A stretch of DNA of 64,000 nt, from the NCBI GenBank assembly GCA_022496805.1, contig CM040106.1:6014001-6078000 (forward strand), given 5' to 3'. The notes beneath the pieces are model-generated. The model had not been told where the DNA came from, searched no databases, and saw only the letters and a list, made by a program, of their open reading frames with translations. Source of the DNA: Pohlia nutans (Eukaryota; Streptophyta; Bryopsida; Bryales; Mniaceae). A program made the translations under genes and the position numbers. This document shows positions 1-64,000 of the stretch, one piece after another (positions within the stretch are counted from its first letter, which is position 1; each line of letters begins with the position of its first letter).

Positions 1-584
1 GTCACACAATCTTACACTATGGTAGGTCATATAGTTTTCCAGCTATGTGGAAATTTTTAGACAAATTGGTCACTTTGTGCGAGAGTTATGCAAGATTCAC
101 TAGGCTGTGACTAATGTGACTAATGCTCTAGCAAGGCATTAGTCACATTAGTCACACCCTACTAATTCTTCCATAAAATCCCCATATTGATTCTTAAATC
201 CACAAAAGAATCAGTAGAGTTATAATAATAGGAAATGAACAGTTCAGGAATATTTCAAGTGGAATCTTCCAATCACAACAACATATATGTAGAGATTCCA
301 TTCCAAGAAACACACAAAACATAACATCAAAGCTCCACCATCACCAGCAACCCAATTAGGTAATTATTTTTCTTAATATGGAATGTTAAATCATAAAGCA
401 AAACTAATAATAATTTTTCTTTTAGCCATATCTCTTGGATTGATTCACATGAAACTTCTTATTTGAAAAGTGACCTATTAAAACTAGCTTATAGTAGATT
501 AAAGCCATTGAAGATGTTCTATTTTATGCCTTTAGGACATAAATAGCAGGGTCTTACAAAACTATATATCCATATATTAACCTT
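1..584. other. AT-rich sequence without a recognisable gene
   Basis: I see no exon-like reading frame on either strand. The stretch is AT-rich. Around 99-160 it holds a short imperfect inverted repeat: the words for tagtcacattagtcac occur close together on both strands, as in the end of a small foldback repeat. Confidence 0.4.
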
Positions 585-588
585 TTAA

Positions 589-817
589 CCCCTAAATGTC
601 CCATGGGGATAGAAACGTCCCACGTGGCTGTATAATTGGCATTTGCTACCAACAAGAAGCTCTAAATTGGGATCTCAATAGCTCACTAGAACTGCATTGA
701 TGTAAATTTCAGCTTTTGTGTTGAACTCAAACCTGTAAAAGGTCTGGATCCATTCCAAATACTAGAAAAATACACCGTATTCTACTAGCCACAAAGGCAC
801 TTTCAGACGTTTAGGGG
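589..817. mobile_element. piggyBac-type miniature element (TTAA target site)
   Basis: The sequence shows TTAA at 585-588 and again at 818-821. They bracket inverted ends that read CCCCTAAATGTC on the left and GACGTTTAGGGG on the right, with one mismatch. A TTAA target site next to terminal CCC/GGG is the hallmark of piggyBac elements. At 229 bp with no reading frame, this is a non-autonomous copy that would depend on a transposase in trans. A second TTAA-flanked copy lies at 27695-27864, and a piggyBac transposase relic lies at 6202-8281. Confidence 0.75.
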
Positions 818-821
818 TTAA

Positions 822-1985
822 CGTACGTTGAGATCCACCACCGATTTCAAAGATGTGTTATAAAATGTTTGATGAATCACGAAAATGGAGTTGACATACA
901 AAGAAAAGTTGTAAATCTCAATGCATAGATCAGATCTTTATGGTTGGATTTGTCATATTTTTCCTAAATTAATTTTAATTAACTTTTCAAGGTTTTCTTT
1001 TAAAATTTACTTTAAAATCCAAATTAACAACCTTTTATTAAAATTGCGGTTACAAATTTGGAATAATATGCACTAGGAGATGGTATAATTTCCATTATTT
1101 CATTCTTATGATTTTGGAAACTATTTTTAAGATCTCACTTTTTGAAGTAAGAATGAAACTCGACATAAACCAATTCTGTTGTTTTCATAAAAATCAATAT
1201 ATCTTATTTTGAAGGTCCATACTATACAAATGACATGCTTTTCAGTATCCCAGTTCTTATTATTAACATTTGTACCATTATCACGCAAGACAAATGTGAC
1301 ATTATTCTCACTGGTAAATACTCGAACTTGCTCATGCTCTCTTCATTCTTTAATTAACCCCTAAAAGATGTTGGCTTCTGGAGATACGTTGTCTCTTGAG
1401 TTGTGTTTGGGGTTATACGGTCAATGCAATCGATTTTTGACATACCTTCCGAAGGTTGTTCTCATGGTGGATAACTTCTTTGCAAGGGTGAGGAAGTGCT
1501 GAACAGTGTGGGGGAAAGAGAAGATGATTTGCTGCTGTGGAAAAAAACAGATAAATAAAAAACCAGGGGGGTGTGCGGTGGGATGCAAATACGTATATTC
1601 TGCTGAATACACACTCAAGTGTATTTAAGGAATTGCCTGGGGACGGTAGTACTCCCGGTGAATCACCGGGAGGTACAAGAGCACACGCCGGAGGTGAACC
1701 GGGTGTAGCGGTTCTTGCTGCCGTGCTGATCCCCCGGAGGGCGACATCAGCCAATGAGAATTCGGGGAGTGCCAAAACCGTTAACATGTCAGAAGGAATC
1801 CCCTACCCGCGGCATCCCGTGCATAGCCTTCGGCAAAACCCGGACAATTCACGGTGGATGGTCTTCAGGATCGTCGGTGCAAGAATCAGCAGCAAATCCC
1901 GGACAATTCACGGTGCATCCAGGTGTGGGAGTTTCGCTTAGAAGCGTGAGTCACAAATTGTGAGTCACGGTCCGTGTCTGAAGAG
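822..1985. other. Intergenic; lone piggyBac-like end and a GC-rich patch
   Basis: At 1354-1370 a TTAA followed by CCCCTAAAAGATG looks like a solitary end of the same piggyBac family, with no partner end found nearby. From about 1630 to 1960 the base composition turns GC-rich. The phrase cccggacaattcacggtg occurs twice there (near 1839 and 1896) as a short direct repeat. A 122-codon open frame on the plus strand (1573-1941) spans this patch. It matches no family I know and its openness may only reflect base composition. Confidence 0.35.
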
Positions 1986-2599
1986 AGAAGATGAGCACAG
2001 CGTACCCCGGGGGTCAGATCAAAGCAAACGCACCAAAGTCGACCAGCAGCAACAGCTTCTCAGACAGACGACTCGTGGGCTTGGGTAGTATCTTCCTTCG
2101 ACGAGGCATTGGGGAATCTGGAGTCCGCTGTAATCCAGACAAGGTCGTAATCAAAATTTGAGTCAAGTATCACAGAACCAGCCAAGGTCTGCAGAAAGTC
2201 CCCAATAGCCTACATACACCAATGCTCACAATGAATATTAGTAGACCCAACACGAAACACTTCAGGGCGAGAACCAGTATCGCATAAGAAAACATATCAG
2301 AGATGCGAAAGAAACATCCCTTCATACCTCCCGTCAGTATCATCTATTATCAGATGCTGTACGCTAAACATAAGAAGGCAAAGATGGAATGAACTGTGAC
2401 ATTCTTCTACTGGCCTTCTAGGCTAATCAAGTATAAATGATTTATTAAAGATTGGACACATCCACAACTCGATCCCCTCCAGGAGTTATGAAAGAATTAA
2501 TAACAACCAAATCCCGAATAATTTATGAGCGTAGTAATATGATTTCTTCATTGCACGTGAACCCTACATTATGCTGGCGCATCCTGGCACCCTAACTGC
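1986..2599. other. No supported gene; one weak minus-strand exon candidate
   Basis: Around 2010-2160 the minus strand has a short open segment that includes DYDLVWITADSRFPNAS. It could belong to the broken gene to its right, but I cannot assign it. The rest of the stretch shows no coding signal. Confidence 0.25.
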
Positions 2600-3655
<1,056 letters not shown>

Positions 3656-6126
3656 ATCGACCCAAGGCATGAATTTTTGTGAAGATGGTCATTACTGGAA
3701 CCCAGATTATCTCAAAAATCCTATGCTGCAATTGTCAGTAGTTGAAAATAGAGTTGCCTACGACCAAAAAAGCTTTTAGATGCACAAAGAGGACCTAGAA
3801 CTTCATTACAATCAATTGCATGAACGAAAATATATCCAACAAATCCAACATGTCTTGAGTTACAGTATCAAGATCTTGCAAGAGAGCTACTGCTGCAACT
3901 GATGATAAACCCACTTCTCACATAAGCCAAGCATTTGTCTAAGAGATGATGCTGCCAAACCTGAGCATGATGTTACCAATAGAGTTAGCTTTCTAAGAAC
4001 TTTTACACACAATGAAGGTGGTTACAAAACATCGCAGTCCAAAGCCAAAGCTAATATGGAATGCACTGGACAACAAGTACATAATCAAAATGATAGATAT
4101 AGAACAGCATTTGGCCAAATAATCGAAGAGGCACTCTGAATACTGACCATAATAGTTTGATGACACTAAAACATACTACATAATTTACAGCTATTATTGA
4201 AAAAGAAACAAGCATCTAGAGAATTCATTGAAAACTGAAGTACAGGCCTCGTCAAATTGTTTAGCCACAAGTTTGCGACTGAGGAAGCCCATTATGGTAT
4301 CAATCTCCTTCTCCTTACTTAGGGTAGTGACAACCTGAGAGAATAATCAACAGAAAAATATTGTAATGACCACTGATAAATTTCATTTCAAACTAATGTA
4401 GGGAATCACGAAAAATAAGACAATACACCGAAATCCTCATATATTGTGGCCCACGGTATTTACGAAAGGCTTTACTAATAGTTAATTTTTCAAAATATTG
4501 TGGTCAAATTATTCCAAATTGGATGAATTTTTTCAAAATGGATGAATGTATCCACGCCATTCACGCACCCACAGTATATGGTGATTTCGGTGTAGTGTCC
4601 ATCTCTGTAGAAAGAACGTTTTTCCTAAAAAGCTGTTCATTTACTCCGTTTTCTATACGATTCACGAACCTGCCGTAATTCTGCTTGCAGTCGCAGAAGA
4701 TCCACTGACAATTTTTGCGTGGTCGGATGACCCCCTTCAAGCATGTAGAGAAGTTCACACAGTTCATACGAAACAAGCACATTATTCAGATGAAAAGCAA
4801 CAATTGTCAGTTGGAAACATACACCTTAACTGTAAAGGAGAAAACCAGCTATTGCAATTGATTTTGGGCTGATATAGTCGGAGGTCTTTACCTTCCAAGC
4901 AGTGGGAAAATGAGAAACCACCTCAGGTTCTCTTGATATGATGCTCCGTAACCACAACCAAGCTTGTTGCAGAGTCTGTAACCAGTAGATGGATAATGTT
5001 ATAGCGATTCATCACAAAATCATCTGCAGCACTGAGTACCAATATTGTCTGTAATCAAATTTATAGAAATAAAATAAAGGTCCTTCAACCCGAATAGTAA
5101 CCGCATAGCTAGGTATACCTGAATAACAAGTGTCAACAGGTCGAATTTCACTTGCAAATTGACTTGCTCCAAGCAATTTCGTAACAAAATAATACTCCCA
5201 TCTGGTCTATAAGCGATCAACTGCAACTCATTATCATTACAATACTCATCAGCAAGAAACACAAGAGCGATCAAAAATTAAAAACAAAAACAAAAATTCA
5301 TAAGTGCTCGCTACCAGTGCAGATAACTACCAAAATTAGCAACAAAGACACGAAAAGAGATACCAATCCATGGGCAAATAGACTTTGTTTGCCTGCTCCC
5401 CAAAAGCAATCTTTTCAAAGAAACAAGTACGCTGAAGAGCTCCTTCGCCACAGATTTGTAATTGTTTTTGCTCAGATTAGCAACCTGAAAACCAATCTGA
5501 GCTGCAAGAGGTGATCCACTCATCATGGCTAGACTGCCAAAATCACGCTCCTAGCAGAAAGTGCCCTGCTCCTTTGTCTACAGATATATCTACCAGTTGA
5601 GCACTTCTAACCCCATTTCCATTGAAGAAAACCGCAACAACAGAAGCTAGGAAACTGTCATTATCTTCCTGCACACGGAAAAGAGGAAACTACGGAGGTA
5701 AAAACATTTACAAAAATTTGGAATGGAATCAGAATTCCATATTCCTGATTGCTCGGAGTACATGAGGCCAGGGGAAAAACTTGCAGAGTGTATCCTACGA
5801 GGCTACTTGGGCGGACACACCATTTACAGACAAACTGAATTGTTTCCACAACGACGACACAAAATTCCAACAATTGGGGTCACTACTAACAAGTGCATCG
5901 TCCATTCTCAATGTTCAGTCCTACGAATAGCAATATCAAAATCATCATCGTGAATCCGTGTCGAAACGATATGTTGGAACAGGGGGAAAATTGGTGGGAT
6001 GCGTAGTGAGCGACGCCGCTGATCACAAAGCGGACAACCTCACAGCGAGCAACGCCGCTGCTTTGGGGTAGGTGTTCCACTGCCGCCAGCAAAGTCCCGA
6101 TCGAACGCCATGTTCAACTCCCAGTT
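3656..6126 (-). pseudogene. Unidentified gene remnants (minus strand)
   Basis: Several minus-strand segments look like exons but I cannot name them. Segment 4225-4335 reads VVTTLSKEKEIDTIMGFLSR and continues KLVAKQFDEACTSVFNEF. Segment 4650-4795 reads LLYMLEGGHPTTQKLSVDLL and then RLQAELRQVRESYRKRSK, a heptad-like helix. Segment 5150-5270 contains ALVFLADEYCNDNELQLIAY. Segment 5430-5530 reads SPLAAQIGFQ, followed by VANLSKNNYKSVAKELFSVL. Segment 6045-6115 reads MAFDRDFAGGSGTPTPKQRR and could be a start. Common strand and order suggest one gene upstream of the Miro fragment, but stops and missing borders separate the pieces. They could equally be parts of two genes. No function is proposed. 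Confidence 0.4.
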
Positions 6127-6201
6127 TGCCCAATTCCACGTACCTTGCCCTGCGGAGTCCTGGAAAAAAAAACAGACGAACATGCACGTGTCAGTCCTTT
6201 C

Positions 6202-8281
6202 TCAGCTCCTGAGGTTCAGAAGGGAGTGGTGGTCATAGTAGCAGCGCTCGCGGCACATCCATTTGTGTCCACACGCTGGGCAATACCACCGCTGAGGGTG
6301 ACCGCAGACCACACACTTCCTCTTCAGGGACAATTGGAAGTGAGCATGGGTAAGTGGAGGCCGCCCTCGTACTGGTCCAGGCTGCCTTGCTGGGGGGCGA
6401 CGGTTCTTGAGCACCTCCTCGATAAGATGTCGTCCCACTGCAATCTTGAATCTCAGATGAGTACCAACCCGGAGACCAAGGTCCTCCATCTGCTGTACCC
6501 ACGTCACGTATGAATTCACCATGGTTTGGTCCACGATAAAATGGAACAGTTTTATCCACCATTTGTGGCACCGAAGCTGGGAGGAGTGGTTCCCTTGCAG
6601 TTGATCAGTTACATCTACACCTCGCATATGCTCCGTATATTGGAGGTGCATGGGCGAAGATGGTACTATCAGTTAGCCACGCAGTCCTGGTATGCGTCGG
6701 AACACGGTAACATCCAGTGCCCAAGGAGGTGCGGCAGTGCTGATGAGGGTCACCAGCTTCGAGTCTTGCCATGACACTACACCCATATGTCGGTGCACGT
6801 GAGTCGTGATCAGCATGGATCCTCTAACGTCGGAATTGGGCTCCCGGTAAAGGCCGCCCGGCAGGTTCTTGCTCCTCCGTCAAACAGTACCAGTTGCCCA
6901 AATGCCCTACACGATGAGTTCATGGAACAAATTCACACTAACGAACAAGTTATCTACAACAAGGCAATGACCTCGATGGTGTAAGCCGGCGGTTATCCTT
7001 TCCACCACGTGATATCCCAAGCCGTGTTCTCCAGTCTCGGTGCCCTCGCCAAAATAGACTTCAATCCGCCAAACGAACCTGCTCTTCGAGCTAGCAAGCA
7101 TCCACACTTTGATCCCAAAGCCGATAGGCTTATCTGGCATAAACTGTCTGATAAAACAGTAGCGCTCCTTGTAAGGAATTACACACTCATCGACAGTATT
7201 CTCCCTCTCTAGATTGTAGATAGCTTCTAAAACGTTCGTGAACATATCTAGAAGCCACCGTGTCTTCGCTATCCTATCGTACCCAGGCTCCTTCACATCT
7301 TGGATCACATTGGCATTTGTCCACTAAATGCAAACACCGAAGGATCTGCTCCCACCTAGCTAACGACATCACTTGGGATATAAGGTTACAGTAAATGAAG
7401 GGCTCTCCACGCATCCAGTAATGTCTTTTGCTTGGAAGTTTTTTGCATCCCATGAGGATGCAAATACCAAACCAGCCCTGAATCTCTAATTGGTCTACAT
7501 CCTTCCAGTTACACCCTCCCTTTGTGCGGGCAGTTTCAGCAGGTGGATGGGGGAGAACAGTCCTTGCGTACCTATTCGTTTTGACTACAATCTTGTCTAC
7601 CGTGTCGTCACTCCAGTAGAGGTTGAAGACCCGTTCAGGCCTCGGCACCCCACATACTTTCGGATCATTCAACCCAAGAGTCGGTCCAGTGAAATCGTCT
7701 CGACTCCTCACAAAGTTGACACTGGCAGAACCCCAGGAGGACTTCCTGTAATACACCGCTAACTGCTCCATCGTCAAATGGACGGGAGCAAAAGCCTCCG
7801 GCTGCATACACCAGGAATCTAACCCATCTTCTAATTTGCGCCGCTTATCAACGTCGTCCTCCTCGAAGTCCGAGTCTCCACTCTCTAGTGTATCGTGGAA
7901 CTTCGGAATCCACTCCCTATCGCTGGAATCAAGATCACCCAATATGCCCTCTGTTTCCTCTCCAGTATCGTCGTCCGAGTAATCCTCGTTTAGAAATTTG
8001 TTTCCTGTATACAGCATGTACTCTGGGAGAGAAGAGCTCACCTTCGGGAAGGTCGTGCGAGCCGTCGAATTTTGGGTTCCATCTAGCCCCTCCACGTCCA
8101 AGGGAACATCATAATCGCGGATGGGATCACCTGCCGGTACTTCGCACATGTTCTCTGCGATGTGTTCTGTCTGGCCCGGCGCGTCCTCTTCACCCCCCAA
8201 ACCGCTGTCTCTCCCACCGAAAGATCCCCCCACCCGCGGCCCTGATCCTCGTATAACATCCACATCTCCAGCGTGAGGCAT
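6202..8281 (-). pseudogene. piggyBac (DDE_Tnp_1_7) transposase relic
   Basis: piggyBac transposases cut and paste DNA at TTAA sites. The minus strand reads in order: an acidic N-terminus (about residues 95-150 rich in D and E), then LYWSDDTVDKIVVKTNRYA, QGWFGICILMGCKKLPSKRH and MRGEPFIYCNLISQVMS. These are the standard N-terminal block of the family. Next come YDRIAKTRWLLDMF, TVDECVIPYKERYCFIRQF (first catalytic Asp), VVDNLFVSVNLFHEL (second Asp), PPWALDVTVFRRIPGLRG, and HMRGVDVTDQL with RCHKWWIKLFHF (third Asp block). A Cys-rich C-terminus follows: KCVVCGHPQRWYCPACGHKW. Breaks: a one-base insertion near 7314-7318 shifts the frame after LHLVDK; stops follow HELIV (near 6905) and GTV (a TGA in a CGA-like context); and a TAA lies at 6673-6675. 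The damage means it cannot make a full transposase. No flanking TTAA with CCC ends was found, so the element borders are unknown. Confidence 0.85.
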
Positions 8282-8427
8282 GAATGTACAGAATATATGT
8301 ACTGTGTTCTATACAAGATTCTTTGGCAGACCATCATCACTAATTAGTTACTATCTTAATCACTTATGTTTTGGATAGATTCGTACAGCTGAGGAAACAG
8401 AAAAATTGGAACCTTCTGTACATAATA

Positions 8428-8678
8428 CTCCCTTTGTCCCAAAATTATTGTCCAACTTGTTTGTTTGGTATTTATTTGAGCCAATTTCATTGATCATATT
8501 GTAAGAAACATGATTAAAAAAGGTTCCAATTTATGTCACTAGAATGATTGAAGAACATTGCATGTGTTCATTGCAACTTAAATAAAATTAGCCACAAGGA
8601 AGTATTCTTTTGACCTATTTAAAAAATCACTTTCAAACATGACTTTCAAACATGACAATAACTTTGGGACGGAGGGAG
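8428..8678. mobile_element. Stowaway-like miniature element, copy A
   Basis: Inverted ends read CTCCCTTTGTCCCAAA and TTTGGGACGGAGGGAG. TA precedes the left end (8426-8427) and AA follows the right end. Terminal CTCCCTCYGTCC next to TA is the Stowaway (Tc1/mariner-derived) signature of plants. The 251-bp copy has no coding capacity. Its interior matches the copy at 8797-9060 in the opposite orientation. Confidence 0.75.
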
Positions 8679-8796
8679 AATCTTTTAAAACTATGCGAAC
8701 TACTTCTGAAGCACTCACGTTCCCATTATGGCTATGAAGTGTACATACATCAAGAGACTTGGTCCAAAAGTGTTGGTGAAAGCCATAAAATTATTA

Positions 8797-9060
8797 CTCC
8801 CTCTGTCCCAAAGTTATCGTCATGTTTGAACGTCATGTTTGAAAGTCATGTTTGAAAGTGCATTTTTAAGTAGGTCAAAAAAATATTTCCTTGTGACTAA
8901 TTTTATTTAGGTTGCAATGAACACATGCAATGTTCTTCAATTATTCTAGTGACATAATTTGGAACCTTTTTAAATCGTGTATCTTAGAATATGATCAATG
9001 AAATTGGCTCAATGAAATACCAAACAAACAAGTTGGACAATAACTTTGGGACGGAGGGAG
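8797..9060. mobile_element. Stowaway-like miniature element, copy B (inverted)
   Basis: Ends read CTCCCTCTGTCCCAAAG and CTTTGGGACGGAGGGAG, bracketed by TA at 8795-8796 and 9061-9062. The copy is 264 bp, non-coding, and inverted relative to the copy 118 bp upstream. Near the left end a 14-bp unit (catgtttgaacgt or catgtttgaaagt) is repeated three times. Confidence 0.8.
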
Positions 9061-9062
9061 TA

Positions 9063-10540
9063 GAAATTTTTCCTGAATAAATGACTAGAATAAGTATATT
9101 TGGGTGGAAATGAAACACTATTGACAGTTGGGACTGGGATATATATCATCCCATGCCAAGTATGAATTTGAGGATTCTGCAAATGGAACCTTAGCAAATT
9201 GTTATGACCGGGCAGCCACTCACCACACCTTGGATCCTACGTCATTATATTGTAGTCTTATACTGCATTGGTATAACCAATGGCTTGACCAGGGGCTCGA
9301 CTTCAGAGACTACAGACAGAAGATTTTTAAATCCTGGAAGATACCAGTTGAACATGGACTGCAACCTAGCCTACCATTTTTGCATCTTTTTTAACAATAA
9401 AACAAGCTTTCTGAGAATTTTTTTGGGTTGATTGTGTCCAGAATATGAGTGTTTTTTGTGGTCCACTCGTATATAATGGAAGGTGCATGTACATGGAGCT
9501 GATTAAGGTTTGAATTTGGAATTTGTGGCTGCAGGCATTAGAGAAAAGGGAGGAAGCAATGAAATACCATGCAGCCGTGATCCTGGTGTAACATCCACGT
9601 CTGCATTCGGGCTGAAGCAGTGTTGCCGTTTCTTCCAGCCATACCCATGGCCCCCCTCACTCCTGATTGCTCCCACCTCCGGTCCTCTGGCCACCCTGAC
9701 ATCCTTCTCTTCCATGTGCCTCTCCATGTCGTATCCTCCGAGGTCGACAAGAATCATTGTCCTCCCCGTCCCCAAGTTCACACCCTCCCCGATGATATCT
9801 CCCTAGGTCTATGACGGAGTGTACCCTGTGTGAAAGAAGGACTCTGATAAGAACCGGTTGGGAACTAGAACCGCCCATCCTGCCCGTGCAACACTCCAAT
9901 CAGTATAGAGCCCCTCCAAATGCGTCGGCATCTCCAGTGGCAGACGTGCAACCGCTCCGGGAAGAGTTCCTCCTGGGTGCGTAGCTTCAAAACCAGGTGC
10001 TTGCCGAATCGGTCGCTGAGTCCGCCATCCATCCCCCTTGAAAACCGAGTCCTAGAGGTTCACATTGAGTGTGTCCATGCTCCCCAGTGTATGCTGTCTG
10101 GTTTGGTGTGATGCCATCAGGTGCCCACAGTCGCGGTCTTCGCGACTTTCAAGGCTTCACCTTCTTCTTCTGCTCCTTCGTGAATCTTTCCCTTCTCCCT
10201 AAACCTGTGACAATTCATGCAAGGATAGGTTAGAGGTGAATCAAAGAAGCTAAAAGGGAGCAGAAAGGCAAGCACATCGAGGACCGAACATCTCACCCAT
10301 TCATACACACCATGATCAGAAAGCAATAGTAATATGAGCATAATGAGTCTCCGAGAATGGAGTTTATATGAAGCCATGATGTGCTCGTTCTAAGTGGCAC
10401 CGAAGCTCAAGACCTGGGGTGACAGTGGCTTGAAAACAATGAAGCTTCTAATTGCCAAGATGGGAATCTCCCTTGCAGAGTGTCAGCAGCAGTACCAGTA
10501 CATAAAGAATGGCACAAGGAAAGGGTTGAAACAAATGCTA
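9063..10540. other. Gene-poor region with uncertain minus-strand coding relic
   Basis: Between about 9510 and 10380 the minus strand shows GC-richer open segments, such as GGLSDRFGKHLVLKLRTQEE near 10000 and MASYKLHSRRLIMLILLLL at 10320-10377. Stops interrupt them and no splice chain joins them. A short run near 9580-9600 resembles the sequence at the start of the piggyBac relic (near 8245-8270). I recognise no family. Confidence 0.3.
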
Positions 10541-10834
10541 AGGTTGAGACACCCATTTCCGACCAGGGACACAAAACCGATCAGGCCTAATTTCTAGATT
10601 GTGAAAGAACAGATGTACCTCATTTGTACATTGGAGCATATGATCGGTTTTGGGTCCTGAAGTACTTTTCACTTTGAAAAATTGTACAAACTTCAATATT
10701 GAGACATAATTCATGGAAAGATTTGCATTCTTCGCGAAAACTAACTTCCAACCCGGGAAAAATATCACCCTACTAATGGCTGGTCCAGAAATAGTGTAGG
10801 TAGCTTAAGTTATCAGAATAAGGTACCTCAACCT
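10541..10834. mobile_element. TA-flanked miniature element, copy 1
   Basis: Ends read AGGTTGAGACACC and GGTACCTCAACCT, flanked by TA at 10539-10540 and 10835-10836. The interior (for example tttcgcgaagaatgc and cccgggttggaagttag, seen here as complements) recurs in opposite orientation at 33655-33940. TA flanks point to a Tc1/mariner-type or similar mobiliser. There is no reading frame of its own. Confidence 0.7.
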
Positions 10835-10836
10835 TA

Positions 10837-11331
10837 GAAAATGTGGGCAAGGAGGCTTGGAGCTGCCAATGGCAACAAGTTTGGTTTGGTGTTCAGAGCC
10901 ATTGCTGAGAAGATAGGATCCAATTTCAGTCATGATGCATTTGAGTTGTTTTGGATTCATTTTACTTGCTGATGATGATTGTCACGCGGTTTATGCATGC
11001 ATTTCAAACCTCACTCGCCAGTTATAATTCATTATGAAACTAGTTGGCGACTGAGTGAGTGTGAGAGTTATTACCATCATTAGAATTCGCACATCCGTTT
11101 GTTTTATATGCAAGATGATTCTAGTTCAGGTTGTCCTCCCCAAGTATCAATTTTTAAGGCGGGTGCTCAACATCCCTCCCTCTGTCCATGTAAATCTACT
11201 CTAATCCCCATGATTGTAAGGTCATTCTGCCGAAGAATCTCAAATTGTTCTTAAGGAGTTTTGGCTTATTGAAAGATGTCTGTGTAGGGGGGCGAAGAAG
11301 AGGACAGGAAGAAAATGGTGATGCAGTATAC
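10837..11331. other. No supported gene
   Basis: I see no exon-like frame with splice signals here. The part next to 11331 may be the intron or 3' part of the small candidate gene to the right. Confidence 0.35.
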
Positions 11332-11782
11332 CTTGTGTTGCGGTCAATGAATCCAGAGGAGGTGGCCCGATGCCGTTTGGGATTTCGCTGAGGGGCATTG
11401 GTGTCTGCATCTCCGGAGTGGCAGTTCTTCTGGCACCCACCTTCCTTGGCGCCGACTTCCGAAGCAGCCTCGGCTTCAACTGCGTTCCCAAAGGCTCCAT
11501 CTCCGTGGTTGCATTGTCGGTTGCAGCAATGTCCTCCACACATAGGGGGAACGATGAAGGGGGGGTCATTGCAGAGTCTGCCAAGAGCAGAGCCTCCTCC
11601 TGCAGCAAACGTATGTAAGAAGTGAGAAGTCTGCGAATTCGACCATACTGAGATGGCAGCACTACAAGCGAAGGTAAACCACAAATTTGAACTTGTACAC
11701 TTACCGCTTTCTTTGACCGTGATCGACACACCCGCTTTGCTCTCACTGGCGCTTTGGTAGTTGCCCTTGCCGGATCCTCCAT
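11332..11782 (-). CDS. Hypothetical small basic protein, two exons (partial)
   Basis: An ATG at 11782 opens a 26-codon exon (11705-11782) beginning MEDPARATTKAPVRAKRVCR and ending at a good donor, gcg then gtaagt. An acceptor, gctgcag, then opens an 89-codon exon (11332-11599) in the same phase. It starts EEALLLADSAMTPPSSF and includes KPRLLRKSAPRKVGARRTAT, ending at a GTATAC donor. The predicted part is rich in Arg, Lys and Pro, has no domain I know, and must continue leftwards in exons I could not place. Matched splice phases favour a real gene, but a repeat-derived frame is possible. Confidence 0.4.
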
Positions 11783-13860
11783 CTATTGCATCATAGAACC
11801 AAAAAGATAAGTTAGTGCAAAATAATCAAGAACGATATCAAAACAAACAAAACAATGCCAACGCTAAAAACTCAAAATGTTGGTTGTTGTTTATGTCCTT
11901 GCTCAAGTCTGCATCCGCATTACAAAAGTGCTCTAATATCACGAATTTGTGTGCAAATGTCGTTGACAATGTACTTGTGGTCGAAGTGGACGCCACTGCT
12001 ATCCTGGCATTTCTGTGTGCAACATTGGACTGGTGGCCTCCTGACCAATGCGACTATGGAACTTGTGCCTAGGGTCAAGCCTCACTTCTTAACCTCATGA
12101 GTCAGAAATCAAAGCTCAGCCTCTTCAACTTATTGGCTATAGTCATGTATTGCCTAACCTTGTGTAAACATAAGCTCACGTTGTTGCATCAAAGTTTTCT
12201 ACTGTTGGTTGCGGTAATGGAGTCGATACGTTATCTGCAGACGCTCGTTTGAGCTATTTTTTGAGGGTGAATGCGTCTTGACTGAAACTATTCTACAGAG
12301 TAGTACGTGCAGGAAAACAACTACAAATCACTGAAATAGTCCATTTGGAGTCCCTGTCATCGAAAAAATATTTTACTAGATCATCAAACATCCGAAGAGT
12401 TTATGGAGTGCCTCTTACCATTGCAGGTGAAGTACATGATTACACTATGAGTCAGAATAACTCGAATCTGACGATTCAGTAGCCCTCGTTCAACTCCTAG
12501 GATGATGCGCCAGAACTTTGATACCTCACAACCAAATCTGTAGGTTGCATCATCATGCTCGCACACTATTTCCCGTTTTCAAATTACACACTCAGATCCT
12601 TGAATGGAAAATTAATCTCTCGACAACCATTGCCTTACTGGGATTCCTTCAAGTGTTTCAACCCTAGAATCTATCCGTGTTTGCAATAAGCGACTACATC
12701 AAGCGACTACAATAGCCTCTAGAGAACCTCACAGGTGTAACAAATTAGAATCTCCAGCAAGAAGATTCATTCCCGCCTACAGAAAAGCGTACAATGAAAT
12801 GTCTAAAAGTGCTAAAAATTCAATAAATAGTACTTTTCACGATTCATTATCCAGATCGATTGATTATTTAAAGTTCACGTCTAAAAGTTCTAAGAATTTG
12901 CACTTTAACATTGTACCATATCAATGATAATCTCTCCGAAATAGTCACAAAAATAGGATATCTCGTAATGGTTTTCAAGAGGCTAGAACGGAGCCCTAAC
13001 TTGACAAGCCCCAAGGTCAAATGTCGGCACTCCCGAGACAAAGATACCGGTACTTCTTTAATTTCGAAACCAAGATGCAAATTTCTTTGGTACCAATTGC
13101 ACCACCCAAATTCATGAGAACTGAATTAGAAAATATAAAATTAGATCAAACTCCGGCCTAAGTTCCCAGTGTATGTGTGTGATGAAACTCTCCACGAATC
13201 CGACAACCACGTGCACACTATGTCTTGTTTTTCTCCCTTAGTTTTCCAAGCGCAAAAATCAGTATCAGTGTACTAGACTCATGTCAAATACTGTGAATTG
13301 ATTCAGTAGACCTTTAATTATCAGTTTAACAACCCTAACTGACCTTGTTGTGCATAGTCCCGTCCCGTCTGCTCTATTTATCACTAGACAGTTGTACAAG
13401 GTAGGTGAGGGTATTTGACCACGTTGGCTGGCTGCGACGCACAGGGAGAGAGAATCAAGGTTCAAAACTTGGATCAATTTCGGGTCACTCAGCTCAGGAG
13501 AAAGGAAAAAAACAGAGAATGACAGATTCATGATATACTCTTTCCTGTCAGCTTGGGCATACGCTAGTCGTGGCATTACCTGTTAAAGCCCAGATGATTG
13601 GCCACATCATAATATTGCTCTCAGTTGTCACGGAGGAAAGGTTTGAGAAATCTCTCCAATTCATTCAACCGATCCTGTTTAGAAAAATCATGATCATTGT
13701 CATTTTTATTCTCGTGCTGCAGCGCCATTGCCCAGGGTGTGTCTATCCATACAGTACGGTCTGTCCCCCGGAGTTTTTAAACTGACTCTCCCTCTGTAAT
13801 GACAAACATAACGGCCTAATAAGAAGGAAAGAAAACAGCCTCACCTCAACTGTAGGCGAG
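11783..13860. other. Intergenic, nothing recognised
   Basis: There are scattered short open frames on both strands, none with family motifs or consistent splice borders. Around 12780-12900 a phrase containing cacgtctaaaagt is shared in inverted form with the palindromic repeat at 13875-13970. Confidence 0.4.
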
Positions 13861-13874
13861 GGTCGCTTCCGAAT

Positions 13875-13970
13875 GCGATAATGAATCGATTTGAAATTTA
13901 AATCGATTCATTATCCGTGATTTGAAATTTAAATAATGAATCGATTTGGATTAGGCACTTTTAGACGTGA
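13875..13970. repeat. Palindromic AT-rich repeat
   Basis: The word aatgaatcgatttgaaattt is followed directly by its near-complement aaatcgattcattatc, and the same word then recurs. The result is a perfect hairpin plus a partial second copy. It could be the collapsed end-to-end terminus of a foldback element. Confidence 0.5.
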
Positions 13971-14018
13971 AAAAAAGCGCGGCAGTTGGGGCTAGAGCAG
14001 GTTTTGCACGACAGACTT

Positions 14019-15845
14019 AGCTACCATTTAAAACTTGAAGCAGTAGAAAGTGTTCAAGAAGTAGAGAGAAAACTTGGAAATGCAATTCTAGAGTTGGATC
14101 AATCAAAGAGAAAACTTGGAATTAATTGTGTTTGATCGCTGCACGAATTAGCAGAGGAACCAGTGGACCCGAATTAGCAGAGGAATAAGCGGTTTCCAAG
14201 TTTTCTCTCTACCGTGAACGCTAAAGAGAAGATTCATCCCTTGCATGCACAGATGCATCACATTGTAACAATGCACAGCTGAGATTGGGAGTATTCACCA
14301 GGGGACTTACGACGTGAGTGATCGATGCCTGCCTGCGTGTTGCGACCTCACTGTCCAATGCTGGCGCCAATGCGATTGCATCGCCCGCGTTTGATGGCCT
14401 TAAGCGCTCACGCGCAAGTTTCTTCATCGTCTTCACCGACAGTTGGGTAAAAGTTTCGAATTGCATGCGCAGCACTCTCCTCCGACACCCCTTGCTCAAG
14501 AAACTAAGAATGTAGTTTTGATCCCCAAGGCAGAAGTCCTTCAACCAGAAGTTTTGATCTACAAGACAGAGTCCCTGCTCGCCTCGCCATTCGTGAAGAC
14601 TCTTGAATTTGCATTCCCCCCCCCCCCCCCCCCCCTGAGAATCCAGTACTCTCCCTAAGCAAATGTCGCACTCCTTAGAGGCTGAGTGAGCTTCCGCACA
14701 ACGACGGCGCTGGTGGAGCGTAAGGTTGCCAACAAGAAATAGTAAAAAAATTGGAACCGAACACCTTGCAAGAAGAATCCAAAGCGCTCCCCCTTCTCCA
14801 GAAAGCTAACTGCTAACTACCGGGCAGAACCAGTTACCATACGGGCGATACGGACCCTGGCTGACACGTACCTCAACATGTACCGAAGTCATCGTAGGGC
14901 CAGTCAGGGGCCAAAATACGTAGAAACACCACTTTGCATCGATGTGCAGTCTACACCGTGCATCAAAAAAAAATTCAAAATCATGATAATTCTCCCCTAC
15001 CCCATACCAACAAACTTCTTCAATACTTGCAAATACGGTTGACTACATACCGTAAATCAATGAATACAGAACTTTGAGGCCATTCCTGGCCTCAACATCT
15101 CAAAGGGGTTAACTTTGCTGAAAGCTAAGGAATGAATAAGTTGCATGCTCAATGTATACACAAGTACGTTATTTATCAATTCCTCTGTTTCAAAATAGTT
15201 TTCCAGTTTTTGGCAATATTTTTCCTATGTTGTATACTTCAAACGTAACCTTTGTCTATTTCAAATGGGGACACAATTAGAGAGATACTCTAAGATAGGA
15301 TGTCCTAAAATCACCACCTCCCCTAATTATGACATGAAGAATTTTATTGGGGACACTAAAGTTGATACTCAAAACTGTCAATATCACTATTAAAGTAAAT
15401 CAATGCCATGTTAAGCATTGCTAAAAAATAGTTGGTGATTTTGGGTATCATTATGAGTGAAAATTAGTACCACATGGTACGAACAACAGGAAACCTAAAG
15501 GTCTAATTTGGGTGACAAAGTTCTTTTCACTCCGAATTTTTGGTATTGCCTTGAAGGACTGAAACTCTAAGTTTTGTGTACATGCACGATGTTTTTGAGG
15601 TTCACGGTCTGACGTTTGCAGAGAGAAAAATGGCATCTAGTTTTTTTGAGGTTCTGAAGAACCAGTGTTAATGCCCTTGAAACCTTAGATTAGGTTTTTG
15701 TTTTTGAGTGCATAAGAGTTCTTTTTTCCGTATTGTGATTTCAGTACTGGCTTTCCATGATGAATTCTTTCAATGGATGTCTAAATGGCAGGCTGCCAAC
15801 GCTTAATTTAGTTGATTGTTGATTGTTGATGGTTTTACCTTTGTA
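14019..15845. other. Intergenic with a poly-C run
   Basis: A run of about 17-18 C lies near 14617-14634, a likely sequencing or assembly weak point. At 15105-15112 the phrase GGGG followed by TTAA matches a lone piggyBac-type end. Minus-strand ORFs such as 14221-14544 show no recognised motif. Confidence 0.4.
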
Positions 15846-16122
15846 TTGGCTAGTCCTCTTGCTCTTGCTAATCACTCTATAACATTAGCTAGTCCTCTTG
15901 CTAATCACTTTGTAACATTGGCTAAACCTCTTGTTAATTGATGTGTAACATTGGCTAGTTCTCTTGCTAGTCACCGTATAACATTGGTTAGTTCACTTGC
16001 TAATCACTGTATAACATCGGTTAGTCCTCTTGCTAATCTCTCTATAACATCGGTTAGTCCTCTTGTTCATCACTGTGGAGCATTGGCTTGTTCTCTTGTT
16101 AATCACTCTATAACATTTGTTA
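15846..16122 (+). repeat. 33-bp minisatellite, about eight diverged copies
   Basis: The unit is close to ttggctagtcctcttgctaa followed by tcactctataaca, repeated head to tail with about 10-25% divergence. Because 33 is a multiple of three, the plus strand reads as an 11-residue repeat (such as SVSPLANLSIT and LVSSLANHCIT) in an open frame from 15951. I take this openness as a by-product of the period, not proof of a protein. Confidence 0.8.
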
Positions 16123-16702
16123 ATCACTCTATCGTTGTGTATCGTAATAATCACCACTTGGGATCCTCAAAGTTTCTCTGTTTTTGAGTCTTGTGGATTG
16201 GCCATTCTCTTTCAGTGTCCTCTTTCAGTGTCCATTTCTCAAGAGACTTGGAGCAGGACTTGAATTATGCTGGTCTTGCACAACATTGAGAGCTGAATTA
16301 GGGTCAGTCATTAGGGTTAGCAATTGCTCGGTAATGATTGCATTTTTGTTATTCATCACCTTCAAGTGTTATGGTGCCACAACCGTCACTCAGCCATTGT
16401 CGGATCCAGTTGCCATGAATGTAAACTACATGAGAGGGACTTTAGTATTCTAGGCCTGTCCAATTTTTTGCACTTATATGCAGACTGAAAGTTTTCGCAT
16501 TGTTTACTTGCAGACATTCCAGTAGTTGGTATATGTATCAACTTTGGTGTTTGGTGAGGCTTCCAAGTTTCATCTTCCATGGAAGCAGGTTTTCAAAGTC
16601 ACAGAATCTCAGGTCAGCCACTGATGCCGTATATTACCAAATTTCTTAATTTTATTCAAAATTTCACATCAAGGTTTGCTTAAAAGAAGTGCACACATTC
16701 AG

Positions 16703-16769
16703 GTTGTAGTGGCTGTTCGGGATAATGCGCAGCGCCTCTTTAATGGATATCTGAGCAAAGTTGGCCCAG
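16703..16769 (+). pseudogene. Orphan exon, possibly of the adjacent UBR relic
   Basis: A 67-bp segment lies between a good acceptor (cacattcag) and a good donor (GTAAGC) and reads VVVAVRDNAQRLFNGYLSKV then GP. It precedes the UBR C-terminal exons on the same strand, so it could be an earlier exon of that gene. I cannot match it to a UBR region from memory. Confidence 0.35.
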
Positions 16770-17126
16770 GTAAGCTTCTGCAAGGTTTTCTGCACAAGGG
16801 CGAGCAGCCTTGCACCAATAGCTCTCTGTCCACTGGGCACTGATTCATTTGCAAGAAAACAAGACACTTTATTTACACCAGCCTCAGAAGAGGACTAGAG
16901 TTCCTATCTACCTTCTATCTAGCATGTGGTAACATTACCTTCATTGGTATATGTATTCAACTCTTTTTTTATGTATCCAGGGCAGGATTATTTTTCTTGG
17001 AGGAATCTTTCTTTGGCCTTCAAGAATGTTCTGGATTTTGCTCTGATTGAATCAATCTTGTTCTCTGCCCAACAAACCGTGTGACCGGGAATTCCACTCG
17101 TGAGACCCTTTTATGTGACTACTGAA

Positions 17127-17680
17127 GGACCTGAAATTTGAAGCCATGGACTCTTTTCTTGCAACCACACTGTAAACAATGCGGTAGATCTTTGTAAGCC
17201 TTTCATCTTTTCATAGTGCCTAATATTTTTGTCTTTGTTATAAGTCATTTTTTGACGGGATTCACCGCTTGGTGCTTACCAAGCATTGTACTAACAAATT
17301 CGCACAACTTTTTTGTTACTTTTGCAGTGATCCTGCAATCTGTCTCATTTGTGGAGAACTTCTGTGTTGTAATACCGGTTGCTGCACATCCCCAAAGGGA
17401 ATAGGACCTGAAATTTCAAGCCATGGACTCTTTTCTTGCAACCACACTGTAAACAATGCGGTAGATCTTTGTAAGCCTTTCATCTTTTCATAGTGCCTAA
17501 TATTTTTGTCTTTGTTATAAGTCATTTTTTGACGGGATTCACCGCTTGGTGCTTACCAAGCATTGTACTAACAAATTCGCACAACTTTTTTGTTACCTTT
17601 GCAGTGATCCTGCAATCTGTCTCATTTGTGGAGAACTTCTGTGTTGTAATACCGGTTGCTGCACATCCCCAAAGGGAATA
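17127..17680. repeat. 277-bp tandem duplication
   Basis: Positions 17127-17403 and 17404-17680 are nearly identical: only a few substitutions, for example aatttg versus aatttc near the start and ttacttttg versus ttacctttg near the exon border. Each unit carries a complete intron-exon border of the UBR-type zinc-binding exon, so the duplication is recent and exon-containing. Confidence 0.9.
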
Positions 17681-17995
17681 GGAGAGTGTTCTTCACATAC
17701 AGCCAAAGGTGCGATTTTACACACCTACTGAGAGCATGAAACATCCAATAATTTAAGTTATTTGTCAGCAAGTTCTGCGGGAGTGATTTAGTATGGACGA
17801 ACACGTATTGTATTGCCATTCTCTTACAAATCAGTTACATAAGTAATCGCATGTTGTTTGTCAACGTAATAGAATCGGCTGGTGTGGGAATATTTATGTT
17901 GCTACGTTCTACTCAGCTTCTACTGCTTCGCAACAACCGGACGTGCATGAGGCTCTCATTATACCTTGACATCCATGGGGAGGTTAGGAATCCTT
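17216..17995 (+). pseudogene. UBR/PRT6-type N-recognin E3 ligase, C-terminal relic
   Basis: N-recognin E3 ligases mark proteins with destabilising N-termini, and plant PRT6 has a conserved Cys-rich C-terminus. Exon 17605-17708 (acceptor tttgcag, donor GTGCGA) reads DPAICLICGELLCCNTGCCT and then ends in ECSSHTAK. This fits the PRT6/UBR1 pattern of a PALCLLCG-like motif followed by a second Cys pair and a His. The upstream segment KHCTNKFAQ fits the preceding Cys pair, with one expected Cys replaced by Phe. From about 17873 the next exon reads SAGVGIFMLLRSTQLLLLRN and LYLDIHGEVRN, the usual GAGTGIFLL...YLD-GE block. The first zinc exon is duplicated in the 277-bp repeat. Everything upstream (UBR box and long middle region) is absent, so a functional ligase is very unlikely. 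Confidence 0.7.
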
Positions 17996-19949
17996 GTCTT
18001 TTCATCTTGCTTTGTTGAATTTCTTTTCTTGGCCTTCAATTTATTGATATTTAACGAGTTTAAATTAAATGAATTTATATTTAACAAATTTAACTCGTAT
18101 TAGCCGGCGCAGGAAGATTTCTACTTGAGAAGAAGCCAATTGCTTTATTTCAGCGATCTTCGACTGACGGAGGTATTATCGAACACAAGCTTTAGTACAT
18201 TCCCGTCAATTTGTGCTAGGATTCTTCAGAAGTTAGCAGATATAAAGCACTTTCTTTCACATCATGGAATTTGTATGGCTCTTTCTGATTCTGTCATAAT
18301 TCTTTTGTTTTCAGAGTTATCCTTCAAGTAGTTTATCCTAAGTTGGTTTCCTGTGCAGATTCGACGACTATGGATGACAACAGCTTTTGACTACGGACGC
18401 TTTGCGTATCCAAGTGCTTAGGATTTGTAGTCTCCACAGCTCCTGAAGGTTGCATCCTCCTATGCTCCAATCCCTTATAGAGGTATGTTAATCCTTTTTC
18501 AAGTAGCCTTTCAAGTGACGTAAGGACTGGGTGTGGAAGTACCTCTGTTCAATGTTTTATAAGCTTTATGTCTTACAGTTTTGTATGTTAACTCCGGTGA
18601 AGGTCTGCACATCTTTGGATATGTATATTGGATTTGTAAAGTTAAAAAACCTTAATTATCCTTAATGTGGCGGTGAGAAGTCAGAGGATATTTCTCCTCT
18701 GACTAGGGTAGCCATTGCCTCTTAGGTGACGGTGGTTTTTGTGTTTGGTTGCTTCAACGTGTAGATGGCGTCATATTGTATTGATTTATTTGAATCGGCT
18801 TTCCTCTTGCATCCCACTCTTTGCAGTTGGCGGGAGTGTAGCTTTGCTTCAGGGAGGGTGACATCTCGAGTATTTCTATGGTTCAACACAGTTACTGGAG
18901 TTTATTATCTCTCTTCATCTTTTCACTTGTTTACGTACCTCCGTACTTGTCGACTTCCTCTGCGTCATCGCACGACCAAGAAATTATCTGTGAGTACGAC
19001 AGCTATCATGCCATTCTTTTTAAAAATTGAGTTTGGGGTCAGTTGTACTCAAGGTGTGCGGTGAGCTTGCAATGATCTTATTGATGTTGTGGAGTCGTTT
19101 CTTGAGCAAAATTTGTCATGTTAAAGTTATGGTCAACAACACAATTAAGTTAGCAAGATAATGTTAAAAAACCGGCTCCTGTAGGCTAATTGGTCTTCTA
19201 GAGTGATGTCATTTGGAGCACTCCATAAAATTGTATACAAATTACACTACTTATATGAAAGTGCTGCCATGTGAATATGAATGTCATTTAATTATCCGCT
19301 GTCAATATTCTATCTTTGTTAGAAGGTTCAATTGTTCTCAATAATTCCACCGGGAAACCGCAAAATATAGTTAAGATTTTTTGGACTCTTGGCAGGAGCC
19401 TTTTATAGAAGGTGCCACTAGAGAGGTCTGCTTGATCAATCTGCAATTGTTTTTATCCGTGTGTTCTGTACTCTAAAAATGCACTTAGCTCCTTACCCAT
19501 GAAGCGCTATAGTGCATAGTTTCATTCAGTAGTGCCCTTCATTTAAAACTTGCATCTTGCACATCAGTAGTGCATAGCATAGTGGCACACATAGAGTGAC
19601 TTCTGAATTGTCATCCAAACAAGGTTATTTTCCTCAATATTTTGTGATGTAAACTGACATAGTATGTGTTTTTCTCTCAATTTAGGGAAAAAAGATTTCT
19701 CCACGGAGCGTGCTGCGCAGAAGGTTCGGAATATGGCCCTAACAACCGTGCAATAAGGTAGTTTAGCCATCCTCATTTTTCATGGATGTTTTGTTCAATG
19801 TGCATCCTTGAAGAAAGTTCTTCTGTTTTATGACTTAGTTCGTTTGTATTTAAGCAACCATTTTTACATAGCTTCTTATGTTTTTGTTTTTAATGGCCTT
19901 TCATATGACATGTTTTTACTTCATTTTGTTGCTTGTTTTTACAGATATC
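17996..19949. other. Possible 3' remains of the UBR relic, otherwise empty
   Basis: At 18115-18190 a segment reading GRFLLEKKPIALFQRSS may correspond to the GKPLFLNEERYAAL block that ends PRT6-type proteins, but it is too diverged to claim. Short ORFs from 18765 to 19776 lack recognised motifs. Confidence 0.3.
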
Positions 19950-20560
19950 TAAATGGGTAAAAAAAGAGGAAGACCTTGTCCCGAGTAGGGAGAAATTTCA
20001 TTTCACACTGATAAAGGGTCCAAGTTAAAAAGTGGTGATAGATTCTACTGTTCACCATGTAAAACTACCGTTACTGCTCATGGCATCGCTATACATTTTT
20101 CTGGAAAAAAAACATAGGCGTCTAGAAAAGCTTAAATTTAAGAGCTTTTTTTACTTGATCAAGGTTTGACATAGAGTGCTGACTCGCCATTTTTTGTTAG
20201 TAATCGCCCCGGGTTCGATTCAACGAAAAGCTCCACGCAAAATACAATGTCCTTGAGAATCATGTTAAAAATATTCATCTGTCATCTCTTAAAATTATAC
20301 ACCCTCTTTCTCCAAACGAAGTATACAAGGGACCATCATTGCCTAGAATTATACTTGGTATGCAACTGTGCAATCGTCCAAAGATATATCGGAAGGATGA
20401 GTATAAAATAGAAGACCAGAATTGGAATGAGGAGAAAAAAATTGAAACACCAATGGAAATATGAGGATTTGGTTGCTATGAATTACTATTGTGTTACATC
20501 AATGCAAATTTTTCCTTTGAGCAATTAAAGGAAATGACCCGTTGAGCTTCATACATGGAA
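19950..20560 (+). pseudogene. AT-hook and zinc-finger relic, unidentified
   Basis: After a good acceptor-like tract the plus strand reads MGKKRGRPCPE, where RGRP is an AT-hook core. After a stop it continues with FYCSPCKTTVTAHGIAIHF, a C2H2-type pattern. From about 20235 it reads LHAKYNVLENHVKNIHLSSL and YKGPSLPRIILGMQLCNRPK, with more stops after. The combination resembles a DNA-binding protein gone to ruin, perhaps from a mobile element. No family could be named. Confidence 0.4.
20162..20236 (+). repeat. tRNA-like segment with a B-box-like motif
   Basis: The sequence gggttcgattcaac matches the internal promoter B box of tRNA genes (GGTTCGANNCC), preceded about 40 bp earlier by a loose A-box-like tagagtgctgac. 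A complete cloverleaf cannot be drawn convincingly. It may be a decayed tRNA-derived SINE head or chance. Confidence 0.25.
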
Positions 20561-22315
20561 AAAAAATGAAGAACGGGTTTTGGAAGGTTAATTAACGGCC
20601 GGAACGAGGATGGTCGCTCACGGCTACAGATATGCATACCGCAAAATTGGACGGTAATCTTTTTTTATTAACTTTGTTAAACACTATTAATCTTCAATAT
20701 TATTGTTTATATATATCTTTATTTACATTGCCTATTCATCTTTGTTGTTTTCCTTCATTTTCTTTGTTGCTATTATTCATAAAAAATTGTTAAATTGTTA
20801 TAATTTATTTTTATTCAATTCACGATTTTTGGTTTTTTGCAAATTTTTAACCATTCCAAACACCCACTATACTATTCTTATAGTAAGAAGTTGACTACAA
20901 TGCTCTGTGACGTTTTAAAGAAGATCTTTCCATCTATTTTTGAGTACCTGGAGGCGGTTTGGATCAAAAAAAGGCATGACAATCGATGTGGGTAGAGTGG
21001 GTGGTGCGCCTTTCACTACAATGTGTATTACAAGAGATTGTTCTTGTAATCCGCACGTTCTTGAACACGACAATAGTTTCAGATTTTTTATTTGGATTGG
21101 CTCACATGGTGAGTTATAATTCACTAGTATGTACCCGTGTCCTCCGGACACAACCACGTAGGATAGGTGAGAATCATCAATGCAAACGACTCTTCATAGT
21201 GTGGCACCCGTTGTAGCAATGGGTGAAAATTTAAGTTCAAGTCAAGCGTTTTGCTAAGAAAACGTCTCCTCGGCTCTAATTGTCCTCTCGTTTCCCCTTG
21301 TTCCTTCTTATTCTATTATATATATATATATATTATAGTACTCTTCGTTTTGACGGTTCCACTCCGGAACTTAGTCAAATAACCACTTATTCCATGTGTA
21401 AAATGTCATGCGCGGACAGACACATAAAAAACACCCTTCTTCCTTAATATATAGATTATTCAATTAATTTTTTTGTTGTTGATTTTATTTTTTATTTTTT
21501 ATTATTTTTAAATTGTATAGTTAAAAATAATTAATTATTTTTGTAATCGCAGAAAATAGAGATGAATTAGGCAACGAAGTCAAATTTTACTTGTCAGGTT
21601 TAAATTATTTCTTCATCTCCAAAATTAGAGATGTTCTATTGAAATTTAGAGACTTGTACCATTGTACAAAGACTCTAGGTTCGAAATAGTATAGAATTGT
21701 CCTATTTGAAAATTCTCGCTTTTTCAGGCATCATGCGATAATATGGGAAAAATTTGCCCAAGACTTCAGCCATACAGCTTTGGTACGCGATGGTACTATT
21801 GTGAACAGAACTGTGACTATCTAGGTTGCTTCTATCTGCAGCAGGTTGAGCTTGAGATATTAGCTTGGACAATTTTTTGCGAGAATATTCATTTTGTTCT
21901 GCTGCGAGGGTGATCATTTGGCAGCGAATTCGCACTCTACCGTCATGGGTGTGGTGCCTTTCCATGGCTGTGGCGTCGGCTTTGGTCTGTCTTCTTTTCT
22001 TCCCTCATATTGTGTGCATTAATTCTGTTTTCATCTTCTAGTAACTTCGCGACTTCATGTGCTTTATGTTTCAACGAATTCGTGCTTATGCGCTTCACGG
22101 GTTTTGGGAAATATATTTTCATTGGAGTGTCTGTTGGGGGAAGCCTTCACGTTTTCCTCAAATTCACGTGCTGCTGTATTGTGCAGGTTTTGGCATTTGC
22201 TGCGGATTTTGGTCAGGTTAGGGTTTCGGAGGGAAGGTTTCCGTATGTGTTTCTAGGGTTGAAACACCTTCGTTTCTCATTTGGAGAGAAGACGAGCCGG
22301 CCGGGCCACATTATC
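20561..22315. other. AT-rich intergenic, then leader of the aldolase-type 5' end
   Basis: 20640-21660 is AT-rich with a (TA)n run at about 21317-21332, and shows no gene. From about 21960 to 22315 the sequence becomes pyrimidine-rich with splice-like signals (for example gtgcag at 22180-22186). I read it as the 5' untranslated leader, perhaps with an intron, of the transcript starting with the aldolase exons. Confidence 0.4.
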
Positions 22316-22641
22316 ATGACCTCCAATTTCGAGAACACCAATCCCTATGCTGATGAGTTGAAGCGCACTGCAGCTTTCATCTCTCAACCGGGCAAGGGCA
22401 TCTTGGCCTCGGACGAGAGCAACGCCACCACTGGCAAACGGTTAGTCCAGCGATCACAATTTCCAGAACAAGAGAGGAAACGAATTCGTGTTTAGATCTT
22501 CCATTTAGTGGAGAATTCGGAATTTTCTTGATGAGCGGTGGTGGAATGAATGGCAGGTTGGCGACGGTGAACGTGGACAATACGGTGGAGAATAGACAAG
22601 CATGGCGCGAGCTCCTCTACTCTGCTCTTGGTCTTGGCAAT
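22316..22641 (+). CDS. Aldolase-derived 5' exons of the F-box gene
   Basis: Class I fructose-bisphosphate aldolase cleaves fructose-1,6-bisphosphate in glycolysis and the Calvin cycle. The ATG at 22316 opens NPYADELKRTAAFISQPGKG and ILASDESNATTGKR, the family's N-terminal block, ending at donor GTTAGT (22441). The next exon, after acceptor ggcag at 22556, resumes in phase with LATVNVDNTVENRQAWRELL and YSALGLGN. There is no transit peptide. The catalytic Lys lies far downstream in true aldolases and is absent, so this part cannot be an enzyme. After GLGN, instead of the expected aldolase sequence, the frame runs on into the acidic linker and F-box below. The alternative is an intron starting at GTGAGT (22642). 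cDNA would decide. Confidence 0.8.
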
Positions 22642-25600
22642 GTGAGTGATATACGGTTCTTGTTGCAACCGAACTTTGATGGATACGATGACAATGGAAA
22701 ATGGACAATGCACGGGAATATGGAAACTGACAATGATGGAGACGATGACAAGGAGAAGAACACTGATGAACAGGGAGACTGTGAACCACGCTTTGATCTC
22801 ACCGACGATTTGCTCCTCAAGGTGTGCTAAACTTTTTCATTCAACTTTGTATTAGTTTGCCTTGTATCGTGAGATCAGAGTGGTCTTTTGATTGCTGTAA
22901 TAATTGCACATCTTTGGAAATTTGCCTTGGTACTTATATGTCTTGACGTGAAGTCGTATTGGTTGTCCCTGCTCTCCCAGGTTTTCTCGTTTCTGGATCA
23001 TGTCACCCTCTGTCACGCGGCCATGGTATGCCGACAGTGGCGTCTAACAAGTGCTCATGAGGATTTTTGGAAATCGTTAAATTTTGAGAACCGTCAAGTA
23101 ACCGATGCCCAAGGTACTGAATCTACTGCACTGTTGATCTGTCGTTGATATAACAGCTCTGATATGAGGCTACTGTGTTGTTCCAAATATTTAAGGTGAT
23201 TTTCTACAATACTAGTTTTAATTACTGTATTACAAGTCCTTTTGAACTGCTTAAGAGTTTATGCGGATATGGTGAAGAAGAATGACTGTTATTCGTTTCT
23301 ATGAATATGTGCAGTTGCGGAGTTGTGCAGTCGTTATCCAAGGGCAACAGAGTTGCATCTGAAGAATACATCCAGCGTTGATGAAGGCCGGATCGGCGAA
23401 GCTATGCGTTCTCTCAGGTGTGTCCTGTATTATATACATACTTACAAATATATGCATTACCTTCCACTTATGCGGCTCCTGTGAATTTATCCTTTACAAG
23501 CAAAGTTCAGGTTTCCCCCCTTCTAAAGACGTTCATGATTCTAGACTGGATTGAATGTAAGCAAAAACAAGTCTAGAGCCTCTATAGTTTTAAGCAGGAA
23601 CTTACTTTAGGGTGAGTAATATTTGTCATCCTGTCAAGTGTCCTTTCCCCTCATTGACGTTTATGGGAATTTTCATAAGATCGAGTTTAAATTAACTGTT
23701 CAGAGCATTCTCCTCAATGATATTGTTTGCTGGGTTACTGGTTACTTACCCTCTCAGAGTTTTAATGCAACAAACTTCTACAAATTGAGAGCTCACTGGC
23801 TTGAGTTGTGTTCAATGTGTATTTCAGAAACTTGGAGATGCTCACGTTGGGTCGAAGCTTCTACACAGAGACGTTTTTCCATGCACTTTCTGAATGTGCA
23901 TCCAAGCGCAAGCTGAGTATAACGGATGCTATCTTGGGAAGTGGAGGTGCTCAAGAAGTGCAGCTACGACATGAAGGGCTACGATCACTGCAGATGATCA
24001 AGTGTCGGGTCCTCCGTATTGCCATCAGGTTGATATATTTTATACATTACAACCAGTCCTACCATCCTGTTGTGAATCGGCTTCATCTTAATCTTCATTG
24101 TCTCGTAGAGTTGTGAATTGGGGATTTCTAACTTGCATTTCCAGATTGAGATTAGAATGCCCCAAGCTTGTGTAGTTCCTTACGGGAAGTCGTACGCGTT
24201 TTTTCATAACAGGTGCCCCCAACTGGAGGAGCTGTCACTCAAGCAAACTGGTACTGCGTCTGCGATGCTGCAGTGTCCTTTTCTCACAAGCTTAAACGTC
24301 TCATCTTGCCACAAGCTTTCAGATGCGGGAGTGCGAACAGCAGCAATAGCGTGTCCACTTCTTTTATCTTTGAATATGTCCAACTGTGAGTATGTGACGG
24401 ATGACATGCTCCGCGAGATTTCTCATGCATGCACACAACTACAAACACTTGATGCTTCATACTGCCCCAATATTTCTCTTGAGGTAAATTCTTTTCGATT
24501 GTGGAATTACATTTCAAACTTATTCAATTGTTGATCTTCTCAATTGCAAAAACATCTGCTTCCTTTCTGATGTTTTCTTTCGGTCGCAGCACATGTCCTC
24601 CCTGGCAAAACTGTTGATCTTGTACTCAGACATTTTTAAGAAGAGGGAGAAGGTTGCCTTGATTATCTATCTGGCGAGACAAGATAACAGTGGTAATTTT
24701 ATTTGTGTAGGGAGTACGAATGCCTATGTTAACAGAGTTGAGGCTGCAAAGCTGTGAAGGCATCAGCTCATCCTCCATGATTGCTCTTTCACATTGTATC
24801 ATGCTTGAGGTATGAAATATGCTGATTCTGTTGTGAAGTGGGCTAATTTTGTTTCCATGTTTGATACGCTTTTGGTTTATAATATTGACCCAGTAAGAAT
24901 AGCATTCTAAATCTCTGGGTCCCCAGCCTAATGAGATGGTATCGCATCTTTTAATGGTCTATGGCAATTAATCAATTTCTGACAATGCTCTAAAATTCAG
25001 AACTCGAATGATGTTTTAAAGATAGTTTGTGTTCTCCAAAAAGGGTTTGTCAACTAGGATTGGTTCTAAGAATCCGATTAAGGATTTGCAGTTTGGTGTT
25101 ACTGAAGAGCGTTTGAAGCATATTTGGAAAATAGTTGTATATGTTCTATAGAAGTATGTGTTTTATAGAAGATGTAGAATTTGTCTGATGCATTACTGGA
25201 AGTGCAGGTGTTGGCTATGGACTACTGTTGGCTGCTATCATCGGTGAATCTGGATCTGCCACATTTGCGATCCATCAGCTTGGCCAACAATAAAAAAGTA
25301 CTATCTCGTGTCTCTACCGCTTGTTGAGTAAACTTGTGTAGATTGTTTGAAACGTTTGAACATTTTCTTTTATTATTATTATTCAGGGTGTTTGTTGTGA
25401 GATTCTAAAAAAACCATAATGTTTGCGTGTTTTTGGGGTTGGAACTTTTTGATCGTACGTGTGCTTGTTTCAAAGCTTAGAGCTGCCAGTTTTATGAAGT
25501 GATCCTTGAGAGGGTTCATAATACTCTCTCCTCACCAGGAGAGTAAAAACCTATTGCTGGACTTGACGTTTGTGACCTAGAAGTTTCACATTATAGTGAT

Positions 25601-28600
25601 TTTTAAACGAACGATGTGTGTTTTAACATCATCTTTGTTTGCACATACATTGTTATCAGAAGAATGACCTGGAGGTTGCTGTTTGATATATGTTCTACTG
25701 TAGTTATTCATTCCAGATGAGATCGGTTGATGAGTTTTACTGATGGATCTGAATACCAGGAGGTGAAATGTTCAGAAAGGGCTCACACGCTTTAGAATGA
25801 GAGAAAAAATTCCCAAAATGTTCCACATTGCATATTCGATATTTGAGTGGATGTCAAAGATTCATACTATTTAGGAAGAGTCTGTTCTTTAACTTGACGT
25901 GGATTTGGATCTTTGTGCTTAATTCTTGGAATACTTCACCCTCTAATCCTTTTATTGTGGAGTTACAGGTTGATGGAGCTCACATTGCGGAGTCCTTTCC
26001 TTGTCTCGCTCGACCTCAAGAATTGCCATGCCCTCAATCGAATCGACCTCACGTCCAGCAGTTTGCTGGTAAAGTTGACAACTCTCGCTCTCATGAGGTC
26101 TAAGTTTCGTAAAATGTAAAAAAAATTATGGAGTTTTTACATCACATGCTGAAAATCACTATACAGAAATACTACATTCAGTTGTGTCTTGTAAATCTTA
26201 CGAATTGGACAAGTCTGTGATGGTTACTGAATAACATGGTTTGCAAGCAGAAAGGAATTTAGTTTAATTTATCTTCATCACATCTTTTGGTAGGTTTTGC
26301 ATATGAGACTATGTTTATTTTGTTTTGGCTAATAGTATCGCATATGAATGAATACACCTGGCTAAGGTAATATTTGAGGATAAATACTTGACTTAAGAGC
26401 ATGAAGTTCCTTTTTTCTGAATGAAGAGGTGACACTGATATCAGGCTGTTGTATAATTGCTACTAAATTATTGTGGGTTTCCCATTGGATTTGACAGAAG
26501 CTAGACCTGAAACAGCAGTCGGGTTTGTCCAGCATGGCTTTGCATTGCCCTCGGCTACAAGTCGTAGACCTCTCAGAGTGCGAATCCCTGACAGACCTAG
26601 TTTGCAACGTTTTTTAGCGAAGGAGGCGGGTGTCCGAAGCTGAATACTCTGATTCTCGACAACTGTGATGTATACATCCTTCCACATTCTGGTTATTGTG
26701 TTGGTCACTTTTTGAAGCACTCACTTGCAGCATAAATAAATAAATAAAAATGTATACAAATGTTCCTTACGATTCTGATGATGGTGGTCATGCAGGGCTT
26801 GGTGGAAGTGAAGCTGTCCACTTCCTCTCTGGAAAAGCTCTCCCTGATCGGTTGCAAAAAAGTCACAACGCTTGAGCTATCATCACCTGGACTTCAGCAT
26901 CTTCATTTGGATGGCTGTGACCGTCTGATAGATGCCTGCTTTGCTCCATTGGGTTTACAGTCTCTGAACCTGGGCATCTGCCCCCATTTGACGAATCTCG
27001 TCATCGAGGCTGACCAGATGACAGTCTTGGATTTGCGGGATTGTGGCCTTCTTTCCAAAGCGTCCATCAATTGTCCCAATCTCTCGTCTTTGGACGCCTC
27101 GTATTGCAGGTACATTAAAAAACCTATACTAAAAACAGCCTCTCCATTTCATCTCGTTTTTTCGCTTGCAGTTTATGTGATGATTTTTGCATGATGCTTA
27201 CCTAATCAGTTTCATGTGACGGTTTTTACAGTCAATTGGGTGACGAGTGCTTGACTACCACAACCTCTGCTTGCCCAGCAATACAACATCTTGTCTTGGC
27301 TGCATGCTTCTTAGTAGGCCCTGCTGGGCTCTTAGCTTTGAAGGAGCTGGTTGATTTAACCATGCTGGATCTCTACTACACTTTTCTTACCGATCTGTCA
27401 CCAATCTTTGAAGCCTGTCCCCGCCTGAAGGTATTTACGTTCTCTCGTTTTGAGTTGCTATCAATGTGTTGGATGAATGTAGAAACTAGCATTATTATTT
27501 GCTTGCATCTATCCTATCCAACTTGTCAAAGACCGTATGCCAATTGTGGTGCACTGTTTGTTCACTCTGAAAACTTTTCATCTCCGAAGACCCCCTCCTT
27601 TAGACTCACTAAGGTCTTCATCTTAAGTTAATATTAGGTATAATGTTCACATAGTCCTCATATTGAGTTAATATTTAATTAATTTCAGTGTTAACCCCTA
27701 AACGTCCATGGACTTCCTTTAGTTCAAAGTTATTTGTTTTTCGACCAACACATGCAATGACCTGCACTAATTCTAGTGATATAAAATTTGGTCCCATCTG
27801 AATTATAATTTTCACAATATGAATTTTTCATTTTGAAACTGTGAATCCTTGGACCTTTGAGGAGTTAACTTAACGTTAGAGTCCTTGACATTAACTTTAT
27901 ATTATGCTGGCAAATATTGAGTTAGGATTAAAGTCAACATTAACGTGACATTTACTTAATATTGATCTAATATTCTATTAGGGTAATTAATAACTTTGAA
28001 TCTAATAGGGTGTCTTTTGAGGTGTTCCGATATGGTGAGCAGTATCTAGAAGCACTAGAATGGTTTCTAGCTGAAGCTGATTGTAAGTGGTTTTTTTTTT
28101 TTTTCTCCTAGGTCTTGAGATTATCGGCATGCAAGTATCTTGAGGAAACAGCGCTGGATGCTTTGCATGGTGGCCAGAAGCTTCCCGAGCTGCAAGAGCT
28201 CGATATTTCATATGGGAGCTTAGGTCAGAGGGCCATCGAAGGTGTTCTGGCGCATTGCCCACACCTGGTTCACATCAGCCTCAATGCCTGCGCCAATGTG
28301 ACCGATGATTTTTGGGCCCATCTTTCTTCCCCAACTGATTCAACAGCTCTGGAACATGATTCCATTGATGGAATGGCCACTCCAAGTGTACTCGGCACAG
28401 TTACACAGAGTGATGCTCCCATCACTCTCACCATGGCTGATTGTGCACTGCAGCCAGTTGTTGGAAAAAAGAGGATTGGCACTGAGCATTCCGACCGAGC
28501 ATTACAGAGCTTGAGTTGTGTTGGCTGCCAAAACGTTCGCTCGGTTCGCATAATGGCCGAGACTTGTCCTCATCTGTCTACTATCAACTTGTCGCTCTCC

Positions 28601-30045
28601 AACAATATCCGGGAAATTTATCTTGCATGCCTGAACCTCGTGTCACTCAATTTAAGGTAAAATCGATCTCCTCTGCATTTTAAGTGATCATGTTTTCTTT
28701 TTTTCTGAAATAACTCTTCTAAAACGATTATAGATAGGATGTACCAACCCGTTTCATGAGAATCAGAGAAGAAATGTTTCATCATATGTTGACATGGACG
28801 CTCTTATTATAGACAGCACAGCAGAGAAATGGTTTGGTTACTTCTGTTTAGAACTAATGGTGGGAACTTGTTTTGTGGGCTCCTCAGCAACTGTCCTACT
28901 CTATCTCTGCTCAAATTGGACTGTCCTCGGCTCCTGAATCTCTCTCTCCACGTAAGTTGGTTCATTCTTTGTGCGTTTTGAATCTTGTCACAAAATTAAT
29001 CTGGCCACTCACATGCTCAGCTGGTGTGCTTAAGCAGGGCCAATCACTTGTCCATGTCATCTGCTTGTTTTTAATCTGGAGCACTTCAAGTAACATTGCT
29101 ATCTACTTCAATTTTCTTAGTTACTGATCATTAATGAGCTGATCACATGTATTTACAGGCATGTGGAATTGAGTCTCAAATGCTCGAGGTTGCCCTTCAG
29201 GGCTGTACTATGCTTGAGACACTAGATCTTCGAAATTGTACCAAGGTGCGTCACCATACAACTGCTATTTTGTTGTTAATCCCCAAGTGCTCTTGCAAGC
29301 TACAAATTATAAATCCACTTTGGATCGATTATAATAACTTTGAAAACATGTTTCTATCAGTTAAAAAAAAAGTGTGTCATGATTTCTTTTTTCTATTGAA
29401 ACAGTTTGTTACCTTGAATCTCCGTAAATTACTTATTTCAACTCCTAAAGATATAAAGGCGGCCACCTTTGGCCATTTGGGCACTTTGGGGTTTCCAAAG
29501 ATTGTGCAATCCCTTACTACTCCCTCTGTCCAGAACAACTGTCTTAGTTTTTGGCAAGTTTTAACTTAACGTTTTTTTTGTGTCAGTACTTGAAAAATGG
29601 TCCATCCTTATGTTGTTTTTCTGTCTCTGTCATTGTCCGTCCCGTTTGAAGTGAACAGGACTCACGATTGAAGCATAAAACATAGGATAAATATTGCAAA
29701 ATGAAGGGTGCCAAAAACTAGGACAATTATTTCCGGACAGAGGGAGTACAATACAGCGTACAAGAGCAAACTTAATGGGTTTTATGATTTAGATTTGAAG
29801 TTCTTGTTGTGCTAATTGACGAACCAATGCATTTTTCTTGCTTAGTATGGGGATTCTCCAATGTACAAGTTATGAGTTGAAATTTTTTGTGCTATTGATT
29901 AATTTGATCTTAATAAGCTGGTTGTGTGGACTCACTGCAGATTACCGCTGCTGGTTTGGCCCCTATTCGTGGTCTTTGCCCTAATATCAAACGCCTCTAC
30001 AGCACCATCCCTCCCGAATACCGGCTGGCAGTTCCACACTCTTGA
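22316..30045 (+). CDS. SLOMO: F-box/LRR protein, SLOW MOTION-type, with aldolase N-terminus
   Basis: In Arabidopsis SLOMO is an F-box subunit of SCF ubiquitin ligases that affects auxin levels and organ initiation rate. Exons: 22316-22440, 22557-22821, 22981-23113, 23315-23417, 23828-24028, 24213-24483, 24711-24809, 25208-25297, 25969-26068, 26498-26669, 26796-27109, 27232-27430, 28112-28655, 28888-28951, 29159-29245, 29941-30045 (TGA). Nearly all borders are GT-AG with matching phases. An acidic stretch (DNDGDDDKEKNTDE) precedes the F-box DLTDDLLLKVFSFLDHVTLC and AAMVCRQWRLTSAHEDFW. About twenty leucine-rich repeats follow, for example LTSLNVSSCHKLSDAGVRTA and LQSLNLGICPHLTNL, to the end YRLAVPHS. 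Two single-base excesses break the frame, in A6 at 25292-25297 and T6 at 26610-26615. Both sit in homopolymers, so sequence errors are as likely as mutation. The aldolase start is the unusual part. Confidence 0.85.
27695..27864. mobile_element. piggyBac-type miniature element inside a SLOMO intron
   Basis: TTAA at 27691-27694 and 27865-27868 brackets ends CCCCTAAACGTCCATGGAC and GTCCTTGGACCTTTGAGGAG-like sequence read from the right, a diverged inverted pair. The length is 170 bp. It lies in the intron 27431-28111 of the F-box gene, where it should be spliced out. It shares the CCCCTAAA terminus with the copy at 589-817. Confidence 0.65.
29520..29746. mobile_element. Stowaway-like element inside the last SLOMO intron
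   Basis: TA at 29518-29519 and 29747-29748 flanks ends CTCCCTCTGTCC and GGACAGAGGGAG. Inverted similarity extends about 40 bp inward (the shared core is TAGTTTTTGGCA). The 227-bp copy lies within the intron 29246-29940. Confidence 0.85.
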
Positions 30046-31622
30046 CCTCTGAATGATGCACAAGTCACTCACGGTCAGAATTAATGATGAGGTTGCAAAA
30101 CCTAAGTTAACTTAACTGAGGTGCAGCCCTTCCCTTGTACAAGTAATAATTTTGTTCAACTGTCTCGAGTCAGACTAGTTATGAAATTAGTGCAGTTAGA
30201 ATCATTGCTGCAAAGCTTAGATTTTTTTTCTCCGGAACGTTGGTTTCCTCGGGATATGAGTGACAGTGGGCTATTAAGACCAACCACATGAGTAGTAGAT
30301 TCTTAGTTTATAAACCCAATAGTTAGTATTAAGACCAACCACATGAGTAGTAGATTCTTAGTTTATAAACCCAATAGTTAGTTGAGAGCTTTTCTCTATC
30401 TCTTTTCGTTTCAATCTTTTTCCTCCGTGTACATCTTTTTTAATTTGGTATGAGCAGCTAGCGTCCCTCATTACGTACCCTTTTGAAGGTATTCTTGAGG
30501 CCAGGAACTGGGCACACAAACGTAGTACTACCGGTTGGCGACGGTGAACGGATTCTACAAGCTCTTAGATTAGGTGGAGCAGGAAAGTAGATTTGTAGAT
30601 GCAATACTCCTTTTCCATCAGATTCTTTAGCATGTAAATCATGTGCAACCCGAATCCTGTAATTCCAGAATCACTCCTGGTTGGAACTGTATACTGTTTA
30701 CGAGTGAAAAAACTATAAAAGTCACAGTATCGTCCATACGGTGGTGCCATTCCATATTTCATAAGGCTACAGCGATTCAACACTTGTGGATTTTAAAAGA
30801 TGTACCTCAATTTTAAGCAGAAGATGCAGACTCCGATGGCATCTTCTGTGGACATGGCATTTCAAGCTACTCAGCCCTTGTCTCCTCATGTACGCAACTG
30901 CCTAATAGTATCATTGCGAGTCCTCTTGCAGCCCTTCCGCAGATTTGACAATACGTTACATCTCAAAGAATTAGGAATCCATCGGCAAGCCTCGGCAAGC
31001 TTAGTTGGCATGACGCAGCCTTTCTTCACTCGTATTTTTGCCCATGTGCCGTCTACTTATGTTTTTTTTTTTTTTTTTTTTTTTTCGCTTTTGATTGAAT
31101 GCATTGACTGCAAATGAGAAGCATATGGCAAAAGTGCAGAAGGTTGGAAAACAACACAGCATGTTACATATGTGAGTAATAGTGCGAGGAATGCAAGCAA
31201 TCCCCAGCAATACAAGGATGTTGATCATTAATCACAGTTCAGAAATAGGTTTTTCACTTTCAATGGAATCGTCAGTGAGCATTTATGCAAATTGTTTTAG
31301 ATGTATATATACAAATGGAAATTTTATGTGTTCAAGCTTGGTCACATTTATTCTTGCATCCCGATTTGAGGAACTTCGTAGGCCAAGAAAAGAGGAACCA
31401 ACGTAGAGAAAAACATCAATTGATGAACTTTGGCAACTATTGTTTGGAGGAATGGCCTCTTTCTCGACCATGTGAGCAATGTGTTAGTCATTGCATTCTT
31501 TCCAATTATAAGTGCTACTTTTATGCATGCTACCTTACTTGCCTTAACTGCACCAACAGCCCCCACTATTAAATATATAGCTTCCTCCCCCTCCACACTT
31601 GTTTCTTGTCATTCAACTGTCA
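30046..31622. other. SLOMO 3' flank: tandem repeat, poly-T, no gene
   Basis: A 55-bp unit starting attaagaccaaccacatg is perfectly duplicated at 30273-30327 and 30328-30382, probably in or just past the 3' untranslated region. A run of about 24 T lies at 31062-31085. The phrase ggttggcgacggtgaacg at 30535-30552 repeats an 18-bp piece of the aldolase-type exon at 22556-22573. No coding region is supported. Confidence 0.5.
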
Positions 31623-32279
31623 ATGACATTTCGCAAGACTGTTTCGGGGACCAGAGCAATGCACACAGTGGGCGGCGGAAGTGATGGTGCCAAAGGTAAG
31701 GATGTGGAAGCGGGTGTGGAGGCACGCGCAGATGCTGTGAGTGGCGTTGCAATTGCAGATCGGCAAGGCATATGTAGTCGGCGCGGCCGAGATCCTGCCA
31801 AGCAGAGGGTCGGCTTCAAAGGGAGGAGACTCCGAGCTACTTCCATAATTCGTAGAAGAGCTCGCCGAAAAAAGTCGTTACCAACCGACTCTGATTCCTC
31901 AAATACGGTTGAAAGGCTTAGACATAACGTCACTCGTGGAGACTGGCAAGCAAGAAAAGCTACGAAAGCAAGATTGGACGTGACAACATCCTATGATGCA
32001 GGATCTGAGGCCCTTTTTAATGAGAGCCACTCTCCAACTCCGGACCATGGGCCGCGTCCACTATGTCGTAGGGATGGATTTTGCCGCCCCACTGTCAATG
32101 GGATCAGTCTAGACACTATGCTGCTACCGACGGCAGTCACTGTTCCAGTAGAGCCCCAGCTGGTAGTCCGGAGCACCCTCCCAGAAGAGTTACCTCCACT
32201 GTTCGGCATAATTTGGCACAACGTTATCGGTGGCTTGGAAGGCAAAGAGAGGGAAATCCCAGCTTCTCGCAGATGTTAG
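31623..32279 (+). CDS. Hypothetical Arg-rich protein
   Basis: A single open frame of 218 codons starts at the ATG MTFRKTVSGTRAMHTVGGGS. Its middle is basic (GFKGRRLRATSIIRRRARRK) and Ser/Thr-rich, and it ends GLEGKEREIPASRRC. No signal peptide, membrane segment or known domain is visible. An earlier in-frame ORF start at 31599 is also possible. It is unusually long for chance in this region and its codon use differs from the AT-rich surroundings, but no homologue comes to mind. Confidence 0.35.
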   Translation: MTFRKTVSGTRAMHTVGGGSDGAKGKDVEAGVEARADAVSGVAIADRQGICSRRGRDPAKQRVGFKGRRLRATSIIRRRARRKKSLPTDSDSSNTVERLRHNVTRGDWQARKATKARLDVTTSYDAGSEALFNESHSPTPDHGPRPLCRRDGFCRPTVNGISLDTMLLPTAVTVPVEPQLVVRSTLPEELPPLFGIIWHNVIGGLEGKEREIPASRRC

Positions 32280-32284
32280 TTCAC

Positions 32285-32820
32285 ATGTGAGCGGACGCCG
32301 CCATTGAAGACCAAGATCTAGATTGTCTACCAGCTTTCCTATCTCTTCTGGTTCAACCTGGAAAATTGCAAAAAACCGGAGGCTCACCACATCAGTTTGA
32401 GAAATGAACTGTTTCAAGGGCATTGCTGCAAGGAAAAACTTTGTAGTACAGAAACCATTGAACTGCAACAAAATTCTATAGTACCTCGGAGAAGTAGTTG
32501 TGGGAAATGCCAACAAGAATTCTGGCACCGTCTTTAGTTCTCTCCTCGCACCCGCATGTTCATCTATGGGCCATTCGCTCAAGCATCATGAGCGCATCCA
32601 CAACCTGCCGCCACGATCGCAACACCAAAATTTAAACCTCTCAGCTACAACGTAAGAATCAAGGTAGATTTGAGTTATTAAATTCCATCCAGGTAAATTC
32701 CAATACAACAAAAAAAATTCAAAGACAATCTTGAAATGACTCACGATGATTGTGCAAGAATACCCCGAGATGCAGTCAAAAGCCTCATGACAGCAGAAAC
32801 AACAGCTTGGCGGGCCTGAA
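32285..32820 (-). pseudogene. Helical-repeat protein relic, unidentified
   Basis: Three minus-strand exon-like segments have good borders: ARQAVVSAVMRLLTASRGIL at about 32750-32818 (acceptor cag, donor gtgagt); VVDALMMLERMAHR, stop, then GARILVGISHNYFSE at about 32486-32608 (donor gtacta); and VEPEEIGKLVDNLDLGLQWR near 32290-32358. The helical pattern recalls armadillo-like repeats. An in-frame TGA after MAHR argues against function. Confidence 0.4.
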
Positions 32821-32939
32821 CACACCAGAAATTGGCATGAGATTCACCATTATACTACTAGCTCATTAAAGATCGAATTTTCTTAACGTCGAAGACACTC
32901 TTAGTTCATGACCTATTCATTATACAACAATATCACTCC

Positions 32940-32987
32940 ATCACTCCTTCAAATAATTCTAGAACAATTATTTCCAGACAGAGGGAG
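32940..32987. mobile_element. Stowaway-like element, deleted remnant
   Basis: The right end GACAGAGGGAG followed by TA, with the inner phrase gaacaattatttcc, matches the right end of the element at 29520-29746. Only about 48 bp remain, so this is an internally deleted or solitary end. Confidence 0.55.
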
Positions 32988-33654
32988 TAATTGCCAACTT
33001 TCCAATCCTTCGATTTCACATCTTCAGCCCTCGATCTGCGATCTACGATCTTCAAAACCACCAGACTCAACATAGAGTTACAATTGTCAAAAAGAAGCTA
33101 CAAACACCAAAAAAAGCTGTTGGAGAATTCCATTTGTAGCCAAGAAATGTACCTTCTTCTGTAATTGGTCACTTGCACAGAGCGTCGCCTACAATCCAAA
33201 GCTCTCTGCACACACAACCTCTTCAATTTCCTATCGCCCTGAGCTCCGCAAGTAAGATTCCAGTGACGGGATGCAAGTCATTAGGGTACCCGGCCAGCAC
33301 TTCGTCCTTGATGTCTGATTGCTTGAGAAGTTGATTTGCTTGCGTAAAGAGCACAAGTTTTAAGGTTTCGATTCGTCAAAGATCTCCAAGCATTTTCTCA
33401 AACCTCACAGAAACAATCCTCACGGAAACGCTCAGTCGTCCTCACTCCTGCAACCTCTCGAGACTCGAAAAAGCGATTGCAAAATTGCGATGAGGCTTCA
33501 TCTTCTATCTTCATCCCTTCGTTCATCCGAACACTTCATCATCCTTGACACGTAGCCCAAAAAATTGCTTCCCTCAGACACGTGGACTCCCTCAAATTTT
33601 TTCTCTCCGTGTCCGCCGCAAACATCAGCTGCCAATTTTCAGGTCATAGGCTTA
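32988..33654. other. No gene recognised
   Basis: Pyrimidine-rich on the plus strand with short open frames and no motif. It may include leftover 5' sequence of the minus-strand relic at 32.3-32.8 kb. Confidence 0.35.
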
Positions 33655-33940
33655 AGGTCGAGGCACCTAAAACCGATAACTTAAGCTACCTACACTATTT
33701 CTGGACCAGCCATTAATAGGGTGATATTTTTCCCGGGTTGGAAGTTAGTTTTCGCGAAGAATGCAAAATTTTCCATGAATTATTTCCCAATATTGAAATT
33801 TGTACAATTTTTCAAAGTGAAAAGTACTTCAGAACCTATAACCGATAATATGTACGAATGAGGTACATCTTTTCTTTCAAAATCTAGAAATTAGGCTTGA
33901 TCGGTTTTAGGTACCTGGTCGGTTTTAGGTGCCTCGACCT
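33655..33940. mobile_element. TA-flanked miniature element, copy 2
   Basis: Ends AGGTCGAGGCACCTAAAACC and GGTTTTAGGTGCCTCGACCT are a perfect inverted pair, flanked by TA at 33653-33654 and 33941-33942. The interior is the inverted counterpart of 10541-10834. The perfect ends suggest more recent insertion than copy 1. Confidence 0.85.
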
Positions 33941-33942
33941 TA

Positions 33943-34445
33943 GTGACCACAACAGTGAAACCACAGCAAAGTAGAGAGACAATAGAGAAAGTCAGACTGT
34001 CATCACTTAACCACGTGGACTCTTTTAAATTTCCCTTGCAATTTAACTTTTCACATGGACCCATATTAATTTCCCCTTTCTTAGTTGTGCACGTTAGTAA
34101 TGCAGGCTGCATTTTCCTGCCACTTCTGACTGCCATTTTTGGATCAAATTTTGGAGAGAAATTTTAGCTTCACTGGCAATGATCCTAAAATATAATCCAT
34201 TATTAGTTGCAAGGATTAACTTCCTCATGGGATCAATTTGGATTTATCTCAGCTTTTTAGTTGGTGTTTGAGTCCGTTAAATATTTTGTTCTGCAACTAG
34301 ACGGATAGAGAACTCAGTAAAATTGGGCGCTAGAACATAGAACGTGAGTGGTGTAGAGGAATTCAAGCCACTCATTCTCAAATTAAATTTTTAAAATAAT
34401 TCTCAATTGATTTTGTTTTGATTGATACAAATGGCAATGGAATTC
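33943..34445. other. No gene recognised
   Basis: AT-rich, with no exon signals on either strand that I can support. Confidence 0.35.
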
Positions 34446-34786
34446 ATACCAACGAACACGGATGTTGTACGATAACTACACGGATGTCGTATGACAATAA
34501 TTTGCATTATGATAGGTACTGAAATTGCACGAATATAATAAAAGGCGTTGATATGATACATATACGATATTGAATCCGCATGAAAGGTAATCGCATGTTA
34601 TTTGTGTCTTATTAGCCATGTAATGTAGATACACGATTAACGCACGGATTTCGTCAAGCACAACTTTTGTGCGGAAACAACACTTTTTTCAAAATCATTG
34701 AAAAGGCACTACATCAACATCCTAGTAATGCATGTCACTTCCGTATCGTAGCAACACTTCTAAATTCACGTATGACGTGCCACTAT
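34446..34786. repeat. Repeat copy, inverted relative to 41470-41778
   Basis: The sequence from gaacacggatgttgtacg to cacgtatgacgtg is the diverged reverse complement of 41470-41778, sharing blocks such as gatacacgattaacgcacgg and gcggaaacaacactttt. In the right-hand copy it forms the inner part of a 1.7-kb inverted-repeat element. Here it is a fragment cut off by the GACGTC-rich block. Confidence 0.7.
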
Positions 34787-36965
34787 AAGAAACCCGCATT
34801 TTTGGTGATGTCCTCGAAAGACGCAGAGACAACTTTGTGATGTCTTTGCGCTAGCCATGGATGTCTCGCACAACAGAAGGATGTCCATGCGTTTTTTGGG
34901 ATAATTTGAAATTAGAGGGTTCGGCGAGGTGTGTGTTAGGAAAAATGCGTAGATGTTGGTAGACATTGGCGCGTTTGTGAGGACGTGACGCAGGACATCT
35001 AGAAAGACGCAACATTGCCACGTTGGCACGGGATTCCGGTTTGACCGAGGGTAAGTGTCTGAAATTTAATGGTATGTGAGGTGAAATGCTACCCGATGTA
35101 AAAAAGTATCATGGGCAGCGGTTTGCAACAGCGAAAAAAAAATGGTTCACCCTATTAAATACTCTTTCCTTTTTGTCCAATATACTTTTACTTTAAAACA
35201 CCACATAATTTGGAATATTGATTTTATAATCAATATCTTCTACTCGCAATATTTGTGATTCATCCATTTTGTAAAATACTCTTCAATTATAATATTATAA
35301 AAATATTATAATATTATAATAATGTCATAATAATATTATAATATTAAAATAATAATATTTTAAGAAAATATTATATTATATAATATTAGAATTATATAAT
35401 AAAAGAATTATATAAATTAAAAATACGCTGCGGCCAAAAATGGACTTTTATAATATAGGAGTATTTTTCCAAATCTATAGTGGCAAATACACGTGGATAT
35501 ATTTTGCAATTTCCTAATTTACAGATCTTAACCTACATGGCAATGAAAAATCCACGTTGGACGAGCTGCCACGACATACTGTGTTTAGGCCATTGTCCGC
35601 AAGACATCCGATTCACGATGACTACTATGACGTGGGGATGTTTCGGCAGACATCCCAATGGATGTCCGCGACGACGTCCTCGAAACGCAACAATGTCTGC
35701 AGTGGTGAACTGCAATGTCCCATGGTACATCCCCACTATCATTTACTATGCAACAGTGAATGCTTACATAGCCGACGTCCTGGAAGATAGTGCACAAGCA
35801 CATGAGTCACGATCGGAGACGTCACAGATAGCGTACCATAATACATTTACACATCTCCCGAAACATTGGAGCCTTGTGACCTTATTAAACATGCGGGATA
35901 CTTCTGAGCACGTCACAGCGGATGTCTACATGAACATCCACTTAGACATAGTAGGCGACATGAGATACAACGTCCTACCACGGATGTTTCAGTTCACGTA
36001 GACTATGATTGCGCTGACATCCACGATGTGTGAGAGGTCGCCCGTGGTGTCGCGCTCCGAACTTGGGCAGGAACATCTCGACGGACATTTGCACGTTGTT
36101 CGTGAGGTGTCAGTGATGACATCCGCAACAAACAGGCCCGCGTCTCCATCATTGTCTTCATGGATGTCCACCGGGATGTCCCACCAAACATCGCCGCATA
36201 CATCCGTCATGAAGTAGGGCGTCTTGGCAGAGACGTCCACTTTGACAGAGTCCAGGACGTCTATAGACGTTAGGGATAACGTAGCACAGTCATAGAAGTC
36301 ACAAAACTGGACATTCTGGACAACGTCCACTAGAACATTCGGATGTCTTCCGGAACATAGCAATATGGCATGGTCTAAGACGTCCGTGATGCTTCTACAG
36401 ACGTCAAGACGAGAGTCTCTCTAAACATCCGTGAAGACATCGGGCGCGACATAAGAGACCTGGGAATGCACAAATGTCTCACTCGCTGTAAGGCCAAAAC
36501 AATGCCTGGATTGATCTTTATCAAACCCCAACATTGCCAACATTATCAACACCCCACCAATTCGTCAGTCAGTTTCAACTTCTACATTGGCACCATTGAA
36601 CTTCTCAGACCTAAACCTGAAAAGCCAAATTTCGACGTTAATAGTTTCCTCCATTTCTAATATTTAACACCTATTAGTAATAATAAAGGACCAGAAACAC
36701 TAACTTGGTTTGAATCGGTTAAAAAAAAAAAATGCAGTTCGAAGATATGAATAGCTAGAAGACATGGTAATACCAATATTGTTTCAAAAATATAAAAGAA
36801 ACATCTGTAAATAAGCTTGTGCTTGTTTCAAAAAATCATCACAAAATATAAGTATGTTGTTTACAGTACATAAAACATTCTGCTAAATGCATTTTAAAAT
36901 CATTCTATTTCAGAGAAAGAATTAAGGAGATGAAAGGAAGAGCAGAAGATTATTTATCGCCATAC

Positions 36966-37425
36966 CTCAATCTCATCAGCCTCGATAGGACTAGGAATGT
37001 TTGGGGATGTCCAGCCAAAATTTATCTTGCAGCACCAGTACATGTAATTCTTCTGCTCCACAATGCTAAGCTGTAATTTCTGAGTCCTATCACATGTATA
37101 ACAAATATCAACGTAATTTTTGCTTTTTTGTAATATGGATTTTCAAATAGCAAACTCTCCAATACAACACTATGAGAAAAAAACTAAATAGCGTGCACAT
37201 AGCACTCATCTAAACAATGCAAAAGACAGAATTATGAACACACCAAAAGGAAGTACCCGGTTCCATCCTTAATGCCAAGCCGCTTTGCTACAAACTCTGA
37301 TGCTCTCACTGTGTTGATACAGTTCAATTTTTTGCGTTTGTCCCAATCCGGCCAGAACGGCTTTGTTTGTGTCATAAGTTCCTTGATGGTCATTTGAGGA
37401 TCTTTGATGAGTTTCTTCTTTCCTT
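36966..37425 (-). pseudogene. Captured DRM-type DNA methyltransferase exons
   Basis: DRM proteins are plant de novo cytosine-5 methyltransferases guided by small RNAs. Minus-strand exon 37244-37425 (acceptor ctatag, donor GTGTGT) reads MTIKELMTQTKPFWPDWDKR then KKLNCINTVRASEFVAKRLG. This fits the DRM segment that carries TIHEAF, WWPSWDKRTKLNCL and ASAKL. After a 164-bp intron, exon 36966-37079 (acceptor actcag, donor GTATGG) reads QLSIVEQKNYMYWCCKINFG and ends PIEADEIE, like the next DRM segment with its DECRKWNLVW and LEPDEVE words. Because the intron is kept, it was copied as DNA, not from mRNA. No other DRM part (UBA domains, target recognition, catalytic Cys) is seen, so it cannot be an enzyme. 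It sits between direct repeats within the GACGTC-rich block. Confidence 0.75.
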
Positions 37426-38890
37426 CTATAGGGAGGTTGACATCCGCAACAGACGAGCCCGCGTCTCCATCATTGTCTTGATGGATGTCCACCCGACATC
37501 GTTACATACATTCATGATGCAGCGGCGGACGTAACACCAAATGTCAAAGCTAACGTCTACATGCATCGGCGGACGTCATTGAGGACGTCGACTCAGACAT
37601 GTCCATGCAGTGGCGGACATAAGACAGAACGTCAAAGAAAACATTCTGCCAATGCTACAACTGACGTTGGAGAAAACATGCAACGTGACATATCTCCATG
37701 CACTGATGCATTGGTGCCATCCTACGTGTCAACACAAAGGATTGTTGCAATTTTATTGGAAATACGGTATTGACATGAGAGTCAGATTCAAGAGTCCGGT
37801 TAATTTCGACATTGAATTTCCACATCAGATTTCCAATTGTCCACGTCATCCTAAACCAATCATATGATGTCACGTGGAACTTTTTTTGGACGGAAACGAG
37901 TTAATTTGTGTTGAAACTGACCATGTCATGGGGTACTTCATTTACACGCCGCCACAAATTAGGGCTCGATGTCCGGTCTATTTGGCCAGCAAGAGGCAAT
38001 GACAGTTAAGAGGTCCACTTCTGTCATTTGATCAAGCTCATGAGCTCCCGTTCATGTTTAGTAAGCAAAGCATCGATCAGGTTTAGAGGAGGCGCCCTGG
38101 TGTGTTTGTCCTTTGCGGTGTTCCAAGTTCGGAAGAAGAATCCGAGAATGAGGCTCAACGAGGCAACAACGCAGAGGAGGAGACGGAAAAGAACAAAAAA
38201 CGAGGAGCACCGTGTCTCTGCAGGGGACGTGATGATGTTGCAGTCATAGTCTGCCATGTCAGCTATGACATCCGTACAGATTGAGCTCACATCTCCTACA
38301 TTTTTTCATGGATTTCCCAGCTTGCATTGCAGCAGTCATCCGCCGTGCAACTGTGTGTGTTTTTTGAGACATCCATTGTGACACGGCAAAGGACATAGCC
38401 GACGTCCATATTGACACAGCACAGTGGTCGTAGGAATTAGCGACATCAGACAGAACATCGACCGAAACTGTCGGACATCTCACTCAACATAGGTAGATGT
38501 CTCCGTCTGAAACGTCCGAGATGCTTATACAGAGGTAATAGAGGATGTCTCTTTGGACATCTTTGAAGACATGAACTATCACATACAAAACAATGTCCAA
38601 TCACGGATGTCTCAGATGACGTACATGATGTCTAAGACGGCCATTGCGACACAGAAGAGGAAATAGCCTCCCTTCACATTGCCGGGACCATGTTCATACG
38701 TCCGACATGGGTACGTCATCCACGACATCCACTGTCAACATGGCTACATCCAACTTCTCAGTCAACATGGCTACATGTCTCCATCTGAGACGATGGCCGA
38801 CTGCGTCTGCAGAAGTCAACAAGAGTGTCTATTTGGACATCGATGAAGACATCCGAGTTGATGTATGAGACATCGTGCCAGCACGGATTG

Positions 38891-39187
38891 CATCACAAAC
38901 TTGGCAAGTCATGTTTTTGCAACGTTTTACATATGTTGTTGAGATGAACAGAGGTGATTACGTTCAACATACGTTTTACGTTTGTTTATCATATAAAAAC
39001 CATACAAACGACATATTACAAACATGAAAAAACACATCATGATAAAATTTACATGTTTGTAATATGTCCTTCGTACGTTTTTTCTACGATAAACATACGT
39101 TAACCGTATATCGAACGTAGTCACCCATGTTCATCTCAACAACATACGTAAAACATTGCAAAAACATGACTTCCTAAGTTTGTGATG
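38891..39187. mobile_element. Near-perfect palindrome, foldback element
   Basis: The left arm starts catcacaaacttggcaagtc and the right arm ends gacttcctaagtttgtgatg. The arms stay complementary for about 140 bp with few mismatches and meet near 39035. No coding capacity. Such a hairpin would be a good substrate for small-RNA production. Confidence 0.75.
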
Positions 39188-39812
39188 TGATGTAATTGTT
39201 GACGTGGGTGGACGTCTGAAAGGTCATCCGTGACGGCTGAATGAACAGCCTCTGAGACATAGTACGCGCTATAGGGGACAACGGACAAGCACGCCTGTCT
39301 CAGTCTATGTACGCGATGTCTAAGAAGACACAATATGGACGTTCACGTATGTTTCAAACGATGTGTGCGATGTCGCTTGCGTCATCCAACGGGGCGCGCA
39401 AGGCACGTTTCAGCAAGAACACTTGCAATGCAAATACGTCTTCTCTCGGAGCAGGATTATGGCGTGCAACGTTCACAGGTGAAACATGCACCTCTGCTTT
39501 CGTCAATGACATGTGCGTTCAAGACGATGTGTGGTCAACGGACGTCAGTCGGAACATGGTCTATGTTCTGGGATACGTAGCAATGTTAGCAGAAATGTCC
39601 ACGGGGTTTTCTTTGCGGACGTCCCACTTCTATTGACTGCTTTGTTTCAGACACTGGTTCAGTACATACTGCGCACACATTGCCATGTATGAAGCCCAAA
39701 ATTACAATATATGTATGTACATAAATTTGCGAAGAAAAGAAGTATTGCAATCTACGCGTAGGATCAAGTAATGCGGCACTACAAAACGGTAGTACGAGCA
39801 ATAAGAAGTTCA

Positions 39813-40028
39813 TCATTCTCTACTCTTTAATTTGAGCCTGGTTGTTTGTTTCTGTTGCGGCTGAAACAAAGCTCCCTCCCGTCGGAGCTGCACTTCAAAT
39901 TGGATCTTTTCCAAAATCTGTGGTTGCAAGCCTTGGAAGTCATCGTCGTTACCGACAGCGATTGCGTTGGCCACTGGATTCCGATGATGAAGTGATGTAC
40001 GCCTACCTCTGACGTCCGTTCGGCACAC
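39813..40028 (-). CDS. Hypothetical C-terminal segment
   Basis: The minus strand reads RRTSLHHRNPVANAIAVGND then DFQGLQPQILEKIQFEVQLR and ends KLKSRE with a stop. The helix-like, charged ending looks protein-like, but neither start nor splice acceptor nor family can be given. Confidence 0.25.
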   Translation of the reverse strand: MCRTDVRGRRTSLHHRNPVANAIAVGNDDDFQGLQPQILEKIQFEVQLRREGALFQPQQKQTTRLKLKSRE

Positions 40029-40199
40029 GATCTTCTACCCGCGTCTCGTGGGGTCATCCGAGAAAAAAACCTGTTGACAATGTATGGGGAATGCAAACTA
40101 ATCTAGATGTACTCTGTGATCCATGTGGTTGAAATTTGCCACGCTGAATCCGTACTTGTCACGTTCTATGCTGGGAACTCGTAGGGAAATGCTATTACG

Positions 40200-40233
40200 T
40201 GAGCAGTGAGCAGTGAGCAGTGAGCAGTGAGCA
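40200..40233 (+). repeat. (GTGAGCA)n tandem run
   Basis: Five copies of the 7-bp unit gtgagca stand at the presumed left end of the 11-kb element. Degenerate units (gtgagcaatgagcggtga, read as complement) stand at the right end. Short subterminal tandem motifs are typical transposase-binding sites in plant DNA elements; that role is inferred. Confidence 0.7.
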
Positions 40234-42049
40234 AAAATTTTGGAAAAGATTTCGGGCTGTAAAGGACCTCCTATTACCGCGGATTTAGGGTGTATTTAGT
40301 GAATATTTCTGAAATGTTATTTTAGACAAAGGACCTATAGCCGTGGAATTTAGGCTGTATGTTTAGAGTTATTAGTGGAATTTATCAGCTCCAAACAACA
40401 ATAGCTCGTTTTTGAATCTTAAACAAATGCATTCAAACTCGTTACAGAATCAAGAAATGATGTGGAAATAAATAAATACTCAAACCGTACAATCAAAGTG
40501 AATCTGTATCAGATTCGATAGCACTCACATCAACATATGAGAGCACACGTGGATCATAATGTTGATGCGGTGTGGAAAAGCATGAAGAACTATTAGGACT
40601 AGCATTGGCAAATGCTGTTGCCAATGCTTCGGCGTACACTGGCAGTCCTTGAGGGGAACTATCAGGGCTGACCAAACTCTGCAAGGACTGTCTAAGGTTA
40701 GAACGGTGCCGCTGTAATGGTCTAGTCCTTGTCAAACTGCAAACAAGAGAAGTGTTAAAGTATTAGAAAACATATTCAGTTAAAGATGTACTAACTAGTA
40801 TTTGCAAGGTGCATTAAATAACCAATGAAACTTACTCACATGGACACTCAAGGGGCTCGTCGGGAACGGTCTCATCATCGGAATCAAGAAGGTTGATGTG
40901 AGCGGTGTCAGGTGGTGCTGTACGGGTCTGAGGAGCAACGAGGGGCTTCAAGCCCTCAGTAAATAGCTTTGAATCGCTTTCAAGAGCTACAATGTGACGG
41001 TTGCAAACCCGTGCTGCACGAATAGACGCACCTGCACAACAGAGCAGAAAAGGTTTATTAGAAATAGAGGGTTTAATGTCACGTGATATTAATTCTGCAA
41101 TTCAATGAAGGAGAATAAAATTACCTGTGGATGCCGTGAGGTCTGCTACGATACCTTTCTCTGGAGTTAGTCCATACACAAACAGTTTCATCAACACCTC
41201 TGATTTCTCTTTGAGACCACGCCATGGTCTTCCTGTGTCTTTCCTCAACTGCTGTGACTCAAGGTCACAACGTTGAAAAGAACGTCATCTCACGCTAGGT
41301 CAACCTGCGGAATAGACGGGTCTTTCACAATAACTAAAGGTGGGGGTTGCCTGGCCGTAGTAGAGGGAACATCACGGGCAAGAAGAACCGCCTTGAACTT
41401 CAACATCAGGAATTTCAGACCCCACTGATTCTGCACGATTTCAGTGCATTTATCGTTAAACACTGATTTCACACGTCATACGTGCATTTAGAAGTGTCGT
41501 TATCGTACGGAAGTGACATGCATTACTAAGATGTCGATGCAGTGTCTTTTCAATGATTATGACAAAAGTGTTGTTTCCGCACGAAAGTCGTGCTTGACGG
41601 AATCCGTGCGTTAATCGTGTATCTACATTACTTGGCTAATAAGACACGGATAACATGCGGTTTTAGTTAATGCGGATTCAGTATCGTATACGTATCATAT
41701 TAATGCCATTTACTATATTCGTGCGATTTCAGTATCTATTATAATGCAAATTATTTTCGTACGACATCCGTGTATAATATTTTAATATATTTTTTGGAAT
41801 CTTTTGGAATCTTTTAGAATATTTTGGAATCTTTCAAAATATTTTATATTATTTTGGAATATGTTGGAATATTCCAAGAATCTTCTTTAAATTATACTTA
41901 CGGTTTAATTTCCCAAAACATTTTTAGATCTACATTTATAGAGTTTAGAAGCAATACACATTTTAATTTCAAAGAAATAACATTTTATATTTTTAGAATT
42001 CAAATTTGGTATTATTGGTTATCATTGTACTTTTCATCATAGGAGCAAA

Positions 42050-42540
42050 AAAAAATAGCTCACAACCACCACGATTTTGGAAAAAAATAAAAAAATTCAA
42101 AATATTATGAAAAAAAATCCTAAATATAGAAAAAGTCCTGCATAATCTAATGCAAAAAATAATTTGGAAAAAAAGTTTTTTTCACATAGTTAAAAACATT
42201 CAAAGTCCGCTGAAAAAAAAAAACAGCTCACAGCCATGATCTGCCTTCACTATTTTGGCAAAAAATAAAAAAATTCAAAAAATAATGAAAAAAATCCTAT
42301 ATATAGAAAAAGTCCTGCATAATCTATTGGAAAAAAAGTTTTTTTCACATAGTTAAAATCATTCAAAGTCCGCTGAAAAAAAAACAGCTCTCAACCATGA
42401 TCTGCCATCACAATTTTGGCCAAAAAAAAAAAAACTTAAAATATTCTGAAAAAATTTGTAGATGTAGGAAAAGCCCTGCATGTTGTAGTGCAAAAAAAAA
42501 ATTTGAAAAAAAAATTATATACACATGGCAAAAAATTGCC
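42050..42540. repeat. Three tandem AT-rich units of about 160-167 bp
   Basis: Each unit starts near agctcacaaccac or agctcacagccatga and runs through A-rich tracts with aaaaagtcctgcataatcta. Copies start close to 42057, 42224 and 42384. The third is the most diverged. Confidence 0.75.
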
Positions 42541-42589
42541 AATGGTTTTAATCTTTTATAACTACCAAAAAAGTTCCATTCTATGCATC

Positions 42590-42740
42590 GAGAGTTCGTG
42601 GTGATTTGGTGGTTTGGAGCTTGGTTGACAATCGGGAGGTCGTGAGTTCGAATCCCGCCGTCGGCGATAGAGCTTGGGAAGCCATGGTGGGCCCCACCGT
42701 GGATTCGGGCAGTTTCCGTGTAGTTAAAGTGGGTAGCGAG
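42590..42740 (+). mobile_element. tRNA-derived SINE-like segment
   Basis: The phrase gtgagttcgaatcccgccg carries a clean RNA polymerase III B box (GTTCGAATC). A loose A-box-like tggtgatttggtgg lies about 40 bp upstream. The body continues gtggattcgggcagtttccg, and an AT-rich tail follows at 42745. The arrangement fits a tRNA-headed SINE better than a working tRNA gene. Confidence 0.45.
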
Positions 42741-45149
42741 GAAAGTAATTATTTAATATTATTTAATATTTTTTAATAATATTATTTTGATCAAATTTAG
42801 ATATAGAAAGAAAATAAAATCTAGATATGGAAAAGATGATGTCGCACGAAAAACGCACTGAATCAGTGTAGTTTTAAAGACGATTAAAACACGACACTTG
42901 ACGACCATAAAAAGTGCTGAATTCATACGTTTTCAATAGATGTATCAATAGTGTCGAATCAGTACTATATCCGCTTGTACGAACATCGTGTCATATCAGT
43001 GTAGTTGGGATGAATGACGCAACGATGCGGAATCAGTGCGAAAACTGTACGAACCTTTGAAATATCGGAAATCGCACTGAAATCGTGCAGAATCAGTGGG
43101 GTCTGAAATTCCTGATGAAAGTCTAAAAGAAAACAATGAATATTAATACATAGAAGGTCGTATTACAAAACATGTCCTAAAAACTCAATTTGAAGAAAGT
43201 TTAAAAAGTTAGAGGAGCTCACATTTTTGGAGGATGGAGCGGGTTCGCTAGATGGAGGTAGTTGATGATAGTCCACTCATCAACTACTTTCATCTTATAG
43301 AGTTTAAAATAGGACATTACTTCTTTTTTGACAATGGGACTGTCGGGGTAAAAAAAGGAGAAATGCACCATCGTCATGGAGATATGCATACGCAAACCCC
43401 ATGGTCACCTTCAGAAAACCGTCAAGACTCTCATTCCAATTAGGAACTTGAGATGGAGGGTCTGAAACATCGGGGCCCCTCAACCCGTCTGGATACTTTG
43501 CAATAAGTAGATCAACCCCCGGTTTCTCTACAGCCTTACCGTCAAAGAATAGTTATCTAGAGGCACCAACCTATGTCTCAATGAAGAAACATAGAGAATT
43601 AAATATTAATTGAGAATCAAACTACAATACACAAACTAATAACAATTGGCAAACAAGAGAACAAATAAAATAGAAGTAGTATTCACCTTCTTCAAAAACT
43701 CCACGATCTCATTATACTCTGGGCATAATTGACCGGTTTCTTCTTCTCATCTGCCATTCGTAAGAAAGAGTCGTTGACAAGAAGGTCAAGAGAAGTGTAC
43801 TCTGAAACACTAACACCAGGCTTGCTCAACATGGGTGCTCGTTTCGAGGGAGAAAGGAACACCGTTGGAGTAGAAGGGCCTGTAGTGTACAACTTCACCC
43901 TCTTCGCTGTAGGCTCCAATGCTGACATAGCAGGGGTCTTCACCGATGGTGGTCAACTCTGCGCTGGTGGTAGTGCTGCGCTATTGGCCACAGTGGAAGT
44001 AGATGGAACTGTAGCCGCTGGTGCAGAGGTCTCAATAACGTTAGCCTTCCATTTTGAACCACGCTTGGATGTCGTGGTTGCCTTCTGTGTCGAAGCAGCT
44101 TCCTTCTCGGGCGTAGCTGTGTCCTTCTGTGTACCTGTTCCAATCAGACTAGGCTCGAGAGAGTCTCGTAGAGCAATGTCAAATGAAGGAGGCTTGGTAA
44201 CTGGGCAATCTAAGTACCACCCACAGCGGTCCAAGTGCACACTATCCCACTGCTTCATAATCCCTTTTGTAAGCATGAACTCATCACTTTCCTGATCAAG
44301 ATAGTTTACAAAGAATGGAGGGGATCTAGACATGGCCTTTGCTAAAAATAAAATATACTTGAAATATCGGTACAAGACACGGTGCAATGCAGGTTTGAAC
44401 AAATATTTCTTATCAATCTAAAAGTTCTTGTGGATGCCTTTATCAACAGCAAATTCTCTGAAGAATGCAGTGTCCCAGAGTGAAATCCGCGTTTGCTCAA
44501 TGTAATCAAAGATGGTGGGTGTTGGGTTACTACCGTCTGGGTGGTAATTGATGATGACCTTTTGATCTCGAACAATGCACTCAAAAATGATCCCAGCTTC
44601 CACGGTCAACTGCAGAAAATTCAACATTTGAGAAAGATGTAATGAAATGATAACAATGTGTTATAAAAAATCCAATGTGAAATTCTGGGAGCATTGATAA
44701 AAAGAAATTAGTAGAAAAAACTTCGAATGTACCTGGGACCACCAAGTAGCTGTGTGAAGCCAAACCAAGAAGATGTCATAATTAAAGCTAGGTTTTGGAA
44801 ATCTGAGTTGCACTCGAAGATTTGCAGGTTGATTCCAACATTCAAGCCAAAGAACCTTCATTGAAGGATTCATAGCACTGGTGCAAAGCATCCAAAGCTT
44901 CTCAAGCTTCATCTTTGGTTCTTCATCATGAGACTCATAGTGAGATTTCAGTTCCTCGAGAAAAGCCGTAATGTTGCTGGGATCAGCAACAGGCAACATC
45001 TTCTTCATCTCACCCTTGTAATGAACCTTGGTTTTCTTCACAGCGTTGTGCACTAGTTCCTCAAGTCTCTTAGCAGTCCAATCTTCAAAATTAGGATATT
45101 TCTCATAAAATCTCCTCTGAGCAACGATAGCAACTTCTCCAATCTCTTG

Positions 45150-45520
45150 CTGCAATAGGAAGACAAAACAATTTAAAAGACTTTATGAAAGAATTAATTA
45201 CCAACATTATACACAAAATTCAGCAGTTAAGGGATGGTTATACCTGATTGAGAAGACCACTGAGAGAGTCAATAGTCAATTAATACCACGTCTGGGTCTT
45301 GGCACCTTTCCACTTAATCTTTGAGAGTTGAAGGTCCTCAGGTGACACCAATGATTGAAAATATGAGAGAGGTTGGGCACCAATGTATAATTAATATGAG
45401 AGAGGTTGGGCACAGGTAATTATATTGATCATGTACACGTTCTTTTATTTGAATATACATTGCTTCTGATGAGTATCTTCTTACCATTTCCAAAATGTAT
45501 CTTTGTAGGTCGACCGAACA
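45150..45520. promoter_or_regulatory. Region between the divergent methyltransferase-like genes
   Basis: About 370 bp separate the first recognisable exons of the minus and plus copies. The phrase atatgagagaggttgggcac occurs twice, at about 45360 and 45392, as a short direct repeat. By position it should hold a shared bidirectional promoter, or missing first exons. No TATA box is convincing. Confidence 0.3.
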
Positions 45521-45529
45521 TTCGCACGT

Positions 45530-48500
45530 GAAAACCAATATGATTCACATGTTGCACCAAATAAATAGTTTTGGGCAACTTCCCCTCACTGATTTCAAAT
45601 TCCTCCTCACTCCGGACGAGTACAAACGGTGCGAGAACTGGAAGCCCCCGTTCTCATGGCATCCACTTATGAAGGAGGTCTTCATCACGTTCTTCTATAG
45701 GGTATGAATTCTCAACCTCCCAAGAAGACTTCATCCTAAACTAATTGGATAGGTGGAGTCCCAAGATGATAAGTTGAGTGCATGAAGGCTACTGAATCTT
45801 AATATGGACTTGCAAAGACACTAAATAGACAAGAAATCTCCATAGCACTGACCCTCCAATATTTGCATGCCGTTTCAAGTATCACACAATCTAGTAATCT
45901 CGATCCCCATTAGACTTTGCCACAGTAGCCCTGATACAACTAGCTCTTGCCTCTTACATTAAATGCAGGAATGACGTCATCGTAACTTCAAAGACTATCT
46001 AAATACTCAAGGTACACATGTAATTAGAATATGATACGCATGTACTAAAAATAGATGTACTGTTGCATTAATTAACTGCTCACTCAAAAGGAATCAGTGA
46101 CAAGCTCATATTCATTATTTCGGTCAATTCATGTGACTTGTTACAGTAGATAATAACAAGGATTGGGCGATTGTCTAATGTAACCAATATGGGGTTCCAT
46201 GCATAATGTGGTTATGGACAAGGTCCTAATTAATTAATATTGAATTCGGTTATTAGAAATCGAAACAAACAAACAAAGAAACCATCATCACTGTAAACTA
46301 AGAGAAGCTTCATCAGTTGTATGAAAGACCATCAACATTGATTTCACAAGATAAAGAAAGTACCAATATAAGCAGGCATTGTTAGTGCTTATTGAATAGT
46401 TGATATTACTGGAATTTGAGATCGCACACCCGGACTGTGTTCTAATATCTTTCTTCGTCTTCACTGCAACACGACATTGCAACTACCTCCGATGAGGCAT
46501 GACGTTTGTATTACGAGAAAACACCACCTGAAAATCGCTCTGCTAAAGAGTTGAGGGACACTATGACCCAGGCTTCAAAGACAGCAATCAAAGAGAAAAA
46601 AACCGAGTACGACAAGGTGTTGTCCATTGCAAATCCAAAGCACAGCCCGCAGTTCTTAGCAGAGGTACTACTCCAAATTCAATTTTCCTTCAATCTCTTT
46701 GTTTAGCAATTATACTCCTTTCCTATTGTTGTATTTCTAATTCATTTTATGCTTGACGCAAATAAAACACACTGGAGCGCTAAAGAAAAGCCGGAAATGA
46801 CACTTGATAAGCTTCAGAGGATCTCTACCATTGTAGTGCAGCCCCAATTCTTTGTCCGCTGGTTGAAGTGGTGGAACTCGTCGGATATTTCCCGAGAGGC
46901 TCTTCACTTCCTATTTCAACGTTTCACAGATGCAACTTTAGAGAGTTAGTTGGCTCGGGCGGCATTTTGGGCAGAGGTCAATCTCTTACTACATTGTATC
47001 GTTGCAATATGTCCTTCAAAACTATATCTGAGCTACTTTGGAAACTGATCGCTTTATGCTAGTAATTTAAAACATACCTTTGAGTGCTTTTTCTTGGGTC
47101 ACGGTTGTACAGCTTGAGGACTCTGTTGCGGCTGAGGTCATAAACGCCCTTCACACTGACGGCATCCAGATTGATTGGGAAGCCCGTCCTGGCTTGGATG
47201 AAATCAACCAACACGTTGAAAAATAGAGAATCCTTGTCTGGGTCGAGCATTCTACTTTATACTCAAGAATTCCAATGGCTACTCTAGAATAATTGCCTTC
47301 AAAGACCAAGACGGGACCTCATATGCCTTCAAACGACTCCTGTAGAGGTTTGCAATCTACAAATGCCTTCACATTTCACAAATTCAGTTCACTCTACAAT
47401 TGCACTACTCTACCTATGTATTAAAACATTTTGCTTCTGAACTTCCAGGTACTTCAAACGCAAACTCCTTGGTAAGGGTGCAATTGATTGAAAGGCTATG
47501 CCCAAATTTTTTGGTGCATGGTTTGACAAAACAATGCCATCATGCGTTTTCACACCAAATCAGCTACGTCTGTTTAAGCTTCCTGAGCTTCTAGCCTCGC
47601 CTTGGTACCTAGAATGCGCGAAGAATTACTCGGTAGCCAAGGAGGAGGAAGAGAAACGTGCAGCAACCCCCGCCTCGGTAGAGGAAACTGAAGATGTTGA
47701 AGACGATGCCGTTGTTGAGGTTCCTGCTCCAACCACTGCAGAAAATAAACGAGGTAAGGGCAAGGCATCCAAGTCTCCAGCCGGTGCCGGTACTTTGAAG
47801 AGGACCAAGGCAAAATCTGTGGATGCAGTTGCTGTTGCACTTCCTGTTGCAGTTGCTTCAGTATAGATACCTTCGACACAGGTACCTTCTTTGAATTTTT
47901 TGCATTCCCAGGTTGTTGCTTTGAGTTCCCTTGGCGCTTGCAACCACAACATCCACTCTCAAGCTCTAGTTTTCAACGAATCCCTCATATCCCTTGTGGA
48001 GATGAAGCTCAAGAGCGACTAGACACTAGCTCCGTGGACTCAAATTCTGGAGTTTTCTAAGAAGGTACTTTTTAGAATGTTGTATTCAAATGTTTTAATT
48101 GCTTCTTCTTATATTCAGAATGTTTGCACTGTATTGTTTGTAACTTTGAATAGCTCGGTTTTAATTGCTTGCAGGTGGGGAATCAAAATCTCGCAAGTTA
48201 GGGGACGTGGTGAATCCCGATGCAAGTTTAGATATGCTCATTGCAGATATTCCGGAAAACCTTCCGGTCCTTGGCATTTCTAAGAGCATCTCCACCCCTA
48301 CTCCAAATCAAGGGCCGCGATCCCATATGGCGCGCCCGGGCTCCTCAACGTCCCCCACTGGGACTCGTGATTTAGTCGGTGGCTGAGCGGCCTCGCCATA
48401 CTTCGTACTCCAATCGCCATCGTTTAGAGTCTGAGGTGTTCTATAGCGCACCCCTTCTGCGGGAAATATTTGAAAATTTTGTCGGCAACTGCTTCAGACA

Positions 48501-50070
48501 CTTGGACTCTGACATGTTTGATTTAAATTGAGAAGGGCAAGTATGGTATGCCAACGTGGGCAGCATGAGCTGGAGGTTCTTCACTCATCAGCTCGCCCAC
48601 CTGGAGCTGCGGCCAAAAGGAGATTTACATACCCTAAAAATAACCCTGGTCAAACGCCGATTCCCCCCAATTCCGCAGCTGACAGGTCCCCGACAGTGCA
48701 AACCGTGTGGCCCGGTGAGGCTTGCTTTCTTTGGCGAGTCATTATTGATGTGTGGGGCCCTCCAAACCTTGTTTGGCAAACCAACAATTTGGAGTAGGGG
48801 TGGAGATGCTCTAATCCCTCCACTATAGTTCCCGACTGGAACAAGATCGATGTTGACGATTTTGTGGAGATCTTGTTTGCCTATGCTGTTCAACACTTAT
48901 CTGATGATGGAGCTCTCTTAATGTTCCTTCTTGAGAGTCCATCTATACGCAAAGATGTGCTTGGTTGGGCTACTACATATGGTTACATGATGTACAAGGA
49001 TTGGTGGGGCATTAACGAGCTTTGGTTGACATCCTTTAGAGATCCTGCATGCATGGTAATGACTTTGTCTCCTCTCCTACATCCTTTTGCGTTATTCATT
49101 AATTGATTTTCACCCATCATGATTTGTTGTATCATTTTAACGATTCCATTTAAACTTTGCTAATGCAGACACGACGCTTTTGGGTACTGCAATTTTTCCG
49201 AGAGAGCATCAAAGACACTGTAGTTTAGTTCATATTTGTCCTGTGAATCATTCGTGAAGTGCAGGACGCTGGAATTGATTTAGAAGCTGATAATCTCTTA
49301 CACAATTTCACTACTTCCAAAAGCCAATTGGTGAATGGGAGTATTCCTTGGAGGGGTGCTCGAGCAAAGGATCCCCAATTTTTGCAAGTCCTCATCGAAG
49401 CTTCCTCTAACTTTGGAGATGTAGTATTGGATTACAATGCCTCTACTGGTGAGTTTACACTAGACATGATTTAATTCTGGCATCACTTGTACTACATCGA
49501 GTCAATCTTAATTACTATGTGTTGGATCTGCTTTGCAGGAGCCTCCATTCATGCTTGTCGCTCGACTGGACGCCATATCATTGCCCTGGAGTCTGACTCT
49601 GGTATCTTCAAAGGAGTGCTTTAGACATTGATAGACCCTAAGATTTTCTCGTCTCCATCTAACATGAAGAGGGCACCTCCCCTTCCCATTGATGACGACG
49701 ATGACCCCGTCGTGAAGGTCAAACGGCCGAGATTATGTAAGTAAGTTTAACTCAATTCTTGCTTCATTTACTTCAATACTATCTTTTGTCTTCTACCATC
49801 TCTTTACCAATAATTACAGAACGCTATTTCCAATTTCTGATGCACTACTTCCTCCAATTATGCAGAGGTACAAGGGTCCGTGGTATTCAAGGTCTACAAG
49901 AGGATATCAAAAGTCCCGATCATTCATTTGATCTACCTTGCTATAAACAGCCATTAGCTCATGCCTTTGTAGAAGAACCTCCCAAATGCTCTAGTCTCGG
50001 GGAGGTCACTCCCTTGTATATTTTGTATACACGTGCAATAATGACCTATTTATTTGGGGGGTTATTTTAG
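45530..50070 (+). pseudogene. N6/N4 DNA methyltransferase-like gene, interrupted (plus copy)
   Basis: The segments parallel the minus copy: 45570-45700 (FKFLLTPDEYKRCENWKPPF), 46506-46665 (YYEKTPPENRSAKELRDTMT), 46755-46945 (KWWNSSDISREALHFLFQRF), 47095-47230 (VVQLEDSVAAEVINALHTDG), 47498-47866 (FFGAWFDKTMPSCVFTPNQL, then a Lys/Pro/Ala linker), 47912-48063, 48175-48280 joined across an inserted element to 48812-49056, 49263-49449, and 49539-49740. The catalytic half reads SLDMLIADIPENLPVLGIS (the position of a DPPY motif, here DIPE), LSDDGALLMFL, IPWRGARAKDPQFLQVLIEA, GDVVLDYNASTG and GRHIIALESDSGIF. This is the permuted (beta-class) order of PF01555 methylases. Stops at 48020-48022 and after FKGVL, plus the insertion, disable it. 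The altered motif IV suggests the family may lack, or have changed, activity. Confidence 0.7.
48284..48811. mobile_element. PIF/Harbinger-like miniature element (TAA target site)
   Basis: Inverted ends GAGCATCTCCACCCCTACTC and its complement stand at 48284 and 48811, with a TAA duplication at 48281-48283 and 48812-48814. A three-base TAA/TTA target site with GAGCATCTCC-type ends fits PIF/Harbinger-derived miniature elements. The 528-bp copy is non-autonomous. It lies within an exon of the methyltransferase-like gene. Confidence 0.85.
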
Positions 50071-51279
50071 CAAAAAAATTTAGCAAAAAATATTATTAGG
50101 TGATGGTATTTTACATATAAAAAGCCTGAGAATATTATATGTGATGGTATTTTACATTTAAACATGTTTCACTTTTTTAAAATCCCCTATTTTACATGTA
50201 CATTTTTTACAAAATTTATTTACAATGAATATATTGGACCCTATTTTTTATCGCACGTTGTTTCTAAAATTTTCGCCAGTGAACCCCCCGAGGCTCTAGT
50301 ATACAATCAAATTCAAAGAGACTTGGATTTGGAGTGCATAGGTTCTTAGATTTGGATGCAAAGGTTGGTTTCTCTTCCAGTAATTCTTCTAGTTCTAGCG
50401 ACTCCTTGGATTACAGTTGACTAAGATGTGATTCATTGATTCATTGCCATCGCAATTGTCATGTGAGGGTCTAAGATGTGAAGTATCTAGAAAGTGAATT
50501 CACAATATCTAACTTCTAACTCAGTTCCCCCCCGCCCAGCTTGTTGAAACGAGTCGAAAAGAAGAGTAAATAAACCACAACAACATTGGATGATGAATAG
50601 GGGATTTGCACTAGGAACCAGAATAACAACAACTGCTTGCTAGGAGAATGTTGCTTAGAATGACATTTCTATTGAATACAACAAAATGACAATTACATTG
50701 CAGACTTGTTAATTACTTAGTGATATTGTTAATTACTTAGTAATAATCTCTTCACTGTTTTTAGTGTAGAGATTACCATAAAAAAAAATTACCCTAATCT
50801 TACAATATTAAGTTCTATTTCTAATGATTTAAAAAACCACAACACTTTTTGAAGTCTTTTTTGAAAGGTTGTTTTTTGAACCAAAAAATTAGTCTTGGAT
50901 GTTGTACTATTTTGAACTATATATTAATATTTTGGAGATTTTTATTTTAAATGTATACCTTACAAGTTAGAAATCCAATACAAGACTTTACAAAATTTGA
51001 CACAAATTAATCAAAATTTTAACGTGGACATACAAAACCCATTTTTTCTTTGTTGTGTTTAGTTTCCTATGTACCTGACATTAGCATTCAATGTAGTCAT
51101 TAAACCACCTAATTGGAATGTACCTCTCGGGTGGGACCCCCACCAAAAAAATACCCTATAGCCAGAGAAATAGGGTCTTCTTTGTTAATTGAGTCGGAAT
51201 TTTTTTCCAAAATTCATCTTTGAACAGCGGTTATAGGGCCTGTTTTACTGAACATGATCTTTAAAAATACTATGAAGTT
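50071..51279. other. AT-rich tail of the 11-kb region
   Basis: A phrase tgatggtattttaca repeats at about 50101 and 50144. The segment NQIQRDLDLECIGS just before 50349 could be the very end of the plus-strand gene. The rest is AT-rich without coding signs. Confidence 0.35.
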
Positions 51280-51499
51280 ACCGCTCACTGGTCACCGCTC
51301 ATTGCTCACAGAATAGCATTCCTGGTTAACAAAGCAACATTGAAAATTCCAACCGTGTATGATGAGGTAAACCCCACCTCCACATGCAGTGCGCTCTGCA
51401 CATAAACATCAATGATATCACTGTCTTTTTGCCAGTGGGGATGCTTCACGTCACACGCATCGTTCAGACGTTGAAACACCTATATATGTGAGGGCAATA

Positions 51500-53006
51500 T
51501 CATAACATATACAATAATGGATAGAAGTCGTTGAGGCAACTCTTTGCATAGCCATTGCACATGCATGCAGCGTGCCTTTCAAACTCTTCTTCCATCGTGC
51601 ACATTGTAGTGAGAGCATCATCAATCATGTTGCACAAAAAGCATATGTTTATTTTCTGTAATGTAATTTGCATACAATGCATTTAATTAAGGTGACACTA
51701 CATGATCTCCATCTATCATTGCAAGCAGAACTTGGTCATAGAGCCTGTGATCGTAGTTGTCCTCCCAAGTGTCAAAAGGATAGCAACCCTCATAGAACCA
51801 TGACATGTTGTACATGTTCTTGTTGTACACATTGTCCACGGTCTGAAGCATTAAATCCTTGGTGTTTAACAATCCACGCTTGAAAAAAACATGTGTTCGC
51901 TATGTATAAGCGCTAGCCGCTGCAAGTACGCAGCATATTGTACATCGTATTCTTCAAATGGATAGGGTTCATATGGAAGATCGCACTCTCCCACAGATTC
52001 CACATCTGACCATGCCTCCTCATGCAACGCCATGCTGACGGTACAGACACGGTCCATAGGCCCTATAATCGTGGTACAGTCAACGTTCCGTACATGTACA
52101 CCTCAATGTCAGAGTGTTGGACTCCATCGGAATACCACCGACGACGTTTTGGAGAATGTCCACAAATATCAGTACATATGTCTATAGTGACGTCTACAAT
52201 GACATCCTCACGAATGACTGCACGTAACGCACAGTTGTCATGTACACTTAACATGAGTCTCGACAGCACTGGTTGACTATAAAATATATTGATTTTATAA
52301 CATACCTCAAATTTTGCACACGGATAGAACAGTATGGATACTCCACACATGTTGTCTCTACCCAATCACGATTTTGAAGAGGACATGACATCATTAGAAA
52401 TCACCATACAGTGTGTAAGGCCATATGAACTATATCATCCATGTACACATGAAATCATACGCATTAAGTCATTTGGACAACTATAGTGTCACAAATATAT
52501 GAGCTTCAAATTTATTTGCCACATTACACATCTGCTTCCATGAAAAATCCGTATATGATTCTACAAAGGTGCTTCATGGGTGTCCTCAAAGAGACTTTCT
52601 AAGAGATGTTTAGACTGCAATTGAAGTTTTAATGCCTTCTGTAGTATGAAATCGGACTGAATCAACATGTCTACAAGTAACTGCCTCATCTTTTTTTGGC
52701 ATGCTTTGGTTTAATCCCCCCATGCGGCGCATGTACTTTGTATTTTGGACATAAAGGCGAGCCTTTCTGCATCACGCAGTTATACTTCTGTAGGCCCTTG
52801 CAAATGCAACCTAATTGCTGACATAACATATCTAGACATGGCTCATCATCCTCGGAAGTTTTAGACTTGCTACCTTTGTGATCCAAGTCCTTCGTGCACT
52901 CCATGTTGACTTGGTTTGTGTGCTCTCCTGATTCTCTTCTACTGCACTTCTGGTCAAGCGGTACGCGGAGTTCAAATGTATTCCATTCTCTGCAAATCAA
53001 AAACAT
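51500..53006 (-). pseudogene. Unidentified Cys-rich/acidic gene segments
   Basis: Minus-strand open segments look protein-like. 52686-53006 ends with EPCLDMLCQQLGCICKGLQK and CVMQKGSPLCPKYKVHAPHG, a Cys pattern that may bind metal. 52063-52290 includes MLSVHDNCALRAVIREDVIV and CGHSPKRRRWYSDGVQHSDI. 51866-52057 reads GECDLPYEPYPFEEYDVQYA. 51687-51850 reads MSWFYEGCYPFDTWEDNYDH. They share strand and spacing and may be one broken gene, perhaps from a mobile element. I do not recognise it. Confidence 0.35.
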
Positions 53007-53053
53007 ATGAATATTAATATTTCTCTCCTCATAAATGATATATATGAAGTGTC

Positions 53054-53245
53054 ATGTACACTTACCAGGAGTGTCGACATCAAGGATGTCTCCGTGGACA
53101 TCACTGCGTCATGACAGACGTCATCGGCGATGTCCCCATAGACATGCCCATTCTAATCGCAGATGTCTCCTGTGATGTCTACAGGGATGTCTCCACGAAC
53201 GTAGGGATGTCTACAAGTATGTCTCTACGCGGCTTTAGAGTCGGA
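53054..53245. repeat. Second GATGTC/GACATC-rich block
   Basis: In under 200 bp, gatgtct, gacatc and gacgtc recur about fifteen times (for example caaggatgtctccgtggaca). The texture matches 34.8-39.6 kb. Weaker patches lie at 54180-54460 and 54990-55110. Confidence 0.65.
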
Positions 53246-53400
53246 AGGACTTTCACCTACACATAGTCCGCGTGTCTAACCTAGTGCGATAAACACAATA
53301 GCTACAGAAGGAGTCGGTGCAGGTACCTATAGCACATTGTGGGGGGGGTCGTCCAAAACCCCTAATGTGGGGAATTTCACATAAGAGAGATCTTTCAAAT

Positions 53401-56400
53401 ATGGCAGTGCTTAAACAATACCCACAACATGAGAGGGTTGTAGTAGTAAGAGACAGGATACGACCAGAAGAGAGAGAGACCGAGGTGACGGAGGCCGCTC
53501 TCCACGTGTTCAACAATTTTGTTGAACAAATTGCCAGAGTCACTCCTACAACTGCAACAGTGAAGGAAAAACGTCAAATTCCCACGACGCAATTGCGGCG
53601 TAGCGAGCGCTTTATCAAGCCCGTGGAAGCAGTAGATGCAGATCCATCGCCTGTTGCAAAGACAATTGTAGCACCGCAGAAGAAGAAGGCAAGTTGCGCT
53701 GGAAAATCCAAACCCCTCCTTTCCTGACACATGTGCGTGGCGATAGGTCCCGGCGGTCCACGCCAGTAGGTCTGGGCACTCCGCGGGCATAGGCTTTGGG
53801 CCAACGTAGTATAATTGCAAGCTGGCTATATGTTTTGAGAGAGACATTGCTGCGTTCAAGGTTTGGCGAGGTGGGCGCTCCGTTTCTCTACGCAGGTAAT
53901 GACTTCCGCACCGTGTGCATGATCTTGCGACATTGGCGTGGCTGCTAAGCTTGCGATCACCCGTGTAAAATTTGAGGTTTTCCTACATCCACCTCCACCG
54001 GTTGCCAAGTTCTCTTGAGTCGGCGCAGGCCAGGAGGGTTTGCATGCTGCTAGGATTGAGGGTTTCGAAGCTTGCATGTTGTCTTGCCATGGTTTGATGA
54101 GCACTGCAGGTTGTTGGTGCTTTGCCATATCTTGCGAAGTTGCTTCCGTGTGTGCCCGCAGCATCAAATTGCCTTCCAAGGATGTCTGCGAGACGTGATG
54201 AGAGACGTCTCCGCGTCTTCTGCCCACAATTGTCTGTATGCTGCTTCAGGGTTTCAATGTTGCTGTGGCTGAGGGTTTGGTTGCATCTCTCTTCTCTTGC
54301 TACGGTTTCATGAGCAGAGGCAGTTGGTGCTTGGCCATATCTCGCATACATGCTGCCATGTGCGCCCGCAGCGTCGAATTGCTATGCCTGATGTCTACGA
54401 GACGTGATCAGAGACGTCTCCGCGTCATTTTTCTCAATTGTCTGTATGCTGCTTAGATGTTGTAGGCTGTATAGTTCTGTTGTAGGATGTATGGTGATCA
54501 TGCAATGCAAGCAATGTGTGGATGGTTATACCATGAAGTGAGCTGCACAGATGTAGCCAAAGCCTTCAATTTATTTATTTTGCATAATTTTTGTGTGGTG
54601 TTTGTGTGATGTTTATAGCAAAAGAACTTGGAGTTGTTCCTGGAGTGGCCAGCCCGACGCGTGAGGATGCCAAAGAGGAAGGGGACCGGGAAATTAAAGA
54701 AGCGGCCGCGGTTGCCACGATTGCGGAGGCGAAATGACAACACTGACAGAGAGGAAGCATGTTCGGAGCAAGTGGTTCCGCGCCGGACCAAGCAGAAGCA
54801 AGATGGTCGCACGGGCCCGAGTGCAAGCACAAAAGGAAAAGGCAAAGCGACCATGCGAGACCCAGAGATGGAGCAAGACTTCAGGTGAGAGTGTCATCTA
54901 CAATGGCCGTGGAATACATGTAGTTTGAACGATTTTATGAACACTATTTTGTGCCACTGCTTCCCTACAACACGGTTTAGGACATGGTTGCCTATAGCTA
55001 GACGTCGTTGCGTCAAACCAGACATGGCAACACTACAGAATACATGGTTACGTCTAAGAAGACATCTGTGGAAACATGGTAGAGGACATGCTCAAGGGTG
55101 GAGAAGTATCCTTGGGTGGAGCCACTAGGAATTAAGGAATAAGGAACTAATCTACAATTGGGTTAGTATTTTGAGTTTTCTTTTTTGAAAATAAGAATTA
55201 TCTCTTTGGTTGGGAGGACAGGAAAGGGGTTCACAACTCCCGCATGCCTTGTGTCCATTCATTGTTCTCTTCACTTTCTTCTGCCTCCTACTCACTTCAA
55301 AAGTTTACGCGCTGGTTTTATGTTATAGTCTCTCCGCGCGCATCGCTTAAGACGTTTGTCGCCTATTGTCGCCCATCGTCTCCCCGCGTGCATCGATTGC
55401 TGCAAACTACCGGCTCTCAGAATTTGGTGCAACGTCTTCTTGCAACAAAATATTTAACCTTGTGAGGTAACGGTGGAGTTGCAAAGTTGTTTGCATTTCT
55501 ATTGCTCTCTGTTTCTTAAGTATCGCGTTGCAGGTTTAGGAATTGCAAGACAATGGTTGCGGTATGCTCTACAACCTGGCTATGGAAATCTTCTTGTTGA
55601 ATAATGTTGGTGGTTTAGGGTGGTTGGCAAACTTCCACTTTGTGTTTTTTATGTTTGCAGCCCACGTACAATCTTCAATTCTTTGTGAATCGGCAAGGTC
55701 TACGTGGAAAAGGTCGTCCTGTGAAATCCCTCCAAGACAAGAATGTTTCGCTTCAAGAGATCAAAGATGTTTTGGGGCCAAGATTTGACAAGAACGGGTG
55801 GAAGATTACAAGGAATGTGTCACCAGAGGTGAAGCGCCAGATCAAAGCCCTCTATCGCCGAGTATTTAGTAGAGAGTCAGTATTGAACAACACTATTTCT
55901 TTGGAATTTGCAAGAGGTGTTGTTGCTGAGATTGAAAAGATACAAGTGAATTGGCCTGCATATGTTGTTGCTGCTTACAGCAAACGGCGATCTCTCCAAG
56001 AGAGCAGGCGAGCAAGGGCGCAACAACTTGGAGCACACCACAACCGGACACTTCAACCTCGCGAAACAGGCGTCAGTATCCCAAGTGAAGAAGCCCTCAC
56101 CCCTCCATCGATGGCGGGTGAGTTGTCTAAACCCACTTCTCCTACAATCACTTTGGAACGAGGTGGAGGGTTTTTTTGTGAGCCGCCCGCTGTATTCCCA
56201 CTGTCATCTCTATCTGTCCAAGAGCGGACAACGTTGGACGGCACCCGCCCACATTTGCCACCAACCCCAGCTTCAAGGTCAAAAATGGATTCTGTGTCGT
56301 CGAATAAGCGTTGTGTAAAGGGTGTCATGAGGCATGAAATTGGTTTGAGTAGTGTCAAGGAAAATAATGCCAAGACTATTGAGAGAGTCCAATGTCTTTT

Positions 56401-59079
56401 AGCTAGTGCCCAGGTTGGTTTCATAGCAACAAAGGAGCGCTTGAGGGTTTTGAGCATAGAGAAGGAGGAGAGAGAGTTGGATCTTCGAAGAGCTAAGATG
56501 ATGTGCAATGACAGAGAGAGCATTGCGCTGTTTGCTAAATCGGAAGTTTTGAAGGTCAAGGCTGCTTTAAAACGTGCAAATCAGTATGTTGATCAGTGGA
56601 CTAATTGCCCAAACCAAGGAATTTCCAAAAATTCTATCCAATCTAGTCCTAGCCACTCTTCTCTTGAGCCTATCCGCTGTAGTCCCAACCGCTCTTCTGA
56701 TGACTCCGTTGCATCTAAGATATCCAAATTAGAGGATCAGTTGCAAATAAAGGAGCAAAATATGAGGCACGCCCTACTTAAACTAAAAGAAAGTGAGGCA
56801 GAGTGTGGTCATTGCGCTAAAAGCATGGCCGCATGCAAGAAGAGGTATGATTCTCTCTTCCATAGTCAAATGTGCACGGAGCAATTTAAGCATCTAGTTG
56901 TCGACTACCTAGGGATGATGAAGTATGGTACTGTAGAGAAGTTCAGCCCCTCTCCAATAGAAAGGCCAAAGGATTTTCAGAGAAAGTAGAAAATATTGTG
57001 TACGTTGACAATTGTCTTCTCTGTGGTGAAGTCTTTCACTGCAATGATATTGCTGTCACTTCTTGTGGGCATTGCTATCATCCTTTCTGTCTAATCAGTC
57101 ACTCCTCGAAGTCGAATTCATGTATTGCAAATTTTTGTGACAAGGAATTCGATGCACAATGGCGATTATCATAGGGTTTTCCTCAACCCCTCACACCTGT
57201 TCCAACTCCGGACGTTACTCAAGGAAGTCCAATCTCAGGTGGTCTGTTTGATGAGGTTTCACTTCTATCTTTTGAAATAAATTTGAGTTCATTACTTGCA
57301 TAGTTTTGGGTCGTGAGTTGGTTCCTGATAGATCTTTCTTTTACCTCCTTGCTCAGTAGATAGAGTTCTTAGTCTCCTTTATAGACACACTACTCTTCCT
57401 ACTCCTATATTGTTCATGTCCTTCTCTCTAGTGAGGTGTACTCCTATTTCCTTACTATATGGTGCTGATTCCTTTGTTTCAGAAATAGTAGACTCCGGAC
57501 AGGGTTCTATGGACATACTCCTATCCTTTGTTTTTACTTGGTTGCCTTCTTCTGTGCATAGAACCACAATCCGGATATAGAGAAGGAACTTCTTAGTTTA
57601 CATTTTAGCTTTCCTTACTGAATAGTGCCTTCATGCTCCTTACCATTATAGAGTCAATGATTCATGTTCAGTATCTTCTCTAGATGTTTGCATTACTGAT
57701 AGATCCTGGTACGCAAGGACTGTTATGTTTAAATAAAGATTATAGTTCCTTTATCCTCTCACCGTTCCTTTCATTTTCCGCAGCTTGTTGTCTACTTTAA
57801 AACCACATTCCTTCCTATGCTAAGTTTTTAAGTATCAACCTTAGCACTTCCTGGTAACTTTTGTAAGTTCCTCATGTGTTTCCAAATCAAGGATATCAGT
57901 TCATTTTTGAAGAAACGTATTTACTTGTACAAGGAACTAGTCTGACTTTAGACAAATGATTGATTTCGTAAGATGTTTTCTGAACCTGTTGTGCATGTCA
58001 TGTGGTGATTCAGTTGATGGAGCATCCTTGGCTGCTACTTCTGCAGCAAGCAGACCTAGCTGTGGACTGCGTACAAACACACCTTCTTCATGCTCTGGAA
58101 AAGTGGGCACAATCACAAGAGGATGCGAGAATTCACAATCCGACGAGCTGTTGCAGTATGATTCTGAACAAAAGAATGAGCAGGATGTATACTGAAGCAA
58201 CTGCAGCCAATCCTCATTTATATTAGTTCCCACGGCTACTGTCGACAATGATTCACAAGGCACTGATGAAATGGAGGAGTGTTTAGTATGCAAACGTGTA
58301 GTTTACCTCCATGTCACTTTGCAGGTGTTGTACCTTACCTTTCTGTTGTAATTGACATGTGCACTAAATCCATAGAATCTTAGACTATTCTAATTTTCTT
58401 AGACTTTTAATTGAAATTATTGATTCAGGTGCAATTTTTTGGCAGCCTTGTGGGCATTTTGGCGTTTGCAAATGTTGTGGAGGCGACATCTTCCTCTGTC
58501 CAACTTGTCAATCTATTGTTGAGGGAGCCAGAGATTCTAAGCTTGTACCTCAACTAAATCCATTAGCGCTTGGAAGTGCCTTCAATTGTGCCATTGACCC
58601 TGAAGTTGACGAGAAGTGTGGGCGATCAAGTGTTTTTCCTAGAAAGAATGCACTCGGTATGGAAATTTTTGGTAGACAAGAAGCAGAGCTCTCATCCAAT
58701 TCGGAGGACACAAAAGAGGATGAGACTGAAATCTTGCAGATAGTGTCTACAAGAGTTTTAAACAAACCAAAACGGTTATTAGCTAGTAGTTGTACCCCAA
58801 AGGATGTTGTACCCCAAAGGATGTACAAGTGATTCCACTGTAGAGGCTATAGAGAGTCCATTGCAAGGAGGCCAGGAAGACCCCAAAGACGTCCAACCAT
58901 CTCAGGGGAAACTCAAGAATCCTTGTGCACCGAGTGGCGCACCACCAAAGTCCACTAGAATGAAAGCCCAAGCTGCCAAAACCAAGGAGGTATTGAAGCT
59001 CCTTGCAAACATCTCTCCCCCAACATCCTCAGGTGGAACATCTTCTGGAAGATTGAGAGGAGGCAACGATAGAGTGTAG
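53401..59079 (+). CDS. Basic, coiled-coil and RING-finger protein gene (repeat-associated)
   Basis: Exon-like parts in order: 53401-53727 (MAVLKQYPQHERVVVVRDRI and QLRRSERFIKPVEA); 54630-54886 (basic, MPKRKGTGKLKKRPRLPRLR, donor GTGAGA); 55661-56989 after acceptor tttgcag (YNLQFFVNRQGLRGKGRPVK, then a Ser/Pro-rich part, then a long coiled coil including LSIEKEERELDLRRAKMM and KISKLEDQLQIKEQNMRHAL); 56998-57174 (CLLCGEVFHCNDIAVTSCGH and CYHPFC); 58270-58326 (EMEECLVCKRVVYLHVTLQ); 58436-58830 (FWQPCGHFGVCKCCGGDIFL and CPTCQ); and 58804-59079 (ending SSGRLRGGNDRV). ECLVC, PCGH, CKCC and CPTC together give a C3HC4 RING of the IAP-like kind, typical of E3 ubiquitin ligases. A second, looser Cys/His cluster precedes it. 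Joins between 56.8 and 58.3 kb are unclear, and a 17-bp duplication lies at 58791-58824. Lineage-specific gene or element gene: undecided. Confidence 0.5.
58791..58824 (+). repeat. 17-bp perfect tandem duplication in coding sequence
   Basis: The unit tgtaccccaaaggatgt stands twice, at 58791-58807 and 58808-58824. Seventeen is not a multiple of three, so the frame changes here. The RING-containing frame ends at the TGA just past the repeat, whereas another frame stays open to 59079. Confidence 0.8.
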
Positions 59080-61240
59080 AAATTGGAAATAATAGTTGAT
59101 TGTGTGATAACCTATTATACGTTACTGTGTTATATATTGTGCCATCATTTCAACAAAGGAAGGTTCTCGTTTTGTTGACTTTTGTGGTCCTTTCTTGATC
59201 ATCTATGCATTTTTGTATATGCCTAGATTATATTAACTTTAGTATTCTTGACTAGTCTCAGTGTAAGATAAACCCAATGGACATTTGTTTTGCATAGTTA
59301 ATATATAGTAGTGCCTTTTAAAAAAAAATCCAGAATGGTATCATTCCTTTCCATAAGAATGGCAGATTTCTAAAATGGTATCATTTCTTTTTATTGAGGT
59401 GTGGCCCATGTGTGCTTGTCTTGATGATTCACAAGGTCTGATTTGCTCTGCTAGGGTTAATTGACTCAGACTTAGAGTTGCACAGAGTATCCTCTCACCG
59501 AGTATGCATTTCAAGTTTAATGAGAGGAACCGTTTAAAGAACTTTATAGTAACAGTCAGTGTCTACGTTTATCAACAAATCTCTTTGTGTACACATCCCC
59601 TTCACTATCTCTCTAGGTCCACTCATTGCCTCTAAAGTACCTTAATTTCTAAAGTTCACAATAAGATTTTGTTCAACTAATAAGAGTTCACAATTGAACC
59701 TACATCATTTTGTACTACCATAAGGTGCTTACCCCATTACCAACTAGCGCGATAAACCAACTAGGAACATTTCACAGAATCAATGCTGCAATGATGATGT
59801 TTTTAGCATGTGTTACAGTTGGTAATGGATTCTCTCTTGTGTGGTTTTACTATATGTATGTGTGGGTTTGTTGTTGGTTCAAGCATCTTCATTGTCTGCA
59901 ATACAAATCTTCTTTAGACAAAAAGAGCTCTACCTATGTGATGTGAATGGGATGTGTCATACTTCAACTTACAAAAATTTATAACTAAATCATTCTTCAT
60001 CCAAACCTTAACCCTAAACTTGTGTTGAAACATATCTCTTCTTGCTTAACTGTATTTCTTTATCAATTGGAAATGGGGTAACCACCTTAAGTGATAGTAG
60101 CATTTTAAGAAAGTTATTGAATGCTAAAACATGCGTCATTTTGTTGACTACATTTAAGTTATATTAGCATTTCAAGACTCATATTGAATGAGTAGAATTA
60201 GGATACATTAGACATTGAATGAGTAGCATTAGGGTCCGTGGCTGCTATTTTTTTAACCAGCACACCACAAACCCATTGAAAAGGACACCACTGAAGACAT
60301 GAAGGCCATTGAAGTGATCAACTATTCATCAACTACTTCAGACAGACCACTGAAGTCATTTGAATGCTTAAGAAAGTGCACACCCGCTACCCAAACGTAA
60401 CTTTGTGAATGGAGACAGATAAAACACAACTATCAATCAATCCAATTTAAAAGATCATAAACCCATCTTCAACACTAGCAGCAATTCCACATAAATTAAT
60501 CAAAAGATTGTGCATAGTGACTAGTCTCTAGTCTTACTCTTCCCCCAAGAATGCCCACATGAGAGAACTCTAAACAAGTTATTCATGTTGCAGGACACAA
60601 CTAAATCACATACAGAAGAAAAAAACAAAGAACTGACTTCGAGCACATTGCAAACATCCTGTTCTAGTTAGTGTCCACGATACTTGCCAAAAGAATTGAA
60701 CTAACACATTAACCATAATATGACACTTCCACGCATTCTAGAGAAAGCTCTACATAAAATTTAACATCTAACACAAGACTGAGAACCCTTTCTTAAGTGT
60801 AAGTACTTATTTGTATTTTCCTTCCATCTACAAGACACTTATCGTCAGAACAAGGAACAACATGTATATTAGACGAAATCAAGAGTATAACAGTTCTATA
60901 GTTTTAGGAATCATGTTACTCAAGCTGTTAATATAGTGCGTGAATGTACATAGAACAATTCATACACTACGTGAATGTACATAGGAAACCTACTGAATGC
61001 TTTAATAATAAGCACCAAAAATTAGTTGGAAAAGTATTTGTTGATTATTTTTTGTAAACTCCACGAAAACTTCAGTGACTACATCTACGCTGATATGCAT
61101 TATATTCACACTATACTCACCATTGAAAACACCAAAAAAAAAAACGAAACAAAATAAAACTTTCATAGTCTATACATTATAAAAACAAATCTAATAAAGA
61201 ACTCCTACAGAGCGATAGGAAGTATTGAGGCTCTAATCTT
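59080..61240. other. Intergenic, nothing recognised
   Basis: AT-rich. The only notable pattern is short local repetition such as ttgaatgagtagcatt near 60187-60230. ORF 59710-59946 on the plus strand has one hydrophobic run but no family features. Confidence 0.4.
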
Positions 61241-61443
61241 CATGTCATTGCTTACTGCACATAGTCCACATTGGCTTCATCTTCGCAATGACTCTAGCGT
61301 GGAACTGCAAAAAAAGGTGTAGTATGTGAGCACACAAACCGTCGACAGTGGATCCATTGAAGCTGAAGGAACAATTGATATTTGAGGCATTCAAAGAATC
61401 AAAAAGGTACTCATGAAATATACATACCTGTCTTGGTTGTGTC

Positions 61444-62345
61444 TTAGTGAAAGATAAAGTATTCCTCCGATATCCACTGATCCTTGCATCGGTCTTCAAC
61501 TTTATTGCAATGAGCTTGCAATGCATGCAAGGCCTCACTCTCTTTTTCCCCTGCAGCTTCCACTTTTCCTTCTGCATACTTCAATCCAGACTCAAGATAC
61601 CGAATTCCCCCTTGAGCATCATCACTAGGTTCTTCAATCATAGCTAATTTTGCGTTCACTAGTTGGGTAGTGAGCTCCATCTTGGAAGTCTTCGCAAAAG
61701 AAGCTTGTTCATGGGCAATGTTGAAGGCTTGCTGTAATTCTTTCTTTTGCAGCTCAAGGTTGGAAATTACAGTTTCAACCATCTTTGGAATTTTGCTTTT
61801 GAATTGCTGAAGTGCAACCAGAACTTTGTCCAGATTTGGTCCAACACTAAGAATCCTGGAAGGATCGGAGGATCTGACAGACAACATGAAGACAACTAAA
61901 TTAAATTATGTATAGAACCATGTTCACTATCAAAATCAAAGGAAACTATAACTGAAGTGAAAAGAGAAATTATGCAAAGCACAAAAACCAATGAGTATAT
62001 TGGAAAACAAGAAACATAAATTCATAGTGAAGCAAACTAGAACCCGGCATCAGTGTGTTCACGTAGACGATCCGGTGCCATAGCCGATTGTATAGGCACT
62101 CTGTATGATTCTCGTGGTGACTCGGTCACAGCCATTGAGGAAGATCCAACATGAGCAACTGGAGTTCCCGTAGGGTAATTTGGTCTCTGGATTGGGCTCT
62201 CGTATTTTACCGATTCTCTGGTTCTCTGTTTTTTCCTCCTTGCATTTTTCTTTTCTGATTCAGAATCATAGTCCAAGGATGCAGATCCTTCACGCTTTTC
62301 TTTGCGTGCTGCGCGTTCAGTCATGGATATGGGTAAACCCTGCAT
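61444..62345 (-). CDS. Coiled-coil protein fragment, repeat-associated
   Basis: The upstream part (62037-62345) starts at MTERAARKEKREGSASLDYD, is basic and Ser-rich, and includes KKNARRKKQRTRESVKYESP. The downstream part (61444-61887) is a long helix: LDKVLVALQQFKSKIPKMVE, LQKKELQQAFNIAHEQASFA and YAEGKVEAAGEKESEALHAL. The order of a basic low-complexity part before a coiled coil resembles the plus-strand gene at 53.4-59.1 kb, but no RING is seen here. Borders between the parts are not certain and no function is known. Confidence 0.4.
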
Positions 62346-62657
62346 AGAAGGAATTTAAAGACTTAAACAAAAAAGGTCATTGAGTGTCTTTCCCTAACCC
62401 CTAACTCCTACTAGAAACAACTCATAGTGCAAGAAATCCTAAATTGATAGATTGTGTGAGACAAATATGGAAACAAATATTGAGTATGAAATAGTATCGT
62501 TATAGGGAAAACAGCTGACATCCAAATAGGCCTTGAGCCTGGAGTGTTAGGAAAGTTAAAGTCTCTTTGAGTAGGGAGGCCAATGTCTAAATCTATTGTT
62601 ACACTTGGATGGGCCCAAGCCCAAAAAGGATGAACCTGATTCACTCCTTTTGAGCTT

Positions 62658-62924
62658 TTGAAGCGGTTCACAGTGCGATGCAAATTCTGCCCTATTTACT
62701 TCCTCGTTGGTCTTGTATTCGTGAAGCAGGCCTTGGGCAAAACTGAGTCCAAAGTCATTATTGGTTGGTTTCTTTTGTTGGTGAACCCAAACCCAGCGCC
62801 ACTGCAGTCTTTCATTGAAAAATGGACAACTGGTGGTTCTGTAGCCATTGTTGGACTGTGGTCCTCCTTACACAAACATTTTCTTGCACTCATCCTTGAA
62901 AACATGCTCCTCTATGAGGGTTGA
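62658..62924 (+). pseudogene. Possible fragment of the methyltransferase-like family
   Basis: An 88-codon plus-strand frame reads ESKVIIGWFLLLVNPNPAPL and FIEKWTTGGSVAIVGLWSSL. The hydrophobic strand followed by a GG turn recalls the core strands of the methyltransferase-like genes at 40-50 kb, but there is no direct motif match. The minus strand is also open here, so even the strand is uncertain. Confidence 0.25.
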
Positions 62925-63479
62925 TCCAAGGACGAGGCCATCAGCATGGAGCCTTGTCACATATTTAAATTAGCCCTTCTCTTCGTAGTAAAAAACCAAG
63001 TGCATTGTGTTCCCTGCTGTCCAAGAAAGGAAACACAGCAATGAAGCTTTACTTCAAAAATAAAATAGCAATCACATAAACAAAAAAACCTTGTTCAATA
63101 CGTGCAAGGATAATAACACCTCAATGTAAAGTGTAACGTATAGAGTGTCTAAGTGAGGTCATTTTAAAAGTGCCTAAAGTTCATTTTAAAAGGCAAATCA
63201 TCTGGGAATGAAAGATCAGAGTCATCCAACTATAACAACTGAAAAATGCAAAATATGTATGAAAGAAAGACAAGGAACAAGGATAGGAAACCAGAAAATG
63301 TAAAAAAGGACACAAAACCAAGAAAACTAAATAAGGAATTGAAACCAAGAAAACTAAACAAGGATACGGAACAAGGATTTAATATCAATTGAACAAAAAG
63401 GAACAGGATCAAGACTAAAAATCCAAATGAATATAAGAAAAATAAAGTAGTACAAAATTTTAGGAGTCATGAATAGCTA

Positions 63480-63514
<35 letters not shown>

Positions 63515-64000
63515 GTTTACTAATACAAATTCTGATTTCCTAGGACTTGTATTAGTTTCCTATGACTACTATCAGTTTTGAAGACCATTTTTTCTTCCAT
63601 TTAGAAATCTCTTTTACTGGACCAAAATGCAGGACTCACCTTAAACGATACCGAAATTCCTTGCCAACGGAGATGAAGTGTTCGCCAATAGTACAATGAA
63701 ATTCCTAACCCTAGACCCTAAACAAATTTCCAGGAAATGAGTTAGCATTATCTACTTCGAAAAGGAGTGAAGGTAAGGGGTTTCAATGGGATAGTCCTAA
63801 AGCATATACTTCTGCTAGGAAAGCAAGACAGAAGAAGGACATGAGAACTAAATTTCTTTTCACTAAAACGGCAAAGGAAACCAATGAAAAGAACAAACGA
63901 CCTGCAGAGGAAAGGAATGGCTTACCACAAGTACACAAAATCAAGTGCAGTAGTTCTGGAACTGCTCTTCCAAATTGCTGCCCAAAATTCCTTACAATGT
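62925..64000. other. Intergenic with an AT/TG microsatellite
   Basis: A run of about 13 TA units at 63480-63505 passes into TGTGTG. The purine-rich plus strand at 63250-63420 repeats phrases such as aaggaaccaagaaaactaaa. No gene is supported up to the window end. Confidence 0.5.

Follow-up and report, generated by a model that had tools for sequence, protein, structure and literature searches.

A fossil head-to-head fusion of two truncated methylase-like accessory genes from a MULE family in the moss Pohlia nutans

Two 5'-truncated methylase-like accessory genes, drawn from two subfamilies and fused head to head, occupy positions 40186-51330 of the window, a 64,000-nucleotide stretch of the Pohlia nutans genome, and the pair is a fossil of a MULE family. 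Elsewhere in this genome the complete form is a transposon of approximately 12-15 kb whose ends carry (GTGAGCR)n and whose target duplications are 10 bp long. In the complete form a transposase gene diverges from a multi-exon accessory gene encoding, in order, an exon with a ParB-like motif, a middle region that matched nothing and a permuted DNA methylase domain of N6/N4 type. The joint explanation that we consider rather probable is that the window carries a fossil of this family and that the accessory protein of the complete form recognises and marks the DNA of its own element.

The fused pair in the window

The same multi-exon gene is present on both strands of the window, as the preliminary description had stated. 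On the minus strand the remnant has a right-type end made of GGGAAATGCTATTAC and five GTGAGCA heptamers (40184..40233), identified by eye against the right ends of seven other copies. There follow the C-terminal tail exon (LPVYAEALATAFA..SYVDVSAIESDTDSL; 40493..40745), recognised by eye as were its counterparts in the relatives L025 and L021, exon 9 past motif I (GASIRAARVCNRHIVALESDS; 40841..41032), located by tblastn, and the end of exon 8 with PWRG..K and motif I (41123..41260). A nested repeat whose 55-bp inverted ends are 91% complementary (41404..43117) lies between exon 8 and exon 7 (43225..43549), with KYPD at the motif IV position of the latter. Exons 3 to 6 (43953..45149) carry in-frame stops, and a likely remnant of exon 2 (45241..45345), placed approximately and by eye, marks the point of truncation. 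The junction of the two truncated copies (45346..45411) is accompanied by two 21-bp direct repeats (45360-45380 and 45393-45413), with homology of the plus-strand copy to the relative L011 beginning at 45412.

The plus-strand gene starts with a remnant of intron 1 and exon 2 (45412..45703) and continues through exons 3 to 6 (46515..47864), which again carry in-frame stops. The first half of exon 7 (48177..48283) holds DIPEN at the motif IV position and is separated from the second half (48812..49055) by a MITE-like insert (48284..48811) with 26-bp perfect inverted ends and TAA on either side, absent from sister copies. Exon 8 (49169..49450) contains two in-frame stops followed by PWRGARAKD and motif I, exon 9 (GASIHACRSTGRHIIALESDS; 49538..49700) has a single in-frame stop and the C-terminal tail exon (49871..50349) is interrupted by an insert at approximately 49997-50280. 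The right end of this plus-strand remnant, terminating in ..GCTCACAGAATAGCATTCCTG (51280..51324), resembles the ends of seven other copies, beyond which the flanks of the seven diverge, three of them having a common flank.

It had been proposed that 40186-51330 is one mobile element built on a native divergent pair of methylase genes. The inverted GTGAGCA-bearing borders described for it do exist at approximately 40184-40233 and 51280-51324, with inverted arms of 41 nt that are 85% complementary and a perfect tandem of five GTGAGCA units at 40199-40233, and such heptamer-carrying inverted borders speak for a single element; the heptamer alone is mildly enriched, with 15 occurrences in the window against 8.7 expected and 15 or more in 3 of 100 shuffles. 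However, both borders resemble right ends when compared by eye, the tested flanks had no common 5-mer or longer as a target duplication of the 11-kb stretch, and both genes are 5'-truncated, the first exon being absent from each (no match at E 0.1) and in-frame stops being present in each. In addition, the divergent partner is the transposase in all four elements for which both ends were found. No match to the transposase of complete elements was detected within the window and the ParB-like exon is missing from the pair. A single 11-kb element with two methylase genes was rejected on the missing duplication, the two right-type ends and the truncated genes, and is highly improbable.

Complete elements elsewhere in the genome

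The suggestion that a mobile element of a plant genome is represented here is upheld by the complete relatives, which are transposons with ends and target duplications. The family comprises at least 150 copies, with approximately 1,450 first-look candidates, and the GTGAGCA ends are kept in other copies of this large repeat family; ordinary single-copy host genes are ruled out by the at least 150 scored matches. Comparison of flanks revealed 10-bp target duplications at both ends of all four elements for which the two ends were identified (C22, C18, C9 and C2), exact in C22 and C18, matching at nine of ten positions by eye in C2 and exact in C9, but with a 23-bp tandem repeat containing the duplicated bases in the C9 flank. 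The terminal inverted repeats are related but imperfect, the (GTGAGCR)n arrays following GGACGAAGC or CAACGACGC in left ends and CAGGAATGC in right ends. Individual copies are variously eroded, with C9 matching accessory exons 5-8 only, C18 carrying a 5.5-kb insert within its transposase gene and, among the matches listed, 113 of 150 exon-1 places having no divergent transposase, while two copies have all nine exons free of stops. The anatomy of the complete element, with MULE-type ends, duplications, a transposase and a divergent accessory gene, can be stated with high confidence, the estimate having been lowered slightly because C9 has lost a number of exons and its flanks are repetitive. 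A divergent methylase pair is not supported as the design of the element; the native divergent partner is a Mutator-like transposase.

The transposase is predicted to be a Mutator/IS256-type DDE enzyme with an RNase H fold, belonging to the MULE/IS256 branch. Foldseek alone returned no match for it at E <= 0.001, the best being ISCth4 (1.3e-3), presumably a member of the IS256 family, and the structural assignment comes from re-examination of the same Foldseek list with VIA-align. No relevant family was matched in Pfam. A SWIM-like zinc motif (C-x-C..C-x-H) was seen by eye as ACTCPNFKEMATKALGKRG..NCKH in C22 and in similar form in the C9 and C2 copies. In common with MULEs and IS256 the element has 10-bp target duplications, inverted ends and a DDE transposase with C-x2-H, to which may be added the SWIM-like motif, a GCM/WRKY-like N-terminal part and the structural match to ISCth4. 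Unlike them, the moss transposase is without a Pfam match and the element adds a large methylase-like accessory gene.

The accessory protein and its possible role

In exon 1 a DGxHR-type motif, which we take to be a ParB/Srx-like signature, stands after a hydrophobic strand and reads DGNHR in 19 of 24 sequences, with DGNHS and NDNHR in one each and three pieces without the motif. The N-terminal region is likely to be ParB/Srx-like. Searches of the exon against Pfam, NCBIfam, PHROGs and PDB sequences gave no significant match, the best being unrelated and at chance level (PHROG E 0.05, DDE_Tnp_4 E 0.12, Med26_C E 0.13); molybdopterin synthase, the best PDB chain, was likewise dismissed as chance (E 0.12). 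No match to the full-length accessory protein was found in a protein collection, a search confined to candidates at least 0.55 times as long as the query and in which gene calls may split multi-exon genes, such that it is no evidence of absence. Searches of viral contigs found nothing.

The methylase-like character of the C terminus noted earlier is supported by profile and sequence, the domain being N6/N4 methylase-derived. In a PF01555 search with a cut-off of 26.7 bits the relative L027, with open methylase exons, scored 40.7 bits and a typed consensus 27.3 bits, with the window plus copy (24.3 bits, E 3.5e-5) and L021 searched as a full protein (16.4 bits) falling under the cut-off. Motif IV precedes motifs X and I, a permuted order also found in CcrM, aligned over 530-748, and two phage enzymes were aligned as well. 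All significant profile, PDB and phage matches of the domain are DNA methylases, and a methylase-derived fold is very probable on sequence grounds. With the ends retained in other copies and the family highly repeated, neither of the outcomes named in advance as fatal to the preliminary reading arose, the class of the domain being judged by profile and sequence.

The motif I sequences VLDYNASTG (plus copy) and VADLTASTG (minus copy) and the DIPE of the plus copy at motif IV were verified, as was the altered ASTG turn in both copies, and motif IV proved to be altered too. Motif I is not the Gly-rich FxGxG, its first Gly being replaced by Ser or Met (ASTG/AMTG). The last Gly is retained in 23 of the 25 exon-8 sequences; of the other two, one has a terminal Ser and one is a piece cut short. 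At motif IV, with two pieces not reaching the motif left out, 18 of 21 copies read D-[IVM]-P-[DEN], two D-V-L-D and one K-Y-P-D, while none has DPPY or any [DSN]-P-P-[YFW]. Asp at position 1 is kept in 20/21, Pro at position 3 in 19/21 and residue 4 is acidic or Asn in every copy. Catalysis is uncertain because D-[IVM]-P-[DEN] predominates and DPPY is lacking. DLPY stands at this site in a phage enzyme that carries a methylase annotation, indicating that position 2 tolerates change. That the accessory protein remains a methyltransferase is possible, judged at somewhat less than an even chance.

The methylase domain is under purifying selection, with pooled dN/dS at dS 0.1-0.3 of 0.39 for exon 7, 0.35 for exon 8 and 0.60 for exon 9. 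The analysis used 20-22 sequences per exon, with the limits that the pairs lack independence, that saturated pairs are lost, that L027 is counted a second time in exon 1 (as L037) and that exon 9 holds one overlapping duplicate. In close copies dN/dS was 0.39-0.61, as expected if many of them are dead.

The likeliest role of the accessory protein would be the marking or de-silencing of its own element DNA, and whether it acts on that DNA is about evenly balanced. The protein would recognise its own element through the heptamers of the ends or through the tandem arrays, particular to each subfamily, that separate the two genes, methylate or otherwise mark the recognised DNA, and the mark could regulate transposition or shield the element from silencing. 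The intergenic arrays vary, being 115 bp x 9.4 in C22, 22 bp in C2 and approximately 20 bp x 8 in C9. In C22, C2 and C9 the hexamer ACTCGT occurs at 1.8, 2.9 and 8.0 per kb between the two genes, against 0.2, 0.2 and 0.4 elsewhere in the same elements, and it reaches 5.3 per kb upstream of exon 1 in L018; it is not dense in L011 (0.7), L025 (0.6), L026 (0.4) or L027 (0). The hexamer is only a lead because it is located inside repeated units. The strongest form of the proposal, that a land-plant Mutator-type transposon encodes a sequence-specific DNA-marking enzyme with the altered D-[IVM]-P-[DEN] motif and possibly new methylation chemistry, labelling the heptamers of its ends and its intergenic arrays and thereby escaping silencing by the host, is improbable as it stands; if true, the array and protein of each subfamily would be co-evolving pairs.

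An alternative, unlikely but to be weighed seriously, is that the protein is a methylase-derived, catalytically dead DNA-binding factor that removes silencing by VANC-like binding of noncoding arrays. Such a factor would fit a motif IV without its aromatic residue and arrays that differ between C22, C2 and C9, and the targets of VANC are reported to be fast-diverging tandem repeats (PMC10398659). However, the retention of Asp 1 and Pro 3 of motif IV and of the last Gly of motif I under purifying selection, together with the changeable position 2 of the phage methylase, argues against a loss of catalysis. Methylation of RNA or protein, with the N-terminal region serving for targeting, could conceivably suit the lost aromatic residue by way of another acceptor, but the significant matches are to DNA methylases and the gene travels with a transposon, making this very unlikely. 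MULEs capture host genes, and a captured host methylase carried as a Pack-MULE-style passenger with no role for the element is also very unlikely, since the accessory gene is under purifying selection and its pairing with the transposase is held across diverged subfamilies (accessory proteins 39 and 44% identical to a reference copy, transposases 49-72% identical).

Comparison with known systems

VANDAL elements are MULEs and their VANC protein is, to our knowledge, not methylase-like, unlike the moss accessory protein. VANDAL elements of Arabidopsis have in common with the moss element an accessory gene and fast-changing noncoding tandem arrays (PMC10398659). Cytosine methyltransferases encoded by retrotransposons are reported from dinoflagellates and charophytes, so that these too are selfish elements with their own DNA methyltransferase or methyltransferase-like gene; as outlined in the source, they differ from the moss element in being C5 enzymes of retrotransposons with demonstrated de novo CG methylation (PMC5890265). 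N4CMT of bdelloid rotifers and the 4mC methyltransferase of Marchantia resemble the moss protein as bacterial-type amino-methylases in eukaryotes, but are presented as recruited host genes; the rotifer N4CMT reads SPPY and, in the sections concerning them, neither enzyme is described as transposon cargo (PMC8885841).

The closest precedent is algal, with a ParB-like and DNA methyltransferase accessory gene in Sola1-1_Ec32 of Ectocarpus and comparable proteins cited for both green algae and red algae (PMC12477816). From the passages describing it, Sola1-1_Ec32 resembles the moss element in being a large DNA transposon with an accessory gene opposite the transposase strand, whose protein of about 1,000 residues joins a ParB-like region to an N4C/N6A-type methylase domain. 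The two are likened from the published description, not from sequence, and differ in that the brown-algal element is a Sola1 whereas the moss element has a Mutator-type transposase and 10-bp duplications. A literature search found no ParB-like/methylase accessory gene from a land plant or a Mutator element. New in the moss family are the land plant host, the Mutator superfamily, the at least 150 copies and the altered motif under selection. The moss family carries the idea of a transposon-borne ParB-like/methylase protein over to a land plant as well as to the Mutator superfamily and, as mosses are manageable in the laboratory, makes it testable whether a transposon of a eukaryote places marks other than 5mC on its own DNA.

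The window pair and its origin

The arrangement noted in the preliminary description is real, with exon-like matches to one gene lying on each strand of the window, from 40.5 to 50.4 kb. Inverted repeats of 41 nt with 85% complementarity form the borders and bear GTGAGCA heptamers, five of them in perfect tandem at 40199-40233, and the C terminus of the plus copy matches PF01555 in Pfam (E 3.5e-5, 24.3 bits, under the curated cut-off of 26.7 bits). Both genes are broken. In the plus copy exons 4, 5, 6, 8 and 9 are each hit by in-frame stops, while exon 7 carries a 528 bp MITE-like insertion (48284-48811), not in sister copies, which has TAA on either side and inverted ends that match perfectly over 26 bp (GAGCATCTCC..). 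The minus copy contains stops, KYPD at motif IV and a nested 1.7-kb repeat (41404-43117) with 55-bp inverted ends, 91% complementary.

The pair had been proposed to form the core of a single mobile element. The plus copy is homologous to the related L011 element from 45412 onward, a point corresponding to the end of exon 1 in L011, the minus copy gives out near 45345, in what looks like exon 2, and both borders have the appearance of right ends. Because both copies run out between two right-type borders, the most likely reading of the stretch is that two truncated elements from two subfamilies have become fused, a reading preferred to that of a single element, with no flank duplication (no common run of five or more bases) found in the tested parts of the flanks.

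Related elements in the P. nutans genome

Searches of the genome (697,796,988 bases, 332 contigs) with exons 1, 7 and 8 gave 1444, 1452 and 1472 first-look candidates respectively, with all of the best 150 matching in each case, so that the copy number is at least 150. There are several subfamilies: when spliced proteins are compared, two representatives show 39 and 44% identity to a third. Three exon-8 places on contig G000:C4 (43375979, 43393444 and 43410909) have an exact 17,465-bp spacing and may belong to a larger unit repeated in tandem.

Seven other copies have right ends like the window right border through ..GCTCAC..CAGCATTCC (the counterpart being CAACATTCC in L010 and TAGCATTCC in the window), after which the flanks diverge, except for one flank common to three of the seven; L002, cut inside the element, was excluded. 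A flank that L014 (1-961), L013 (1-204) and L022 (1860-2856) have in common shows similarity to a transposase gene belonging to a second family, with 43-48% identity over the main piece, starting near the element right end.

Both ends were located for four elements, each with a 10-bp duplication: C22 (~14.6 kb, TGCCCTTGTG), C18 (~19.3 kb, including a 5.5-kb insert in the transposase gene, GAGGCTGACC), C9 (~8.5 kb, CTAGGAGCTC) and C2 (~12.4 kb, GCACATAGAG vs GCACACAGAG, aligned by eye as the mismatch prevented a script match). Exact script matches were 12 for C18 and 14 for C9, longer because adjacent bases also agree. The C9 duplication is weak evidence since a 23-bp tandem repeat in its flank carries the same bases, and accessory-gene matches in C9 are to exons 5-8 only.

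The pairing of the methylase-like accessory gene with a divergent transposase gene extends past the few elements read. The nearest upstream neighbour within 16 kb was a divergent transposase at no fewer than 37 of the best 150 exon-1 places, a lower bound since the exon-1 and transposase lists each hold the 150 best places from one query (median distance 7.5 kb for divergent pairs), and a same-orientation transposase at one; 500 trials of random placement gave a mean of 0.35 divergent pairs and a maximum of 2. Public contigs contain 323 matches to the transposase family, and the 120 listed (P0001-P0120) have no precomputed Pfam domains.

Structure and conservation of the accessory gene

In addition to a C-terminal tail exon, the gene comprises nine or more coding exons, with splice sites read by eye. 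The exon 1 product (IPLCRM..VRP..DGNHR..AW), for which no match was found in the window, has a pattern like that of ParB/Srx-fold proteins, a likeness that found no support in Pfam, NCBIfam, PHROGs or PDB sequences. Upstream of exon 1 in L018 (1569-3833), tandem repeats (GCGTGACGAG.., GTGGTGCG..) nested within one another occupy more than 2 kb. Library searches with exons 2-6 found nothing significant. The methylase domain is encoded by exons 7-9 and matches DpnA (E 1.7e-4) and CcrM (E 2.2e-3), with the L027 copy scoring 40.7 bits against PF01555 in a profile search. Phage methylases also matched this domain, with a best E of 2e-5, none reaching 80% query coverage.

Motif I follows the pattern D-x-x-A-[SM]-T-G, in which another residue takes the place of the first Gly, bearing out the earlier remark on ASTG. 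In an alignment that includes two phage enzymes (DLPY and DPPY), motif IV of the moss copies is D-[IVM]-P-[DE]-N; among 21 distinct copies, leaving out two pieces ending short of the motif, D-[IVM]-P-[DEN] was found in 18, DVLD in two, KYPD in one and DPPY in none.

Nine exons without a stop are present in the first copy in L021 and in the L025 copy. The pooled dN/dS values at dS 0.3-2.5 (exon 7, 0.15-0.34; exon 8, 0.16-0.26; exon 9, 0.07-0.28) indicate that the accessory protein has been maintained; close copies gave 0.39-0.61.

Likely role and known precedent

The accessory gene probably has a function for the element, since it accompanies the transposase and selection has preserved it. The tandem arrays between the two genes vary by element (115 bp in C22, 22 bp in C2, ~20 bp in C9), favouring a role in which the accessory protein would bind its own element and then mark that DNA or, were catalysis lost, would act as an anti-silencing factor in the manner of VANC of the VANDAL elements in Arabidopsis (PMC10398659). 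Whatever in this proposal goes past anatomy, homology and selection is inferred.

Literature searches of limited coverage found no land-plant or Mutator case of such accessory genes. Algal transposons with a ParB-like and DNA methylase accessory gene are already in print (PMC12477816). The present case is a variant of this type, with a moss host, a Mutator-type transposase and an altered motif IV.
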